Made by a program: the position numbers and the translations under genes. A stretch of 64,000 nt of DNA from an uncultured Pirellulaceae bacterium (lineage in GTDB: Bacteria > Planctomycetota > Planctomycetia > Pirellulales > Pirellulaceae): assembly GCA_937941455.1 (NCBI GenBank), contig CALDHM010000015.1:1-64000 (forward strand). The letters run 5' to 3'. This document shows, one piece after another, positions 1 to 64,000 of the stretch. The first letter of the stretch is position 1. The number at the start of each line of letters is the position of its first letter. The notes below the pieces were generated by a model that saw only the letters and a program-made list of their open reading frames with translations, searched no databases and was not told the origin of the DNA.

Positions 1-451
1 CTTGGTGTGGAACTTTAAGAAGTACTTTGGTCGCAGCGGCTGCGCGGGCTCTCCGCAAGCGATGTCGAGCGAGGCGGCCCGTCACAACAAGTCCTGGTAC
101 TCCGGCCAACGCCAAGTCCAAGCCTGCTTCACCCCGAGCTAGCCAGTCCCGTTCGGCTCTCGGCTTGGCGAGACGCCATCTACCCCGCGGCTCCATTCAC
201 CGCCGAATTATTCCCTCCCCTCGGCGCAATCTAAGCTGCGGTGTTCTTTGCTGCGCCGATCCCGCTCCTTCACCGCCTATCGCTCCGCATTTTCAACCAA
301 AATCCCCGCTGCACCCCTTCCAGCCAGCCCCAACGACCCCTCCGTCCACCCAAATCCCACTCGCCTAGTCCCCAAATTGTTGAGTGCACCGGTTTTTTTC
401 CTCACAGATCCTCAAAAATTGAAGCCTATCGCCAAAGATTAGTGGGTGGCA

Positions 452-512
452 CATAAATTTGCCCATATATTTGCCATACATTTGCAGCACATACATTTGC
501 ACATAAATTTGC
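452..512. repeat. Five 11-bp iteron-like units, CATANATTTGC
   Basis: Units begin at 452, 464, 475, 490 and 502. All fit CATA(A/T/C)ATTTGC, with start-to-start spacing of 12, 11, 15 and 12 bases. The array is AT-rich compared with its surroundings and lies in a gene-free region. Near-helical spacing resembles a protein-binding array, but no replication or partition gene is adjacent, so the function is unknown. Confidence 0.7.
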
Positions 513-590
513 TCCTTGCCAGCGAAGACGAGTTGATGGCCCACCTGGCCAAACTCCAGTTGCAAGACGAAGCCCGTTCGCAAAGAAACT

Positions 591-713
591 GACAGAAAAT
601 TGTTCAGTCGCACTCTTGCCATGGGTCACGAGCCTTAATGCGCAAGGGTATACCGCACCGTGATGTAGACAGAGAAAATTGTTCGGTCGCATCGTTGCCA
701 AGCGTCACGAGCC
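591..713. repeat. Two imperfect ~45-bp direct repeats
   Basis: Copy 1 (591-634) and copy 2 (668-713) share GACAG, AAAATTGTTC, GTCGCA, TTGCCA and GTCACGAGCC in the same order with a few substitutions and a 2-base length difference. They are head-to-tail, about 77 bases apart. They may be a local duplication or remnants of a dispersed intergenic element. Confidence 0.65.
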
Positions 714-1394
714 GTTCAACGCTGCGCGGTGGCCAAGCGCAACCGTCCCCGGCACCTGGACAACCTGATCCTCGTGCATCTGCCCTCCTGGCAACTGATG
801 CCATTCTGAAACTCATTCGGATCTGCTGCCGATTCTGCCACCCCAAAAAACAACTCAGCAACCAACGTGCCGAACAGTATTGAGCAAGTCCCTTTTTCAA
901 AACATATTGGATTGCCGAGGAACCTAGGGACCCACGGAACTTGCGCGCGTTTTGCTCCAGTCGCACGAGAGTAATAGGACAGGCATAATCCGACCTGGCA
1001 AATGGATGCTTGCGGGGGATTTGGGGGGGCTGCAGAAAACGGGCAGTTGAGCTAGGAAGATCGCAGGCCTTGATAATGCCTGTCTTTTTTTCTCTGTTTT
1101 TTTCTCTTCTTTGTCCTTTTTCTTCTTGTGTCTTTGTCTTTCTTCTTTTCGACTTATTCAAGCCGTTGTTACAAGTGCTTGATTTGCGTTTGTTGTCGCT
1201 CGAGCTATGGTTGCTGTTGGTCGATTATCTTCAGCAACGCCACGCATGCGAGACAGCTCGGATTGGATCCTGGAATTTCCATGATGTCCACGATTGTGGA
1301 CGATCGAGCACTCTTTTGGCAAGATCGATTTCTGATCCGGTAAACAGGTGCCCAAACACAAAATGGCATTCCGCCATGAAAAGGAGGCTGCCGC

Positions 1395-2735
1395 TTATTC
1401 GTGGCGGAGGGCTTCGATGGGGTCCATTTTTGCGGCGCGGATAGCGGGGTAGATGCCGAAGACAACGCCGACGATGACTGAGATGAAGAAGCCGAGGGGG
1501 ATCGATAACATGACGACCTGAGGCTCGATTTCCTTGGCGATATCCGGCAGCTTTGCATAGGTCACTGGAGCAATTTTTTCCGTGGCGTACAGTGCGAATT
1601 TGTAAAGCGCTGGGAACAGTACACCGATCATGATGCCGGTCAGACCGCCGACGACGGACAGGACGATCGTTTCCACGAGGAACTGGCGAATGATGTCTCG
1701 CCGCTTACCTCCTAATGCCCGCCGAATGCCGATTTCTCGAGTCCGTTCGGTGACGGTTGCCAGCATGATGTTCATGATGCCAATCCCGCCGACGACGAGT
1801 GAAATTGCCGCGACTAAGCCGAAGGCGAGCATCAACATTACTTTGGTTGTGCGGGCTTGTTCTAAAAGTTCGTAAGGAACAACGATTGCGATGTCTTGCC
1901 GTTGCGGGTCGCGCGCCTTGAGAGTCGCTTCGACCAATTCAGCGGTTTTAGGGACGTCATTGACGTCTTCCACGCGGATTGTCAACTGGCTTAACTCGAA
2001 TTGCTTGGCGGAAAAAGTTCCAGAGGACCGCCGCATGATCAGGTCCCCCATGCGTCGCTGCATGGTGGTGATGGGGATGTAGACGTCTTTGGAAAAATCT
2101 TGTGCTGCGAGCGATCCGCCGATTGCGGCGGTTGCCGTTTTGGGTTTGAGCACGCCGACGATTCGATAGTAATCTTTCGCGTCGGGGAGATAGATTTCTT
2201 TATTGATTGGGTCATCGCTGGGGAAGAGCGTCATCGCCAAATTGGCGGCGATCACGCAGACCGAGGCTCCGGTTTCAACCTCACGATGGGTCAAGAAATG
2301 ACCGCGATCGATTTGAAGCCGAGTGACGTCCGCGTATTCCGGAGTGCAACCTACAAGGCGGCCATCGACGGGTTTCACGTTCGGGTTGGCGGTGTTGGCG
2401 AATTTGTCTTTAACTTCGCGGATCGGCAAGACATCGACGATCGTCGGAATTGTGTTGGCGAGGATTCGATGTTCGGATCGTAAGAGGCCGAACGGAGTCA
2501 CCATGCGGGAGCTACCGCCACCGGTATCGGGAGGTTCCACGGAGCGAACGATGATGTTTTCAGCGCCGAGTTCTTCGATTTGCTTTTGCGCTTTTTGGCT
2601 GATCCCTTCACCAACGGCCAGCAGCCAAATGACGCTCGCGACTCCAATGAGAATCCCGAGTACAGTCAGGGCCGACCGCATGGGATGAAGGAACAGGCTT
2701 TTGACGCCTAATTGCCAGGTACGGAGGTTGAACAT
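1395..2735 (-). CDS. ABC transporter permease, MacB/FtsX type
   Basis: A 446-residue inner-membrane permease. An N-terminal transmembrane helix (about 20-42, with the family's PMRSALTVLGILIGVASV stretch) is followed by a large periplasmic MacB-type core domain (about 45-290). Three C-terminal helices (about 300-430) carry the FtsX-domain TRTEIGIRRALG-like stretch, here TREIGIRRALGGKR. This is the normal layout and length for MacB-like permeases whose ATPase is a separate protein. It is the last gene of a minus-strand operon after the adaptor and ATPase, 85 bases past the ATPase stop. The complex probably uses ATP to drive export or envelope remodelling with a TolC-type partner, perhaps the one encoded at 8265. 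The substrate is unknown. Confidence 0.92.
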   Translation of the reverse strand: MFNLRTWQLGVKSLFLHPMRSALTVLGILIGVASVIWLLAVGEGISQKAQKQIEELGAENIIVRSVEPPDTGGGSSRMVTPFGLLRSEHRILANTIPTIVDVLPIREVKDKFANTANPNVKPVDGRLVGCTPEYADVTRLQIDRGHFLTHREVETGASVCVIAANLAMTLFPSDDPINKEIYLPDAKDYYRIVGVLKPKTATAAIGGSLAAQDFSKDVYIPITTMQRRMGDLIMRRSSGTFSAKQFELSQLTIRVEDVNDVPKTAELVEATLKARDPQRQDIAIVVPYELLEQARTTKVMLMLAFGLVAAISLVVGGIGIMNIMLATVTERTREIGIRRALGGKRRDIIRQFLVETIVLSVVGGLTGIMIGVLFPALYKFALYATEKIAPVTYAKLPDIAKEIEPQVVMLSIPLGFFISVIVGVVFGIYPAIRAAKMDPIEALRHE

Positions 2736-2820
2736 CGTTGTGTCGTTATTGCAGCTGGTAACAAGTGAATTGGTGATGCTTCATTTGCCTTGTGTTGAAC
2801 TCGGGCCGTAAGCCCGTGGC

Positions 2821-3585
2821 TCACCCGGCCGTCAGGGCTGGGATGGGCTCGCTGGGATTTGCGGCCTTCGCCAAGACTTCGGGCGGGAACACCTTGCGAT
2901 GCGTGTTGATCACATCGGATTGGATCAAGCCGTCACGGAGGCGAATCACTCTCTTGGCGTGTTCAGCGACTTCATCTTCGTGGGTCACCATAATGATGGT
3001 CCGTCCCTCGTCGTTGAGTTTTTGGAACAGTGCCAAAATTTCTGCGGTCGTTACGGAGTCGAGGTTTCCCGTCGCCTCATCGGCCAGGATGAAGTACGGG
3101 TCGTTAACCAGTGAGCGAGCGATGGCGACTCGTTGTTGTTGCCCCCCCGACAGTTGCGTCGGCCTATGATCGAGGCGTTCACCGAGCCCCACCATTTTGG
3201 CGAGGGCGATGGAACGTTGCCGGGACTTGGCATTGATCCGATCCATGTAGTACAGCGGGACTTCGATGTTTTCGACGACCGTCAGCTGCTGAATCAGGTT
3301 GTACGATTGGAAAACAAAACCCAATCGCGACGCACGAATTTCCGACAATTGATCGTCGTTCATTTGGGCAACGTCATCGTCGCCCAAAAAATATGATCCG
3401 CTGGTTGGTTTATCCAGGCAGCCGAGCAGGTTCAGTAAAGTGCTTTTTCCCGACCCTGACGGACCCATGATCGCCACGTAGTCACCGGCGGGAACATCGA
3501 AGGAGACTCCGCGCAGAGCGCGCACTGTCTCGCTCTTGAGAACGTAGTGCTTTTCGAGGTTGCGAATGCGAACCGCGAGGTTCAT
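2821..3585 (-). CDS. ABC transporter ATPase, MacB/LolD type
   Basis: A 254-residue nucleotide-binding subunit with Walker A GPSGSGKST (about 42-50), signature LSGGQQQR, Walker B ILADEATGNLD and the switch histidine in MVTHE. These are all diagnostic for the MacB/LolD/FtsE subfamily. The C-terminal tail of about 30 residues (SDVINTHRKVFPPEVLAK) is longer than in LolD. The start codon shares one base with the adaptor stop (TGATG at 3583-3587), so translation is probably coupled. It should pair with the permease encoded just downstream. Confidence 0.95.
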   Translation of the reverse strand: MNLAVRIRNLEKHYVLKSETVRALRGVSFDVPAGDYVAIMGPSGSGKSTLLNLLGCLDKPTSGSYFLGDDDVAQMNDDQLSEIRASRLGFVFQSYNLIQQLTVVENIEVPLYYMDRINAKSRQRSIALAKMVGLGERLDHRPTQLSGGQQQRVAIARSLVNDPYFILADEATGNLDSVTTAEILALFQKLNDEGRTIIMVTHEDEVAEHAKRVIRLRDGLIQSDVINTHRKVFPPEVLAKAANPSEPIPALTAG

Positions 3586-5501
3586 CAGTTGCCACCTCCC
3601 GGGGGACCGCCACCGAAGCCACCACCGCCGCCCATCCGGGCTCGCATAGCTTCCATCGTTTTGGTGATCTCCTCAGTGGTGATCTCGCCGTTGTTGTCGA
3701 CATCGGGATTATCGACAAAGGTGGCCATTCGGTTATCAGGAGAATTCCATTCAGAGGTTTGCAGTTTTCCGTCGCCGTTGGCATCGAGTCGTTCGATCAT
3801 CCGCTTCATCATGTCTTGCGGGTTGAAACTGCGGTTGCCACCGGGGCCTCCGCCACCGCCACTTCGACCACCGCCCGGTCCGCCGGGGCCGCCTGGTCCT
3901 CCTGGGCCGGGTCCATTGCCCGCCGCGCCAGTAGCAGGGGCTGCGGATTGCTGGTTTCGCAACGCCTCAGCTTCGGCTGCAGCTCCTTCGGGCAATTCGA
4001 TTCTGCTTTCCCGAGCGACTTCAGGTAGCTCCATCAAGTGCTTGTAAGCGCCGGGGTTCATGACGACTGTTTCGCCTTCGGTCAAACCTTCCTTTACCCA
4101 GACGAACTGCGAGTTGTTGGCACCGACCTTGATTTGCCGAGTCTCCCACTTGTTGTCGGCGGCTTTAACCAAGCAGAAGTGTTGATCCTGGACACCATAG
4201 ACACATTGCACAGGGACTTGCAACGCATCTTTTTCGTACATCGCCTGGATGGTCACGGATGCGTTCATACCTGGTTTGAGTTCGGGGGGGGGATTTAGGA
4301 TTCTCACGAGTACGGCATATTTTCGAACCGATGTGCTCATCCAGCCGCTGCTTTCGGCGTACTGATTGACCTTAGTCACGACCCCTTTGAGGGTTTGGTT
4401 GTTGAGGGCATCGACACGGATGGTCGCGGGCATGCCAGGTCGGATCAGCGTGATGCTTTGCTCATGAATCAGCGCCTTGACTTCCATTTTTTCGGGGTTG
4501 GGGAGTCGCATCAAAACTTGGTTTTCACGGACTGCGGCGCCCTCTTCAAGGACCCATTCGGTTCCTTGTCGGGAAGACTCCTTGCCGTAGACGACCTGCC
4601 CCTCGACCCCTGGCGGAACGCGCACGGTGCAGTTTTCGATTTGCTGTAGGATTCCTTTCAATTTGTCTTCTTCGACACGCAGGGCTTCGCGACCGTTGTC
4701 CAAGCGAACCTTGGCAGCCTCGATTTCGCTGCGAAGGAGCACGAGTTCTTTTTCGCGGGTGATTTTTTCGAGGACTTCCAGTTTCTTTTTCGCAAGTTGA
4801 ATGGAATTTTCAGCCCGCTCGAGGTTGGTTTTAGCGCGCTCGACCGCAAATTTATCCGCTTCGAGAATTTGTTTGGTTTGGAAGCCTTTGTCGACGAGTC
4901 GCGTGGTGAACGCGAGCACTTCTTTGGCTTGTTCGAGTTCTTGCAAGGCACTTTGCCGTGATGATTCGGCGTCGAACAGTTCGTTTTGAATCGCCTTTTG
5001 CTGTTGGACGAACAGCCCTTCTTCGTATTCTTTCAGCGAGGCCTCGGCCGCCTTGAGGGCCGCCTCGTTTTGGATCACTGTCGTTTGTGCGTTGGCGACG
5101 CTAACGCGTTGCTGTTCGAGTTCTTTCTCGAAGCTTGTTGAGTCGAGCCGCACTAAAAAATCGCCCGGCTTGACTTTGGTTCCTTCCGGGACGACTTGCA
5201 GAACATTGACGGTGCCGTTACGAGCCTGAACTTGGCAGCGAATTTCGACGTTTTCGCTACTTTGAATTTCGCCCTGATCGAGCACCTGCGAGACAAACTC
5301 GTCCTTGGTGACAGTCGCAAATACCGACGGGGCATTGATCAGCGCGTCTCCTTTGCCGTTCAACATGTAAAGGGCGCCACCCCCCAAAAACAAAACCGTC
5401 ATGATCGCAAAGAGCAAGACGCCCGCTGAAACTCCGAATCGATTTCGCGAGCCAATCGCTTGGGGCTTCATCCGATTATTTTTCATGGTATGCCGTCGCA
5501 T
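3585..5501 (-). CDS. Efflux adaptor (HlyD/RND type) with two C-terminal EF-hands
   Basis: A 638-residue periplasmic adaptor. It has an N-terminal membrane anchor (about 20-45), a barrel-sandwich lipoyl-like half (about 60-120), a long coiled-coil hairpin (about 120-290) and the second lipoyl half plus beta-barrel (about 290-480). A proline/glycine-rich linker (about 525-558) then leads to two canonical EF-hand loops, DANGDGKLQTSE (573-584) and DVDNNGEITTEE (600-611), and a Gly-rich tail. Adaptors usually end after the membrane-proximal domain, so the Ca-binding module is an addition. The start at 5501 is the longest; a second ATG at 5486 (MKNNRMK) is equally plausible. First gene of the export operon, it should link the ABC permease to an outer-membrane channel. 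Confidence 0.9.
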   Translation of the reverse strand: MRRHTMKNNRMKPQAIGSRNRFGVSAGVLLFAIMTVLFLGGGALYMLNGKGDALINAPSVFATVTKDEFVSQVLDQGEIQSSENVEIRCQVQARNGTVNVLQVVPEGTKVKPGDFLVRLDSTSFEKELEQQRVSVANAQTTVIQNEAALKAAEASLKEYEEGLFVQQQKAIQNELFDAESSRQSALQELEQAKEVLAFTTRLVDKGFQTKQILEADKFAVERAKTNLERAENSIQLAKKKLEVLEKITREKELVLLRSEIEAAKVRLDNGREALRVEEDKLKGILQQIENCTVRVPPGVEGQVVYGKESSRQGTEWVLEEGAAVRENQVLMRLPNPEKMEVKALIHEQSITLIRPGMPATIRVDALNNQTLKGVVTKVNQYAESSGWMSTSVRKYAVLVRILNPPPELKPGMNASVTIQAMYEKDALQVPVQCVYGVQDQHFCLVKAADNKWETRQIKVGANNSQFVWVKEGLTEGETVVMNPGAYKHLMELPEVARESRIELPEGAAAEAEALRNQQSAAPATGAAGNGPGPGGPGGPGGPGGGRSGGGGGPGGNRSFNPQDMMKRMIERLDANGDGKLQTSEWNSPDNRMATFVDNPDVDNNGEITTEEITKTMEAMRARMGGGGGFGGGPPGGGN

Positions 5502-6237
5502 TAGGAGAAATCTGTTAAAACTAAACTTTTGTTTGCCTGCTCAGTTGGTAGAGATACCGAAGGCGGAGCCGATTGACAACGTCAGAAAAGTTCTGATCTC
5601 GAAAGAACTCAGAAAGACCACAGCGTTTTTGGCATCCCACCGATTTTCCCTCGCGTTTCGCCGAGGAAATTGGCGGTAGCTGTTTCGAAGCTGACGCGAT
5701 TGCTTTTTAAACCCTCGTTCGGCCCAAAAGTTCCGTTTTCGCAGGGAAATCTGCGCCAAAATAAGCCTTTTTGGAGGGGCGAAACCTTAAAATCGATCCC
5801 TGCCAGGGGCCACGGCAAGGGATCCGGGTATCAAGCGGTTAACACCGTCTTGGTGACCTGGTCAAGCCCCGAATGATTCGACAGGTGGCGTAGTTCGGAT
5901 TTTCTGGGCTCAGCTCGTTTCGGCTTGGTGCCAAAATCGGTTAGCCGCAGGGCACTATCCGCGGTTGTCGCGAGAACCGGACGCGATCGCGTTCCGGCTA
6001 ATGGTTTTCGGACAATACCTAGGTTTTCCCGAAGGCCGACTTGGAGGCCATCTCATTGACATTTATTGAAACTGAGCAGGAACGTTCTTCGCGTCTCGCT
6101 TCGCACCGGCACGACGCAATGCACGCCATCCTTTCAGTGTTCCGGCTTGTGGCGGCCCAGTTTAGAATTATTGACCGGACCACATACCGCTGATCCGCCG
6201 TATAACCTAGCAATGGCTAGCCATTTAGTTTGGTGCC
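5502..6237. other. Divergent spacer between adaptor and DUF1992 genes
   Basis: No credible gene. It separates two divergently transcribed genes, so promoters for both should lie here, but I could not assign -35/-10 boxes. It contains a copy of the dispersed TTAGCCGGAACGC repeat (5933-6003). Confidence 0.6.
5933..6003 (-). repeat. Dispersed intergenic repeat, copy A (reverse)
   Basis: Contains GTTAGCCGCAGGGCAC, then TTGTCGCGAGAACCGGACGC and CGCGTTCCGGCTAAT, which is the reverse complement of the order seen at 13082 and 15469. The element is bounded by AGCCG-type inverted ends and can fold on itself. Confidence 0.7.
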
Positions 6238-6486
6238 ATGACATTAAGAGCCCTGCAAATTATTGCCGATTCCCGAATCCAAGAGGGGATTGCCGCGGGC
6301 AAATTCAAGGACCTTCCCGGTCTAGGCTTACCCTTGGCATACGATCCGCTCGATTATGATCCGCAGGCATGGATTCGCGAAAAGTTGCGGAGCGAGGGGC
6401 TTTCGGCAAATTCGCTTGCCGCCAAGGGGATCGATTTGGCAGGTCTCAATTCGACCCACCGACGCCTTCGCGAACCCGCTGATTGA
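6238..6486 (+). CDS. DUF1992 / DnaJC28-like conserved domain protein
   Basis: Small 82-residue protein. The segment IIADSRIQEGIAAGKFKDLP followed by GLGLPL matches the conserved core of the DUF1992 family (the DnaJ homologue subfamily C member 28 domain), in which an IQEA-type helix is followed by a GxFDNLPGxGKPL turn. The rest is a short basic helix. No J-domain is present, as is usual for bacterial members, whose biochemical role is not established. Its 3' end overlaps the end of the convergent gene at 6446 by 41 bases. Confidence 0.75.
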   Translation: MTLRALQIIADSRIQEGIAAGKFKDLPGLGLPLAYDPLDYDPQAWIREKLRSEGLSANSLAAKGIDLAGLNSTHRRLREPAD

Positions 6487-7921
6487 TGACGTTCAGGCGT
6501 TGTTCGAGAACTTCGACGCGGTCCTGCAGCGTCTGCAACTCGTCTTTGCGGGACTCGGCCAGGGCCGTGATCGCTTGTAGGTCGCTCGTCAAATTCTTCT
6601 GATCCTCCCGCAATTTGAACAGCATTTCCTCGCGACGATCGCGTTGTTCCTCGGACAACTTCAAGGTCGCCCGCGAGTCGGCGATCGTTTTTTCGATTTC
6701 GCTGGCCGATCGCGTGTAATTCTTGGTTTGTCGGCGATAGTCGCTGACCAGCGCGGGAAAGTCGTAAAGTTGTCGACGGTAGAACGTATCAACGACTTTA
6801 ACTTTGCCTTCTTCGAATTTCGGGATTTGGGTACCGTCGGCTCGTTGGTAACCGTCAAAGGCATAGCGGTTCACCAGTACCCGCTGTCCTGTCTTGAACT
6901 GGACCTCGCGGCCCAGGTGCAAACTGCGGTCGATCGCTTCGCCTTGTAGGGTGAACGGGCCGTCGATATTCAGGTTGCCGGGGGCGTCGACCCGGTACGG
7001 CCGTGAGGCGTTGCCGGTGAATTCGACCAAGACGAATTCTTCTTCGGGGGATGGTTGGAACGTTTTCTTGAAGCGCGAATCGGCATTGGCCTCGACCCAG
7101 TTGCGGATTTCGCCGAATGGCCGAAAGTCGAAGGCAAATTGATCGATGAAGTTTTCGTAGGCTTCGCTGTTTGGTTCCATGCCGAGATTCTGGGCCGGAA
7201 AAATTTGCTCTTCCAAAATACGACGATAGTCGGAGATCGATAAGTCCTTCGACATTTCATACAAGTTTTGAGCGAGGTTATTGGCCAAGATGAACGTGTC
7301 GTGACGATCGCTGGGCATTTTTTCGTAAAGGGTCCAACTCCCGGCACCTTGAAAGGTCTCATTGTCGACGACGAAGATCGGCGACAATTCAAGACTGTCC
7401 GGTTTTACATTGACCACAGCAACCGTGCCTAAAAACTCGGACGGCACGATTTTGCCATCGACGTCGAAGTCCAAAAATGCGTACAGCACCGTGCCTTTGA
7501 GCGACGAGTTGTCGGCGGCACCGTCCGCGGTCGCTGCAGTGAAACGGAAGACGCGATTTCCGGTGCCCGCATCGACGGCACCGTGACTCCAAACCCGACC
7601 ACGGCCAGTGGTGACCAATTTGAATTTCGATTCGATCCCGTAAAAGGAATCAGCGGAATAGGTTAGTGAACGCGGATCACCGTAAAGAAAGCGTTCGGCC
7701 TCGTCCTTGGCCTTCGCGAGCATCGCCTCCGATTGCTGAAGTTCTTTGAGGACCGCGGATCGTAGTTTGTACACCTTGGCTGCCGCCATCACGGCAGCGA
7801 GCCCGGCAAAAAAGCTGAGGATCAGGAACACGCTGAACGACCAATGCCAACGCTTCCACGACAGGACAACGAAGACGATCAGTAGAATAAAGAGCAATCC
7901 CGCGAAAAGATATCCAATCAT
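6446..7921 (-). CDS. Membrane-anchored coiled-coil protein of unknown function
   Basis: A 491-residue protein I cannot assign to a named family. Two hydrophobic helices lie at the N-terminus (about 2-22 and 30-50). A largely beta-predicted central region (about 80-390) follows, with a hinge around GNASRPYRVDAPGNLNIDGP. The C-terminus (about 405-480) is a long, charged, heptad-like coiled coil ending in a Gly/Ser tail. The architecture suggests an inner-membrane anchor with an extracytoplasmic body. It converges on the DUF1992 gene and is divergent from the TolC-family gene at 8265; neither neighbour gives a clear functional link. Confidence 0.85.
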   Translation of the reverse strand: MIGYLFAGLLFILLIVFVVLSWKRWHWSFSVFLILSFFAGLAAVMAAAKVYKLRSAVLKELQQSEAMLAKAKDEAERFLYGDPRSLTYSADSFYGIESKFKLVTTGRGRVWSHGAVDAGTGNRVFRFTAATADGAADNSSLKGTVLYAFLDFDVDGKIVPSEFLGTVAVVNVKPDSLELSPIFVVDNETFQGAGSWTLYEKMPSDRHDTFILANNLAQNLYEMSKDLSISDYRRILEEQIFPAQNLGMEPNSEAYENFIDQFAFDFRPFGEIRNWVEANADSRFKKTFQPSPEEEFVLVEFTGNASRPYRVDAPGNLNIDGPFTLQGEAIDRSLHLGREVQFKTGQRVLVNRYAFDGYQRADGTQIPKFEEGKVKVVDTFYRRQLYDFPALVSDYRRQTKNYTRSASEIEKTIADSRATLKLSEEQRDRREEMLFKLREDQKNLTSDLQAITALAESRKDELQTLQDRVEVLEQRLNVINQRVREGVGGSN

Positions 7922-8264
7922 TCAGTAATGCTCGCTAGAGAAGCCAGACGTTGCTTGACGATCGCGGTCCCGAAGTCCCGAATTCCAAGTTTACCAATTT
8001 GCAATGATAAATTGGGTAGTTTTGGGAGTCAAGTTTTTGATCGACCAAGGAATAGCTTCCGTTTCAGGCGTTTTCACCGAACTCCGGGAGAATGCCGCTG
8101 ATCCAATTATTTCTTAAGTCAACATCCCTAAATCCCCGAAAAACAGAAAAGCCGGAGAAACGGCTACACCCGCGTCAGTCGTTTCCACCGGCATTATCAA
8201 AAATTCGCGACGGAGGGCTTTTCCGCAATTCCCACTCCCCCTCGCGCGTTTCGGGAGAAGACCC
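7922..8264. other. Divergent promoter-bearing spacer
   Basis: Separates the minus-strand coiled-coil gene from the plus-strand TolC-family gene. No gene is visible. A GGGAG ribosome-binding-like sequence at about 8253 precedes the TTG start at 8265. No strong hairpin or repeat was found. Confidence 0.5.
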
Positions 8265-11150
8265 TTGACCCAAGCAATTCGGATCCAGACAGGCCTGGGC
8301 CTATCGTTGTGCGCATTGGCATTAGTTGTGGGGATGACCAGTGGCTGCCATCGGGGCTACTATCGGCGGATGGCCGACGCCGAAGCGAAAAAACTGATCG
8401 ACGAAAAAAATGACGATCCACGCTGGGCGGTACCCGATGGGACAATCGCCGTGGATCCCTTGAGTCGGATGTTCGATCCGTTTTCGCTTGATCATCCCCC
8501 GTTGCCTCCCGACGATCCGACATCGCATGAATTGATGCAACGGGTCGACGGCCGCCGGGGCTATCCGCACTGGCGAGCCAACGGCGAAACCTGTTACGTC
8601 GAAAACCCAGAGTGGCTCGATTACCTGCCGCGCGATGCTCAAGGCCGCATCGTCATCAACCTCGACACGGCAGTCGAGCTATCGCAAATTCACTCCGACA
8701 CCTTGCAACGTCAAAAAGAGGAGCTCTATCTCTCGGCTCTTGACGTCACGCTCGAACGTTTCGGCTTCGATTCGCAATTGTTCGCTGGCTTCAACTCTTT
8801 TTACGGCACAACGGGTCGCTTCCGCGACGGCGGCAACACGACATTCACGAGTCAGCTGGGTGCCAATGGGGGCGGCATCAACTATCGTAAGTTAGGGATT
8901 ACCGGGGCCAACTTTGCGGTCGGCCTCGCCAACACAATTCTCTGGAATTTTTCCGGTCCCACGACGCAAACAGCCAACAGCCTGATCAATTTTTCGATCA
9001 CCCAGCCCTTGATGCGCGGCGCTGGCCGTGCGCGTGTCATGGAATCGCTGACTCAGGCCGAGCGCGATCTGCTGGGCAACGTGCGTGCTATGGAGCGCTT
9101 TCGCCAAGGATTTTATCTCGAGGTGATCACTGGCCGAATTGCTGGACCTGGACCGAGTCGGGGGGGCAATTTTTTGGCCAATCCGCCCGCGGCGACGGTG
9201 GGCGTCGGCGGTTATTTGGGTTTGTTGCAGAACCAGCAGCAAATTCGCTTCAGCGAACTGAACGTGTTGCAGCAAAGCAACTCGTTGATTCGGCTTCGCG
9301 AGTTGTTCAACGCGCAACAGATCAACTACTTGCAAGTCCAACAGGCCGAAATCAGCTTGTATGCGGCCCAGCAGGATCTGATCAACCAGCGTGTCAACTA
9401 CGAAAACGCGGTCGACCGTTTCAAGATCACGATCGGCCTTCCACCGGATCTTGATGTCGTCATCGAGGATGATTTTCTCGCGCAGTTCACATTGATCAGC
9501 GATGAGCTGCTCGAGATCCAGAACGGGCTGAATACCCTGCGATTGGAATACGGTAGTTCGGCCAGTCAAATCAATGCGGAGCTGCGCGAATTGTTGGATG
9601 TCGTCGACAACGCTCGGTTGCGCGACCCCAACAACATTCCCGACGTGCGGTTACCCGAATCGGTGCCGCAGCGTGTCCAAGATCTCCAGCCGTACTTGGA
9701 GCAGAGCCTGAAGAAGATCGCCGATATTCGCAAGGTCGTCATTCCGCAAATCAAGCAGGACTTTCAGAAACTTGAACAGGTCCGACCGCGGCGGGTGGAA
9801 TATCTCCGCAAACTGCGCTCGCAAGTCGAGTCGGGCGAAATTCCCGCCGATATCGACCCGACCGCTGTCTCGGAAGAATCGATCGTAGAAACCCCGATGC
9901 TCGAGGAGCGTTTGGCCACAGTCGAGAAGGGTTTGGACGCGATCGAGCAGCGGCTCAAAGTCGCTGCGGAAAAAGTTCAAGGGGTCGAGGAGACCGCCAA
10001 ACAACCGAATCAATTGGCGGCATTTGAAACCGTGATGGAGGAAATCATCGCGGAAATTGCCACGCAGTTGACCGGTCTTTACAACAACTTGACCGAATTA
10101 TCCCTGATTCAACTCCTCTCGCGCAGCAACTCGATCGAGCTGAAGGAGATCGACTTGCAACCGCAGGAGGCGATCGAGATCGCCCGCTGTTTCCGACTCG
10201 ACTGGATGAATGCGCGAGCGTCCTTGGTGGATAATTGGCGGAAGATTCAATTCGCCGCGAATGCCTTGGAAAGCCAGTTCGATCTGGTCCTCGATGGCAG
10301 CATCGGCAACGTCGGCGATAACCCCTTCCGCGTGCGTTACGAAAACGGATCGCTGCGGGGCGGGTTCCGATTCGATTCGCCGATCGTGCGGCTCGCCGAA
10401 CGAAATCAATACCGGACGACGCTCATCAACTATCAACGGGCTCGTCGCCGCTTTTATCTCTTCGAAGACGAGATCAAACGTAACCTGCGCCTTGTGTTGC
10501 GGACGATCAATTTGCAGAAGACCAGCTTCGAGCTGCAACGGCTTTCGCTCGAAGCCTCGATCTTGAACTTGGAGCAGTCGAACCTCGTGCTTGTGCAGCC
10601 GCCACGTTTTCAAGCGGGGGGGGCAAGAAACCAGGCCTTGGGCAACACCACGGCACGGGACTTGACGGGAGCCATCAACCAGGTGAATAACGCGCAGCGG
10701 CAATTCCTCAATGCCTGGTTGACCTATGAAATTCTCCGCATGAGTCTGGATTATGATCTGGGCACGATTCAGGTCGATCCCACGGGCCGCTGGATCGATC
10801 CGGGCAAGATCGATCGCGAGATCGGCTATCGTGTGGCCGCGATGATGGGGCTGGATACATGCTGCCTCGACATGAATTTGCCGGCGCGTTCCGCCCGACC
10901 GCAATTCGCTGCGCCTCTAGCCCCCCAGGTCGAGCAGATCGAGGCTGAGGCTCCGGCGGAACCAGACGTCGACACCGATCCGTCCATAAAGATTCCCACC
11001 AGCTCGCGCCGTTCGCCCCAGGGGGGCAGTGACGACGCGACGACGCGGCCGACCACAGCGAATTCAGCAACGAGTTCCAGCGCCAGCCGCTCGGCTGGGT
11101 CGAGTTCCCGCGAGGGTTTCAGTTTCAGCAATTTGTTCGGTCGGCGCTAA
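8265..11150 (+). CDS. TolC-family outer-membrane efflux lipoprotein with large insertion
   Basis: A 961-residue protein beginning with TTG (GGGAG 8 bases upstream). A lipoprotein signal ends in a GMTSGC lipobox with Cys28. Residues about 125-425 contain a first TolC-like repeat (VINLDTAVELSQIHSDTLQRQ; LINFSITQPLMRGAG; the helical hairpin QVQQAEISLYAAQQDLINQRVNYENAVDRF cut here into its recognisable parts). Residues about 612-850 hold the second (QPQEAIEIARCFRLDWMNAR). Between them is a roughly 190-residue charged coiled-coil insertion, and the tail (850-961) is Pro/Ser/Thr-rich. Typical members have 420-500 residues, so this one is about double. It may be the outer-membrane partner of the MacAB-like operon encoded upstream on the other strand; that pairing is inferred from proximity. 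Confidence 0.88.
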   Translation: MTQAIRIQTGLGLSLCALALVVGMTSGCHRGYYRRMADAEAKKLIDEKNDDPRWAVPDGTIAVDPLSRMFDPFSLDHPPLPPDDPTSHELMQRVDGRRGYPHWRANGETCYVENPEWLDYLPRDAQGRIVINLDTAVELSQIHSDTLQRQKEELYLSALDVTLERFGFDSQLFAGFNSFYGTTGRFRDGGNTTFTSQLGANGGGINYRKLGITGANFAVGLANTILWNFSGPTTQTANSLINFSITQPLMRGAGRARVMESLTQAERDLLGNVRAMERFRQGFYLEVITGRIAGPGPSRGGNFLANPPAATVGVGGYLGLLQNQQQIRFSELNVLQQSNSLIRLRELFNAQQINYLQVQQAEISLYAAQQDLINQRVNYENAVDRFKITIGLPPDLDVVIEDDFLAQFTLISDELLEIQNGLNTLRLEYGSSASQINAELRELLDVVDNARLRDPNNIPDVRLPESVPQRVQDLQPYLEQSLKKIADIRKVVIPQIKQDFQKLEQVRPRRVEYLRKLRSQVESGEIPADIDPTAVSEESIVETPMLEERLATVEKGLDAIEQRLKVAAEKVQGVEETAKQPNQLAAFETVMEEIIAEIATQLTGLYNNLTELSLIQLLSRSNSIELKEIDLQPQEAIEIARCFRLDWMNARASLVDNWRKIQFAANALESQFDLVLDGSIGNVGDNPFRVRYENGSLRGGFRFDSPIVRLAERNQYRTTLINYQRARRRFYLFEDEIKRNLRLVLRTINLQKTSFELQRLSLEASILNLEQSNLVLVQPPRFQAGGARNQALGNTTARDLTGAINQVNNAQRQFLNAWLTYEILRMSLDYDLGTIQVDPTGRWIDPGKIDREIGYRVAAMMGLDTCCLDMNLPARSARPQFAAPLAPQVEQIEAEAPAEPDVDTDPSIKIPTSSRRSPQGGSDDATTRPTTANSATSSSASRSAGSSSREGFSFSNLFGRR

Positions 11151-11303
11151 ATTCCTGTACCTTCGGCAGGATGGCGAGGCCTTTCGATGGCCGCGTGTTG
11201 TCTATGCCGCCTTGCTGGCTTGCCTCAATGACCAAGCATCGTCTTGACAGCGTCGCGCAGTTTCCTTTAAGACTCTAACTCGCCACCATCGCCAAGGCCG
11301 GAG

Positions 11304-11333
11304 GCTAGCGTGATTCGCTAGCAGCTACGTCCG
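11304..11333. repeat. Hairpin with short repeat CGCTAGCAGCTA
   Basis: GCTAGCG and CGCTAGC (11304-11310 and 11316-11322) form a perfect 7-bp stem with a 5-base loop. The right arm continues as CGCTAGCAGCTACGTCCG. A second copy of CGCTAGCAGCTA followed by a similar TCCG lies at 16481-16498 in another spacer. Confidence 0.5.
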
Positions 11334-11388
11334 CATCACGTCGACTGACGCTGGTCCGCTGGCGAGATTCCGAGACGGGTTCCTGCGT

Positions 11389-12366
11389 TTGCAAACTTTT
11401 CAGCCTATCAACGATTGCCACAGACGCCGCCGCCCCGCGGGCGGCGACTGGCGGATTCTATGGCCTCGAATCGGCTGGTTGAGCGTGCTCTGGCTCGTCG
11501 CCGCGATCGGCTTGGCGGGCTGTCGGCCGATCCATCACAAGAGTAAAGAGCCTGCCGCCAAAAATCCTCTCTTGGGAACCTATCGCATGGCTCCCAAGAG
11601 CGTCGCTTTGGAAGTCGCGCTTGTGCAATTCGAGTCGGCGGAGTACGACCGGATTTTGAACGAAGCCGCGCCCTATCTTGATTCTGGGCGGATCCCGCTC
11701 GAGCAGCGGCGGCGCTGGGACGCCAACGGCTTGCAAGTGGGCGTGCTGACGTCGCATATTCCAGGTTTTTTGAGAGATGCCGTTGAGGTTGGCGGAAATC
11801 ACGCTGGGGCTGGACAAGCCGTAGCAGACGCTGGCGTCGCTCCAAGCTTTGATTCGCAGCGCCGCTCGCCGATCCTATTTCATCGCCGCATGCAATTCAA
11901 AAGCGGCGAGCCGCGGCCGATCCCCGTATCGGACTACTACCCACAGGCGGCTTGGGAGGTCAAGTTGAATGATGGACGATCTCTCCGAGCCGAAAGCAAC
12001 GTCCGTGGTTGGATGTTGGTCGCTATCGATTTGGGGAGAGGTGAGACGGTCGATTTGCGCATCGTTCCCCGCATTACTCACGGCGCTGTAACGAAACGAA
12101 TCGCGGTGGCTCAACATTCGTTCATCAACGAGGAAACTCAAGCGGAAATCGATCTTAATGATCTGGCGGCTAATCTGACTCTGGCAGCGGGGGATACGCT
12201 GCTGGTATACAGTCGTGCAGAGGCCGGCGAGGTCGGCGATTTGATGTTCGGCAACGGTCAAGTGGCGGTCGGGTCCGGCGATCATGTTCCCTTCGCCCGC
12301 ATGCTGATGGTTCGCCTGATTCAGTCCCAGCACAACGACTTATTCACTCCGCCAGATTTCAAGTAA
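11389..12366 (+). CDS. Hypothetical lipoprotein
   Basis: A 325-residue protein of unknown family, starting with TTG. After a basic N-terminus, a hydrophobic helix (about 30-43) ends at GLAGC, a good lipobox, so the mature protein probably begins at the Cys near residue 45. The body has no low-complexity regions and shows a mixed alpha/beta pattern. Its C-terminal half reads like a beta-sandwich (VKLNDGRSLRAESNVRGWML, then LAAGDTLLVYSRAE). It lies about 90 bases before ruvX on the same strand, so the two may be co-transcribed without sharing a function. It is probably periplasmic and membrane-attached. Confidence 0.8.
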   Translation: MQTFQPINDCHRRRRPAGGDWRILWPRIGWLSVLWLVAAIGLAGCRPIHHKSKEPAAKNPLLGTYRMAPKSVALEVALVQFESAEYDRILNEAAPYLDSGRIPLEQRRRWDANGLQVGVLTSHIPGFLRDAVEVGGNHAGAGQAVADAGVAPSFDSQRRSPILFHRRMQFKSGEPRPIPVSDYYPQAAWEVKLNDGRSLRAESNVRGWMLVAIDLGRGETVDLRIVPRITHGAVTKRIAVAQHSFINEETQAEIDLNDLAANLTLAAGDTLLVYSRAEAGEVGDLMFGNGQVAVGSGDHVPFARMLMVRLIQSQHNDLFTPPDFK

Positions 12367-12458
12367 ACTGAAGCGGGAAATCCATCGCTCGATCGGACGG
12401 TCCGCTATCGAGTCTGGCCGTCGTCAACAGGCGTTCCAACTGCCCGCTGTCGCGTTCA

Positions 12459-12953
12459 ATGAGTCGCCCCATGGCCGAGCAACCGACCCACGAAATTCCG
12501 ACTTGCGGCCGCCTGTTGGGTGTTGATTTCGGTACCGTGCGGATTGGGTTGGCGATTTCCGATCCGTCGCAATCGATCGCCAGTCCGCTGGAGATTTATC
12601 GGCCCCGTAATCTTGACCTGGATGCCCGGTATTTTCGCGAACTTGTCGCCCGCGAACGGATCGTCGGAGTCATCGTCGGGCTGCCGATTCATCTGGATGG
12701 GCGCGATAGCCAAGTCAGCGTGGCAGCCGAAACGTTTGCGGGCTGGCTGCGCGAAGTGACGAATCTGCCCGTGACTTTGTTTGACGAACGTTTTACATCC
12801 GCTTATGCCGATGAAATCATGCGGGAAGTGGGCATGTCGCGGTCCAAGCGGAAGCAGATTCTCGACAAATTGGCGGCCCAGATACTGTTGACGAGTTATC
12901 TTGAATCGCCACGGCGATCGCCCCCCGCCTCGAAGCGAAATCTTGCCGACTGA
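12459..12953 (+). CDS. ruvX: Putative Holliday junction resolvase RuvX (YqgF)
   Basis: A 164-residue protein with the RNase-H-like YqgF fold. The first catalytic Asp sits in LLGVDFGTVRIGLA (about 20-33), the middle motif is ERIVGVIVGLPIHLDG, and the last acidic motif is LFDERFTSAYA (about 107-117). Family members process Holliday junctions or act in pre-16S rRNA 5' end maturation, and both roles have been proposed. Length and motif spacing are typical. An alternative ATG lies four codons downstream (12471). Confidence 0.95.
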   Translation: MSRPMAEQPTHEIPTCGRLLGVDFGTVRIGLAISDPSQSIASPLEIYRPRNLDLDARYFRELVARERIVGVIVGLPIHLDGRDSQVSVAAETFAGWLREVTNLPVTLFDERFTSAYADEIMREVGMSRSKRKQILDKLAAQILLTSYLESPRRSPPASKRNLAD

Positions 12954-13081
12954 GTCCCACGCGATGGACTGCGTCGATACGGCAGCGGTGTCGCAATCGG
13001 GCGTGGTCGGTAGACGTGTGCCTTGCGGGAGAGGGGCCGGGTATTTTTGTAAAAACCGGAGGCAACGTTTGTCCCTTGACG

Positions 13082-13147
13082 ATTAGCCGGAACGCACTAG
13101 CGTGCGAGTTTTTCGGCAGACCCGAGGGCTTGCGTCCTGCGGCTAGC
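13082..13147 (+). repeat. Dispersed intergenic repeat, copy B (forward)
   Basis: ATTAGCCGGAACGCACTAGCGT is followed by a pyrimidine stretch, GACCCGAGGGCTTGCGTCC and TGCGGCTAG. It lies between the convergent ends of ruvX and fliF, where a transcription terminator would be expected. Confidence 0.75.
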
Positions 13148-13193
13148 ACCCTGACGGCTGACGACCTGCGACTGACGTGTTTTGGGGAAAAAC

Positions 13194-14612
13194 CTAACTC
13201 GCCTTGCGAATCCAGTCTTGGAGTACTTGAGCGACGACGGCCGGATCATTTTGGATCAGGCGATCGATACTCTGCCGCACGGACTCGTCGGTTGGAGCAC
13301 TGGCAGGACCAGGCTGAGCGGCTGCGGATGTGGCGCGGTGGGCCGGTTTGCGACGCGTCGACAGCAGCAGAAACAGGCAGAGCAAGATTCCCGACCCAGC
13401 GGCGATGACGGCACCAGGATAACGCCCTTGCAGCGTCTGCACCCAGCCTAGTGGATTCACGCCGTGCTCGCCATTGGTCGGTGGAAGAACCTCGACGTCG
13501 ATTTCAGCACCAGGGAGCGCTGGGTTGCGGCTAGCCATGAATGCGAGGACTCGTTTCTTCAAGTCGCTTTTGAATTCCGCCAAGTTAGTGGTAACCGAAC
13601 GTGATCCCTTGCCTTGGACTGCTCGCTGGGGCAGGGATGCGGCGGGGATTTCAACGCGGATCTTCCGCTTCCAAGTAAGGTTGGCAACTTGGGACTCGGA
13701 ACTGGAACTCGTCGCTAGTGCCCGTCCGCTGGTCCCCACGATGCCTTGTGGCAACATGGCGGTGACTTGGAAACCGGCAGGCCGTTCGGCCGACGCGCGG
13801 TCCCAACCGCGGCTGGAAACCGCGACGGCAACTGCCCCATAGTCGGCACGCAAGTCCTCGGTAATGGCTTGTTCCAGTTCGCGGTCGTCGCGTAATTGCT
13901 GCGCGATCAGGTCGATCTCGGCTTGTTCGACGCTGGACTTGCCATCGTGACTGAGGGCTAGCCCCGCTTGCATGTCCACCACGACGACTTGGTCCGCCTC
14001 CAAGCCAGCGACGGCCCCGGTGGCGATGCGCCGGACGGAATGGATTTGCTCGCGCGACAATAGGGTGTGAGCTTGCGGTTGAATGGAAACGACACAAGTC
14101 ATCCGCGGACGTTGAAACGCCGTAGCGCCGCTGGTTGTGTCGATTTCGACCCAGGCCTGTTCGACGAAGGGGAGCTTGCGAATCAGGCCGCTGAGTTCTT
14201 TCTTTTTGCGATGTAGCAGGACGGCTTCCTGCTGTTGCCGGGTCATCAGCAGGTTCAATTCTGGAGTGTCATTGCCGTTGCATGCGAGGTCTTCGGGAAT
14301 CGCTCCGGCCTTGGCGATCGCCTTGAGGTATTTGTCGAGCGATTGGCGGGGGACGAGGATCGAGTCGTCGGTCACGACGAACTCGTTCAGCCCTGCCTGG
14401 CCGAGTGCCATTTGCATCCGTTGCAATTCGTCAGGACGCAGGGCTCGGCCGGCCAACAAGGGACGAAGCTCTGCTCGAGAATGCAAGATCCACCAGCCGC
14501 CCACGGCTACGAGTACTGCCACAAGAAACCAGATGAGCATTCTCTGCGGCGTGGAACATTGCTCCCAAAATTTCCGAGCATGTCGCGTGCGTTGTTGCAA
14601 CCAAACGGCCAT
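13194..14612 (-). CDS. fliF: Flagellar M-ring protein FliF-like
   Basis: A 472-residue protein with a transmembrane helix at about 27-46. A YscJ/FliF ring-building domain follows (about 50-200; LNLLMTRQQQEAVLLHRKKKEL, FVEQAWVEID and VSIQPQAHTLLSREQIHSVR are family-typical, quoted in parts). A less conserved periplasmic region leads to a second membrane helix (about 403-420). The C-terminal LIQNDPAVVAQVLQDWI resembles the FliF segment that binds FliG. It is somewhat shorter than the usual 530-560 residues, mainly in the second periplasmic domain. No other flagellar gene is in the window, consistent with the scattered flagellar genes of many planctomycetes. It follows the 178-residue gene at 14635 by 22 bases. 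Confidence 0.88.
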   Translation of the reverse strand: MAVWLQQRTRHARKFWEQCSTPQRMLIWFLVAVLVAVGGWWILHSRAELRPLLAGRALRPDELQRMQMALGQAGLNEFVVTDDSILVPRQSLDKYLKAIAKAGAIPEDLACNGNDTPELNLLMTRQQQEAVLLHRKKKELSGLIRKLPFVEQAWVEIDTTSGATAFQRPRMTCVVSIQPQAHTLLSREQIHSVRRIATGAVAGLEADQVVVVDMQAGLALSHDGKSSVEQAEIDLIAQQLRDDRELEQAITEDLRADYGAVAVAVSSRGWDRASAERPAGFQVTAMLPQGIVGTSGRALATSSSSESQVANLTWKRKIRVEIPAASLPQRAVQGKGSRSVTTNLAEFKSDLKKRVLAFMASRNPALPGAEIDVEVLPPTNGEHGVNPLGWVQTLQGRYPGAVIAAGSGILLCLFLLLSTRRKPAHRATSAAAQPGPASAPTDESVRQSIDRLIQNDPAVVAQVLQDWIRKAS

Positions 14613-14634
14613 CGTGATTCTCCTGGAGCTGCCG

Positions 14635-15171
14635 TCAGGCGGCCACCAAATCGGCTTTGGTTTTGGGGACGATCAAGATCATGGCGATGCCTCCTTGCGG
14701 ACAGTGCCAAGCCTCGACGTTTCCGCCGCATCGCTTGGCCGCTGAGAGGGCCAGCGACAAATTGGACGAAGCATCGGCTCGACGCGAAGTGTTCCAGCCA
14801 GTTTGGCTGGTCACGTCACAATTGCCAAACCGATCGGCTGACGGCCACCGCTTGTCGCAAGGCTCCGACAAGTCGCAAATCTCGAATTCCCAATGACCGG
14901 GCGTTTCGATCCCAGGCGAATCAATCAACGTGATGGCGATTTCGCTCCCTTCCCGCGCCGAATGGATGAAGTTGAACATCATCCCGCTGATGGCCGTCCG
15001 TACATCGGCGGAGATTGCCGACAAATGGACTCGATCCAGATCGAGTTCGATTCGCAGCTGCTTGCTACTGATTTCCGGATGCAGCAAGTCGATAATTCGC
15101 AAAATCAAAATATTCAAAGCATTGGCCGACGATTGAAAATACTCGCCCAACTTTTGATTCAGTAGTTGCAT
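14635..15171 (-). CDS. Degenerate histidine-kinase-like ATPase domain protein
   Basis: Start taken at the ATG at 15171 (MQLLNQKLGEYFQSSANAL); a longer upstream frame to 15342 lacks similarity to anything. The 178 residues read like a lone HATPase_c domain. An N-box-like helix (VRTAISGMMFNFIHSAREG) is followed by a beta strand where the DxGxG motif is expected (FEICDLSEP, not conserved). The end resembles the G2 region (LALSAAKRCGGNVEAWHC, then GGIAMILIVPKT). The key ATP-binding Asn and Gly residues are not clear, so nucleotide binding is uncertain. It sits just before fliF on the same strand and is probably co-transcribed. Confidence 0.7.
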   Translation of the reverse strand: MQLLNQKLGEYFQSSANALNILILRIIDLLHPEISSKQLRIELDLDRVHLSAISADVRTAISGMMFNFIHSAREGSEIAITLIDSPGIETPGHWEFEICDLSEPCDKRWPSADRFGNCDVTSQTGWNTSRRADASSNLSLALSAAKRCGGNVEAWHCPQGGIAMILIVPKTKADLVAA

Positions 15172-15664
15172 AGGATGGTCGATCCGTGTGGCAGGTTGTT
15201 GCGGGCCGCCTCGCTCGCCGATTGCGACGCAACCGCGGCTCGCCTGTGGGGGGGACTTGTAGCCGATTTCTCGACCGACTGTCAACCGAGTTTTTGCCCG
15301 GCAGGGCGGGGCAAAAGGCATCGGCACACAGCTGGACCGCAACCATGTCGACTGTCAACCGAGTTTTATGCGGAGTAGGGCGGGGGGACCGGGCGAGGCA
15401 TAATACCGAAATTCGTCTTTTTTCAAGATTTTTAGCCGAAACCCGCTAGCGTTGGGGTTTCAAAACAATTAGCCGGAACGCGTTAGCGTCCGGTTTTCAC
15501 GAGACCTGAGGGCTTGTGCCCTGCGGCTGACCGGTTTTGGCACAGAGCCTAGGCCTTGTTTTGAAACGGCAACCGGCAGCAATCGCCTTGCGGGCAAATA
15601 GTTTTCGAGAAAAGTTAGCCACCGCGAAGCCTCGTAGCGGTTCAACCGGAGAGTGCCCTCCGTG
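15172..15664. other. Repeat-rich spacer
   Basis: No gene is visible. It contains a direct repeat starting CGACTGTCAACCGAGTTTT (15276-15311 and 15349-15385), a hairpin with TTTTGCCC (15292-15299) paired to GGGCAAAA (15309-15316), a partial dispersed repeat (TAGCCGAAACCCGCTAGCGT, 15432-15451) and a full copy (15469-15540). Confidence 0.6.
15469..15540 (+). repeat. Dispersed intergenic repeat, copy C (forward)
   Basis: ATTAGCCGGAACGCGTTAGC leads to a GTCCGGTTTTC stretch, GAGACCTGAGGGCTTGTGCC and CTGCGGCTGACCGGTTTTGG. This is the best-preserved copy, and its ends are inverted (AGCCG and CGGCT). Confidence 0.8.
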
Positions 15665-16387
15665 CTACCGCACGCTGCTATCAATGAATTCCATGATCCA
15701 GCGATCGAGATCCCTCAAGGCAAGGGCCGGCAATTCATCGCCAAACGGATACTGCCGGACGGTGACGTTGAATCCACCGATATGCAGGAGCCTGAGTTGC
15801 TCGCATAGTTGCTGCTCTGGAAATTCCAAACTGTTTCGGCAGTGGGCCCAGAGCACGGAGATTCGGCGCGAACGTTTGAGATTTCCCAAGGGATTGCAGC
15901 CACGGGGCAGCGGGCCGTTGACGGACGCGACTCCAGCATACAGCTCAGGGTTCCGCATCGCCACGCGCAAGGCCATGCTGCCCCCCGAACCGTAACCGGC
16001 CAAAAAAACGCGCTGCCGATTGATTTTCACTCGCCCTGCGATTTGGGCAATCGCTTCCTCGATCCCCCGTTGCGCACGCTCGATTCCCGTCGGCTGTTGA
16101 TGCCAAAAAAAACCGTGATGCCAATTTCCCGTTGAGCCCGCTGGGGCAACCGCACAATAGTTTCGCAAACTGATGAGCGGCATGATTCGCAGCAATTGCT
16201 GGGGATCGTCACCGGCCGAATGCAGCCAGACGATCAGCGGATAGGCGTAATTCTCCTCGAAGTGCTGAGGGAGAAAAGTCTGAAACCATCGCGATGTCCC
16301 GTGCTTGGTTGTCGATTCAGCGACTTGCTGCGGTGCGGGCCACTGCGATTTGGCCGTCGCAAGCGGCGTGATTTGAATGCGATTCAT
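15665..16387 (-). CDS. Alpha/beta-hydrolase fold protein with eroded catalytic triad
   Basis: A 240-residue member of the phospholipase/carboxylesterase-like group. The oxyanion strand YPLIVWLHSAGDD (about 49-61) and the nucleophile elbow GYGSGG with Ser134 are present. The acid position in the usual HGxxD stretch reads HCRNS (Ser186), and the usual GHEIP histidine reads GDELP (Asp217), so two of the three triad residues appear replaced. It may be a non-catalytic or repurposed hydrolase. It has no obvious signal peptide and stands apart from its neighbours by long spacers. Confidence 0.82.
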   Translation of the reverse strand: MNRIQITPLATAKSQWPAPQQVAESTTKHGTSRWFQTFLPQHFEENYAYPLIVWLHSAGDDPQQLLRIMPLISLRNYCAVAPAGSTGNWHHGFFWHQQPTGIERAQRGIEEAIAQIAGRVKINRQRVFLAGYGSGGSMALRVAMRNPELYAGVASVNGPLPRGCNPLGNLKRSRRISVLWAHCRNSLEFPEQQLCEQLRLLHIGGFNVTVRQYPFGDELPALALRDLDRWIMEFIDSSVR

Positions 16388-16630
16388 GGATCAAAAATCT
16401 CGTGCGGGATCTCGAAAATTTTCGTCGCAGTCATTTTGTAATTGATGGTACTGGCCGACGTCAACGGCGGCGCGAGGGCTCGCTAGCAGCTAGATCCGGC
16501 GCGAGGCGATAAGAATCGTTTCCCTTACAGCCGTGAGATTTTTTTGCAAGAGCAAGAGTCTGGCCGCGCCGATCGGCAACAGCCGTGCACACGAATGCTG
16601 GCGACCAGCGCGGCTTTGTGAACTTGGCCT

Positions 16631-17590
16631 TTACGAAACTGCGGCTTGGACCATCAAGCCGTTCATCGTTTTGACCAATTCGCGAACAGCGTCCACACTT
16701 TTCTGGAAATCCGCTTTCTCCTGACCTGTCAGGTCGAGCTCGATAATTTTCTCAACCCCATTTTTGCCCAGGATGACTGGGACACCGACGTAGTAGCCGC
16801 CGACACCGTACTCCTTGTCGCAGTAGGCGGCACAAGGGATCAGCCGTTTTTTGTCTTTGACAATCGCCTCGACCATTTGGGCCGTGGCAGCCGCCGGAGC
16901 GTAATAGGCACTGCCGGTTTTCAGCAAACTCACGATCTCGGCACCGCCATGTCGCGCGCGATCGACAAGTTGATTGATCCGCTCGGCAGGCAAGAGTTGG
17001 CTGAGCGGTATTCCGCCGACGCTGGTGCAACTGGGCATCGGCACCATCGTGTCGCCATGTCCACCGAGGAGCATCGCCGATACGTCCTCGACGCTGCAGC
17101 CCAATTCCATCGCGATAAAGGTGCGATAGCGGGCGGTGTCCAAAACGCCGGCTTGACCCATCACGCGGTGATGAGGAAATCCTGTGGACAGTTGCGCTTG
17201 CTGGACCATGGCATCCAACGGATTGCTGACCACGATGACGATACTCTCGGGTGAGTATTTTTTCACTTGTTCGGCGACCGAGGCCACGATGCGGGCGTTG
17301 GTGGATAGCAGGTCATCGCGGCTCATGCCGGGCTTGCGCGGGATTCCGGCCGTGATCACGACGACATCGCTGTCGGCTGTGTCAGCGTAATCGCTGGTAC
17401 CCATCAGGTTGCTGTCAAACCCCATGATGGGGCCGGATTGCATAAGGTCCAGCGCTTTTCCCTTCGGCATGTCGCCCAATTGGGGGATGTCCAGCAACAC
17501 GATGTCGCCAAGTTCCATCGACGCGCACCAATGCGCAGTCGTCGCCCCTACGTTACCCGCCCCGACCACCGTAATCTTTGCCCGTCTCAT
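16631..17590 (-). CDS. mdh: Malate dehydrogenase, LDH-like type
   Basis: A 319-residue NAD-dependent enzyme of the TCA cycle (malate to oxaloacetate). The Rossmann motif [12 protein letters not shown] lies at the N-terminus. The substrate-binding loop [14 protein letters not shown] carries the Arg pair typical of malate rather than lactate specificity. NPLDAM and the catalytic His in GGHGDTMVP are present. I start at the ATG at 17590 ([10 protein letters not shown]), because the extra 15 residues of the longer frame precede the first strand of the fold. A GGAG lies 12-15 bases upstream. It is divergent from the response-regulator gene at 17757. Confidence 0.96.
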
Positions 17591-17756
17591 GGTAATGATT
17601 CTCCGCAGTTGATGTAGTTCAATGGATGGGCCCATTTTCGCGAACTCTACGGCCAGTTCAAGGTCGGGAATCGCCAGTCGCGGCAGACAAAATCGTCACG
17701 GCGGTTGCTCTCCGGGAAAACGCCCCCGATAACCCATTTCCAAGGCATGGGGTATC

Positions 17757-19244
17757 ATGTTCAGCATGAGCGAAAATGCCAACATCATGAATCGACCGGC
17801 GCAAATCCTGGTTGTCGACAACGATCGGGACCTGGCCCAAGTTTTAACGGAAAGCCTCGAGCGGGTAGGCTTTCGCGTGACGACGGCCACCAGCGGGGCC
17901 GAAGGGATCCGCCGAATCAACCAGGGTTCGTTCGATGTCGTTGTCACTGACTTGATGATGAACGACGTCGATGGCATGGCCGTGCTCAAGCGAGCCAAGG
18001 AGGTCCTCCCCAACGTCGAAGTCATCATGATCACGGGCCATGGGAACGTTCCCCGCGCGGTGGAGGCGATGCGCGAGGGGGCCTTTCACTTTCTGGAAAA
18101 ACCTGTCACCCCCAAAACGTTGCAGGCGACGGCCTTCAAGGCCGCTGAGGCCGTCCGCCTCCGCGCCCAAAACCTGCAACTGCAAGAACGGCTCGACGAA
18201 CAATTCGGCTTCGAAAATCTGATCTGCGCCAGCCCCAGCATGCAGGCGGTCGTCGAACGGCTCAAGCGGATCGCACCGACCGACGCCGGCGTTCTGATCA
18301 CCGGCGAAACGGGGACCGGCAAGGATGTCGTTGCCCAAGCGATCCATCAAAACAGCCCGCGCAAGAAAAAGCCCTTCGTCGCCATCAACACGGCGGCCGT
18401 GACGGAACACCTCGTCGAAAGCGAATTGTTTGGCCACATTAAAGGAGCCTTTACCGACGCCATTTCCGACCGCCAAGGCAAATTCGAATACGCCGACGGC
18501 GGCACGCTGTTCCTCGACGAAATCGGCGACATGCCGATGTCCACGCAAATCAAACTCCTCCGCGTCCTGGAGGACCGACGCATCGTCCGCGTCGGCGACA
18601 ACAAACCCATCGATGTCAACGTCCGCGTCCTTGCGGCCACCAACAAAAACCTCGAAGAAGAGGTAGCGGCCGGGCGATTCCGCAGCGACTTGTATTTTCG
18701 CCTGAAGATCGTCACCGTCCATCTCGATCCCCTGTCGAAACGCCGCGAGGATATCTTGCCGCTGGCCGATCACTTCCGCAAATTGGCGGCCAAAAAGAAC
18801 CATAAGCAAATTCTCGGCTTCTCCCCTGACCTGCGTAAATGGTTACTCGAATACCACTGGCGAGGGAACGTTCGGCAACTCAAGAACGTCATCGAAAGCT
18901 TGGTCGTGATGGATCTCGACGGCACGCTCGGCATTGATGACTTGTCTCCCGATCTGCTTGCCGAATTACCCCCCGAGAAACTGGGGATTCGCAACCAGCG
19001 AACCCATTCCTCCACCCCCGATGATTCAGTCGCGACGATGGCCGCGACGCCGACGGCCGAAGGAGGGCCAGAGTTGTCCAATCCGCTGCTGGGAAAAACA
19101 ATCAAAGAAATCGAAAGATGGGCCATCGAAGGTACGCTCAAGCTGACCAACAACCGCCGCGAGGAAACGGCCCGTATCTTGGGAATCAGCGAACGGAATC
19201 TGTACCGCAAGCTCAAGGAGTACCAACTGCGCGATGCCGACTGA
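17757..19244 (+). CDS. Sigma-54-dependent response regulator, NtrC family
   Basis: A 495-residue protein with a receiver domain (about 16-130; acidic pocket DND, phospho-acceptor Asp65, LITGH-like switch). The AAA+ sigma-54 activation domain (about 155-390) has Walker A GETGTGKD and Walker B GGTLFLDEIGDMP. The sigma-54 contact loop reads GAFTDA (230-235) where GAFTGA is usual. A Fis-type helix-turn-helix closes the protein (ETARILGISERNLYRKLKEY). It should switch on sigma-54 promoters in response to a histidine kinase that is not encoded nearby. Its stop overlaps the mutL start by 11 bases. Earlier or later ATGs (17766, 17787) could also serve as start. Confidence 0.95.
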   Translation: MFSMSENANIMNRPAQILVVDNDRDLAQVLTESLERVGFRVTTATSGAEGIRRINQGSFDVVVTDLMMNDVDGMAVLKRAKEVLPNVEVIMITGHGNVPRAVEAMREGAFHFLEKPVTPKTLQATAFKAAEAVRLRAQNLQLQERLDEQFGFENLICASPSMQAVVERLKRIAPTDAGVLITGETGTGKDVVAQAIHQNSPRKKKPFVAINTAAVTEHLVESELFGHIKGAFTDAISDRQGKFEYADGGTLFLDEIGDMPMSTQIKLLRVLEDRRIVRVGDNKPIDVNVRVLAATNKNLEEEVAAGRFRSDLYFRLKIVTVHLDPLSKRREDILPLADHFRKLAAKKNHKQILGFSPDLRKWLLEYHWRGNVRQLKNVIESLVVMDLDGTLGIDDLSPDLLAELPPEKLGIRNQRTHSSTPDDSVATMAATPTAEGGPELSNPLLGKTIKEIERWAIEGTLKLTNNRREETARILGISERNLYRKLKEYQLRDAD

Positions 19245-21159
19245 CTCCCCCACCCATGCCCAGCGGCGAATACGCCAATTGCCAGCCAGCGTCATCAACA
19301 AGATCGCTGCTGGCGAAGTCATCGAGCGCCCCGCCAGCGTCGTCAAGGAACTTATGGAAAATTCGATCGACGCGGGGGCAACCCAAGTTGAGGTGGCGAT
19401 CGAAAACGGCGGGCTTGATTTGATCCGCGTCACTGACAACGGCTGCGGTATTCCCTGCGACGACTTGCATCTGGCCGTCACTAGCCACGCCACCAGCAAA
19501 ATCTCCGACGCCGACGATTTGTTCCAAGTTGGCACCTTCGGCTTCCGCGGCGAAGCCCTGGCGTCGATCGCTGAAATCAGCGAGTTTACGATCCGCTCGA
19601 AAACAACGGATCAGGAGAGTGGCTACGAACTCCGCGTTTCCGGAGGCCGAGCGGGCGCGGTGGAACCGATCGGTGCGGCGGTCGGCACCTCCATTCTGGT
19701 CGAAAATTTGTTCTTCAACACGCCGGTCCGCCGCAAATTCATGCGGTCGGCCCAAACCGAGTTCGGTCATATCGCGGAGGCCTTCGCTCGCGTGGCGATG
19801 GCCAATCCCCAGTGCCACTTGACCCTGTTGCACAATCGCAAGATTCAACATCAATTGGTGCCGACCGACGACTGGTCGTTGCGGATCCACGATTTCTTCG
19901 GACCCGAGGTAGCCGACGCCCTGATCCCCGTCAGCAGTTGCGAGGGCCCGATCGAATTGGCGGGGTTTGTGGTCGACCCCAGCGTCACCCGATCCCACAA
20001 CCGGATGCAGTACCTGTTTCTCAACGGGCGGTATATCCGCGATCGCGCTCTGCAACACGCGTTGGCCGAGGCCTATCGCGGCTTGATCATGACGGGCCGC
20101 TTCCCGATCTGCTTCTTGCGCTTGACCATGCCCTACGAACTGGTCGATGTCAATGTTCATCCGGCCAAGCTCGAAGTTCGTTTTCAAGACAGCGGACGCA
20201 TCTATAGTCAGCTGCTCGGTACGCTCCGCAATAAGTTTTTGACCACCGATTTGACGGCCAAGGGACACCTGGGTCACGATCGCAGCGGCTTCAGTTCGAG
20301 CCACGGCATCGTGCCCCCCCCACTCCCATATCCCGATCCAGTACGGCCACCTGTCCCTGCAACGTCGTCCCCATCTTCCGCTGAGGCAAATCAGAGCCGC
20401 CTTGATTTTCCGGCGGTCCCGCCCCGCGACTGGCTCCAGACCCCCGTGGGAGCTAATCGTTCCGCGGCCAGCAGCGACGTGGCGGCGGTCAACCCGGCGC
20501 CGTCCAGCAGCGAGTCCGCGGAGCCATCCGTGCAGATTCCCGCGGCGACCACGCCCCATCTATCCCATCCATCGCCCCCCCCTCCACAGCGGCCGCTCGC
20601 CTTGCAGGTTCATAACACGTATTTGATTACCGAAACCGAAGACGGGCTGGTGATTATCGACCAGCACGCCCTCCACGAACGGATCTTGTACGAGCAACTC
20701 AAGGCGCGCGTCGCGACGGGTTGCCTGGAATCTCAGCGGCTGCTGGTGCCGGAAACCGTCCACCTCCGCCCGGCTGAAGTCGCAGCGGTTCTGAGCCGAA
20801 CCGAGGAACTGGCAAGACTTGGCGTGTTGGTCGAGCCCTTTGGTGGCAACACGGTACTGGTGGTGGGCTATCCGGCGATCTTGGCCCAACAAAATCCGGC
20901 CGAGGTGCTGCGCGGGATCGTCGATAAACTGATGACCGACGGGACCCGATTGACCCCCACTGATTTGCTCGATGAATTGCTGCACATGATGGCCTGTAAG
21001 GCGGCCGTCAAGGCCGGCGATCAGCTGTCTCGCGATGAGATCGAGGACTTGATTGCTTTTCGCGACTTCTGTCGCGACGCCCATCACTGCCCCCACGGCC
21101 GCCCCACCGCTTTGGTTTTTTCCCGCGAAGAACTCGATAAACAATTCAAAAGGATTTGA
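19234..21159 (+). CDS. mutL: DNA mismatch repair protein MutL, endonuclease type
   Basis: A 641-residue protein. The N-terminal GHKL ATPase carries KIAAGEVIERPASVVKELME, the DNGCGI loop and FGFRGEALASI. The ring-building middle domain follows (about 215-335), then a Pro/Ser-rich linker (about 350-455). The C-terminal dimerisation domain has the metal-binding endonuclease motif DQHALHERILYE from Asp476, plus ACKAAVKAGD and CPHGRPT, so it should nick DNA. It works after MutS recognises a mismatch; mutS is not in this window. Its start lies inside the end of the sigma-54 activator gene. Confidence 0.97.
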   Translation: MPTDSPTHAQRRIRQLPASVINKIAAGEVIERPASVVKELMENSIDAGATQVEVAIENGGLDLIRVTDNGCGIPCDDLHLAVTSHATSKISDADDLFQVGTFGFRGEALASIAEISEFTIRSKTTDQESGYELRVSGGRAGAVEPIGAAVGTSILVENLFFNTPVRRKFMRSAQTEFGHIAEAFARVAMANPQCHLTLLHNRKIQHQLVPTDDWSLRIHDFFGPEVADALIPVSSCEGPIELAGFVVDPSVTRSHNRMQYLFLNGRYIRDRALQHALAEAYRGLIMTGRFPICFLRLTMPYELVDVNVHPAKLEVRFQDSGRIYSQLLGTLRNKFLTTDLTAKGHLGHDRSGFSSSHGIVPPPLPYPDPVRPPVPATSSPSSAEANQSRLDFPAVPPRDWLQTPVGANRSAASSDVAAVNPAPSSSESAEPSVQIPAATTPHLSHPSPPPPQRPLALQVHNTYLITETEDGLVIIDQHALHERILYEQLKARVATGCLESQRLLVPETVHLRPAEVAAVLSRTEELARLGVLVEPFGGNTVLVVGYPAILAQQNPAEVLRGIVDKLMTDGTRLTPTDLLDELLHMMACKAAVKAGDQLSRDEIEDLIAFRDFCRDAHHCPHGRPTALVFSREELDKQFKRI

Positions 21160-21575
21160 CTTTGAACAGCTGGGCAACATCCCTCTTCCGCGGTTGAAGA
21201 ATCGAATAGGATCCCGCTGAGAAAAATTGTCGATCGGCTCCTCTCCCTCCGATCCCTCCGAGAGTGTGGGCCCGCAGGGCCGGAAAAAGGGGCTGCTGTT
21301 CTTCCTCCGGGAAGGGAGAAGAAAGGACAGGCATGATTTACCCATGGGCCATGAGACAATCCGGCCCGTCGTCCGTCGCACGCTGACCGCCGTCGGGCAA
21401 ATTCCCCCGAAATGCCGCGAAAACAATTTTCGCTGGCTCGGCCCCAACGCCCGATACCGAAGTAATTCTCGGCCTTGGTTGAACACCTCATCCGCCTCGC
21501 CTCATCGCACCTGTCGCCTCGGGCGAGTTACAATAGTATCCTCTGAAGTGCAGTTTCATAAGACAAGGTCAAAAA
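21160..21575. other. Spacer downstream of mutL
   Basis: No gene is visible. It contains a short GGCCC/GGGCC hairpin (21269-21281) and one copy of the 11-mer AGGACAGGCAT (21324-21334) also seen at 976 and 33691. An AAGG about 8 bases before 21576 looks like the ribosome-binding site of the interrupted methyltransferase. Confidence 0.5.
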
Positions 21576-22454
21576 ATGACTTTTGAAAAAACTCATTCGC
21601 CTGCTCAAACAGTCGGTAGTGAAGGCAGCCCTGACGCATGGGACTCGATCTGGCAGTAGCTGAAAACAGACGAGAGGAAAAAGGTTTTTGTTCGCGGACG
21701 CCCAAGCACCATTTACCAGTTTTGGCAAAGAGGCTACTTCGAAGATTTGCTACTGTGCTGTCAGCCGAAGAAAACATGGCGATTTTTGGAATTGGGATCA
21801 GGGAGAGGTACAACCTCCCTGTATTTGGCCTCGCGAGGCTACGACGATATTACATTACTCGATTTGTCTGAAACTGGTCTCAAGCAAGCCTTCGATAACT
21901 TTCAATCGGAAAATGTTGCCCCACCCAAACTGGTCCATGCCAACGCCCTTCAGTCAGGATTGCCGTCGAATTCCTTTGATTGCATTTACAACATCGGTGT
22001 ACTCGAACATTTCGATAACCCTTCTGAATTTTTGAAGGAGAGTTTCCGGTTGCTTGCTCCAGGGGAGATAATCTTCATGGTGATTGTTCCCAAGGTGCCG
22101 TACTCCCGATCGATCCTTTGTCGACTCCTATTCAATCCGATTACCCTCATCAAGAAGTTGATTAAAACCCTTTTGGGCGATAAAACCAAGTCACCGGTCT
22201 CGAATATGATACGGACCTCCATCGATGATGATGAATACGTCAGGATCGCTAACTCCTTGGGGTTTACGAAAACTCAGTGCGTTCCCTACAATCCATACCA
22301 TCAGGTTTGCCAAGATGGACGCTATTCGAATTCTTGGGTACTCCGATGGTATCGCCTTCATTATCGCGTGATGCAGCTCATCGGACGCGAGCCAAGGCTG
22401 CGCGTCGCGAAGCCGTTCGCGTTTTGCTTGTTGCTCACCGCGACCAAGGACTAG
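21576..22454 (+). pseudogene. Class I SAM methyltransferase interrupted by in-frame TAG
   Basis: Reading from the ATG at 21576 gives 27 sensible codons (through PDAWDSIWQ). A TAG at 21657-21659 follows, and the same frame then continues without a break for 264 codons. The residues just after the stop (KVFVRGRPSTIYQFWQRGYF) look coding and run straight into SAM motif I, FLELGSGRGT. Motif II-like DLSE, the LPSNSFDCIYNIGVLEH motif and a fatty C-terminal half follow. Without the stop the protein would be 292 residues, normal for the family. A shortened protein could begin at TTG 21747 but would lack the N-terminal cap. It could be a nonsense mutation or a sequencing error. The stretch appears less GC-rich than its neighbours, hinting at transfer. 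Confidence 0.75.
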
Positions 22455-22655
22455 CCCTTCACCGCCGCGAAAAGCTGATAAAACTCCGGTAGGAAGGTTA
22501 GAGGTATTGGTTGCCGATAGATGCAACAAGCATGTTTTAACGAAGAAATTTTTTACTCCTGAATTTTTGGCGATTGCTGCGGTCTCGGGTCTCGCTCAAA
22601 TTTTTGAGAGGCTTAATAGTTCGTTGCAATTTTTTCAGCAAGCGGGGAGGCTGTG

Positions 22656-23138
22656 ATGAAGTCGCTTAATAGTTCAACGGTTCTCATCGCCCTGGGAATG
22701 ATCGGCTTGGCGTGGGCGGCGTACCAGTACACCGCGAATCCTCGCATCAATGCTGCGAACTGCGGCGTGACGGTCGTGCCTGTCAACACTCCGGTGACGA
22801 TTCAGTCGAATACCAAAACTCGGGTTCCAATGAAACTGCTCAATCGGTTCAGACGGCCTGTGCGAATTGTCGGCACGAACGCGTGCTGTGGGGTCGAGTG
22901 TGACTTTGGTTCAAAGTCCTTGCCACTTTCGATCGACGAAGAAGGTTATGAGTTTGCCGTCATGCTTTACGTCGGAGTAAACGGAGAAATTGATTGTCAA
23001 TTCGATTTGTTCCTCGACGTAGACAACGTGCTGGTGGTCTTTCCCGTTGAATTCCCGGTAATCATCCGCGCAGTAGAATCGCCATCGGAGAGCTCGTCAG
23101 CGAAAGAGGATGGCGAGTCGCAAGGTACTCCAGAATAG
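22656..23138 (+). CDS. Small membrane-anchored protein, DUF1573-like
   Basis: About 160 residues, starting at the ATG at 22656 with GGAGG five bases upstream; the adjacent GTG at 22653 is less likely. A single N-terminal transmembrane segment (about 8-26) is followed by an all-beta-looking domain. TPVTIQSNTKTRVPMKLLNR leads into NACCGVECDFGSKSLPLSID, which resembles the cysteine-containing immunoglobulin-like DUF1573 domain common in planctomycetes and Bacteroidetes. The acidic Ser-rich tail is probably disordered. It is followed by a strong terminator hairpin at 23237. Confidence 0.7.
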   Translation: MKSLNSSTVLIALGMIGLAWAAYQYTANPRINAANCGVTVVPVNTPVTIQSNTKTRVPMKLLNRFRRPVRIVGTNACCGVECDFGSKSLPLSIDEEGYEFAVMLYVGVNGEIDCQFDLFLDVDNVLVVFPVEFPVIIRAVESPSESSSAKEDGESQGTPE

Positions 23139-23236
23139 CTTTCGCCACGGCCAGTAGGTACCAGTACGTAACGGCGCGGGGCGATCGTTCGGATCTGAGG
23201 TTCTTGCTCGTGCGGAAGGATCGCGAACGCGAACAC

Positions 23237-23269
23237 AAAAAAATCGCAGCATCGTGCTGCGATTTTTTT
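23237..23269. terminator. Bidirectional intrinsic terminator
   Basis: A perfect 15-bp inverted repeat (23237-23251 and 23255-23269) with a TCG loop. The stem is TCGCAGCA paired to TGCTGCGA, flanked by seven A on the left and seven T on the right. It sits between convergent genes ending at 23138 and 23371, so it can stop transcription from both sides. Confidence 0.92.
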
Positions 23270-23370
23270 GTCGCTGAAGACGACCTGATGATCTGATAGA
23301 TTTGAAATAAACGGTTGTGGATGTCGCGTCGAAAGTTCGAAATCGCGCGGTTCCCGAAAAAGCTTGTTTG

Positions 23371-24084
23371 TTATCTGCGTCGGCGGCGCAGAACAAGCAC
23401 GGTTCCACAACTCGTTAGCAGCAACCACGAGCCCGGTTCAGGAACCGCTGTGGTGACGAAATTCACAACGGCGTGGTTCACGGGCCCGCCACCTGTGATC
23501 GCCGTTTTGGAAGCGGCGAAACGATTCGTGTAATCGACCCCCCAGCCAGGACTTGCGCTTGTTGCCGCATCGAAAAAGAAGCTGGTAGCCGAATCGTATC
23601 GCCATTCCATGGTGAGATGGCCGCCGGAGTAGTAGTAGGGGGTGGTAAAGGCAATCACGGTACTTCCAAACGATGGGTTCGGTCCACACGATCCGACCGG
23701 AAGTGTGAGAGCACCTGAGCGCACCGTGCTTGGTGTACCCGAAAAATTCGATGCAAAGGTGCTGCTGGCCGATGCCGGTGCAACTCCTGGACCGATTTTC
23801 ACTTGAAAGTCAGTGGTTGTTATAAGGCTGGTCAAAGAACTTCCAATTGTGCTGGCCCTAATTTGGACCCCGACAATGTTTTGTCCGGCGATACTAGTCA
23901 ATTGATTTTGATTGATGATGAACTGGTAGGTCCGCGCTTGCGTTGGCCAAAACAGCGTGAATACGCCTGGGGCATCGGCACTGCTATAGACGTTGGGGAC
24001 GACGACATCGGCGTGTGACGCGGCGAGCGTACCGAACAAAAGAACGACACCTGCAAAGAGTTTTTTGAGAGACTTTGCGAACAT
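23371..24084 (-). CDS. PEP-CTERM sorted extracellular protein
   Basis: A 237-residue secreted protein, started at the ATG at 24084 (MFAKSLKKLF) with GAGG about 12 bases upstream; the longer frame to 24138 adds an unlikely leader. A signal peptide (to about residue 25, AASHA) precedes a beta-rich, Ser/Thr/Gly-rich body. The C-terminus is VPEPGSWLLL, a hydrophobic helix and an Arg cluster (LRRRRR), the PEP-CTERM anchor processed by exosortase and probably linked to extracellular polysaccharide. No exosortase is in the window. The body matches no enzyme family that I recognise. Confidence 0.88.
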   Translation of the reverse strand: MFAKSLKKLFAGVVLLFGTLAASHADVVVPNVYSSADAPGVFTLFWPTQARTYQFIINQNQLTSIAGQNIVGVQIRASTIGSSLTSLITTTDFQVKIGPGVAPASASSTFASNFSGTPSTVRSGALTLPVGSCGPNPSFGSTVIAFTTPYYYSGGHLTMEWRYDSATSFFFDAATSASPGWGVDYTNRFAASKTAITGGGPVNHAVVNFVTTAVPEPGSWLLLTSCGTVLVLRRRRR

Positions 24085-24473
24085 GGTTGAGACCTCGCAT
24101 TGAGAAGAAGAACAGAGACGAATAGGAGGTGTACTCACACAATACTTATAATTAAAATTGGCTTAACGAAGCTTTCAAGTTAGCAGCAGTTTTTTTTCGG
24201 GATTGTAGAGCGTATCCCGAAGCGACATCACGGGCGGGACGCCCGTGCCACCGAATGGCTGTTTTGGGATAGGACTTGAGCGGGCGGAGGAGACGTGTCG
24301 ATGATCGGGTCGATGGTCTCCGTTTGGTATTGGGGTGAGTGTCAGCCCGGTGAATGGGGGTGAGCTTGCCCCCAGGTAGAGGGTATTTGCTGTTAATTTT
24401 CATGATTTTTCGAGTGGGGAATTAAAGGCTGGGGGGGCGGCGTTTCAGGTCGAGTGGTGATGGAATTCAAAGA
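24085..24473. other. Spacer with CACGGGCG hairpin
   Basis: No gene is visible. CACGGGCG (24229-24236) and CGCCCGTG (24240-24247) form a perfect 8-bp stem with a 3-base loop. A run of eight T lies at about 24190-24197. Neither is placed as a clear terminator of a flanking gene. Confidence 0.5.
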
Positions 24474-26159
24474 TTAAAACGCTCCGTGGAGGAACCAGCG
24501 TCGGGAGCGGAGCTCGCAGAAGATCCAGAATTGAGTCCCCGGCATCGTCTCGACTCGCCAGTAGTCGCGGCGGACGGTGCGACCGTACCACCAGCCAGTT
24601 TCGATCCGTTCAGGGCCCCACCAGCGGGAGACCGCGAAGTGATCGCCGCCGATCTCGAATGCGGCGGGGGCGGTTCCCCCCCAGGCCGGTTCCCCAGCAT
24701 GTGCGACCAAGCCGCGGACGGTGATTTCCAAGGGTTGAGGGAGGAGGCGGACAGGGCGTCGCAGCAGATCGGACTGGGGGCGGGCTTTGGTGGCACGAGG
24801 GGTGACGGCGCGGGGGCCGACTCGCGGGCGGTACTCGACGGCACGCTCCGGTTGAGCGCCGGCCACACAAGCAGCCGACAGTACGTTGTCCTCCCCCAAG
24901 CGAATGGCCAGGCGGTTCAGGAGTTGGCCGAGAGCCGCCTCATGTCGGCGGGGTTGATCATCGAACAATTCTCTTTGGCGTTCGACGAGGCGGGTGCAGC
25001 CAAGGGCAGCGATATCGATTTGTTCAACGGCGGAGGCTTCATCGCTCCCCAAGCGCTGATGCTCTAGTTGCATGGCGACCAGCGAGATGATCTCGGCGAC
25101 GCGGCTGGTAGCTTGGCACAAGCCGATCTCGAACTCGGTGGGGGGGGCCGAGGAGCGACCGAGCCGGATACGCCAGCCCAGTGCGCCGCAGCCCTCGCGG
25201 AGAAGGCCTTGGCAGACCTGCCCGATCAAATCTTCCAGTTGCGCGAGCAAGGCGGGCTGGTCTCGTAGTGGATAATCGAAGCGCCGTTGGGCTTGGTGAG
25301 ACTCCGCGGTGGAGAGGCTGCGGAAGGTTTCGGGGAGCTCCCCGGCTGCCTCGCGCAGTCGCCGAGAGATCTGATCGCCAAATCGCACGGTGAGGCTGGC
25401 CGAGGGAATTCGTCTCAGGGCGGCGATGGTGGTGAGTCCGAGTTGGTCGAGCGTCTGACAAATCGCCGGTTCGATCCGCAGTGCGACGGGGTGCAAGTGA
25501 TCGAGCAGAGTCCAAGAAAACTCGGTCGCGATCTGCCCGGCCTGTGGATCGATGTTTGCGGCTGGATGATGGGCCAGAGCCCAAGCCGTGCCGATCGTGG
25601 GGCCAATAGCCCCTTGAACAACGTATCCCCATCGGCTGAGGGTCGCCAGCACACGGTGGAGCCAGTCCTGTTCGCTGCCGAACAGCGGAGCCAGGCCGGT
25701 CACGTCCAGCAGCAGTGCCGCGAGGGGCTCGCTTGTGTCCAGCCCCACCAGGGGACTGAACGAGTCGAGCTGTCGCGCGAGTTGTTCGAGTTCTTGGCGA
25801 TCGACGGCCGGTTCATGGGGGAAGATATGAAACGTCGGGGAATGGGGGAATTCATCGTGGTCCTGCGTGTCGCCCGTGCCCCGGTCGGGCTGTGAGGGGG
25901 GGGCGGGAAAAGAGGCGAGAGGCTTGCGGCTGCGCCGGCGCGAGTCACCGCTTTTTAGCAGCAGAGACCGCGCCTCGACCACCGGCATACCGAGCGCGAC
26001 CCCGCAGCGCAGGGCCAAGGGGGAGGCCCAGGCGACCAGTTTGCCTCGTTGCGGGTGCCGTTCCTCCAGGACGATCCGTTGGAAGCGCAGTTCGGGATGC
26101 CGCGCGATTCGCCGCTGGATCGGCCAAAATGGGAAATGAAGGCAAGCGATTCGCCGCAT
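24474..26159 (-). CDS. imuB: Y-family polymerase-like mutagenesis protein ImuB
   Basis: A 561-residue Y-family-related protein. It starts with RRIACLHFPFWPIQRR, where active polymerases carry metal-binding acids that ImuB lacks. The palm/finger-like middle includes LLLDVTGLAPLFGSEQDWLH (about 150-170) and a helix-hairpin-helix stretch (LDQLGLTTIAALRRIPSASL). The ending is characteristic of ImuB: ERIETGWWYG, VRRDYWRVE and SRRWFLHGAF. ImuB bridges the sliding clamp, ImuA and the error-prone polymerase DnaE2 during damage-induced mutagenesis. It starts three bases after the imuA stop. No dnaE2 follows in this window. Confidence 0.93.
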   Translation of the reverse strand: MRRIACLHFPFWPIQRRIARHPELRFQRIVLEERHPQRGKLVAWASPLALRCGVALGMPVVEARSLLLKSGDSRRRSRKPLASFPAPPSQPDRGTGDTQDHDEFPHSPTFHIFPHEPAVDRQELEQLARQLDSFSPLVGLDTSEPLAALLLDVTGLAPLFGSEQDWLHRVLATLSRWGYVVQGAIGPTIGTAWALAHHPAANIDPQAGQIATEFSWTLLDHLHPVALRIEPAICQTLDQLGLTTIAALRRIPSASLTVRFGDQISRRLREAAGELPETFRSLSTAESHQAQRRFDYPLRDQPALLAQLEDLIGQVCQGLLREGCGALGWRIRLGRSSAPPTEFEIGLCQATSRVAEIISLVAMQLEHQRLGSDEASAVEQIDIAALGCTRLVERQRELFDDQPRRHEAALGQLLNRLAIRLGEDNVLSAACVAGAQPERAVEYRPRVGPRAVTPRATKARPQSDLLRRPVRLLPQPLEITVRGLVAHAGEPAWGGTAPAAFEIGGDHFAVSRWWGPERIETGWWYGRTVRRDYWRVETMPGTQFWIFCELRSRRWFLHGAF

Positions 26160-26162
26160 GGA

Positions 26163-27104
26163 TCACCCCGCTCGTTGGCTCGAACTGGGGGCCGAGTGCC
26201 AGGGGGGGGGCGAGGTTCTCGTACCGTCGGCCGTGAGTCTATCCCGGATGGTGTGGTTCGCGTGCTCGGCTGTTCGGTTGGGTCGCGCGCTGTGCAGTTC
26301 TCCGGTCCGCGTGTCGAGATAGAAGTGAACTGTGGCACCGGTTCGCCCGCCACGGCATTTGATCAGTTGCAGGGCCAGGGAACGTCGTCCGTAGTTGGGA
26401 GGGAGTTCGCTCGCCGCGCCGGTTGTCCAACGCTGGCTGGATAGGGGCAACAGCCGCCATTGGATATCGCTCCAGCTTGGTTGGCGCGCCACGGAGCACG
26501 GGCGAATGAACAGGCCGAGTGTCTGTCCTGCCTCGGCGGACAACTGGAAGCGGCGATGCCAGCGCTCGGGGAGTTCAGTCAAGAAACGGGGACAGGCCGA
26601 TGTCGCCGCAGCCAGCACGGCCGCGACCCCTGGGCAGCGGAGAGCCTGGTCGAGCGACCAGTACAAGTCCTCCTGCCGCTGGCCGCGCAGAATCACGAGC
26701 CGGTCCAGCGGAATGCCGGCTTGTTTGGCCGCGGGCGGATAGAACTCGCCGGCGGGATCGACAACCACTAGGGCCCTGCCGTCTTGCATCGCGCGGCGCG
26801 CCAGCAGCAGGGCGAGCCACTCGGCGCCGAATCCTGCCGTCCGGCTTCCTCGCCCGGGCACCAGCCACTCGATGAGGGTCCCTGGCAGATAGCCACCCTC
26901 GGGGAGCAAGCGGTCGATGGCCGCCAGTCCGCTGCTGATCCCGCGTGGTGGTGCTGCCGCGTCGAGTGTCCATCCGCGCGAGCCTAATTCGACTTGGCGA
27001 ATTTGTTGCTGGAGCGCGGTCAGCGTTTGTTGCTGCTGCAACCGATCGGGGGGGGGCGAGACAGTAGGGGGCGTTGCCGGTAAAGGGGTAGTCGGTTGGG
27101 CCAT
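26163..27104 (-). CDS. imuA: RecA-like mutagenesis protein ImuA
   Basis: A 313-residue RecA-superfamily protein. GISSGLAAIDRLLPEGGYLPG and LIEWLVPGRGS match the start of the ImuA/SulA-like domain, where the Walker A loop is degenerate. ALVVVDPAGEFYPPAA and LDRLVILRGQ follow, as does the C-terminal GRTGATVHFYLDTRTGEL. ImuA works with ImuB in translesion mutagenesis. The N-terminal 35 residues are Pro/Gln-rich and probably disordered. A run of nine G (26202-26210) lies in its 3' end. I did not find a convincing SOS box upstream. Confidence 0.9.
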   Translation of the reverse strand: MAQPTTPLPATPPTVSPPPDRLQQQQTLTALQQQIRQVELGSRGWTLDAAAPPRGISSGLAAIDRLLPEGGYLPGTLIEWLVPGRGSRTAGFGAEWLALLLARRAMQDGRALVVVDPAGEFYPPAAKQAGIPLDRLVILRGQRQEDLYWSLDQALRCPGVAAVLAAATSACPRFLTELPERWHRRFQLSAEAGQTLGLFIRPCSVARQPSWSDIQWRLLPLSSQRWTTGAASELPPNYGRRSLALQLIKCRGGRTGATVHFYLDTRTGELHSARPNRTAEHANHTIRDRLTADGTRTSPPPWHSAPSSSQRAG

Positions 27105-27703
27105 CGTGGACCTGCTCGTGTAGGGGAACGTTTGCGTGATGCTTCCGTGAACATCGTCGGTTCGATTGGACCTTGGTCTGCCGACACCTTTGGTCAGTCC
27201 GCTGACGACTCCATCTTAGATCGGCTAGATTTGCCGCTGCGAAAAATTACAACCGCTTCCTCGGCCTTGCCCACTCAAACCCTAAAATCGGGCAAAAACG
27301 CCGATAAACAACGATTTGACACGGTGGAAAACCTGTTCGACGGCGAGGATTGAACGGCGAATAGGCTGGCGGTGCGTCGCGTAGCCTCACGTTGCCAACG
27401 TCGGTCGGCGGGGGCGAGGCGGTAAGGGGCGCAGGCGTTTTCGTGGACCATTCCTGTTTTCCACCGAGATAAACTCGGTGGGGAGAGTCAAGCCAAGCCG
27501 CTGGCTACAGCGGCATGTCAGCCATTTAATACAGTGGCATTGGTGTCAGCCTTTTAACGAGCTGTTTGGCACATGCTACTAGGTGCCAGCGATTGAATTA
27601 GCTATTTGGAGCAGGCTAGTTCAAGCTAAACCTAATTGGGGTATTTCGCTGGCACGTCACAAGCCGGCTCAGCGCGCGATTGACGTTGAACATTGGCCCG
27701 CAG
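27105..27703. other. Spacer upstream of imuA with two strong hairpins
   Basis: No supported gene; the open frames show no recognisable domain. Besides the two hairpins at 27461-27514, it contains an imperfect reiteration around TGTCAGCCATTTAA and TGTCAGCCTTTTAA (about 27516-27560). The imuA promoter should lie near 27105-27300, but I could not define it. Confidence 0.5.
27461..27514. repeat. Two tandem perfect hairpins
   Basis: CCACCGAG (27461-27468) pairs with CTCGGTGG (27474-27481) around ATAAA. GCCGCTG (27497-27503) pairs with CAGCGGC (27508-27514) around GCTA. Neither is followed by a T tract, so they are not typical intrinsic terminators. Confidence 0.75.
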
Positions 27704-28024
27704 CTATTCGCCGGCACTCCCCAGGGAGGCGAGGAATTCCGACATTTCGCCGGCAGCATGCAGATCGTTTTGTCGTCGCGCCTCTTCGATACCATCGCGG
27801 AGAATCGACCGCGCCTCGGAGATTTGGTCGGCGGCAGCCAAGGCTTGGGCGGCCATGAAGAACGAGGGGATATGGGGGGGGCTCTCAGCCATCAGCTCGC
27901 GGAAAATCTTGACGCAGCCTTCGGTATCGTCGACCCCTTTTAGTTCCATGCCCAGCGCGTAGCGTAGGAAAATATCGTTGGGTTCGGCAGCCAACATTTC
28001 TTTGAGTCGTTCGATGCGAGTCAC
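27704..28024 (-). CDS. Small TPR protein
   Basis: About 106 residues, read from the GTG at 28024 (VTRIERLKEMLAAEPND), which has AGGAG about 11 bases upstream; the longer frame to 28144 adds a basic, unconserved leader. Two to three tetratricopeptide helical pairs are recognisable (FLRYALGMELKGVDDTEGCV; PSFFMAAQALAAADQISEAR; SILRDGIEEARRQND). It has no signal peptide and is probably a cytoplasmic scaffold or binding partner. Similar short proteins are common in planctomycetes, but no function is known to me. Confidence 0.8.
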   Translation of the reverse strand: MTRIERLKEMLAAEPNDIFLRYALGMELKGVDDTEGCVKIFRELMAESPPHIPSFFMAAQALAAADQISEARSILRDGIEEARRQNDLHAAGEMSEFLASLGSAGE

Positions 28025-28414
28025 GCTCAAGATTCTCCTGCGGTTGATTTTGGTAGTGGAACGAGCGGTCTGGGACTTTGAATGATTTTTCGTCGGCTGA
28101 TCAAGAGGGAGTCGCGACCGGATGCATGACGCATGGCAAGCCATTTCGGGCCAGCAGTCTGTCGGTTGGTGGATGGGACCAGGTCTCCTCTCGACATTAT
28201 AATGGGTGCCGCGCGGCGGTGGGCGTCTGACGTCCTTTTTGCTCCTGCGGGTCGCCTGGGATTGCCGGTGCTGCTAACCGTTCCAACGCAGGTGGCGCAA
28301 GTACGATCGCGTTGCGGTGCGGCGGCTTCTACGGAGCGACGGGCTTGCTCCCGGCAGGTGGCACGTGCGAATCGGTTGCTGGCGAGGGTCTCGAAAAAAC
28401 AAGGCAGGAATAAC
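28025..28414. other. Divergent spacer
   Basis: Lies between the divergent TPR gene and the GT87-like gene. A frame open from 28133 runs into the GT87 gene, but its first 94 codons look non-coding (Arg/Ala-rich, no motif). I therefore treat this stretch as the promoter-bearing spacer. Confidence 0.55.
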
Positions 28415-29716
28415 TTGGATCGATTTTTACGGTATCCGCTGGTCGCGATCGCCTTGGTGTTCCTGGTGATTGCGATGTTGGTCGCGATTCATAAGCGGAT
28501 CGAAGTCAACTATCACATGCCGCACGGCACGGAGCAGGGCCGTTTCGGCTACGTCGATTTTCACAATGGGATTTACTGGCCCGCGCATGCCTTGGCGTCG
28601 CGGATCAGTCCCTACGGAGCCGAGTACCTCACGGCTTATCCGGTGGAGCGTTCGGTTCCGTTTTACTGGCCGACCACATTTTGGATTCACATGCCTTTGG
28701 CCTTGTTGCCGTTGCCGTCGGCCGAACTCGTCTATTTTCTGCTGATGATCGCCATGGTCTGCGGTTTGGGGCTGATCGCGCTGCAAGCGGCCGATATTCC
28801 ATATTCGGTCGGTTGGTTGGCGCTGATCGTCGTGGCGATATTGGCGTCGCGCAGCGGATATGGAACCATGTTTTCGGGTTACTTTACATTCGAGCTCGCG
28901 CTCGCCACCTTGCTGGCGCTCCGCTGCGGTGATCGACCGTGGCTTGGGGGGACACTGTTCGCGATTGCGGCGAGCAAGCCGACCTACGGAATTCCGCTGG
29001 CGGTGATGATGATCGCGCGCGGGCATGGTCGCGCGGTCGCGGTTGGAGCGGGTTTGAGCTTGGCGACAGGCTTGTTGTTTTATTTGTGGTTGCTGCCGGG
29101 GCGGTCCTGGGATTTTTGGCTGGCCGATATTCGCTTTGGCCAAGCGCAGCACATGGCCGATCCGAATGAGATTCCAGAACTGAGTTGGACGCGGGTTGAT
29201 GCGACAGGGCTTGTCGCGAAATGGCTGCGCTGGGACCCGGGTGAACTGTGGCAATTGGCGATCTTTTTGTTGGCTTGCGTGTGGCCCATGCGGCTGATTT
29301 GGCGCTTGCGTCAGGACCCTGAAGCGATTTCCCTGGGGAGCCGGTCGACACTGGTATCGCTGCTGTCGATGAGTGTGTTGCTGTATCGGCACTATTATGA
29401 TTTGGTACTCTTGATCGTGCCGGTAACGGTCCTGTTGTTTGGCAGGGCGGGATGGCTGGCTCAGGAGTCGTGGCGCGTTCGCGGCGGACTTGCCGCTTTG
29501 ATGCTTGTCGCCATGTACAACTACGGGTCAACGCTGTCATTTTTTGAACACTACTCTGTCGATCGGCCAGGATTGATCTTTCAAGTCTTGACGTCCCTAA
29601 GCGGGCTGGCGACGTTGGCGGCACTTGTGTGGGCGATGCGGCTTGGGGCGAATGATGGCCAGCATTTGGGAGAGCCGCCGCTGGCGCAAGCGTCCAGGGG
29701 GGGCCCTGACGCTTGA
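28415..29716 (+). CDS. Polytopic membrane protein, DUF2029/GT87 glycosyltransferase-like
   Basis: About 433 residues from the TTG at 28415 (AGGA 7-10 bases upstream, LDRFLRYPLV). A first helix (about 5-28) is followed by a periplasmic loop with an acidic patch (RFGYVDFHNGIYWPA, the DxD/E-like site expected of GT-C enzymes). Nine or more further helices follow, with GSKP-type ASKPTYGIPLAV. The pattern fits DUF2029, whose mycobacterial members are polyprenyl-phosphate-mannose-dependent mannosyltransferases. It probably transfers a sugar from a lipid carrier on the outer face of the inner membrane, with unknown substrate. Confidence 0.78.
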   Translation: MDRFLRYPLVAIALVFLVIAMLVAIHKRIEVNYHMPHGTEQGRFGYVDFHNGIYWPAHALASRISPYGAEYLTAYPVERSVPFYWPTTFWIHMPLALLPLPSAELVYFLLMIAMVCGLGLIALQAADIPYSVGWLALIVVAILASRSGYGTMFSGYFTFELALATLLALRCGDRPWLGGTLFAIAASKPTYGIPLAVMMIARGHGRAVAVGAGLSLATGLLFYLWLLPGRSWDFWLADIRFGQAQHMADPNEIPELSWTRVDATGLVAKWLRWDPGELWQLAIFLLACVWPMRLIWRLRQDPEAISLGSRSTLVSLLSMSVLLYRHYYDLVLLIVPVTVLLFGRAGWLAQESWRVRGGLAALMLVAMYNYGSTLSFFEHYSVDRPGLIFQVLTSLSGLATLAALVWAMRLGANDGQHLGEPPLAQASRGGPDA

Positions 29717-29828
29717 GGGACAAAGCTCATATAATCAGCCTGTTTCGCGGAGCAGTGGCAGCGGGCGGCAGGAGAACACCGCAAAAGACCGCATTGCTGC
29801 GTTGATTCATCGCAAAGGAAACTGAGCT

Positions 29829-30890
29829 GTGACGGAGAAAGTCGTGATTATCGGCAGTGGACCAGCGGGTTGGTCCGCGGCTATCTACGCGGCGCGGGCC
29901 AATTTGAATCCGCTGGTCTTTGAAGGGACGCCCAAGCCCGAGATGATTCCGCTCGGCCAATTGGCGTTTACCACGGAGGTGGAGAACTATCCGGGATTTC
30001 CGTTCGGCAATGTCCGCGCGTTTGTCGAAAGCGCCGTCGACAAGGACCGCCACTGGAACCTGCCGCCGGCACCGGATCACAAGAAGGACGGGCAATATCA
30101 CTATGCCGTCCAAGGGATCGAGTTGATGGAATTGATGAAGCAGCAGGCTCTCAATTTCGGCACCCGCGTGATCGGTGACGACGTGGTGGATATCGATATT
30201 TCAAATCGCCCCTTTCGCGTGATCCGAGCCGATGGTGAGCCTGTGGCGGCCCATTGCGTCATCGTGGCCACCGGAGCCCGCGCAAATTATCTGGGGCTCC
30301 CGAGCGAAGAGAAGTACAAAAACCGAGGCGTCAGTGCCTGTGCCGTTTGCGATGGGGCCTTACCGATTTTCCGCGGCAAGCCCTTGGCTGTTGTCGGAGC
30401 TGGTGATTCGGCGGTCGAGGAAGCGACCTATTTGGCGAACCTCAAGGGTGCCGATCGGATCTACATGATCGTCCGCCGCGACGTCATGCGGGCGTCGAAA
30501 ATCATGCAAGAGCGAGCTCTCACTCACCCGAAGATCGAGCTGGTCTGGAATTCGGTGGTTGACGAAGTTTTAGGGGATGAGCGACAGGTCACGGGGTTGC
30601 GGCTGATGAGTACGGTCGACGGATCCACCCGCGACTTGGCGGTCGGCGGGATGTTCGTAGCCATCGGGCACACCCCCAATACGGCGTTCCTGCACGGAAA
30701 ATTGGAAACCAACGAGAAGGGCTACATTCGCTGGAAAAAGGCGTTTCGAACCCACACGAGTGTCGATGGCATTTTCGCGGCGGGTGATGTCGCCGACGAC
30801 TACTACCGCCAAGCCATCACATCGGCGGGTACCGGCTGCATGGCAGCGCTCGACGTCGAACGCTGGCTGGCCGAGCACGGTATCGGGTGA
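29829..30890 (+). CDS. trxB: Thioredoxin reductase with ~30-residue insertion
   Basis: A 353-residue flavoprotein that uses NADPH to reduce thioredoxin. The FAD motif [16 protein letters not shown], the redox centre SACAVCDGA (Cys171, Cys174), the NADPH motif [16 protein letters not shown] and the ending [20 protein letters not shown] are all in place. Compared with the usual 310-320 residues, an insertion lies at about 59-92 ([20 protein letters not shown] and on), between ENYPGFP and the GIELM helix. The start is GTG at 29829. No thioredoxin gene is adjacent. Confidence 0.94.
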
Positions 30891-30950
30891 TCCCATCGGC
30901 ATGTCGTCCTCTCTCCTGCGTCGTCCAATCATCATCGAGTGCTGCCAATC

Positions 30951-32351
30951 ATGAGTGCCGAAAAAATTTCAGTCAAGCAAGCTCGCTCCCCGGAGTCGAT
31001 CGGAAAAACCGTCAAAATCGAGGGCTGGTTGCGCACACGCCGCGATTCCAAGGCGGGATTCAGCTTCTTGGAAATCAACGACGGATCCTGTTTGGGAAAT
31101 TTACAGGTGATCGCCAATGCGGACCTGCCGAATTACGAGCAGCAAATCAAGTCGCTCAACACCGGAGCCAGTCTCTGCGTGATCGGCGAGTTGAAGGAGT
31201 CGGGAGGCAAGTGTCAGGCGACAGAACTGGTGGCCAGTTCGCTGGTGGTCTACGGCGAAGCGGATCCGGAAACCTACCCGCTGCAGAAAAAGCGGCATTC
31301 GTTCGAGAAGTTGCGGGAGTGGGCTCACTTGCGTCCGCGCACCAACACCTTCGGTGCGGTCGCCCGCGTGCGGAACTGCATTTGCAACTCGATCCACCAG
31401 TTTTTTCAGGAGCAAGAATTTCTGTATGTTCATACGCCCATTATCACCGCCAGCGATTGCGAAGGTGCCGGGGCGATGTTCCAAGTCACCACGCTGAATC
31501 TCGACGTGATCGCGCAAAAGCAGATCCAGCAACTGGATTACAAACAGGACTTTTTCGGCAGGCGAGCCTATTTGACGGTCAGCGGTCAACTGGAGGGTGA
31601 GACCTTTGCGTGTGCTCTCGGCAAAATCTATACCTTCGGGCCGACCTTCCGCGCGGAAAAATCGAACACAACGCGGCACCTTGCTGAATTTTGGATGATC
31701 GAACCCGAGATGGCGTTTTATGAACTCGAGGACAACATGGCGCTGGCCGAGGCCTTCATCAAGCGGATCGCACGCGACGCCTTGACGAAGTGCCCAGAGG
31801 ACATGGCGCTATTCAACGAGCACATCGAACCGGGTTTGATCGCAGCCCTGCAGAATGTTGTCGATAGCCAGTTCGTGCGGCTGCCGTACACCGAGGCGAT
31901 CGAGTTGCTGGCCGCCAGCGGGCAAACCTTCGAGTATCCCGTGAAATGGGGTGTCGATCTGCAGTCGGAGCACGAACGGTTTTTGACCGAGCAGCAATTC
32001 AAGTCCCCGGTGATCCTCTACAACTACCCGCGGACGTTGAAACCGTTTTACATGTACTGCAATGACGATGGAAAGACGGTTCGGGGGATGGATGTGCTCG
32101 TGCCGCGTGTCGGTGAAATCATCGGAGGGAGCCAACGCGAGCACCGTCTCGACATGCTGGAGGCGCGGATGGCAGAGCAGGGCATTCCAGCCGAGGATTA
32201 TTGGTGGTACGCCGACTTGCGGCGATTCGGTACGGTGCCGCATTCGGGATTCGGTTTGGGATTGGAGCGCGCGGTTCAGTTCATTACAGGGATGACGAAT
32301 ATCCGCGACGTCATTCCCTTTCCCAGATTCCCCGGTAGTGTCGAGTTCTAA
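30951..32351 (+). CDS. asnS: Asparaginyl-tRNA synthetase
   Basis: A 466-residue class IIb synthetase that charges tRNA(Asn). An OB-fold anticodon-binding domain (about 15-105; [20 protein letters not shown]) is followed by the class II core. Motif 1 lies around [20 protein letters not shown], motif 2 around [20 protein letters not shown], and motif 3 is [21 protein letters not shown] and the QREHR stretch are typical of AsnRS rather than AspRS. I use the ATG at 30951; a GTG at 30939 adds four residues. Its presence suggests direct Asn-tRNA charging. Confidence 0.95.
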
Positions 32352-32399
32352 GGGGCCGACCCGCGAATTCTCGATGCGCTTACCCGGGCAACGGCCCCT
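32351..32399 (+). terminator. Possible hairpin terminator after asnS
   Basis: AGGGGCCG (32351-32358) pairs perfectly with CGGCCCCT (32392-32399), enclosing a 33-base loop right at the asnS stop. No T tract follows, so this is only a possible terminator or 3' stabilising structure. Confidence 0.35.
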
Positions 32400-32588
32400 G
32401 GCGATCGAGCAGGCAAATTTTTGAGGTTGCTCGCCGAATAGCGCCCCTCAGCTTCGCCGTCGCTTCCCACTCAAAGTTCGTCTGAAAGTACGAAAATCCG
32501 GCCGTTAATTGATCTGGAGCCGAGCGGAGCTTGGACGCTATAATTTCGACCCGTTGACTGAGTCGGCGTAGGATCTGAAAGGAATCGC

Positions 32589-33410
32589 ATGCGAAGGATT
32601 GCAATCATCAACCAAAAGGGTGGCGTCGGGAAAACGACCACGGCCGTCAATTTGAGCGCTGCGTTGGCCGAGGCCGGCATGAAGGTTTGCCTGTTGGACA
32701 TCGACCCGCAGGCGCACTCCTCGCTGCACCTTGGTTTAGCGCTGGGGGCAAACGAAAACTCGATCTATCAATGTTTGGTTGGCGAAGCCTCCTTGGCCGA
32801 CGCCCGCCACCAGATCGAAGAAAACCTCGCCGTCATTCCCTCGCATATCGACTTGGCAGCTGCTGAGATGGAATTGGCCGGGGAGGTCGGGCGGGAGTTC
32901 TTGCTCCGTGAGTTGCTGGAAAAGGACCAAGAGGAATTCGACTACTTGATTATCGATTGCCCGCCGTCATTAGGAATATTGACCTTGAACGCACTGACGA
33001 CGGCCGGTGAAGTCTTTCTACCGTTACAGCCACACTTTCTTGCATTGCATGGCTTCAGCAAATTACTGCGGACGATCGAGGTGGTCTCCAAGCGGTTGAA
33101 TCCCGTTCTGGCACTGACCGGCGTGATCTTCTGCATGTACGAAGGTTCGACGAAGCTCGCTCAGGAAGTGATCGGCGAGGTTGAGGCGTTTTTCGAAAAC
33201 GAGCGGGCCAAGGGAGGAATCTGGTCGGACGTGGTTAATTTCGAAACGCGAATCCGCCGCAACGTGCGGTTGGCCGAGGCGCCGAGCTATGGTAAATCGA
33301 TCTTCCAGTACGCCCCGCATTCGCACGGGGCAGAGGATTACCGAGCGTTGGCCATCGAAGTGCTCGAGCAAGCGACGTTGATGCCCAGCCCAGTCAATGT
33401 CCACGATTGA
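32589..33410 (+). CDS. ParA/Soj-type ATPase, orphan
   Basis: A 273-residue P-loop ATPase with the deviant Walker A KGGVGKTTTAVN, switch I DIDPQAHSSLHLG and Walker B LIIDCPPSLGILTLNAL. These are typical of chromosomal ParA/Soj. No parB gene or parS-like site is nearby, so it may act in partition with a distant ParB or position another cargo. GTG/ATG choice is not an issue: the ATG at 32589 is preceded by GAAAGGAATC. Confidence 0.93.
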   Translation: MRRIAIINQKGGVGKTTTAVNLSAALAEAGMKVCLLDIDPQAHSSLHLGLALGANENSIYQCLVGEASLADARHQIEENLAVIPSHIDLAAAEMELAGEVGREFLLRELLEKDQEEFDYLIIDCPPSLGILTLNALTTAGEVFLPLQPHFLALHGFSKLLRTIEVVSKRLNPVLALTGVIFCMYEGSTKLAQEVIGEVEAFFENERAKGGIWSDVVNFETRIRRNVRLAEAPSYGKSIFQYAPHSHGAEDYRALAIEVLEQATLMPSPVNVHD

Positions 33411-33545
33411 GGCGTTTCGTCCTTGGACCGCGACCCAGGGCAAATTTAACCCAATAAAAAAAAGACCTTTCCCTTGCGGCGCCTCCTCCCCATCTGCGGC
33501 GAATTACGGCAAGTCATGAGCGGTTACGGATCTGCTGAACGAGCG

Positions 33546-33580
33546 AGTCTTTTTTTCGAGCCGACTGCCGAAAAAAGACT
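33546..33580. terminator. Bidirectional terminator-like inverted repeat
   Basis: AGTC followed by seven T and CG (33546-33558) pairs with CG, six A and GACT (33569-33580), with one bulge. It lies between the convergent parA and sufE genes. The A/T-rich stem is weaker than the terminator at 23237. Confidence 0.5.
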
Positions 33581-33610
33581 CCATCGAACCCGTGACCAGG
33601 GCTTGATTTT

Positions 33611-33691
33611 CAAAGCCAGAAGCCAGAAGCAAGCAGAAGCTAAAAGCCAGAAGCTAAGCCAGAAGCTAAGCCAGTAAGCCAGAAGCTAAAA
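33611..33691. repeat. Tandem AAGCCAGAAGCTAAGCC-type repeat block
   Basis: About 80 bases are built from variants of CCAGAAGCTAAG and AGCCAGAAGC in the same direction, with units of 10-17 bases. The block is purine-rich on the plus strand and lies in a gene-free spacer. It is probably a slippage-generated microsatellite. Confidence 0.7.
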
Positions 33692-33814
33692 GGACAGGCA
33701 TTTTTGCGTGTTTATTGCGTTTTAGCGTTCTTTTTGCGTTCTCTCGACGTACTTTTTCTCAGACGTGATGAAGAAGGTTTAGGGAAAACTCCAGACATCA
33801 ACCCGTTCGGAATT

Positions 33815-34285
33815 TTACGACGCGGGATCAGGAGTTTTCGGGCCCAGGGCCCCCGCGATTCGTTCCATAGCCAGTTGCTTGATTCGTTTGACCATCGCGA
33901 ACAGGCCGTTGCGCCGCTGGGGGCTGAGGTGGCGATCCAGGCCGAGTTGACCAAACACCTTCGTCTCGTCGGTGGTGACGATTTCCTCGGGGGTCCGTCC
34001 GTTGAAAATGGCCATCAGCACCACGATCAATCCCTTGATGATCAGCGAATCGCTATCGGCCTTGACGTTGATTCGCCGCGCGGGAGCGTCGGTGAACTCG
34101 GCCACCAGCCAAACGTTGCTCATACAACCGCGTACGAGATTCTCGTCGGTCTCGAACTCGTCGGGGATCGGCGGCAATTGCTTGCCGAGATCGATCAGTA
34201 ACTCGTAGCGTTCATCCCAATCGGGAAGATCGGCGAATTCGATGAGCAACTCATTCAAGGTGGGCGGAAATTTGATCTTGTTCAT
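33815..34285 (-). CDS. sufE: SufE-family sulfur acceptor
   Basis: A 156-residue protein, started at the ATG at 34285 (MNKIKFPPTLNELLIEFADL). The core WDERYELLIDLGKQLPPIP, the active Cys54 in LVRGCMSNVWL and GLIVVLMAIFNGRTPEEI match SufE/YgdK. SufE accepts persulfide sulfur from the cysteine desulfurase SufS and stimulates it during Fe-S cluster assembly. No sufS or sufBCD lies nearby. It is divergent from the Nudix gene. Confidence 0.94.
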   Translation of the reverse strand: MNKIKFPPTLNELLIEFADLPDWDERYELLIDLGKQLPPIPDEFETDENLVRGCMSNVWLVAEFTDAPARRINVKADSDSLIIKGLIVVLMAIFNGRTPEEIVTTDETKVFGQLGLDRHLSPQRRNGLFAMVKRIKQLAMERIAGALGPKTPDPAS

Positions 34286-34442
34286 GCAATTCAGTTTACT
34301 TGGGGTACCAGGCGCACACCGCCACGCGAAGCTTAACCGTAGTTTAACATTTGCATGCGATTTTCGGATGTCTCCTTGAAAATCGGTCGCTGCAACCATA
34401 ATCCAACCGTAGCTTTCGGCTCTGGACTCACGAACAAAAACG

Positions 34443-34964
34443 ATGGATCGCGACGTGGAACAGAAGGTTCCCACACTTCAGGATTCTGCCCGCATTCTTC
34501 CGGAATCGTCGATTCCGCAAGTCGGCGTGATTCCCTTTCGCAGGGTGCTGGCTCAGCCGGAGTTTTGTTTGATTTCCGCGCGCCCGTCGCGGCAATGGTT
34601 GTTTCCCAAAGGCCATCTGGACCAACGGTACGGGCCGCAAGGCACGGCGATCGCCGAAGCATTAGAAGAAGCCGGTGTGTGTGGACGTCTGTGGGAGGAT
34701 GCTCTCCCGCCGGTGACCTTCGAGAAGAACGGACGCTGGTATCAACTAACGATGTGGCTGTTGGAGGTCGAGCAGTTGTTGCCCGACTGGAAGGAATCTC
34801 TTGAGAGAACGCGAATTTGGGTCTCCGGTGCCAGCTCGTTCGAGTTGTTGGATCGGCCCTACTGGAAGCAATTGATGACCGAGGCTTGCCGCCGCCTCAG
34901 CGAATTTGCGGAAGTTGATCGCGAGGATCCACCGGTTCCTGCCAAGTTAAAACGCAAGCGGTGA
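34443..34964 (+). CDS. Nudix hydrolase
   Basis: A 173-residue protein with a Nudix box: GHLDQRYGPQGTAIAEALEEAGV (broken here as GHLDQRYGPQG and TAIAEALEEAGV). The E-x2-EE metal-binding core is kept, while the first Glu of the consensus is Tyr and the Arg of REUxEE is Ala. The sequence before it (GVIPFRRVLAQPEFCLISAR and WLFPKGH) resembles diadenosine-polyphosphate hydrolases of the MutT/DIPP group. It probably cleaves a nucleoside-diphosphate-linked substrate. The C-terminal 20 residues are basic and Pro-rich. Confidence 0.85.
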   Translation: MDRDVEQKVPTLQDSARILPESSIPQVGVIPFRRVLAQPEFCLISARPSRQWLFPKGHLDQRYGPQGTAIAEALEEAGVCGRLWEDALPPVTFEKNGRWYQLTMWLLEVEQLLPDWKESLERTRIWVSGASSFELLDRPYWKQLMTEACRRLSEFAEVDREDPPVPAKLKRKR

Positions 34965-35066
34965 CGTGTTGACTCCGTGTAGCACGGAAAAAAACTACTG
35001 ACAACTTTCTAGACCCAGGTCGGAAGATAGCCATTGCCTGAATAAACTTGCCAGGTTTTGTACCGC

Positions 35067-35138
35067 AACCCGCCAAGCACGGGGCACCGGCCGACGGGGT
35101 TCGCGAAAATCGGACACTAGGCCGTTCCGGCATTTAGC
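35067..35138 (-). repeat. Dispersed intergenic repeat, copy D (reverse, degenerate)
   Basis: GGGGCACCGGCCGACGGGGT, TCGCGAAAATCGGACACTAG and GCCGTTCCGGCATTTAG keep the order of copies A and E, but with more changes. It lies between the convergent Nudix and CFA-like genes. Confidence 0.5.
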
Positions 35139-35158
35139 TTTGAAATAAAGCCCCTACG

Positions 35159-36256
35159 TTAGGCGGATTCTTTGGCGCCTGTTCGATTCGCTGCCCTTAC
35201 CGGTTCGAACAAGTAGTGTTCGACAAACCATTCGTTGCCTTCACAGGCGCCGAACAACTCGGCACAGGCCAGGAAGAAAACTTTCCAGCGCATGAACCAG
35301 CGGTGAGCGTCCTTCTGTCCATAGGTTCTGCCCAGCACCTGCAGAACTTTGTCGCGTTGTTGATCGAGGTTGTTTGCCCAGGCATTGGCGGTGCGCTGAT
35401 AGTGCTTGCCGTTCCAGTTCCACTGCTCCGCAACTTGCAAGTGTTCGTCGAATTGCCGGAACATATCGCGGGACGGCATCATGCCTCCGGTGAAAAAGTG
35501 TCGCCCCATCCAATTGGCCGCCCCGCGCGTCTCGAACGGATACGCATAAGCGCGGTGGCAAAAGATATGCACGAACAACCGCCCTTCGGGTTCCAACCAA
35601 CCGGAAATCGACTCCAGTAGTCGGCGATGGTTGCGTACATGCTCGAACATCTCGACGCTGACGACCCGTTCGAACTTCTCCGCGAGTTGCAGGTCGTTGA
35701 TATCGCAAGTGCGAACCTTCAGGCGATGGGCGATCCCACGTCGCCGGGCCTGTTCGAGGATCCAGCGTCGCTGGGAGTGGCTGTTGGAAACGGCGACGAT
35801 CTGCGAATCGGGGTAATGTTGGGCCATCCACAATGTGAGTGAACCCCAACCGCAGCCAAGTTCGAGAATCGACATGCCATTTTCGAGGCCCGCCCGTTGG
35901 CAAGTCACCTTCAAGGCCTCCGCCTCCGCCTCGGCCAGCGTCGACGTGGCGTCGGGAAAATAGCAACAGCTATATTTCTTGTGGGGACCGAGCACCAGAT
36001 CGAAGAATTCGGCAGGGACTTCGTAGTGTTGTTCGTTCGCCTTGTCGGTTGCGATCGCCAGGGCCGGCGTGCGGGCCGCCTCTTCCAGGAACACCGCGTT
36101 GCGACGTGCTTGATCCTCCGCGGAACCTGTATACAAATTCTTGCGGCGAATGGCGATCAACGAGCGGATAGCGGCCCGAATTGCCGATTCTGGAAGCCAA
36201 CCCCGTTCGATCAAACCGATCGCAACATGGGCCAAGGAATCAATCAATAGCGGCAT
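35159..36256 (-). CDS. CFA-synthase/CNMT-like SAM methyltransferase (second)
   Basis: A 365-residue SAM-dependent methyltransferase. An N-terminal helical part (1-85) leads to YEVPAEFFDLVLGPHKKYSCCYF, SAM motif I LELGCGWGSLTLWMA and VVSVEMFEHVRN. WMGRHFFTGGMMPSRDMF follows, typical of the cyclopropane-fatty-acid synthase superfamily and closest by eye to the coclaurine N-methyltransferase-like branch. It is the last gene of a six-gene minus-strand cluster, 27 bases after DUF1295. It probably methylates an unsaturated acyl chain or another lipid-related substrate, but the exact reaction is unknown. Confidence 0.88.
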   Translation of the reverse strand: MPLLIDSLAHVAIGLIERGWLPESAIRAAIRSLIAIRRKNLYTGSAEDQARRNAVFLEEAARTPALAIATDKANEQHYEVPAEFFDLVLGPHKKYSCCYFPDATSTLAEAEAEALKVTCQRAGLENGMSILELGCGWGSLTLWMAQHYPDSQIVAVSNSHSQRRWILEQARRRGIAHRLKVRTCDINDLQLAEKFERVVSVEMFEHVRNHRRLLESISGWLEPEGRLFVHIFCHRAYAYPFETRGAANWMGRHFFTGGMMPSRDMFRQFDEHLQVAEQWNWNGKHYQRTANAWANNLDQQRDKVLQVLGRTYGQKDAHRWFMRWKVFFLACAELFGACEGNEWFVEHYLFEPVRAANRTGAKESA

Positions 36257-36283
36257 CGTGAGGTAACTCCGATTGTGTAGATA

Positions 36284-37066
36284 TCACGTCAACCGTCGGC
36301 GTGGACCTGGGAAAAATGCGTTGGTGGTTTGCTGATAACGGCGGTACGCCTCGCCGCGACTTTTGAGTGCCTGCGCCTCGGTGGGAGGGATGCCGGTGAC
36401 ACGAGTGATCAACAGCCACATCACCAGTGGGCCAAAGAGGGTTAGCCAGCCCCATGGATAAGTGATGGCCAAAAATACATAGGCCCACCAATGGACCCAT
36501 TCAAAGAAGTAATTCGGATGGCGCGAATAGTACCACAGCCCATCTTGGCAGACTTGGCCTTTGTTCTGCGGATTTCTGCGGAAAGCGTGCAACTGATAGT
36601 CGGCGATTGATTCCCCGAGAATTCCCAATGAGCCGACGGCCAAGCCGACGAAATCGAGCCAGCCCAAGGATTGGCCGTTGTGGGCCGCGATCAAGATCGG
36701 CAGAGCGAACACGACCACGAAGACGGCTTGCCACTGGTAAAAGCGAAACAACCGCCGCGCCGCGTCAGGGCCCCATTGCTGCTTGAGTGTTTGGTAGCGA
36801 CCATCCTCTGGCATCGACGCCACGCGTCGCCCGATATAAATCGCAAGTCGTGCGGCCCAAATGGTTACGACAGCGGCGACCAGCAGGCGCCGCCACGGCT
36901 GACCGTCGGCCAGCAGCGCGTAGGCCAGACCGAGACCCCCGACTCCCGCAGCCCACGCTACGTCAACGACGCCGGCATCTCCAGTTCGTTTTTGATACCA
37001 GTACATCAGGGCCATCATTACCGCTGCGGCCAACCATCCACCGGCGATCAATACAGCGATCGTCAT
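36284..37066 (-). CDS. DUF1295 membrane protein (steroid 5-alpha-reductase/ICMT-like)
   Basis: A 260-residue protein with six or seven membrane helices. The C-terminal signature GLWYYSRHPNYFFEWVHW and TGIPPTEAQALKSRGEAYRRYQ, ending NAFFPG, is diagnostic of DUF1295, related to the 3-oxo-5-alpha-steroid reductase and isoprenylcysteine methyltransferase folds. It may reduce or methylate a membrane lipid. Its start overlaps the preceding CFA-like stop by four bases (37063-37066), so the two are translationally coupled. Confidence 0.92.
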   Translation of the reverse strand: MTIAVLIAGGWLAAAVMMALMYWYQKRTGDAGVVDVAWAAGVGGLGLAYALLADGQPWRRLLVAAVVTIWAARLAIYIGRRVASMPEDGRYQTLKQQWGPDAARRLFRFYQWQAVFVVVFALPILIAAHNGQSLGWLDFVGLAVGSLGILGESIADYQLHAFRRNPQNKGQVCQDGLWYYSRHPNYFFEWVHWWAYVFLAITYPWGWLTLFGPLVMWLLITRVTGIPPTEAQALKSRGEAYRRYQQTTNAFFPGPRRRLT

Positions 37067-38445
37067 GGCTGGGCCTGCGTCTGGGATGGCTGAGACGTTG
37101 AATCCCGTTCGGCATCGGCCGTCAATAGGGGCTGGCTACAGCGTGCGGCAAAGCGTTGCCGATTGCCGCGCTGGGCGAACAAAGCGTGCACGAGATTGAT
37201 TTGACGTTCGTCGAAGGCGGCTTCGCAATACGCGAGGTAGTAGTCCCACATCCGCATGAACCGCTGATCATAGCCGAGTCTTCGAATGGCGTCGGCGTGT
37301 TGCCAGAATCGCCGTCGCCACCGCCGCAGCGTTTCCGCATAGTCGGCGGCGTAGTCTTGGAGTTGGATGAGCCGCATTTCCGCAGCGCCGGCTGCCGAAC
37401 CGACCAACCGGGAAATGCACGGCAGGCTTCCTCCGGGGAAAATGTATTTGCAAATGAAGTCCACATTCCGCAAGTGTTTTTCATACCGCTGGTCGACGAT
37501 CGTGATCGCTTGGAGCAGGAGCAAGCCCTGTGGTTTGAGAAGCCGTTGGCATTGGCGAAAGAACGTGTCGTAGTATTCGTCGCCCACGGCCTCGATCATT
37601 TCGACCGAGATGATTTTGTCGTACTCGCCTTGGAGGTCGCGGTAATCTTGGTCCAGCACGCGCACGCGATCCTGGAGTCCCTCGGCAGCCACGCGTTGGC
37701 AAGCCCATGCGTACTGTTCGCGGGATATCGTGGTCGTCGTGACTTGGCAGCCGAAGTGCTTGGCCGCGTAACAGGCCAAGGCTCCCCAACCGGTGCCGAT
37801 TTCGAGCAAATGATCCTGCGGCGAAAGTTCTAAGGTCTCGCACAGTCGATGCATCTTTCGCAACTGAGCCCGATGCAGCGATTCGGGATGATCACTGTGA
37901 TCGCTCCAATCGAACAGCGCTGAGGAATAATTCATCGTCGGATCGAGGAAGAGGCAAAAGAAGTCATTCCCCAAGTCATAGTGCGCCCGAATGTTCGTTC
38001 GCGACCGCCGCGGCGTGTTCCTCCGCAGCCAATGGCCGAGTCGCTCCCAGAGCTTGCGCATGTGCGCCCACCAGCCGCCGAATTTATCGGCCTCGTCTAA
38101 ATTGCGAATCAACATCCGAATCAGCCGTGGCAAGTCGGAGCAGGACCAATCGCCATCCATCAAGGATTCGGAAAAGCCCAAGTCGCCTCCTCGCATCACG
38201 CGGCTGTAAAACCGAGGATTCCGTACGACGATGCGGATCGGGGATAGGCTCGCGCGGCGGTCGCCGATTTCCCAGCGATCTTCATAATCGATCAATTCGA
38301 TGGCATCGCCCCGCAGTTGGCAGCCACGACGAAGCAGCGCCGATCGGCAGAGTCGCTGGGCCCACGTGGCGGGCTGACACTCATTGCCAACGCCATCGCT
38401 CATGTTCCATTCACTTTCGATATCTCGAATCATGGTAGTAGGCAT
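37063..38445 (-). CDS. CFA-synthase-family methyltransferase (first)
   Basis: A 460-residue protein resembling cyclopropane-fatty-acyl-phospholipid synthase. An N-terminal lipid-binding-like domain (about 30-130) is followed by HYDLGNDFFCLFLDPTMNYS, motif I LLEIGTGWGALACYAAKHFG, ISVEMIEAVGDEYYDTFF and FICKYIFPGGSLPCI. All are CFA hallmarks. Such enzymes add a methylene or methyl group from SAM to acyl double bonds in membrane phospholipids. The start is ambiguous (38445, 38433 or 38403). It lies 21 bases after DUF1365 and overlaps DUF1295, so it belongs to one operon. Confidence 0.92.
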   Translation of the reverse strand: MPTTMIRDIESEWNMSDGVGNECQPATWAQRLCRSALLRRGCQLRGDAIELIDYEDRWEIGDRRASLSPIRIVVRNPRFYSRVMRGGDLGFSESLMDGDWSCSDLPRLIRMLIRNLDEADKFGGWWAHMRKLWERLGHWLRRNTPRRSRTNIRAHYDLGNDFFCLFLDPTMNYSSALFDWSDHSDHPESLHRAQLRKMHRLCETLELSPQDHLLEIGTGWGALACYAAKHFGCQVTTTTISREQYAWACQRVAAEGLQDRVRVLDQDYRDLQGEYDKIISVEMIEAVGDEYYDTFFRQCQRLLKPQGLLLLQAITIVDQRYEKHLRNVDFICKYIFPGGSLPCISRLVGSAAGAAEMRLIQLQDYAADYAETLRRWRRRFWQHADAIRRLGYDQRFMRMWDYYLAYCEAAFDERQINLVHALFAQRGNRQRFAARCSQPLLTADAERDSTSQPSQTQAQP

Positions 38446-38466
38446 CTTCGCTCGCTGACGTTTGCT

Positions 38467-39486
38467 CTAATCGCCGCGGATCGGCGCATCGATGGTCTGG
38501 AGACTGTCGGCGTATTCCCCGGCGGCTCTGGCTGAGACATGCGGGATGTAGCCATCGAAACCGTCGGAGCTATCGGCCGGATCCTGGGAAACTATTTCTA
38601 GTCTATTTCCGGGATTTGCCCCCGTTTGGTCGGGGTAAACCGTTGTTTTGATTCCGTCAAACCGCTGTTGCGCCGCGGAATTCACCGCTAAGTGCCGGGA
38701 TTTTTTGGGGGGCCAGTCGGATTCCAAGTTTCCGTGGGGTTGGCCAGTTGCCGGGTGCGGTACGAACGGCACTTGTTTCCACCACAATCGCCAAGCTTGG
38801 AAATAGATGTGTCCGACGACTTGAAGGGTCATTAGAGGATAACGCCACAGAATGCGGTTGAGTTGATAGGTGTTTAGCGGACGTTTCTGAAGTTTCATGG
38901 TCACGTCGAAGGGGCATCGGCCGTCGCGGAAATTGGCCATGTGTACGACGGCTGTTTCGCGGGGAACCGTCAGGCGAAACTCGTAACTTATGTCCATCGT
39001 CATGAACGGCGAGACGTGAAATTCCTTGGCAATGCGCTGAGGGCGATCGAGTCGAAAGTGTTGGGGCTCGAGCACGTAAGCATGTTTTTGGCCCCACGGT
39101 GTGTTGGTGACCTCGGCAACCACATACTCGAGAGTTTGCGGCGCATGTCGAGAGTAGCAGTAATAAAACGAAACCGGGTTGAAGCCGAAACCCCAGTAGC
39201 GAAGATGTGTGAGCAGGCGAATAGGGCCCCCCGAAAATTCGCCACCTTGAGCTCGTATCAGCTCGATGACCGACGAGCGCAGATCTTGATCGGCTGGCCC
39301 GAGATAGTCGCGCCGTCGGAAGCGGCCGATCGCCGGGCGCCGTGCCGACCAGAGCCAACGATTGGCGAACACCTTGTCGAGCTCAGCGAGGTCGAGGAAC
39401 AGCAGACTCAGTTGGACGCGAAAGTTGTTTGCAACGGGCGTTTTTCGCCGGTGGCGTACCCAGCCTTCGTAGATGCAGCTTTCCAT
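38467..39486 (-). CDS. DUF1365 family protein
   Basis: About 339 residues from the ATG at 39486 (MESCIYEGWVRHRRKTPVAN). The core LLTHLRYWGFGFNPVSFYYC, the AEVTNTPWGQKHAYVL segment and FHVSPFMTMDISYEFR are diagnostic of DUF1365, a family nearly always encoded beside an FAD amine oxidase-like protein and CFA-type methyltransferases. The C-terminal 90 residues are polar and poorly conserved. The gene starts 79 bases inside the end of the preceding oxidoreductase gene. Its biochemical role is unknown to me. Confidence 0.9.
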   Translation of the reverse strand: MESCIYEGWVRHRRKTPVANNFRVQLSLLFLDLAELDKVFANRWLWSARRPAIGRFRRRDYLGPADQDLRSSVIELIRAQGGEFSGGPIRLLTHLRYWGFGFNPVSFYYCYSRHAPQTLEYVVAEVTNTPWGQKHAYVLEPQHFRLDRPQRIAKEFHVSPFMTMDISYEFRLTVPRETAVVHMANFRDGRCPFDVTMKLQKRPLNTYQLNRILWRYPLMTLQVVGHIYFQAWRLWWKQVPFVPHPATGQPHGNLESDWPPKKSRHLAVNSAAQQRFDGIKTTVYPDQTGANPGNRLEIVSQDPADSSDGFDGYIPHVSARAAGEYADSLQTIDAPIRGD

Positions 39487-40730
39487 GGTTGATTTTCCAG
39501 TGCTGAACAAACTGCCAGGGCACTGATTACGCCATCCTCGTGAAATCCATTCCCCCAATAAGCTCCGGCGAATGACGTCCGATTTGGCCCCAGCAATTCG
39601 GGATGCCGTTGCTGTGCCTCCCGGCGAGCCGTCGTGAAGACGGGATGTTCGTACTTGATCCTGCGGATAACCTTTGCCGGATCAATGCGGGGGTCGGAAT
39701 TGAGGCTGACGCAGTACGTGTGTTTTGCCCGCAGGCTTTGCAGCATATTCATGTTGTAGGTAACGGTTGCCTTTGCAGATGGTTGCTCGGGTAGAAAATA
39801 GTTCCAGCACGCCCAAGCCCGCCGGCAGTTAGGCAATAATCGTTCGTCACAATGCAACACCGCGATGTTTTCTTCATAGGGAAAAGCACCCAGAATTTCT
39901 AGTTCGGCAGATGTCGCCGCCGCGCCGAGGATCTTGAGAGCTTGGTCGCTGTGGCAGGCGAAAATGACGTGATCGTGACAATGCCGCTGGCCGTCGGAAG
40001 ACGTTAACACTACCTGCCCGGGGGAACGCTCGATGCCGACAATCGGGGAATTCAGCCGGATGGTTGCACCCGACGCGGTGGCAAGTGCTCGCATATAGAC
40101 CTGGGATCCCCCGCAGATCACGAACCATTGTGGGCGGTCGCTCACGGACAGCAAGCCATGGTGGCGATAAAATTCCACGATGAAGCGCATCGGGAACTGT
40201 TCCACGATACCGTTGGGGCAGCTCCAGATGGCCGACGCCATCGGAAAGAAAAATTGCTCGCGAAATGACTGGCCGAACGGATGCCTTGCAAAAAAATCGC
40301 CGACCGAGATGTCCGGGTCCAGCGACGAGAGCAGCCGCTCTGCCTGGCGGTTGAACCGCAGCATTTCCCGCAGCAGCCAATAATGTCCAGGACGTATCAG
40401 ATTACTCCGCTGTGCGAATAAACCGTTGAGATCCGCTCCGCGGTACTCTAGCCCAGTCCGCTCGCAATGGACACTGAACGTCATCCGCGTCGGCTGATAC
40501 GCGATCCCCAGTTCCCCCAGCAACCGGAGGAAATTCGGGTAAGTTCGATCGTTGAATACGATGAAGCCGGTATCGATACGGATGATCGAGCCATCCTCTT
40601 CGACGTCGATCGTGTTGGTGTGTCCCCCGGCGTAGTCGTTCGCCTCGAATACGGTGACGCGGTGCTGTCGCCTCAGATAATAGGCCGCAGTCATCCCGGA
40701 TATGCCCGAGCCGACGATCGCTATGTTCAT
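39408..40730 (-). CDS. FAD-dependent amine-oxidase-like oxidoreductase
   Basis: A 440-residue flavoprotein. GSGISGMTAAYYL and FEANDYAGGHTNTI form the FAD-binding start, with RIDTGFIVFNDRTYPNFLRL next. Later HVIFACHSDQALKIL and the C-terminal GAYWGNGFHEDGVISAL are typical of the NAD/FAD-binding partner of DUF1365. It may oxidise or desaturate the lipid that the CFA-like enzymes modify. The last 30 residues extend beyond the usual family end and produce the long overlap with the DUF1365 start. Confidence 0.92.
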   Translation of the reverse strand: MNIAIVGSGISGMTAAYYLRRQHRVTVFEANDYAGGHTNTIDVEEDGSIIRIDTGFIVFNDRTYPNFLRLLGELGIAYQPTRMTFSVHCERTGLEYRGADLNGLFAQRSNLIRPGHYWLLREMLRFNRQAERLLSSLDPDISVGDFFARHPFGQSFREQFFFPMASAIWSCPNGIVEQFPMRFIVEFYRHHGLLSVSDRPQWFVICGGSQVYMRALATASGATIRLNSPIVGIERSPGQVVLTSSDGQRHCHDHVIFACHSDQALKILGAAATSAELEILGAFPYEENIAVLHCDERLLPNCRRAWACWNYFLPEQPSAKATVTYNMNMLQSLRAKHTYCVSLNSDPRIDPAKVIRRIKYEHPVFTTARREAQQRHPELLGPNRTSFAGAYWGNGFHEDGVISALAVCSALENQPWKAASTKAGYATGEKRPLQTTFASN

Positions 40731-40820
40731 TTTGTTCCGCCCAGCGTTTGCCTGTTTATTTCACCCTTGCCGCAAGCTTAGGGGATATTCCCGCGAGTCG
40801 CTGACGATTTGGGCGCCTTC

Positions 40821-40848
40821 ATCTCAGCACGTATATCTCAGCACGCAT
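40821..40848. repeat. 14-bp tandem duplication
   Basis: ATCTCAGCACGTAT (40821-40834) is followed at once by ATCTCAGCACGCAT. A second small duplication, CCGATCAT with CCGATCAT (40854-40870), follows. They lie between the DCC-family and oxidoreductase genes of the lipid cluster. Confidence 0.6.
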
Positions 40849-40866
40849 TGTAGCCGATCATGCCGA

Positions 40867-41292
40867 TCATAAAGTCGAACTGTGACTGGCCTTGTCGCCC
40901 ACCCGGCATTCCATGCATTCTGCTAACGGCCCTCTACCGGTAAGCCGGAGTCGATTCCGTGCGAACCAATCGTAGGACCAATCGCTGAGCTGGCGCAAGA
41001 TGGGCCAGCGAGTCGGCCAAACCAACCAGCCATAACCGATCGCCTCGAACATCCGCCGCGTCACCTCAACCCCTGTGATCCATTCGCCTGCGGCGGTTCG
41101 AGCATGCAAGCGAGCCATCAGCTCATAATACGTTTTGCCGGTGGTGGCTTCGGCGTCAAAATCGGGTCGTGAGATGTCGGTGAACGTGATCCGACCGGCA
41201 CGGGCGCGGGAACGAACCCAGGAGATTTCCCGCCGGCACAGAGGGCAATCCCCGTCAAAAAAAACCTCGATTTCTTCAGTTTTCCGGATCAT
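40867..41292 (-). CDS. DUF393 / DCC-type thiol-disulfide oxidoreductase-like protein
   Basis: A 141-residue protein with the family signature FFDGDCPLCRREISW (residues about 11-25), a thioredoxin-like DxDCxxC start. The conserved EWITGVEVTRRMFEAIGYGW follows. The two cysteines could cycle between thiol and disulfide. It is the first gene of the lipid-modification cluster, 136 bases before the amine-oxidase-like gene. DCC proteins are often found beside fatty-acid and hydrocarbon-modifying genes, but their substrate is unknown. Confidence 0.88.
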   Translation of the reverse strand: MIRKTEEIEVFFDGDCPLCRREISWVRSRARAGRITFTDISRPDFDAEATTGKTYYELMARLHARTAAGEWITGVEVTRRMFEAIGYGWLVWPTRWPILRQLSDWSYDWFARNRLRLTGRGPLAECMECRVGDKASHSSTL

Positions 41293-41769
41293 CTTTTTTT
41301 CTCGACCATCAATCCTGGCGGCGTTTACCGAACGGATGAAGGGCCGGGCAACCGAAAATTTTTTAATTTTTGGCGTTTCCGCGTTGTGAAGCAGCTACCG
41401 TCGTCAGAAATGGAAACGACGAGAAATCGGGGCCTAACCCCGGTTCGGCGAAGGACATTACTGGGAGGACGTTACTGGGGGCCTACCCCAAAATTGGCCC
41501 TCGTTTACGCTTCGGGTTGAGTCGCCGGGCTGTTTTGGAATAGACTCTCAAGCGAGCTGCCTTCCTGTAAGCCCTCTTTCAGTTCGCTTATTCCCTCCAA
41601 AAATCATGTTTTTCGGCGTTCGCCACTCCGGTTGGCGACCGCACAAACCCCGCCAGCGAACTGAACAGCCAAAAATTTTTGATTTTGGGTTTTCGTCCGT
41701 TGTCGAAACGCAAATTTGCCAGTTACACCGAGTTAAGTCACTTGTTTCGCTTGAAAAAGGATGTATCCC
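41293..41769. other. Divergent spacer
   Basis: Separates the minus-strand lipid cluster from the plus-strand beta-propeller gene. I see no gene, strong hairpin or repeat. An AAAAAGG stretch at about 41754-41760 looks like the ribosome-binding site for the ATG at 41770. Confidence 0.5.
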
Positions 41770-43095
41770 ATGGCGGCATGTTTCTCGAAAAGAATGATAA
41801 TCTTGGCGGTTTCGGCATGGTTTGGGGCGGGTTCGTGGGGCGCTTTGACCGCGCAGGTGGACCAGAGCTTGGCTTCCGCTTCACTGCGGCCTGTCCCATC
41901 GCCGACTGCAAGGCCGATTACTGGTGACAAGGACTGGACGCAGTGGCGGGGGCCGAATCGTACCAGCATTTTGGAGGCTTCGCCGCTGGCCACCTGGAGT
42001 GACCTCAGCAAGCTGAAAAAGAAGTGGTCGGTGCCTTTGGGGGAAAGCTATTCTGGCCCGATCGTCACCGAGGTCGCGGTTTTCGTCACCGAGACTGTCA
42101 ACAAGCAGTATGAGGTCGTAAGGGCTCTGGATCGCCAGACAGGGAACCAACTGTGGTCGCACCAATGGGAGGGCGCCATGTCGGTGCCGTTCTTCGCCAA
42201 GGCCAATGGAGACTGGATCCGTTCGACTCCGATTTATGACGACGGGCGCTTGTACGTGGGGGGTATGTGCGACGTCCTTGTTTGCCTGGATGCAAAAACC
42301 GGGGAGCGGCTGTGGATGATCGACTTCGTCAAAGAGATGAAGTCCGAACTTCCCCCGTTCGGCAACGTCCCATCGCCGCTGATCGACGGCGAATTCCTGT
42401 TCACGCAAGCCGGCAATGCCTTGGTCAAAATCAACAAAAAAACTGGGCAAATCGTATGGTCGACGCTGTCTCAATCGGCCGACATGATGAACGCGGGGGC
42501 GTTCAGCAGCCCGATCATCGCCGAAATGCATGGGCAGCGGCAATTGCTGGTCCAGACCCGCAGCGAACTGGCCGGAGTGGATTTGGCCGATGGCAAGGTG
42601 CTCTGGCGGCAGAAGGTTCCCACGTTCCGCGGCATGAACATCCTGACGCCGCTGCCGATCGGCAACCGAGTATTCACCAGTAGCTATCAAGGGGGCTCGT
42701 TCTTGTTCGAGATCAACCACGATGCGGGCAACTGGAGTGTCCGCGAGGTGTGGAAAAGTCGACTCGATGGTTACATGTCATCACCGATCTTGATCGGCAA
42801 CCAGATTTATTTACATCTGCGCAACCAGCGATTCGCTTGCCTCGACCTGGAAACCGGCAAAGATTTGTGGATCACCAAGGGATTCGGCAAGTACTGGAGC
42901 ATGATTGCGAGCGGTGATCGAATCCTAGCGCTCGATGAAAGTGGAAAACTGCTGCTGATTGAGGCATCGCCAGAGGAGTTCAAGTTGCTTGAGAACAAGA
43001 CGATTGGCGATAACACCTGGGCCCATTTGGCTCTCCGTGGCAACGAAATCTTCATCCGCGAACTGAAAGCGATGACGGTTTACGCGGTCGAGTGA
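41770..43095 (+). CDS. Secreted PQQ-type beta-propeller protein
   Basis: About 441 residues from the ATG at 41770 (AAAAAGG 9 bases upstream; an ATG at 41761 is alternative). A signal peptide (to about GALTAQ) precedes the body. DWTQWRGPNRTSI opens the PQQ-like/outer-membrane assembly propeller, and repeated blades end in GxxLW or GKxLW motifs (TGNQLWSHQW, TGERLWMIDF, TGQIVWSTL, DGKVLWRQK, TGKDLWITK). Families of this kind in planctomycetes bind no PQQ in most cases and may act in periplasmic protein or polymer handling. It is flanked by long spacers and has no clear partners. Confidence 0.9.
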   Translation: MAACFSKRMIILAVSAWFGAGSWGALTAQVDQSLASASLRPVPSPTARPITGDKDWTQWRGPNRTSILEASPLATWSDLSKLKKKWSVPLGESYSGPIVTEVAVFVTETVNKQYEVVRALDRQTGNQLWSHQWEGAMSVPFFAKANGDWIRSTPIYDDGRLYVGGMCDVLVCLDAKTGERLWMIDFVKEMKSELPPFGNVPSPLIDGEFLFTQAGNALVKINKKTGQIVWSTLSQSADMMNAGAFSSPIIAEMHGQRQLLVQTRSELAGVDLADGKVLWRQKVPTFRGMNILTPLPIGNRVFTSSYQGGSFLFEINHDAGNWSVREVWKSRLDGYMSSPILIGNQIYLHLRNQRFACLDLETGKDLWITKGFGKYWSMIASGDRILALDESGKLLLIEASPEEFKLLENKTIGDNTWAHLALRGNEIFIRELKAMTVYAVE

Positions 43096-43146
43096 TCGAC
43101 CCTAGTCTGACGTTTTTGCCGCAGTCGAAAAAAATTGGATCAAGAC

Positions 43147-43269
43147 AGCCATTTGAGCAGACTTTGTGCCGCCGTCAGGGACTCGCTCGCGGTTCTCGCG
43201 TGAATCGCAGGCTAGGACCGCGAGTTTGACGAGTTTCGTGACAAGGCCTAGGTTCAAATGGCTTTTTTT
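43147..43269 (+). terminator. Candidate structured RNA / terminator upstream of metF
   Basis: AGCCATTTGA (43147-43156) pairs perfectly with TCAAATGGCT (43254-43263), and a G-U and a C-G pair extend it to 12 bp. Seven T (43263-43269) follow. Inside, CTCGCGGT (43186-43193) pairs with ACCGCGAG (43217-43224), and GACTCG (43180-43185) could instead compete for CGAGTT (43221-43226). This may simply terminate the beta-propeller gene or act as a leader-type regulatory RNA for metF. I could not match it to any known riboswitch. Confidence 0.5.
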
Positions 43270-43462
43270 GTTTATGATTTGGGACAATACTCCGTGTCGC
43301 TGCCTGGGTCTGCACAAATGCTGGGCGGCCTGAAGTTTAAAGACAAAGGTTGCTGAGAACCGCGCGGACCGTGCAGTTGCAGTGGTCGTGAACGCAACAT
43401 CTGGCTGCGTGCCCAACGACGGTTCGGAGTGACTTGATTTCCTCGGCAAAGCTGCTCAACTC
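43270..43462. other. metF leader region
   Basis: No gene is visible. It contains a GACAATACTCC stretch but no promoter that I can assign. With 43096-43269 it makes a 367-base gene-free interval between the beta-propeller gene and metF. Confidence 0.4.
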
Positions 43463-44341
43463 ATGCAATTCTCAAAATTCTTTTCATCTGGAAAACTAGC
43501 GCTCTCGTACGAGTTGTTCCCACCGAAAACGGTCAAAGGGGAAGAGAACCTTTACGCCAATCTCCAGCAGTTGATGGAGTTCTCTCCCGACTTCGTCACC
43601 TGCACCTATGGGGCCGGGGGATCAACTCAAGCGAAAACACTCGACATTGTTGGCCAGGTGAAGGAGCGTTTCGCCGTGCCGGTCGTGTCCCACCTGACCG
43701 TGGTGGGGAGCACCGTGGCGCATTTGCAAAGCTATCTCGAACGGGCGCGGCAAATCGGGGTCGCGGGGATTGTCGCCCTGCGCGGCGACCCGCCGCTGGG
43801 GGACGAATCCTTCCGGCCGGCCGTTGGCGGACTGCGTTACGCAAACGAATTGGTCGAGCTGATTCGTCGAGAGTTTGACGACTTCGGAATTCTCGTTGCC
43901 GGTTACCCCGAGACCCATCGCGAGGCACCCGATCCGCAAACGGATCTCGAGAACCTGAAGCGCAAGGTCGATGCGGGGGCTGATGTTGTCGTTACGCAGC
44001 TTTTTTACGATAATCAGGACTTCTTTCGTTTTCGCGACCGCTGCGTGCAGTTGGGAATCGACGTCCCGATCGTTCCCGGCATCCTGCCGATCACCAGTTT
44101 GCCGCAAATCGAGCGAATCACGTCCCTTTGCGGTGCGAAGCTGCCGGCGCGATTGGTCGACCGGTTGCGGGAGAGGGATACGAGCGAATGGCACTTCGAG
44201 GCGGGAGTCGAGTGGGCCATCGAGCAAACTCGAGATTTGATCGAAGGTGGCGTTCCGGGACTGCACTTTTACGTTCTCAATCAATCTCCAGCCACGCTGC
44301 GCATCTTGCGGGAGTTGAGAGCCGAGTCGACACGAGGATGA
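43463..44341 (+). CDS. metF: Methylenetetrahydrofolate reductase
   Basis: A 292-residue FAD enzyme that reduces 5,10-methylene-THF to 5-methyl-THF for methionine synthesis. SYELFPPKT with the catalytic Glu at the N-terminus, DFVTCTYGAGGST, ALRGDPP and DVVVTQLFYDNQDFFRFRDR are family-typical, as is VPGILPITSLPQI. Length and motif order are normal. The stop shares bases with the next start (ATGA, 44338-44341), giving a three-gene operon with the TPR protein and EamA transporter; I see no metabolic reason for that grouping. Confidence 0.96.
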   Translation: MQFSKFFSSGKLALSYELFPPKTVKGEENLYANLQQLMEFSPDFVTCTYGAGGSTQAKTLDIVGQVKERFAVPVVSHLTVVGSTVAHLQSYLERARQIGVAGIVALRGDPPLGDESFRPAVGGLRYANELVELIRREFDDFGILVAGYPETHREAPDPQTDLENLKRKVDAGADVVVTQLFYDNQDFFRFRDRCVQLGIDVPIVPGILPITSLPQIERITSLCGAKLPARLVDRLRERDTSEWHFEAGVEWAIEQTRDLIEGGVPGLHFYVLNQSPATLRILRELRAESTRG

Positions 44342-45855
44342 TTGACATGAGCAACTCTTTGAAAAAAACCTTTTCGCCCGCCCGCATGTCGTTGCGACGC
44401 GTCGTTTTCATGGCCTGCCTGTGCTGGTTGAGCACGATCCAGGTGTTGGCCCAGGATGCGGCCAATCGATCCGATAGTTCGGGGAAGCTCAAGGACGCGC
44501 CGGAGGTGACTAGCCCGCAGGATTCGAGTAATGACGAAGCCCAGCGGCAGGAGTTGGCGTCGTTCTTGCTCAAGGAAATCACCGATCTGATCCCCGGAGG
44601 CATCGGCGCGGGAACTCCTCGTGAAAAGGCGGCGATGGCTGCCATCCAGGCCTTCATCAATGAACCCAACAAGGCGCTGGATCATCTCAAGGAAATGCAG
44701 GCTACGGGGACAGAGGTTCCGCCGGCGTCGCTGTTGTTAGCCGCCATGTACTATGCGATCGGCAATCGGGCCGAGGGGCTGCGCTATCTCGAAGATGCCG
44801 CGATGCAGGCGCCCAATCTCCCCACGATCTACAACGCCTTCGCCCGGCTGGCGATCGCCGATGGCCGCAAGACCGATGCACAAGTTTTGTTGGAGAAATT
44901 GCGTTCGTTGATCGATGCGGGCAAGTGGAGCGAGTTGGAGCGAAAATTCTTCGACTTGCTGTATCGCGACTCGCTCGCCGATCTGAAAATGATGCAAAAC
45001 GAATACGGCAAAGTGCGCGAATTGCTGGAGTCGTTGATCGCCAGTCATCCCGAGATTCCGAAAAATTACATGCGGCTAGCACAGATCGATTTTCGCCAGG
45101 ATCGCATCGATGACTGTTTGAAAAACCTGCAAACATTTCGGCAGTTGACCCCCGACACCCGCGTCCCGGAATTGTTGCTGGCCTCCATGTTCGCCCAGGC
45201 CGGCCAGGATCAACACTCCGAGGAGTGGGTCATCAAGGCCTTGTCGCAGTATTCCGGCGAACGTTCCGTGGTGATTGAGTACATCGACTGGATGGTCGCT
45301 CACGAGAAATTCGACAAGGCGATCGAGGCGATCGAAAAAAATCGCTCGTTGCTCGGAGATAGCCCCGCGGCTTTGATGCTGGAAGGGAAAATCGCGTTCG
45401 CCCAAGAACGGTATGCGGATGCCGAAAAAATCTTCTTGAACCTGCGGGTCCAAGAGCCGACCAATATCGAAGTCTCCACCATGCTGGCTGTGTCGATGGC
45501 CGAATTGGGAGATCGGCAAAAGCTCGATAAGGCCTTGGAAATCGCCCGCCAAAATGTGCAAATTCAACCGCAAAATCCGGTGACGATGTCGGTGCTGGGG
45601 TGGCTGCTCTTCAAGCAGAATAATTTGCAGGCCGCGGCCGATGCGTTCAATCGCTCGATCCAGTTGGGCCAACTCCCTGCCGAGTCCTCCTACTACATCG
45701 CGCGTTTTGTCGAGGCCCGCGGGCAAAAGGAGGATGCGCTCCAGTTGCTTGAAAGTACTCTGCAGTCGCGCGGGCTTTTCTTGTATCGCCGCCAGGCCGA
45801 TCAACTGCGCGCCAAATTGGCACCGACCGATCGCCTCGCCCCCCCCAAGCAATAA
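44338..45855 (+). CDS. Exported TPR-repeat protein
   Basis: About 505 residues from the ATG at 44338 overlapping the metF stop (a second ATG at 44347 is possible). A basic start and hydrophobic helix (RRVVFMACLCWLSTIQVLAQ) form a signal peptide cleaved near residue 40. The rest is tetratricopeptide repeats: NRAEGLRYLEDAAMQAPNLP, MRLAQIDFRQDRIDDCLKNL, VNEF-free helices and ALEIARQNVQIQPQNPVTMS are clear examples. About ten repeats fit. It is probably a periplasmic scaffold. Its stop touches the next start (TAATG). Confidence 0.88.
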   Translation: MIDMSNSLKKTFSPARMSLRRVVFMACLCWLSTIQVLAQDAANRSDSSGKLKDAPEVTSPQDSSNDEAQRQELASFLLKEITDLIPGGIGAGTPREKAAMAAIQAFINEPNKALDHLKEMQATGTEVPPASLLLAAMYYAIGNRAEGLRYLEDAAMQAPNLPTIYNAFARLAIADGRKTDAQVLLEKLRSLIDAGKWSELERKFFDLLYRDSLADLKMMQNEYGKVRELLESLIASHPEIPKNYMRLAQIDFRQDRIDDCLKNLQTFRQLTPDTRVPELLLASMFAQAGQDQHSEEWVIKALSQYSGERSVVIEYIDWMVAHEKFDKAIEAIEKNRSLLGDSPAALMLEGKIAFAQERYADAEKIFLNLRVQEPTNIEVSTMLAVSMAELGDRQKLDKALEIARQNVQIQPQNPVTMSVLGWLLFKQNNLQAAADAFNRSIQLGQLPAESSYYIARFVEARGQKEDALQLLESTLQSRGLFLYRRQADQLRAKLAPTDRLAPPKQ

Positions 45856-46919
45856 TGTTGAATTCTCCGCGGGCGGTGTCCACCGCCGACGACATAGCTG
45901 CCGGGCAACCGGACGATGAGGCCGAGTCGCCCGATGCGCGTCGGCTGACGGGTGGTGGAACGAAGTCGCTGGCCGTCGAGAAGAGCGGTTTTCTGTGGGC
46001 TGAACTCGGGTTGATCGCCACCACTGTCATGTGGGGGCTAAATATCCCGATCGTCAAAGAAGCAACGAATCGCATGGATCCGTTCGTCTTCAATGCTGCC
46101 CGGTTGACCTGTTCAACCATCGCGCTGGCGTTCTTCGCATGGTTCGAGTTGCGCGGTCGGCGCAAGGCGGGGCTCACGCGATCGACCGGGAGCGATGACT
46201 GCCCCAATGCCCGACGATTTTCTTGGTCCCGGTTCCTGGTGTTCGCCGGTTTGACGGGTTTCCTCTACATGATCTTTTTCATGCTGGGGGTCAGCCGCAC
46301 GACGGCCGGTAATGTCGCTCTGCTACTTTCCTCAATGCCCATGTGGACGGCGGTGCTCGCCGTGCTGTTTTTTGGCGAGCGGCTGCGCTGGACCAATTGG
46401 CTGGGGCTGTTCATCACGTTTCTTGGGACGGTGACGGTGATCATGCTGGGAGCCAACCAAGGGGGCCGGGGATTCAACCTGTCGTCCGAATTCTTGTTGG
46501 GAAACTTGTTGATTCTGGCGGCCGCCTTGACGTGGGCCAGCGGCACCCTGATCAGCAAGAAGTTGCTGGATACGGTCGGCGCGATGGAGTTGGCCTTTCT
46601 GGCCGGACTGGTAACCACGCCACTTCATCTGCTGATCGTCGCCGGAAGTTTTCGAGAGTGGATACCTGTCATTTTGGAACCGGCGATGGCTGCGAAAATC
46701 ATTTTTTCCGGCGTGTTCTCGACAGGGCTGGCCTACAGCTTTTGGCACATCGGCGTGCGAAAGCTCGGGGGGGCTCACGCGTCGGTGTTTCAAAACCTGG
46801 TGACCCTTGTCGCGGTTTTGACCAGTTGGTGGTGTTTGGGAGAGCGGATTACTTGGGCTCAAATCCTCGGCGGCGTGACCATCATCGTCGGGCTCCTCGT
46901 GATGCGGCGCAGGCGGTAG
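45855..46919 (+). CDS. EamA-family (DMT) transporter
   Basis: A 354-residue polytopic protein. A 45-residue polar N-terminus is followed by ten predicted helices in two EamA halves (about 50-175 and 205-350). MWGLNIPIVKEAT opens the first and ILAAALTWASGTLISKKLL the second. FQNLVTLVAVLTSWWCLGERITWAQILGGVTIIVGL is split here into FQNLVTLVAVLTSWW and CLGERITWAQILGG; it matches the last two helices of the family. It probably exports or imports a metabolite. It is translationally coupled to the TPR gene (45853-45857). Confidence 0.93.
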   Translation: MLNSPRAVSTADDIAAGQPDDEAESPDARRLTGGGTKSLAVEKSGFLWAELGLIATTVMWGLNIPIVKEATNRMDPFVFNAARLTCSTIALAFFAWFELRGRRKAGLTRSTGSDDCPNARRFSWSRFLVFAGLTGFLYMIFFMLGVSRTTAGNVALLLSSMPMWTAVLAVLFFGERLRWTNWLGLFITFLGTVTVIMLGANQGGRGFNLSSEFLLGNLLILAAALTWASGTLISKKLLDTVGAMELAFLAGLVTTPLHLLIVAGSFREWIPVILEPAMAAKIIFSGVFSTGLAYSFWHIGVRKLGGAHASVFQNLVTLVAVLTSWWCLGERITWAQILGGVTIIVGLLVMRRRR

Positions 46920-47237
46920 GCGGGCTCGTCTGGTCACTGGCGCTTGCCGACGAATCGGCTCGCGGGCGGTCCGGGTCGCTTTTCGATCCATCAACCAGAC
47001 GATTTGCGTGATCCTATGGATTTTTTGTAGTTTAGCGGCCCGGAAGCAATGAGTCGTTGGGAGCGGGCGATTCCCTTTCAGGAAAAACTGTCGAATAATG
47101 CACTGTTGAGGCAAATTAGGCCAAATTTGCCGCTGGGATGCGGTATTTCACCGTGGTTGGCTTGGGGTAGTCGTCTCACTCAAATAATTCCGGGTTTAAA
47201 ACGTCCTTCTAGCGGGCTGTTTGTGGTGTAACTTGTG
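46920..47237. other. Spacer upstream of the sigma factor gene
   Basis: No supported gene; a 60-residue frame at 47049 lacks any recognisable feature. The promoter for the sigma factor operon should lie here, but I could not identify one. Confidence 0.5.
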
Positions 47238-47813
47238 ATGGCTTCGAATCAATCAGCACGAGCGGACACCGACAACCCCGAATTGGCCGACAAACCACCC
47301 AGTCGATTGAGGGATGACCGGGTGGTGGATCTGGTTGAGAAGTACCAGCGAGACCTGTTTCACTTCTTGCTGGGGATTCTCAAAGACGAGTCGGCAGCCA
47401 ACGATGCGGTGCAAACGACGTTGACGAAGCTGATCGACCAAGGGGGGGGGGTAGCCCCCGAGTCCCTACGCAGTTGGTTGTTTCGCGTTGCGTTCAGCGT
47501 GGCGATGGAAAATCGGCGCCGACGATCCCTCGAGGCAAGGCATCAGGAACAGGTGGCGATTTGGAAGTCGGCCCACCGCAAAGAGGAGATGGCGAGTCAA
47601 GTGATGCGCGACGAGCAGGCGGAGATCGTGCGCCGGGCTTTGATGCAACTGCCGCCCGAGCAGGAGCAAGTCGTCCGCATGCGAATTTACGAAAACCTCA
47701 AGTTCATCGAAATCGCCGAACAGTTGCAAATCCCTTTGGGGACGGTGCTGACGAGAATGCGAAGCGGACTCGGTAAAATGAGAAATTTTTTGGGTGCAGA
47801 ATATGAAGAATAA
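47238..47813 (+). CDS. ECF-type sigma-70 family RNA polymerase sigma factor
   Basis: A 191-residue sigma factor, starting at the ATG at 47238. Region 2 (about 30-95) includes YQRDLFHFLLGILKDESAAN and SWLFRVAFSVAMENRRRR. Region 4 (about 135-190) includes LPPEQEQVVRMRIYENLKFI, IAEQLQIPLGTVLTRMRSGL. A run of ten G (47442-47451) encodes three Gly and the start of Val inside region 2/linker. Its stop overlaps the anti-sigma gene. It should direct transcription of the operon it heads or of other envelope genes. Confidence 0.93.
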   Translation: MASNQSARADTDNPELADKPPSRLRDDRVVDLVEKYQRDLFHFLLGILKDESAANDAVQTTLTKLIDQGGGVAPESLRSWLFRVAFSVAMENRRRRSLEARHQEQVAIWKSAHRKEEMASQVMRDEQAEIVRRALMQLPPEQEQVVRMRIYENLKFIEIAEQLQIPLGTVLTRMRSGLGKMRNFLGAEYEE

Positions 47814-48393
47814 TTCGAACGCTGTCGGTAGCGAGCTGACCGACCTGGAGTGGTTGGCTGTTCAGTATTTGGCCGGCGAGTTGGATGAAGTCGCTTATCA
47901 GGCGTTCGAGCAACGTCTTGAAAACGAACCGGCCGCCCCAGTGGCTGTCGTGGCGATGATGCAACTGTTGGCTTGCGTTGATCGTGGTCTGCGGCAGCAG
48001 CCGTTGTCGGCTCCGCTCGATTCGTTGACTGCGGCGAGCCCGGTCAGTCCCACGACCTTGCCTGACGCCGGTAGCACCGGTGGGCTTCGGCAGACTTGGT
48101 TGCATCCGATTGTTTGGCTGGCGACGGTGGCTGCGACACTGATGATAGGCTTGACCATCTGGCAAGTCCTTTCTGAACAACCAGCGATAACCTCGTCATT
48201 CGAGGATCGATTGGCTGTGAATTGGGTGAACCACGTTGCCGACGCTGCTGACATGGAAAGCGATTTGTTTGACGACGACGAGTTGCCCTTGGCCGAATCC
48301 GATGAATTCGTGTTGGTCGATGAAACGAGCGAGAATTGGCTCGTGTCGGCGATGGGGTTGTTGGGTGAGGACGAGTTAGACTTTAACAAATAG
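47803..48393 (+). CDS. Probable anti-sigma factor, single-pass membrane protein
   Basis: About 196 residues from the ATG at 47803 (a GTG at 47794 is alternative), overlapping the sigma gene by 11 bases. The N-terminal cytoplasmic part (LEWLAVQYLAGELDEVAYQA) is helical, as in anti-sigma factors. A transmembrane helix (about 106-126) is followed by a strongly acidic extracytoplasmic tail (SDLFDDDELPLAESDEFVLV). The usual ZAS Cys/His motif is absent. The overlap and position make it the likely partner of the sigma factor. Confidence 0.8.
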   Translation: MKNNSNAVGSELTDLEWLAVQYLAGELDEVAYQAFEQRLENEPAAPVAVVAMMQLLACVDRGLRQQPLSAPLDSLTAASPVSPTTLPDAGSTGGLRQTWLHPIVWLATVAATLMIGLTIWQVLSEQPAITSSFEDRLAVNWVNHVADAADMESDLFDDDELPLAESDEFVLVDETSENWLVSAMGLLGEDELDFNK

Positions 48394-48468
48394 ACGCTCG
48401 CAGCCAGAGAGAAAAAGCGGCATTGATGGCTAACATAAGATCGTTGGGTAAATATGCTTGTCTTTGTG

Positions 48469-48551
48469 CCAAAACCCGTCAGCCGCGGGGCTCAAGCCCG
48501 CAGTTGTCGAGAAAACTGGACACTGCCGCGTTCCGGCCGATGGTTTTGGGA
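48469..48551 (-). repeat. Dispersed intergenic repeat, copy E (reverse)
   Basis: AACCCGTCAGCCGCGGGGCT, GCAGTTGTCGAGAAAACTGG and GCCGCGTTCCGGCCGATGGT follow the same order as copy A. It lies between the anti-sigma gene and the coiled-coil gene, so it may separate two transcripts in the locus. Confidence 0.7.
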
Positions 48552-48646
48552 CTAGCTTAGATGAATTCAATGAAAATAAATAACCTACCGCTAGGTTCCC
48601 ATCGTCGCACCGAGTGGGGCAATGGGCATCGCGAGGGGCCATGACC

Positions 48647-49441
48647 ATGTTGATCGATAGAACCCGAGGCAGGAGACGTTTGTTGCTCATCCAAGCGATG
48701 GGGTGTATCGCTATTTTGCTGTCGATGTCTGCTCTGCCGCTGGGAGCGCAAGATCGAGGGGCCGAGGGACGTGCTGGACAGAGCAATCCGCCGCAACGAG
48801 GTGCTAATGAGCGATTCGAAAAGGGGGGGGGAGGAGGCCTCAAGTCCCGGGGGCCCGCCGCAGCCCGGTTGGGGGAAATCGAGCGGGCTCGGCTAGAACG
48901 TGTGATGGAATTCGTCGAAGCGAATCAACCGCAGCTTTTGCGCTTGGTCAATGCCCTGGAAAAAAACAATCCAGCACAGCATCGACTTGCCATTATGGCC
49001 TTGTCGCGAGAAATCGAGCGGCTGAACCAACTGAAGCAAACCAACGCCGAACGGTTCCCCAATGCCCTGGAAATGTGGAAGAATCAAAAGTCGTTGGACC
49101 TGGTCAGCGCGCAAGTGGCCACGCAGGGCGAAACAGAAGAACTGCGTGCGAAAATGCGGGAGCTGCTCCAGGAGCGCCGTCGGCTGATGGCCGAGAGTTT
49201 GGAGTTCGATATCAAAGCGGTTCAGGCGCGACTTAATCGCTTGGAGCGGACCAAGTCAGAATTGCAGAGTCAGGACGATGATCTCGAACAACGTATCGAT
49301 CAGCTGATTCAACGGGCCAAACGAAGTGGTACCGGCAGTCCTATGCGGCCGGGTTTCGGCCGCGGACCGGGAAAAGATCGGGAATCTTCTCCCCCCGGAA
49401 ATTTTTCCAACCAAGGCGCTTCCGACGATGATCAGGACTAA
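48647..49441 (+). CDS. Exported coiled-coil protein
   Basis: About 264 residues from the ATG at 48647, with GAGGGG 8 bases upstream; another ATG lies at 48641. A signal peptide (RRRLLLIQAMGCIAILLSMS, cleaved around LGAQ) precedes a Gly/Arg linker containing a run of nine G in the DNA (48823-48831). A long charged helix follows (about 75-225; ARLERVMEFVEANQPQLLRL, LRAKMRELLQERRRLMAESL). The tail is Gly/Pro/Asp-rich. It resembles periplasmic Spy/CpxP-like or coiled-coil proteins found in planctomycete sigma/anti-sigma/DUF1549 loci. Confidence 0.85.
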   Translation: MLIDRTRGRRRLLLIQAMGCIAILLSMSALPLGAQDRGAEGRAGQSNPPQRGANERFEKGGGGGLKSRGPAAARLGEIERARLERVMEFVEANQPQLLRLVNALEKNNPAQHRLAIMALSREIERLNQLKQTNAERFPNALEMWKNQKSLDLVSAQVATQGETEELRAKMRELLQERRRLMAESLEFDIKAVQARLNRLERTKSELQSQDDDLEQRIDQLIQRAKRSGTGSPMRPGFGRGPGKDRESSPPGNFSNQGASDDDQD

Positions 49442-52262
49442 TAGCCACCTTATGCTGCCAATGGTGAGGATATTTAGATCGGGGCTGCTCGCTGCCGGCT
49501 TCTGTTTGGTTTGCTTTGTCGGAAACTGTGACGGGTTCTCTCCCATCGTTCAACTTCTGGGCAGTACTGCCGCCGGTACGTCCGGTCCGGAATCGCCGTT
49601 GTCTGTCGACCGAGCACCGCTGCGGCCCGCAGCGATGCCAAGTGACACAGCCGTCGGGATCGTTACGGCAACTTTGGAACCTGAGGCTCCCGATTTTCAA
49701 CGTCATGTTTCCCCGCTGCTCAGCCGAATGGGCTGCAACAACCGGAATTGTCATGGATCGTTTCAAGGGCAAGGGGGATTTCAACTTTCGCTGTTCGGCT
49801 ACGACTTCCTAGCCGATCACCGGGCCCTCCTTGGCGGCGGCCGAGTCGATTTGGACGATCCTGCGGCAAGCCTGATTTTGACCAAGCCCACTGGCGTGGA
49901 CGAACACGGCGGCGGCGAGATTTTTTCGTCGGATAGTTGGCAAAGTCGCTTGTTGGCAAACTGGATTGCCCAGGGTGCCCGTGCCACGGATCAGATCTCG
50001 CATTTGATCGATCTCGAGGTGTCGCCATCGGAAGTAGACTTTGCCCAACTCGGGCAGCGAGTCGATCTTCGCGTTGTTGCGCAATGGGAGGACGGGACTC
50101 GCGAGGATGTTACCCGCTGGGCTCGCTTCCAAGCGAATGATCAGGCCGTATGCACCGTTGACGATTCGGGTAGGGTCACTAGTGCCGGATACGGCGACAC
50201 TTATGTCGTGGTTTTTTATGACAATGGGGTCAAGGCCGTGCCAGTATTCCAGCCCTATCCGCGTGACCGTTGGGCGGAGACCGCGGCGGCGGAACCTCCT
50301 ACTTCGGAGTCTGCTGAGTCGGCGATCGACCGAATCATTCAGCGTAAATTGGATCGCCTGCATCTGCGGCGGTCCCCCTTGGTCGATGATGCGACGTTTC
50401 TCCGGCGCGTGTCCCTCGACATCGCCGGCACCTTGCCATCCCCGCAACAGATCCGCGAATTTTTGAGCGATTCGGATCCCGGGAAGCGGGCCAGGAAGAT
50501 CGATGAATTATTGGCTACTCCCGCTTACGTCCATTGGCAAACCACGTTTTTGTGCGATATCACGGGGAACAATTCGCAAGAGTTGGGAGGCAATAATTCG
50601 TCGCTGGCGTCGCAGCAGTGGTTTGATTGGATTCGACATCGTGTAGCGATGCAGGTGCCCTACGATCAAATCGTGCGCGGCATCGTCTTGTCGCAGAGTC
50701 GAGAACCGGGGGAGTCCTATTACGAGTACTGCGCGGCCTACAGCCAGATGCTCCGCAGCGGTGACACTGCGAATTTCGTAGCGCGGCCGACGATGCCCTA
50801 CTATTGGATGCGCAATGACAATCAAGACAAGGACGCGCGGGCGATTGCTTTTGCACAGAACTTTTTGGGCTTGCAGATTCAATGCGCCGAATGCCACAAA
50901 CATCCTTTCGACCGGTGGACTCAAGAGGATTTTCGACAGTTCTCGCGTTTCTTTGCAGGAATCGAGGTTCAGCGGGGAGCCGGAGCGCTGGCGGAGGACA
51001 AAGCCGATCTGCAGCGAATCCTGGCAGACTTAAACCTGGCGGGACGAAAATTCGACAACCAGGCTCAAAAGATGGCTCGCGAATCGATTAAAGAGGGAGG
51101 GGTGATGCCCTTCCCGTTCCTGCAAATCACCAAGCCTCGATTGTCGAAGGAGGAGCGGCAGGCGGCCGCTCAAGGTTCGAAAAAACGCGGGGCGCTCTTT
51201 TATACTGAAGCGACGATTCTGGGGGGGCCGCGCGTCTCGCTGCGAGGTGTTGACGATGCCCGGCAACCGCTGATGGATTGGGTGGCGGCAGCTGACAATC
51301 CCTACTTTGCTCGCGTTTACGTGAATCGGGTTTGGGCGCGTTATTTTGGCCGAGGTCTCGTGAATCCTCTGGATGATTTCAACGCGGCGAACCCGGCCAG
51401 CCATCCTGAGTTGCTCGATTACTTGGCGGAGGGCTTCGTCACGAGTGGCTATGACATGCAATGGGTTCATCGCGAAATCGCCAACAGCCGCACGTATCAA
51501 ACCGACTGGCGTCCAAACGCCACTAATGCCGAAGATGAGCGGAATTACAGCCGCGCGGTGCCACGGCGTTTGCCAGCAGAACTGGTCATTGACGGAGTGG
51601 CTCAAGCCTGTGCCAGCGACCGCGATCATGCCCGTTATCTCTGGGAGGTTGCCGATCGAGCGATTTCGGTGCCGGGGACGACATACGGCAAGGCCGCTCG
51701 AGGAAACCGCAACAATGCCTTCGCCTTGACGGCCTTCGGCCGATCGACCCGCAGTAACAATTGCGATTGCGATCGCTCGAACGAAACCAGTTTGATTCAA
51801 GCAACCTATCTCCAGAACGACCGCGACGTGCATCAGTGGATCAATCATGCCGAGGGGTGGGTCAGTGAGGCTGCCAGTGCATTTCCAGACCCGCGCGAGT
51901 TGGCCGACTTGCAAAATCGCCTTGCCAAGGAGCGGGAGCAACTGGAACGGTTGGTCAGTCGCCGGGAGAAACTGACAAAAGCGGGGCGAGAAATCCCCGC
52001 CGACTTGGTGCAGCGCCTCGACAAGGTCCGCCATAGCGTCGCGGCGGTCGAAGCACGCCTGGAGTCATTGAACCAGCCCGCTGAAAAATCTCTCGACGAG
52101 TTGATCGCAGACGCGTACCTCAGATCATTATCGCGATTTCCCACATCGTCTGAACTCGATCGTTGTCGCCGCTACATTGTGGAAAGCAAGACCGTGCGCG
52201 ATGGACTCGCTGGGTTGTTGTGGACCTTGATCAATACCAAAGAATTCGTTGTGAACCATTAA
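49428..52262 (+). CDS. PSCyt-like, BIG2, DUF1549, DUF1553 protein
   Basis: About 944 residues from the ATG at 49428, overlapping the previous gene by 14 bases (49452 is an alternative). A signal peptide is followed by a heme-like segment with CNNRNCHGS (CX4CH rather than CX2CH). A BIG2-type Ig domain comes next (LEVSPSEVDFAQLGQRVDLR), then DUF1549 (FLRRVSLDIAGTLPSPQQIR; QCAECHKHPFDRWTQEDF, a CX2CH) and DUF1553 (YFARVYVNRVWARYFGRGLV). A helical tail ends the protein. This is a planctomycete hallmark family, presumed periplasmic, with unknown biochemical role. It probably works with the DUF1501 protein encoded next. Confidence 0.92.
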   Translation: MIRTNSHLMLPMVRIFRSGLLAAGFCLVCFVGNCDGFSPIVQLLGSTAAGTSGPESPLSVDRAPLRPAAMPSDTAVGIVTATLEPEAPDFQRHVSPLLSRMGCNNRNCHGSFQGQGGFQLSLFGYDFLADHRALLGGGRVDLDDPAASLILTKPTGVDEHGGGEIFSSDSWQSRLLANWIAQGARATDQISHLIDLEVSPSEVDFAQLGQRVDLRVVAQWEDGTREDVTRWARFQANDQAVCTVDDSGRVTSAGYGDTYVVVFYDNGVKAVPVFQPYPRDRWAETAAAEPPTSESAESAIDRIIQRKLDRLHLRRSPLVDDATFLRRVSLDIAGTLPSPQQIREFLSDSDPGKRARKIDELLATPAYVHWQTTFLCDITGNNSQELGGNNSSLASQQWFDWIRHRVAMQVPYDQIVRGIVLSQSREPGESYYEYCAAYSQMLRSGDTANFVARPTMPYYWMRNDNQDKDARAIAFAQNFLGLQIQCAECHKHPFDRWTQEDFRQFSRFFAGIEVQRGAGALAEDKADLQRILADLNLAGRKFDNQAQKMARESIKEGGVMPFPFLQITKPRLSKEERQAAAQGSKKRGALFYTEATILGGPRVSLRGVDDARQPLMDWVAAADNPYFARVYVNRVWARYFGRGLVNPLDDFNAANPASHPELLDYLAEGFVTSGYDMQWVHREIANSRTYQTDWRPNATNAEDERNYSRAVPRRLPAELVIDGVAQACASDRDHARYLWEVADRAISVPGTTYGKAARGNRNNAFALTAFGRSTRSNNCDCDRSNETSLIQATYLQNDRDVHQWINHAEGWVSEAASAFPDPRELADLQNRLAKEREQLERLVSRREKLTKAGREIPADLVQRLDKVRHSVAAVEARLESLNQPAEKSLDELIADAYLRSLSRFPTSSELDRCRRYIVESKTVRDGLAGLLWTLINTKEFVVNH

Positions 52263-52431
52263 TGGGCAGCGACTCAGCAAATCGAAGCGTCCAGGAGAGC
52301 TCCGCGCGCGATCGCCGATTCCAGAGAGATGAAGCCTGCGTGCCGATCGAACTTGGAATCGCTGATCGATGCGAGATGCTTAAAGCATGTGCGGAGGCAC
52401 CGACAGAAGTCTAGCCGCGGAGATTTTCCAA

Positions 52432-53739
52432 ATGAGCAAACGAAATTCGAGGGATCGTTTGAATCGCCGAGAGGCTCTGCACATCGGCAGCTTGGGGGCG
52501 ACAGGCCTGACGTTGGCCAGTTATCTGCAAGCGTATGCTGCCGCGGAGTTTCCCAAATCGGCCGCCAATCGAAATGCGATATTCGTGGAGTTGACTGGGG
52601 GGCCGTCACATCTCGATACGTTCGATCTCAAGCCGGACGCACCTGCTGAAATCCGAGGTAAATTCAAGGCGATCCCAACCAAGGTTCCGGGGATTGAAAT
52701 TTGCGAACATCTCCCCAGGTTGGCGATGCATACCGATAAATTTACGATCATCCGCGGCGTGTCGCATTCGTTGGGGGCCCACAACCTTGGGCAAAAATTT
52801 TTATTCACGGGGAATCGGCCGAACCCGGCTCTCGATTATCCGGCTTATGGCTCGGTGGCCGCCAAGGAATTGAGAGCCCCTGTTGACTTGCCCGGCTACG
52901 TCGCGATTCCCCAAACGGCTCAGGGACCGGGCTATTTGGGGGTCAAGTATTCACCGCTGGCGACGAACGAAGTCCCAGTAAAAGGCCGCCCGTTCAATGT
53001 CCGTGGCATCGCCCTCGGATCGGGGGTCACTCTGGCAGAAATCGAGCGGCGCCGCGACTTGCTGCGCGACCTCGACCAGACGTTCGCCGCTATCGAGCGC
53101 GAGAGCGACTTGTTGGATAGCTTGGATGAATTCAGCCGGAAAGCGTTTCGGATGATCACCTCTAAGCGGACTCGAGATGCATTCGACGTCAGCCAGGAAC
53201 CGGAATCGTATCTCAGTCGATTCGCCGATGACCCGTTTTCGCAAAGTTGCTTGCTGGCGACGCGACTTGTCGAGGCGGGGGTCCGGTTCGTGACGGTGAA
53301 TCTGAGCGGTTGGGACACGCACGCCGATAACTTCATTCGGCTGAAGGAGAATCTCTTGCCGCGGCTCGACGCTGGTCTGTCGGGTCTGTTTTGGGGTCTA
53401 GCGGAAAAGGGATTGCTCGAATCGACGACAGTCTTTGTGACCGGCGAATTTGGCCGAACTCCGAAGATCAACGATCGCACTCCCGACGGGGGACGGGATC
53501 ACTACCCGCGGTGCATGTTCATGCTGATGGGTGGGGGAAGCATTCGCGGCGGCCAGGTGTTGGGGGCCAGCGATGAGCATGGTGCTGCCCCGAAGCACGA
53601 GGGCTTCAAACCGGAAGATGTAGCAGCCACCTTCTACCAGGCACTTGGGATTTCTCCAACGCGTGAGTACCAAACTCCAACCGGGCGAACCGTGATGCTC
53701 GTGCGCGAGGGGCGCGTGCTGCGCGAGCTACTGTTGTAA
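52432..53739 (+). CDS. DUF1501 family exported protein
   Basis: About 435 residues from the ATG at 52432 (GGAG about 9 bases upstream). The N-terminus RLNRREALHIGSLGATGLTL looks like a twin-arginine signal. ELTGGPSHLDTFDLKPDAPA, FTIIRGVSHSLGAHNLG, WDTHADNFIRL and VFVTGEFGRTPKINDRTPDG, then GRDHYP, are diagnostic of DUF1501, a sulfatase/alkaline-phosphatase-like fold. It almost always sits next to DUF1549/DUF1553 genes in planctomycetes. Folded export by Tat suggests a bound cofactor or metal. Confidence 0.94.
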   Translation: MSKRNSRDRLNRREALHIGSLGATGLTLASYLQAYAAAEFPKSAANRNAIFVELTGGPSHLDTFDLKPDAPAEIRGKFKAIPTKVPGIEICEHLPRLAMHTDKFTIIRGVSHSLGAHNLGQKFLFTGNRPNPALDYPAYGSVAAKELRAPVDLPGYVAIPQTAQGPGYLGVKYSPLATNEVPVKGRPFNVRGIALGSGVTLAEIERRRDLLRDLDQTFAAIERESDLLDSLDEFSRKAFRMITSKRTRDAFDVSQEPESYLSRFADDPFSQSCLLATRLVEAGVRFVTVNLSGWDTHADNFIRLKENLLPRLDAGLSGLFWGLAEKGLLESTTVFVTGEFGRTPKINDRTPDGGRDHYPRCMFMLMGGGSIRGGQVLGASDEHGAAPKHEGFKPEDVAATFYQALGISPTREYQTPTGRTVMLVREGRVLRELLL

Positions 53740-53864
53740 GGGATGGTTGGTCCGATCGGACATTGTTCCGAATTTCTTCAGTTGAGGGGCACCGGCCCAC
53801 CGTTCTTGTGAAAAATGGGTCGCTCAGGTGTTCCGGCGATTCGTTTGGGGACCAAACCCGATCA

Positions 53865-54650
53865 TCAAATGGCCGAATAGTCAGCCCAGGTTTTCGGTGT
53901 CTCATAGACGCGGACATTGACCAATCCGGCCAGAAGTGGCTCGTCCGACAGCAGTTGCCAAATCACCTTGGCGATATGCTCCACTGACGGATTGACGCTC
54001 GCGAATTCGGGGAGGTCGAGATTGAGGTGCTTGTGATCGAACCGATCGATCACGAGGCGTTTTACTGCCGCCTCGAATTGGGCCAAAGGAAATGCCCCGT
54101 CGCCGCAGGCCACGGTAACCGCCACCACGTAATTGTGTCCATGGCCATTGGGGTGATTGCATTTGCCGAAATATTTTTGGTTTTCTGGCGGCGACAGGGC
54201 AGGGCAGTCGAGTCGATGAGCGGCGGAAAACTCGAACTCTTGCGTGAACGTCAACATGGGTGGATCCTTAAGAACGAGTCGGAAGCTCATGAATGGAGAG
54301 ACGGCCAGTTCAACCTGGAGCAATTCGATCGGCGCTGCAAACGCGTCAGCAAGCTGATCGGCCGAACGTATCATTTCGAGGTATGTCCATTCGTCAGCAG
54401 GGCGCGGGGCGTAGACCCTTTGCACGAACTCCGCTAGGCCTCGATCGATGTCTTGGATGTTGATCAGATAACCCGTGAGCGGATCAACGGGACCGGAGAC
54501 GGTCGCCCGGAGAATAAAAAAAGGGGCGATGGATAATCCCGATGCAGCGCCTGACCAAGCATTCCCCTTGATCGAGTAGTCCGCGGCGTTTCGGAGAAAA
54601 AATCGATATTCGCGAGTCAGACGAGTTTTCATGTGTTGTTGAACCGTCAC
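53865..54650 (-). CDS. Tandem 6-pyruvoyl-tetrahydropterin synthase / QueD-like protein
   Basis: A 261-residue protein with two PTPS-like halves. The C-terminal half (about 132-261) is complete: His145 in FSAAHRL, Cys164 with HPNGHGHNY (His170, His172), FDHKHLN, and Glu250. The N-terminal half (about 8-125) keeps the fold pattern (ATVSGPVDPLTGYLINIQDI) but lacks the zinc-binding His residues. Active members make a tetrahydropterin from dihydroneopterin triphosphate. It starts with GTG at 54650, overlapping the SDR stop by four bases, or at the ATG at 54632. Confidence 0.88.
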   Translation of the reverse strand: MTVQQHMKTRLTREYRFFLRNAADYSIKGNAWSGAASGLSIAPFFILRATVSGPVDPLTGYLINIQDIDRGLAEFVQRVYAPRPADEWTYLEMIRSADQLADAFAAPIELLQVELAVSPFMSFRLVLKDPPMLTFTQEFEFSAAHRLDCPALSPPENQKYFGKCNHPNGHGHNYVVAVTVACGDGAFPLAQFEAAVKRLVIDRFDHKHLNLDLPEFASVNPSVEHIAKVIWQLLSDEPLLAGLVNVRVYETPKTWADYSAI

Positions 54651-55354
54651 TGTCGCGTCACTGCGATCGCTTGGCCGCTCGATAAGCGAAACGGCACGGT
54701 GGTGATCCCCCAGATGGCTTCGGCGACCTCATCAGCGGAAACCGTTTGGTCCGCGGGAAAATCCGGAAATAAACCGCGCAACATCGGCGTATCTACAGCG
54801 CCGGGGCGAATCGAATAGGCGCGGATGCCGGCAGCGCGCCCCTCCTGTGCAAGAGCTTTCGTAAAGAGGTCGACCCAGGCCTTGCTGCTTCCGTAGACCG
54901 AAAAGCCAGGGAATGGATCCACGGCCGCGAGTGACGAAACGTTGACGATGATCCCGCCCCGTTGACGGGCCATGATCGGCCAGACCGCTTGGGTCAGAAA
55001 AAACAAACCCCTCACATTGGTATTCATTGTCAGATCGAATTCGGCAGCACTGATTTGGTCAAAGGGAATGCTGGATGCGTAACCGGCCGCGTTGACCAAA
55101 ATATCGATTCGCGAAAATTCCCGTTGCATTTGCTCAACGATTCTTTGCGGCGAGCGGGGATCATTGAGGTCAGCGACGCACGTTTGAATTCGTGACGCGG
55201 GAAAGGTCCGCAGGAGCGGCTCGGCGGCCTGCCTAAGTTTGTCCGCATTTCTTGCGGTCATTAAGATTTGGAATCCCTCGCGAGCGAATCGGTGGGCGGT
55301 TGCTAACCCAATTCCACTAGAAGCACCGGTAATCAAAATCACATGTTCGGCCAT
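54647..55354 (-). CDS. Short-chain dehydrogenase/reductase
   Basis: A 235-residue SDR. The NAD(P) motif is TGASSGIGLATA, NAAG lies in LVNAAGYASSIPF, the catalytic Ser-Tyr-Lys is in VSSLAAV and YGSSK, and PGAVDTP follows. An Arg just after the second strand (TARNADKL) suggests NADPH use. It is translationally coupled to the PTPS-like gene, so by analogy with eukaryotic biopterin synthesis it could be a sepiapterin-reductase-like enzyme; that is inference from gene order, since sequence alone cannot tell the substrate. Confidence 0.9.
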   Translation of the reverse strand: MAEHVILITGASSGIGLATAHRFAREGFQILMTARNADKLRQAAEPLLRTFPASRIQTCVADLNDPRSPQRIVEQMQREFSRIDILVNAAGYASSIPFDQISAAEFDLTMNTNVRGLFFLTQAVWPIMARQRGGIIVNVSSLAAVDPFPGFSVYGSSKAWVDLFTKALAQEGRAAGIRAYSIRPGAVDTPMLRGLFPDFPADQTVSADEVAEAIWGITTVPFRLSSGQAIAVTRQ

Positions 55355-55662
55355 AATGATTCCTATGCGGAGACCGCTTCGTTAGCGGCGACAACAGTCG
55401 TCGAGGAAACGAGTTAAACTTGCTTAAGGAAGTACAGTACTTGAAGATCAGCCGCCTTCCAATCTGGTCGCAATTCACCAGGCCCGCAATTGGGGTTGGC
55501 ACTTAACAACGTCGTCGAGTTTCGGTTAGACTAACCTGACGATGCTGTTTGCCGAAAACTTCCCGAAAAAACGCGTTTTCGTTCGCCGGCCCTGTCAAAT
55601 TCCGCTCAAGAGAACCGGCGTGAAGAACGCCTCCAATTCCGCGATTGTTGTGGAGCCAAATC
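55355..55662. other. Divergent spacer
   Basis: Separates the SDR/PTPS pair from the homogentisate dioxygenase gene. No gene is visible. GGAG at about 55651 is the likely ribosome-binding site for the ATG at 55663. Confidence 0.5.
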
Positions 55663-56832
55663 ATGCCCAGTTACCGCCGCTTGGGAAAACTTCCTCCGAA
55701 ACGTCATATCATCATGCCGAACCCGGAGAACAGTTTTCTCAACGAAGGATTGTATTACGAACACATCATCACAACGCAAGGGTTTGACCGAGCCTACTCG
55801 ATTCTCTACCATCTGCGGCCGCCGACGCGCGTGCTGGAGACCAAATCGGCTGGTCAAATTCCGATCGAGGCGGCTGACGACCGCGAGTTGCGACATCATC
55901 ACTTCAAGACGCAAGACCTGCCGCGCCGCGGTGAACCCGTGACGGGACGAGTCCCCATGCTCTTCAATGCCGACCTTGTGGCCTGGCGCTGCAAGCCTGA
56001 CACGCCGCAGCAGGAGTTGTTCCGAAATGGGGCGGCCGATGAAGTGATCTTCATCCACCAAGGGTCGGGCTACCTCGAAACTCTGTACGGCAAAGTTCCC
56101 TACCGGCGTGGGGATTACGTCGTGGTTCCCCGTTCGACGACCTATCGGATCGTTTCGGACAATATCCAACAGGAAGACCATTTGATCTTAGAGTGCTTCG
56201 CGCCGGTCCGCGTCCCGCAGCGGTATCATAACCCTGACGGGCAGATGTACTTGGGTGCACCGTTCTACGAGCGGGATTTCCATGCCCCCGAGGAGTTGTG
56301 CTTCGTGGATCGCGAGGAGCCTACCTCGATCCTGATCAAAGTCCATCAAAACCTCACGCGGGTCACGATGAGCCACCATCCCTTTGATGTTGTGGGCTGG
56401 GATGGTTTTCTTTATCCGTACACGTTCAACGCTTGGAATTTCGAACCGTTGACGGGGACGGTGCATTTGCCGCCACCGTTCCAGCAAACTTTCGAATGCC
56501 GTGGCTTTGTGATCTGCACGTTCGCGCCGCGATACTTGGACCACCACCCGCAGGCCGTCAAGGTCCCGTATGTACACAGCAATGTGGAGGCCGACGAAGT
56601 CCTGTTCTACGTGGATGGTGAATTCGGTTCGCGTCGCGGCGTCGGCTTGGGATCGATGACGCTTCATCCCGGCGGTATTCCCCATGGACCGCATCCGGGG
56701 ACCATCATGAAGAGCATGAAAATGGATCGAACTGACGAAATGGCTGTGATGTTCGATACCGATCGCCGACTTCATCCGACGGTCCAAGCGATGCAGGTCG
56801 ATGATCCGAGTTATCCAACCAGCTGGTTGTAA
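55663..56832 (+). CDS. hmgA: Homogentisate 1,2-dioxygenase
   Basis: A 389-residue cupin-type Fe(II) dioxygenase, started at the ATG at 55663 (MPSYRRLGKLPPKRHI). It opens the ring of homogentisate to maleylacetoacetate in tyrosine and phenylalanine breakdown. ADEVIFIHQGSGYLETLYG lies in the N-terminal cupin. In the C-terminal one, VPYVHSNVEADEVLFYVDGE and GIPHGPHPG supply the Fe ligands (His, Glu, His). Length is close to bacterial family members. The later pathway genes (maleylacetoacetate isomerase, fumarylacetoacetase) are not in the window. Confidence 0.88.
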   Translation: MPSYRRLGKLPPKRHIIMPNPENSFLNEGLYYEHIITTQGFDRAYSILYHLRPPTRVLETKSAGQIPIEAADDRELRHHHFKTQDLPRRGEPVTGRVPMLFNADLVAWRCKPDTPQQELFRNGAADEVIFIHQGSGYLETLYGKVPYRRGDYVVVPRSTTYRIVSDNIQQEDHLILECFAPVRVPQRYHNPDGQMYLGAPFYERDFHAPEELCFVDREEPTSILIKVHQNLTRVTMSHHPFDVVGWDGFLYPYTFNAWNFEPLTGTVHLPPPFQQTFECRGFVICTFAPRYLDHHPQAVKVPYVHSNVEADEVLFYVDGEFGSRRGVGLGSMTLHPGGIPHGPHPGTIMKSMKMDRTDEMAVMFDTDRRLHPTVQAMQVDDPSYPTSWL

Positions 56833-56879
56833 GCGTTGGCGTCATCCCGTTCCCCATATTCCTTGCCAGGTGACCTCCG

Positions 56880-57467
56880 ATGGAGATCGACTTTCGTTCG
56901 CTTGATCCGACCCAGTGTTATTCGTTGATGATTCGTGCGATTACGCCGCGTCCGATCGCGTGGGTTTCGACGATTTCCCCCCGTGGAATTCCCAATCTCG
57001 CTCCCTTCAGCTATTTCGCTGGCGTGGGTAGCTCGCCGCCAACGCTGATGTTTTCAACGTCCCTCAAATCGGATGGCACGCCCAAGGATACCCAGCGGAA
57101 TGTGGAAGCTAACGGCGAATTCGTTGTCAACATCGTGCCTTATTCCTTACGCAATCCGATGGCGATTTCTGCAGGAGAGTTCCCGTACGAGGAGAGCGAA
57201 TTCGAGCACGCCGGTTTGACCCCCATCCCTTCGCGGCTCGTCGAACCGCCGCGATTGCTGGAATCACCTATCAATTTCGAATGCCGAGTCCATGAGATCG
57301 TCAAGATCGGCTCCGCCACGGCGGTATTCGGGATCATCCAATGGATGCATGTCGACGACCGGATACTCAATGGCGAGCAAAAGATCGATCCCGAGTTGGT
57401 CGACAGTATCGGCCGCATGGGCGGATTGAGTTACAGTCGAACGTGTGACCGCTTCGAAATTAAATGA
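56880..57467 (+). CDS. Flavin-reductase-like FMN-binding protein
   Basis: A 195-residue split-barrel flavoprotein. RAITPRPIAWVSTISPRGIP, NLAPFSYFAGVGSSPPTLMF and GEFVVNIVPYSLRNPM match the FMN-binding flavin reductase-like family. It probably transfers hydride from NAD(P)H to FMN or serves as an oxygenase partner. It follows hmgA by 47 bases and overlaps the next gene by 23 bases. Confidence 0.93.
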   Translation: MEIDFRSLDPTQCYSLMIRAITPRPIAWVSTISPRGIPNLAPFSYFAGVGSSPPTLMFSTSLKSDGTPKDTQRNVEANGEFVVNIVPYSLRNPMAISAGEFPYEESEFEHAGLTPIPSRLVEPPRLLESPINFECRVHEIVKIGSATAVFGIIQWMHVDDRILNGEQKIDPELVDSIGRMGGLSYSRTCDRFEIK

Positions 57468-59595
57468 TGCTGATCCCTTGGCCCGTACCGATGACGACCC
57501 CAATCCCATGTTGCAATTAAACGCAGGACATCGAATTCCCGACAAAACGCTCGAGCAAATCGAAAAAATTCTCAAACAAGACATCGATCAAACGACTCGC
57601 TGGTCGACAATTATCCCGGCACTGCGAGGTAAGGCACGTCCGGAGGACTGGCGCGCCGTCTGGGAAAAATGCTTCGCCTCTTGGTCTGTCCAACAATATG
57701 GCCCGGCCCCGATGTGGCTGCCGGAGCCACGGGATCTGGAAAGCTCGAATCTGGCGCTCTGGCTGCGGGAGGCTGGCTTCGTTGACTGGACGGACTTCCA
57801 TCGCTGGAGTGTCACCGAGCGGGCGGCCTTTTGGGAGGCGATGGTCGGCCGATTGCCGATCCGGTTTCAGACGCCTCCGCAGGCGCTGGTGGATCTGCGC
57901 GACGGTATACCGGCGCCGCGTTGGTTTCCCGGATCACGGATGAATATTGTCGAAAGTTGTTTTGACGAAGACCTTGACCGCATCGCGATCATCGCAGGTG
58001 GGCCCCGGGGTCCGCTCCGGCGAATGAGTTACGGCGAATTATTGAAGCGGGTGCAGGTGATCGCAGGGGCCATTCGGCAAGCTGGGTTTTCGCCAGGGGA
58101 TCCGCTGGCAGTAGTTTTGCCGATGACCGCTGAGTCCGTTGCAATTTATCTGGGGGCGATCTGGTCTGGGTGCTCCATCGTTTCGATCGCTGACAGTTTT
58201 GCAGCCCGCGAAATCGCCAGCCGCCTGCGGATTAGCGGCGCTAAGGCGGTGTTTACTTACGATGCGATGGAACGGGGCGGAAGGACGATTCCGCTTTATC
58301 CAAAAGTCGCCGAGGCGACGGAATTGCCGATCATCGCGTTGCCATGCGACGAACGTTTGACGGTTGATTTGAGGCGCCAAGATGGTGATTACTCAACATT
58401 TATCGAGCGGGGTAAGGGAGAGCCGTTGGCTGTTCCGCATTATGCGGCGGCGGACGGCGTGATCAATATCCTGTTTTCTTCGGGAACGACGGGAGATCCC
58501 AAGGCGATTCCTTGGACCCATACGACCCCGATCAAATGTGCGGCTGATGGTTATTGTCATCAAGATCTGCAACCAGGCACGGTCACCTGCTGGCCGACGA
58601 ACTTGGGATGGATGATGGGGCCGTTTTTGATATTCGCCACCATGATCAATCGCGGCACGATGGCCCTCTACGAAGATGCTCCCGTGGGATCAGGCTTCGG
58701 CCGATTTGTACAAGACGCGGGTGTGCAAATGTTGGGGGTGATTCCCACGCTGGTCAAATCCTGGCGGGCCGCCCGGGACATGGAAGCCTTCGATTGGTCG
58801 CGAATCCATGTGTTCAGTTCGACCGGCGAGAGTTCGCAACCCGACGACATGTTTTATCTATCTTCGTTAGCCGGAATGCGTCCCGTCATCGAGTATTGCG
58901 GTGGGACGGAAATCGGTGGCGGCTACATTTCGTCGACCGTAGTCCAACCGAACGCCCCCAGTACTTTTTCGACTGCTGTGGTCGGCTTGGATTTCGTCAT
59001 CCTCGACGAGGCTGGTCAGGCAGCGACCGAGGGAGAACTGTTTCTCTTGCCCCCGTCGATTGGCTTGTCGACTCGACTCCTCAACCGTGACCATTTTGAA
59101 ACCTATTTTAGCGGTACCCCGCAGATCCCCAGCGGCATGACCTCGGCGAGTGGAAATGCCATCCGCCAAGGTCTACGTACCGGGGAACAAGTCGAGCCGC
59201 CTGTCTTGCGACGGCACGGCGACCATTTTCGGCGACTGGCAGGAGGTCAATTTGCGGCCGGGGGGCGGGTTGACGACACCATGAATCTCGGTGGAATCAA
59301 GGTCAGTTCCGCCGAACTAGAGCGGGTGATGAACGAGGTCGAAGGGATTCGCGAGACGGCGGCCATCGCAGTGGCCACTCGAGGAGGGCCCGAAGAATTG
59401 GTCGTGTTCGCCGTGTGCCATCGACCGAGGGACGCCGCAGAGTTGCTGGCGGCCTTCAATGCTCGGCTGAAGTCTGAGCTGAATCCGCTGTTTCGGGCAA
59501 AGGAAGTCCGCGTGGTCGATTCCCTGCCGCGGACAGCCAGCAACAAAGTGATGCGCCGCTTGCTGCGCGATTCCTTACTGCAATCGACGCAATGA
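57445..59595 (+). CDS. AAE17/18-like AMP-forming acyl-CoA synthetase
   Basis: A 716-residue acyl-activating enzyme starting with GTG at 57445 (an ATG at 57508 is an alternative). An N-terminal extension (to about 190) precedes the AMP-binding core: LFSSGTTGDPKAIPWTHTTP is motif A3, and CWPTNLGWMMGPFLIFATM, VIEYCGGTEIGGGYISSTV and DDTMNLGGIKVSSAELERV follow. The lysine motif PRTASNKVMRR closes it. The PIKCAADGYCHQDLQPG stretch recalls plant AAE17/18 rather than acetyl-CoA synthetase. It may activate a carboxylic acid such as acetoacetate or an aromatic acid arising from homogentisate breakdown. Confidence 0.88.
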   Translation: MTASKLNDADPLARTDDDPNPMLQLNAGHRIPDKTLEQIEKILKQDIDQTTRWSTIIPALRGKARPEDWRAVWEKCFASWSVQQYGPAPMWLPEPRDLESSNLALWLREAGFVDWTDFHRWSVTERAAFWEAMVGRLPIRFQTPPQALVDLRDGIPAPRWFPGSRMNIVESCFDEDLDRIAIIAGGPRGPLRRMSYGELLKRVQVIAGAIRQAGFSPGDPLAVVLPMTAESVAIYLGAIWSGCSIVSIADSFAAREIASRLRISGAKAVFTYDAMERGGRTIPLYPKVAEATELPIIALPCDERLTVDLRRQDGDYSTFIERGKGEPLAVPHYAAADGVINILFSSGTTGDPKAIPWTHTTPIKCAADGYCHQDLQPGTVTCWPTNLGWMMGPFLIFATMINRGTMALYEDAPVGSGFGRFVQDAGVQMLGVIPTLVKSWRAARDMEAFDWSRIHVFSSTGESSQPDDMFYLSSLAGMRPVIEYCGGTEIGGGYISSTVVQPNAPSTFSTAVVGLDFVILDEAGQAATEGELFLLPPSIGLSTRLLNRDHFETYFSGTPQIPSGMTSASGNAIRQGLRTGEQVEPPVLRRHGDHFRRLAGGQFAAGGRVDDTMNLGGIKVSSAELERVMNEVEGIRETAAIAVATRGGPEELVVFAVCHRPRDAAELLAAFNARLKSELNPLFRAKEVRVVDSLPRTASNKVMRRLLRDSLLQSTQ

Positions 59596-59620
59596 CTGTT
59601 GCCCTTTGGGGCGAGTCGGG

Positions 59621-61039
59621 TCAAGTCATATCCGCGGCGCGAAACACGCAAAATGCGTATTGGTCGAGTACGGGGTCGGTGCTCGGTTTGCCTTTACGCT
59701 GGTAGAAATCCTTGACGGTCAGAGATTCGACCAATTCGAGTCGACTGGCTGCCCCCATCGATCGATGGTCGTCGCAACCGAACACGAACGCCTCTCCCAG
59801 GTCATCCATTCTCGCTAAGAATTCTTGCACTTCGGGGATCTGAGTTTTTCCGTTGAATACGGATTCCGAAACGTAGTCGATCCACAAGCGACTGTCCGGG
59901 TGTTGCAACAGTATGGCGAATGCGTCCAGCATCCGGCGGTTGATCGTTCGATCGAAATACATCGAGCAGCCTTCGAAAATGATCGCGGTTGGCAAACTCG
60001 GATTGAAACCGTGCCGCAAGAGCAGTTTGTCCACGGCATCCTGAAGAAAGTCGGCGGGAATCGAAACACGCTTCACCGCGGTCGAATTGGGCAACATCTC
60101 TGCGATTCGATTTCGCTCTTCGAGCATTTCCGGCAGGTCGAGGTCGAAGTGGACAACCTCTGGCAGAACGGCATGCAACTGGAACGGACGCATATCGAGC
60201 CCCGCTCCCATGTTGACGACTTGCCGCAAACCGGGGATCGAGCGAATTAACTCCTCTCCGTGTTGCGTGCGAGCTTGCACCATATCGACCAGTTGGGGCA
60301 GGGCGCGGTTGAGCTTTTCGGCGAGCAGAGCACCTTGGGGACCCGCCGCGATTTCGGTATGACTGGAGTCGACCCGGTAGTTGCGACCGTTTTCGGTGAA
60401 GTACGCCTTGGCTCGGACACCGGCAATCATCCGCGCCGACGCTTTGATTTTCTGATTGAACAGGGTTGAGGTTTTCTTGCCGGGTTCGAGCAATTGGATT
60501 GCTGGTTGGCAGAAATAAGTCATCTCCGCCTCGGCCACCAGTTCGCCGTTGGACTCGAAGGTGACGGGGAGTGTGACGAGAACCCGTTTGCCTTGAGCAT
60601 AGCGGGTCACGATTTTTTCGCGATCCTCGGGGCTGATTCGGCAGCGGCCGATCAGATGCCCGGTACTGGGGGCTTTGTATTTGACGTTCATGGCGGCCAG
60701 CCAGAGCGAAGCAGCTTCCTTGGTCGAGCACTTGTGGATTCCTGCCATGGGAACGCCCCGCAGCAATGAGACGATCGCCATGCCTCCGGTGTAATCAGCG
60801 CTGAGTGATATCAGCGCGGCCTGATGCGTCCCGTGCTGATTGGTGGTCGCGCGATTCAGCGGGAGCAAGGTTTCGGCATAACCCTCTTCTACTTTGGTCA
60901 CTTGCCAGTTGCATTCCTTACAAGCCGGCACGCAGCGGTGCATCAGTTCGGTGATTAATTCAGGGTTGACTCGGTTCCGGTAGTCTTCGTCCCACGAAAT
61001 ATCGAATTTGAGGAATTGATCAGTCGCTAACATTGTCAT
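59621..61039 (-). CDS. Hotdog thioesterase-like domain fused to LCMT-type methyltransferase
   Basis: A 472-residue two-domain protein. Residues about 25-185 form a hotdog fold of the DUF4442/YiiD-C type (NQHGTHQAALISLSADYTGG, the substrate-tunnel helix; AAMNVKYKAPSTGHLIGRCR). Residues about 195-470 form a leucine-carboxyl-methyltransferase (Ppm1/LCMT)-like SAM domain (QVVNMGAGLDMRPFQLHAVL, HFDLDLPEMLEERNRI, AIIFEGCSMYF). An acyl-binding module joined to a carboxyl methyltransferase suggests that a fatty or polyketide-like carboxylate is handled and then O-methylated; this is inference. It converges on the acyl-activating gene 26 bases away. Confidence 0.88.
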   Translation of the reverse strand: MTMLATDQFLKFDISWDEDYRNRVNPELITELMHRCVPACKECNWQVTKVEEGYAETLLPLNRATTNQHGTHQAALISLSADYTGGMAIVSLLRGVPMAGIHKCSTKEAASLWLAAMNVKYKAPSTGHLIGRCRISPEDREKIVTRYAQGKRVLVTLPVTFESNGELVAEAEMTYFCQPAIQLLEPGKKTSTLFNQKIKASARMIAGVRAKAYFTENGRNYRVDSSHTEIAAGPQGALLAEKLNRALPQLVDMVQARTQHGEELIRSIPGLRQVVNMGAGLDMRPFQLHAVLPEVVHFDLDLPEMLEERNRIAEMLPNSTAVKRVSIPADFLQDAVDKLLLRHGFNPSLPTAIIFEGCSMYFDRTINRRMLDAFAILLQHPDSRLWIDYVSESVFNGKTQIPEVQEFLARMDDLGEAFVFGCDDHRSMGAASRLELVESLTVKDFYQRKGKPSTDPVLDQYAFCVFRAADMT

Positions 61040-61319
61040 GCAGGAAAGAATTACACGAAAAATAGCGCCTGGCGGCGCGCGGCGACCGCTTTAAGATAAC
61101 TGCTACTGAAAAGATTTCAAGTTCGATTTTCGGAACATCGTGGATTCTCGAACGTGGTGGGGCGGCTGAATCGATGCAATCGGATTAAAGCTTAAATCTT
61201 CATGTATTTTTCTCGAAGCACTAGCGAATTGAATGGGCACCGCAGGTTTATGAACTACGTTTTGTCGCAGCTTTTTTTGAAGTCTACCACCCAGAGCTTG
61301 TTCTCACCTGTTGTCGACA
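61040..61319. other. Divergent spacer
   Basis: Under 300 bases between two divergent genes. No gene or strong hairpin is visible; promoters for both flanking genes should lie here. Confidence 0.4.
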
Positions 61320-64000
61320 ATGTCGTATTATCACAAACCCGATCAGTATTTACTCGATCTCGTCGGTAATAATCGGCTGGACAAATCGAGGGTTAGTGAT
61401 CGGCCCACCGATAGCGAGTTCGTTGCCGAGATCGTTCGCGATAAAGACAACGCGCCCTCAATCGTGAGCTGGATGTTGCGGAAGGCGCTGAATCCTCGCA
61501 AGCAAGAAGCGTTCTTGGAGGAGATGGCGCGTGTCAGTACTGTCGAGCATCGCAGCTTTATTCCCCCGCTGGAATTCGGAACGACCGAACAGTTCATCTA
61601 CACAATTCAGCCGAAGGTGTTCGACAGGCGGCTTACGGAGATCGTCGGACTTGGGCAAGCCAGCGATCAGAAGCTGAGGCGGGCTTTGGGAATTTGCTGC
61701 GATGTGCTGGAAGTATTGGAGAAAATTCACGAGCTCGGGTGTTTGGCCCGCAACGTCCGAGCCTCCAATCTTTACTTGATGGGGAATCATGCTTGTTTGG
61801 TCAGTGCCAGTCCTTGGGAATACTGCAACCGTCTGCATCAGAACGACGATGCGGCCAAGGAGCACGCCCGCTATGCCCCTCCCGAGGTCGCTGGTTCAAT
61901 TCAGGCCGAGGTCGGCCCCGCTGCGGATCTCTATTCTGTTGGAAATCTGCTGTTCTATCTCCTCACGGGGCGCGAGCCATTTCAGGGGACATCGGTCAGT
62001 ACCATTCTCTATCAACATGTCACCGTTGATCCGCAGCTGTTTTTGGCGGAATTCGATTTCCCAAAGCCTCTTGTAGAGATCATTGCTCGATTACTCAGCA
62101 AGGATCCATGTGGCCGCTATCAACGAGCCAGTGCGGTGTTGCATGACTTGAGACAATTGCAACAGCGTTTGCATGACGGAATCTCTGTGGATGATTTCGT
62201 TCCCGGTTGCGAAGATGTGCGAAGCACGCTCGTGCCTCCGTTATTCGTCGGCCGACGCGCGGAATTGAATCGTCTGCAGAGCTTGTTGCAGGGTTGCCAG
62301 CAGGGACAACGTGGACACTCCATCGCGATCACCGGACCAGTCGGCTGCGGCAAAAGTCGGCTGATCGAGGAATTCGTTCGTATCCATGCGCCGCAATCGC
62401 TGGCGGTTTACCGCAGTATCGCGATTGAAAACTCGCATGAAACAGCGCGGAACCCGATCCTTAGAATCATCGAACAGGTCAAGGAGCGTGCCGCTACCTA
62501 TGACGCCTTCGCTCGGCGCCTCGCCACGCGTCTGCAAAACTATCGCAGCGAAATTTCGGTCATGTTTCCCGAAATAACGCAAACTTTGGGCTGGGAGTGG
62601 CAAGGGACCTATACGGTCGAGGATCTCAACAGGGCGCAGGTCGAGAACGCACTCGTCAGTATCCTTGCTAATCTCGGCGACGTCGATCAGCCGGCGGTGA
62701 TTTGGATTGACGATTGCCATCACTTGGACGCACAATCCCTAGCCGTTGCTCGAAGATTGTGCGATTCGCTGCCGAAACACACGCTGTTGATTTTTACGCT
62801 TAGCAGCGAAGGGAACGGCGACAAAGAATTTCTGGAATCGATTCAAGTCGAACAGAACTATGTCTTGGGAGGGTTGAACGATTCTGAAATCGAGCAACTC
62901 TTAGGATCTTCGGGAGGTCGACTTCCTGAGACGGCCATTACCGTCATCAAGAGCCTAGCTGAGGGGAGCCCCTACATGGCTATGGCGATCCTCAATGGCC
63001 TGATCGAAAAACGCGCGATCGTCTTCGATACCAACCATTGGCGAGTCGACAGCCGCAAACTCAATACAATTCAGACCTCGGAAAGCTCTGTCAAAGAATT
63101 GGTGAATCGGCTATCCGATATGCCGCATTCGGTCAAGCAAGTCTTGTACGTCGCCGCCACGGCAGTCAATGAATTCGACGAGGAGCAACTGACCGAAATC
63201 TGCCGCACCACGCGCGCCAAAGTGGATGAATGCATCGTCTGGTCGCGAAGTAAGCGGATCCTTTGGCAGTTGTCGAGCGGCAAGTACTTGTTCGTGCACG
63301 AGAAAATCAAGGAATCGCTGCTCGCGGAAATCTCGCCGTCTCAACGGCGGGAACTGCATTTGTCATTCGCACATTACCTGGAGCGATTCGAGCCCGATAA
63401 TGTCGCAGAACTTGCGGTCCATTACCATTTCGCCGACGCTCATGAACGAGCATTGGCTTATGCCCTCCGGGCGACGGCCCAGGCTCAGCGGCTGCAATCG
63501 CTGGAGCAGGCGGAGGAGTTTTTGCGGATCGCCATGCTGGGACTGGCCCATGCTGACGCGATTACCGCTCATGAGGTCTACTCTCAACTCGCCGACACGC
63601 TGATGTTGCTGGGGAGATATGACGAAGCAGCGCAATGGTTGGATAAAACGCTCGAGTATTCTTTGCCCCCGTTGGAGCTCGCCCGGATCAAGATGAAAAT
63701 CGGCAATCTGGCCTTCAAACGCGGCGACAAACAGTCGGCCAGCCAGCGTTACATTTCTGCTCTCAGAGATTTGGGGTACAGCGTTCCTGAAAATCGAATC
63801 GATCTGGGCCTGCGCTTGATCAAGGAGCTGGGAATCCAGTGCTTGCATACGCTGTTGCCGTTTTTATTCGTCGGACGGCGCCGCGAACAACCGAACGAGA
63901 GACGGCGTTTGATTTGGCGATTACACAGCCGGGTCGGACATGCGTTTTGGTATACCCGCGACCACTTCTATACCCTCTGGGCCCATTTACGGCACTTGAA
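61320..64000 (+). CDS. Pseudokinase-STAND ATPase regulator (3' end cut by window)
   Basis: Open from the ATG at 61320 to the window end, so at least 893 residues. Residues about 60-285 have a kinase-like C-lobe (AHARYAPPEV region with APE-like PPEV, AADLYSVGNLLFYLLTGREP). The catalytic HRD motif reads LARNVRASN (142-150), the DFG position is VSASP, and no clear VAIK Lys or Gly-loop is seen, so phosphotransfer is unlikely. A predicted AAA/STAND ATPase follows from about 305: FVGRRAELNRL, Walker A GPVGCGKSR (339-347) and Walker B VIWIDDCHHL (about 459-468). Helical, TPR-like repeats come next. Comparable kinase-ATPase fusions (PknK-like) act in signalling; here the kinase part would be a sensor or scaffold. 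Confidence 0.85.
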   Translation, partial: MSYYHKPDQYLLDLVGNNRLDKSRVSDRPTDSEFVAEIVRDKDNAPSIVSWMLRKALNPRKQEAFLEEMARVSTVEHRSFIPPLEFGTTEQFIYTIQPKVFDRRLTEIVGLGQASDQKLRRALGICCDVLEVLEKIHELGCLARNVRASNLYLMGNHACLVSASPWEYCNRLHQNDDAAKEHARYAPPEVAGSIQAEVGPAADLYSVGNLLFYLLTGREPFQGTSVSTILYQHVTVDPQLFLAEFDFPKPLVEIIARLLSKDPCGRYQRASAVLHDLRQLQQRLHDGISVDDFVPGCEDVRSTLVPPLFVGRRAELNRLQSLLQGCQQGQRGHSIAITGPVGCGKSRLIEEFVRIHAPQSLAVYRSIAIENSHETARNPILRIIEQVKERAATYDAFARRLATRLQNYRSEISVMFPEITQTLGWEWQGTYTVEDLNRAQVENALVSILANLGDVDQPAVIWIDDCHHLDAQSLAVARRLCDSLPKHTLLIFTLSSEGNGDKEFLESIQVEQNYVLGGLNDSEIEQLLGSSGGRLPETAITVIKSLAEGSPYMAMAILNGLIEKRAIVFDTNHWRVDSRKLNTIQTSESSVKELVNRLSDMPHSVKQVLYVAATAVNEFDEEQLTEICRTTRAKVDECIVWSRSKRILWQLSSGKYLFVHEKIKESLLAEISPSQRRELHLSFAHYLERFEPDNVAELAVHYHFADAHERALAYALRATAQAQRLQSLEQAEEFLRIAMLGLAHADAITAHEVYSQLADTLMLLGRYDEAAQWLDKTLEYSLPPLELARIKMKIGNLAFKRGDKQSASQRYISALRDLGYSVPENRIDLGLRLIKELGIQCLHTLLPFLFVGRRREQPNERRRLIWRLHSRVGHAFWYTRDHFYTLWAHLRHL

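Follow-up and report, generated by a model that had tools for sequence, protein, structure and literature searches.

The fusion gene and its neighbours

The window, a stretch of 64,000 nucleotides from an uncultured Pirellulaceae bacterium (contig CALDHM010000015.1), encodes close to its right-hand end a two-domain protein, referred to below as the fusion, flanked by an acyl-activating enzyme and a large hybrid kinase. The features of the locus are:

57445..59595, plus strand: acyl-activating enzyme resembling acetoacetyl-CoA synthetase (profile matches), not judged part of the module
59621..61039, minus strand: hotdog-methyltransferase fusion, 472 aa (open reading frame, Pfam, alignment, AlphaFold2 model)
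59624..60463, minus strand: LCM-type methyltransferase domain of the fusion, residues ~193-472 (PF04072, conserved columns, fold matches to 2uyo/2uyq and LCMT1)
60485..60994, minus strand: hotdog domain of the fusion, residues ~16-185, with the pair Asn67/Asp82 (DUF4442, invariant residues, fold match to MadB, 8ayv)
61040..61310, no strand: divergent intergenic region between fusion and kinase, without a convincing shared motif
61311..64000, plus strand: 5' part of the hybrid kinase gene, ~1954 aa as a whole, which continues to contig position 67175

Positions 59621-61039 hold, on the minus strand, a single unbroken open reading frame of 472 aa with an ATG start, and its product is a genuine, conserved fusion of a hotdog (DUF4442) domain with an LCM-type methyltransferase. 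Pfam matched the hotdog family DUF4442 (PF14539) at residues 28-174 with 32.6 bits against a cut-off of 25 (E 1.1e-7), and LCM (PF04072) at residues 240-374 with 81.9 bits against a cut-off of 22.3 (E 7e-23). The protein misses the TIGR00027 methyltransferase subfamily of NCBIfam (86.7 bits, cut-off 93.55) and stays below the Pfam cut-off for YiiD_C, the Mad family (PF09500; 23.8 bits, cut-off 27). Among its homologues, DUF4442 is below cut-off in L076 and L044 and gives no Pfam match in L028, and YiiD_C is reached by one, L022, at 27.4 bits against 27.

In an AlphaFold2 model built on an input alignment of 34 homologues (mean pLDDT 83.1, pTM 0.62), secondary-structure elements of the hotdog type precede a methyltransferase of the Rossmann type. 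Comparison of the hotdog half (residues 15-187) with solved structures gave 8ayv (MadB, Z 17.0), 1t82 (16.7), 1sh8 (16.2) and 1yoc (16.1). For the methyltransferase half (from about residue 190 to the end), the best Z-scores were obtained with ML2640c of Mycobacterium leprae (24.8 for 2uyo, 24.6 for SAM-bound 2uyq), LCMT1 (24.2), PPM1 (23.8), TYW4 (23.7) and Rv0731c (23.5). A PDB profile search with the fusion returned no hotdog match at E < 0.1, so that the evidence for the hotdog fold consists of the Pfam match, the AlphaFold2 model and the residue pattern described below. A hotdog thioesterase-like domain in residues 25-185, joined to an LCM-type methyltransferase, was what the original prediction had proposed; with both Pfam families above cut-off, DUF4442 at 28-174 and the folds matched, this architecture is confirmed.

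The original prediction had also drawn attention to the acyl-activating enzyme. Its position on the opposite strand stands, while the suggested role as a partner of the fusion does not, since just one other genome has it next to the fusion, and it was ruled out as a partner on that ground. The enzyme belongs to a group of genes resembling homogentisate dioxygenase, flavin reductase and acetoacetyl-CoA synthetase, and its cluster occurs in 3 of 42 compared loci, namely the window, L021 and L030, the last two from one genome of the window's genus (G093).

Across the intergenic region lies a partner that the prediction left unmentioned, a hybrid sensor kinase gene starting at about 61311 on the plus strand, with a gene for a FadL/TodX-type outer-membrane protein beyond it on the fusion's strand. 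The start codon of the kinase is uncertain (TTG as listed), and the window ends within the gene. The kinase carries Pkinase, AAA_16, TPR, GAF, HisKA, HATPase, receiver and Hpt domains. A motif shared by the divergent intergenic regions of 20 loci was sought and rejected: the best 10-mer, found in 5 of the 20 loci against a maximum of 3 in 20 simple shuffles, looks to be of low complexity and occurs in related genomes.

Conservation and distribution of the fusion

A sample of 199 genomes of the family, drawn evenly from a larger group, was searched for the fusion. Matches were found in 40, comprising 35 full-length proteins (the window's own included) and 5 restricted, or nearly so, to the methyltransferase part; the full-length proteins of the other genomes are 45-81% identical to that of the window. 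These full-length copies in 35 of 199 genomes rule out that the fusion arose from a frameshift, the concern named in the original prediction, or from misassembly. In a wider survey of 392 genomes of the phylum, with four candidates scored per genome, only 3 matched (the window's own genome, G502 with a full-length protein, and G388 with the methyltransferase part only), and the fusion looks rare outside the family genomes. Named records carrying it include Rhodopirellula europaea and several metagenome records titled Planctomycetales, Planctomycetaceae, Planctomycetota or Planctomyces, and it is present on one proteobacterial metagenome contig (L028, 39% identity). In one relative, L029, the N-terminal 158 residues are missing.

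Each of the 34 aligned proteins extends over both halves. In the hotdog half, N67, Q68, G70, T71, H72 and D82 are kept, with N67 and D82, 15 residues apart, invariant in 34 of 34. The methyltransferase half keeps G278, G280, D282, R284, D301 and the stretch E356-G-C-x-M-Y-F, and the SAM-binding motif residues G278, G280, L281, D282 and R284 are invariant in all 34; the window's protein reads G278xG280LD282xR284, D301 and E356GCSMY361. Across 30 loci, the hotdog half is better conserved than the methyltransferase half (mean pairwise identity 64% versus 51%).

Predicted chemistry of the two halves

The 15-residue spacing of N67 and D82 is that of residue pairs described for the thioesterases SaPaaI (Gln32/Glu47), EcACT (Gln48/Glu63) and 3F5O (Asn50/Asp65), in a source whose table also gives related enzymes with other pairs, Gly65/Glu73 and Gly53/Asp61 (PMC13114782). 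The thioesterase-family structure 3e1e has Gln and Asp at the N67 and D82 positions, in a weak match (E 0.15). Mad decarboxylases are reported to use Asn45 on a similar loop, in a paper that names 1t82 as a Shewanella MadB (PMC8666670), and the MadB loop residues Asn45, His47 and Thr49 correspond to Asn67, His69 and Thr71 of the fusion, the Asn45/N67 pairing having been made by eye. E. coli MadA (L088) has Thr where the fusion has Asp82 when the two are read by eye without gaps, starting at the loop Asn; MAFFT placed a one-residue gap in the MadA helix. Judged from these residues, the thioesterase-like spacing of N67/D82 and the Thr of MadA at Asp82 make thioester hydrolysis likelier than decarboxylation as the reaction of the hotdog half.

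The resemblance to MadB nevertheless has to be weighed, since it suggests a housekeeping function in fatty-acid or biotin synthesis, with the fusion decarboxylating malonyl-ACP as MadB does and/or methylating it as BioC does. Both of the closest solved folds of the hotdog half, Pseudomonas putida MadB and 1t82, point that way, as do the three loop counterparts. Decarboxylation of the MadB type, raised by the fold match, is made less likely by Asp82, and YiiD_C is below cut-off. As for BioC, a BioC-like protein (E <= 1e-20) is present in 6 of 35 genomes with the fusion versus 36 of 164 without (Fisher p 0.65), and the 8 of 199 genomes in which BioC exceeds its curated cut-off include none with the fusion; substitution for BioC was rejected, as the presence of BioC-like proteins shows no complementarity to the fusion. 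A housekeeping function also sits poorly with a protein found in only 35 of 199 family genomes and whose usual neighbour is a signalling kinase, and we consider it highly improbable.

Known members of the LCM fold methylate carboxylates, LCMT1 and PPM1 doing so at a protein C-terminus, so that an acyl carboxylate is, by analogy, a reasonable candidate substrate for the methyltransferase half of the fusion. The fold matches to these two enzymes are also what would be seen if the LCM half methylated a protein carboxylate as they do, with the hotdog half serving as a ligand-binding regulatory domain and the partner kinase as the obvious protein target. The thioesterase-type pair, however, is kept in 34 of 34 hotdog halves, and conservation is higher there than in the methyltransferase half, which would be unneeded in a mere binding domain; protein methylation is accordingly given little credence and appears very improbable. 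With both active-site signatures conserved, the original proposal, in which acyl-group handling and subsequent carboxylate methylation fall to a single protein, is a plausible reading of the sequence. If true, the fusion would be a compact enzyme taking an acyl thioester to a methyl ester within one protein.

Linkage of the fusion to a hybrid kinase and, in part of the loci, to a pore and a regulator

To define the kinase subfamily, matches above 1100 bits were taken, a threshold lying in a gap from 1182 to 1038, with two candidates scored per genome. Subfamily kinases were found in 30 of the 35 genomes with the fusion and in 2 of the 164 others (G138 and G154, which have the kinase and no fusion), an association with a Fisher p of 4e-28 when phylogeny is ignored. 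The association persists within genera (CMH p 2.9e-6), in a test that corrects for descent in part and used the 66 genomes with a genus label, from seven genera, leaving unlabelled genomes out. Of the 35 genomes with the fusion, 29 have the kinase adjacent to it. For 28 of these, search coordinates place the two within 1 kb; the 29th is G082, whose full-length kinase lies 399 bases from the fusion in the fetched locus L043, and which was scored as fusion-only in the within-genus test and included in the adjacency count. A subfamily kinase on the fusion's contig is missing in 6 of the 35: in G047 and G141 the kinase is on another contig, and in G001, G035, G092 and G166 no kinase was found at E <= 1e-200 among two candidates scored per genome. 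Fragmented assemblies and the capped number of candidates may conceal some genes in such counts. Distances between the fusion proteins and between the kinases are correlated (Pearson 0.88, Spearman 0.46, over 435 pairs), a correlation for which shared descent alone could suffice.

In the 30 fetched loci with both genes, fusion and kinase are divergent in 25 (L055 being counted so from its coordinates) and co-directional in 5, indicating that the link has survived rearrangement. The divergent pairs, sharing an intergenic region in 25 of 30 loci, would also be expected if the fusion made methyl esters for the homeostasis of membrane or storage lipids and the kinase merely regulated its expression. 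That idea is less easily squared with the patchy spread of the fusion and with its coupled presence and absence with the kinase within genera, both of which argue for a dispensable paired system, and we think it quite unlikely.

FadL-type genes were detected in 16 of the 30 loci, and in three more (L054, L055 and L057) by looser clustering, two of the FadL-type genes having been identified by Pfam; by neither count was one found in the other 11, some of whose contigs are short. The gene either adjoins the fusion or lies past the distal end of the kinase gene. A receiver-HD-GYP gene adjoins 4 fusion loci, identified by Pfam in one and by 70-76% identity in the others. In L022, L023 and L024 the order is receiver-HD-GYP, kinase, fusion, FadL, all on one strand, and in L026 receiver-HD-GYP, kinase and fusion share one strand up to the end of the contig, which is reached before any FadL gene. 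A receiver-HD-GYP gene also stands beside one such kinase without the fusion. None was found next to the kinase of the window, whose genome has its best homologue on another contig, and such homologues are common, occurring in 109 of 199 family genomes.

As a candidate receptor, the hybrid kinase is apparently soluble: a simple hydropathy scan found no clear transmembrane segment in the kinase of the window (maximum 19-residue mean 1.44), and the maxima of four relatives are 1.35-1.97. In the sensor region modelled alone (residues 600-1440, pLDDT 89.6), helices form a TPR-like superhelix, after which comes a GAF-like domain. Most Foldseek matches of this model were to generic TPR proteins; the first 50 included one STAND protein (6mfv), and the matches gave no hint of the ligand. 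The best-conserved stretch of the kinase, residues 901-1000, is not specific to the fusion's partner, since it is likewise among the best conserved in the sister kinases described below.

Sister kinase modules with a different methyltransferase

The next-best class of kinases, the sister kinases, comprises 47 matches in 44 family genomes, G082 (fusion-linked) and G143 (partial) having been left out, and none of the 44 genomes has the fusion. In 10 of 12 fetched sister loci, a methyltransferase of one homologous family is divergent from the kinase and replaces the fusion in its place; it was identified by Pfam in 7 of 9 tested and by alignment and tblastn in all 10. The two remaining loci, L104 and L107, have polyketide synthase genes nearby. 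Genes similar to the receiver-HD-GYP protein (33-37% identity) are near 9 of the 12 sister kinases, and 4 of the 12 loci have a FadL-type gene, with a fifth, in L106, found by Pfam.

We call this methyltransferase family (A4) PhcB-like, a label that stands for 25% identity and one gene context in a comparison that did not contain a true PhcB sequence. The identity is that of a relative on a Paraburkholderia graminis plasmid (L109; 25% over 85%, E 2e-12), where the genes run methyltransferase, histidine kinase, receiver, receiver. Public annotation names certain such proteins after 3-hydroxypalmitic acid methyl ester synthesis. The L109 row is close to the operon order phcB-phcS-phcR-phcQ reported in PMC8578825, where PhcR is described as carrying a histidine kinase domain; unlike PhcR, the two receiver proteins of the L109 row have no histidine kinase domain. 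The family matched 138 records, mostly Rhizobium. Of three plasmid relatives examined, only L109 is in a phc-like row, L110 lying inside a polyketide synthase and L111 beside unrelated genes.

Over the 199 family genomes, a PhcB-like methyltransferase lies within 3 kb of 33 of the 47 sister kinases. The family occurs at E <= 1e-40 in 50 of 199 genomes, and 34 of its 53 places are beside a sister kinase. Both methyltransferase types are found together in only 1 of 199 genomes, G093 (Fisher 0.0004 for avoidance, phylogeny ignored). A tblastn search with the family over 71 sequences recovered the ten sister loci and three plasmid loci and no fusion locus, and hhalign detected no relatedness of the fusion to it (probability 0.4 on a percent scale, E 0.15). 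That two apparently unrelated methyltransferases alternate beside one kinase lineage, together with an outer-membrane pore for hydrophobic molecules, suggests that the methylated molecule is the ligand of the kinase.

The sister loci also bear on the main rival, a response to an external compound by analogy with TodX/TodST, the toluene system. The module would then sense and handle an external hydrophobic acid, which the pore would import and the soluble kinase detect, and which the fusion would modify or detoxify by methylation. The profile matched by the pore, PF03349, covers both FadL and TodX, the kinase appears soluble, and the gene set fits import and response as well as it fits signalling. 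Yet besides the kinase and the FadL-type gene the only cluster common to more than 5 of 42 loci is an NfeD-type one (Pfam), a different methyltransferase occupies the same divergent place beside the sister kinases, and polyketide synthase genes lie near two of these. The sister methyltransferases and the nearby polyketide synthase genes suggest an endogenous acyl product, and the handling of an external acid is, in our judgement, rather unlikely.

A proposed signalling mechanism

For the preferred reading, an endogenous acyl signal, we infer both activities, the substrate, the product's role as a signal, the direction of transport and the output, as follows. The hotdog domain would cleave an acyl thioester (acyl-ACP or acyl-CoA), freeing the acid, and the LCM domain would methylate the carboxylate so released, with SAM as donor, yielding a fatty-acyl (or modified acyl) methyl ester. 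This ester would be a diffusible signal. The FadL-type pore encoded nearby would let it across the outer membrane, and its cytoplasmic reader would be the hybrid kinase, from which phosphate could move by way of the receiver and Hpt domains to a response regulator. That regulator would, in several relatives, be the receiver-HD-GYP protein, predicted to lower cyclic-di-GMP. That the fusion releases an acid from its thioester and esterifies it with a methyl group, and that the ester is a signal read by the linked kinase, we hold to be somewhat more probable than its opposite.

The scheme recalls the PhcB/PhcS pair of Ralstonia and the RpfC/RpfG pair of Xanthomonas. In Ralstonia, PhcB is reported to make methyl 3-hydroxymyristate or methyl 3-hydroxypalmitate, and PhcS to sense the product (PMC11960443). 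FadL of Sinorhizobium fredii is reported to take up long-chain acyl-homoserine lactones (PMC9938287), and RpfC is described as a hybrid kinase that contains receiver and Hpt domains and is partnered by RpfG, an HD-GYP protein (PMC5391125).

No published account of the fusion or of the module was found in the limited open-access literature searched. On signalling between planctomycetes, one report holds that Pirellulaceae might rely on signalling molecules and itself calls quorum sensing by Stieleria compounds mere speculation (PMC7293339). With an enzyme and a candidate receptor both named, and the class of molecule predicted, cell-cell signalling by planctomycetes becomes directly testable in cultured species.

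Comparison with known systems

Taken separately, each half of the fusion resembles known enzymes. The methyltransferase half shares with the LCM/PPM methyltransferases (LCMT1, PPM1, TYW4, ML2640c and Rv0731c) a PF04072 match above cut-off and the same fold, with best Z-scores between 23.5 and 24.8, and differs from them in carrying an N-terminal hotdog partner. The hotdog half has the Asn/Gln and Asp/Glu pair 15 residues apart of the PaaI/THEM2 thioesterases, whereas by profile it is DUF4442 and it is joined to a methyltransferase, and some enzymes of the PaaI/THEM2 kind are listed with other residues. MadA/MadB (YiiD_C) provide its closest solved fold and corresponding loop Asn, His and Thr; in contrast to them, the fusion has Asp82 in place of Thr, a sub-cut-off YiiD_C match, and a methyltransferase rather than a GNAT domain as partner.

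As a gene system, the module resembles PhcB/PhcS/PhcR/PhcQ of Ralstonia in linking a SAM methyltransferase gene to a histidine kinase gene and in its proposed product, a fatty-acid methyl ester, the Phc signals being 3-hydroxy fatty acid methyl esters; in addition, the methyltransferase of the sister planctomycete modules is related to the one in the phc-like row of P. graminis. Unlike Phc, the fusion combines an LCM-type methyltransferase with a hotdog domain and is not detectably related to the PhcB-like family, and its kinase is a protein of ~2000 aa with Ser/Thr-kinase, ATPase and hybrid parts, often linked to a FadL-type pore. A hybrid histidine kinase containing receiver and Hpt domains is common to the module and the Rpf/DSF system of Xanthomonas, as is, at some fusion loci though not next to the kinase of the window, a receiver-HD-GYP gene. 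The RpfF-type crotonase domain, on the other hand, is absent from the fusion, a methyltransferase stands in the synthase position, and the linked kinase is without clear transmembrane helices while RpfC is membrane-bound.

Most likely, then, the fusion belongs to a signalling module of the fatty-acyl methyl ester or DSF-like type, a variant whose signal-making and signal-sensing components are both new. Whether this family and some of its relatives have a class of cell-cell signalling of their own, in which interchangeable, apparently unrelated methyltransferases beside one kinase lineage make acyl methyl esters, a FadL-type pore serves the ligand and a phosphorelay ends at HD-GYP regulators, we regard as evenly balanced; if they do, the logic of Phc and that of Rpf would be joined there with a soluble receptor of the ATPase/TPR type.

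Other genes of the window

Two further sets of genes were recorded in the window.

window 53865-55354: 6-pyruvoyl-tetrahydropterin-synthase-like gene and adjoining short-chain dehydrogenase gene
window 55645-59595: row of homogentisate-dioxygenase-like, flavin-reductase-like and acetoacetyl-CoA-synthetase-like genes

The best matches of NCBIfam equivalogs to the genes of the latter row fall far under their cut-offs. The clusters of 6-pyruvoyl-tetrahydropterin-synthase-like and short-chain dehydrogenase genes are both common to the window and the locus of genome G093.

Atypical relatives of the fusion and its kinase

Two loci encode relatives of the hotdog-methyltransferase fusion that depart from its length.

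L049:566-2479: fusion homologue, 637 aa as the ORF is drawn
L029:7794-8918: fusion relative without residues 1-158 of the fusion

The former carries approximately 172 additional N-terminal residues in the ORF as drawn, an extension that may be a start-site artefact. Because the latter lacks residues 1-158, most of the hotdog half is missing. At L083 (genome G138), a kinase of the fusion-linked subfamily is present and the fusion absent; a LuxR-type regulator lies upstream of this kinase, and a receiver-HD-GYP gene approximately 4 kb downstream.

Sister kinases, PhcB-like methyltransferases and polyketide synthases

A PhcB-like methyltransferase is encoded divergently from the sister hybrid kinase at L097, with equivalents, each likewise divergent, at L098-L103, L105, L106 and L108.

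L097:4282-5406: PhcB-like methyltransferase

Receiver-HD-GYP-like genes often accompany these pairs (L097-L103, L105, L106, L108), and a free Hpt protein is also present at L097. The PhcB-like methyltransferase was not found at the sister-kinase loci L104 and L107, where polyketide synthase genes lie close by. A gene with such an annotation is also present at L110, a plasmid locus.

L104:12414-17975: polyketide synthase genes (acyltransferase, dehydratase, reductase, carrier and thioesterase domains)
L107:51-1766: polyketide synthase piece (ketoreductase, carrier and thioesterase domains)
L110:2727-5864: gene annotated type I polyketide synthase, Enterobacter ludwigii plasmid

The C-terminal end of this plasmid-borne gene product matches the PhcB-like family with 31% identity.
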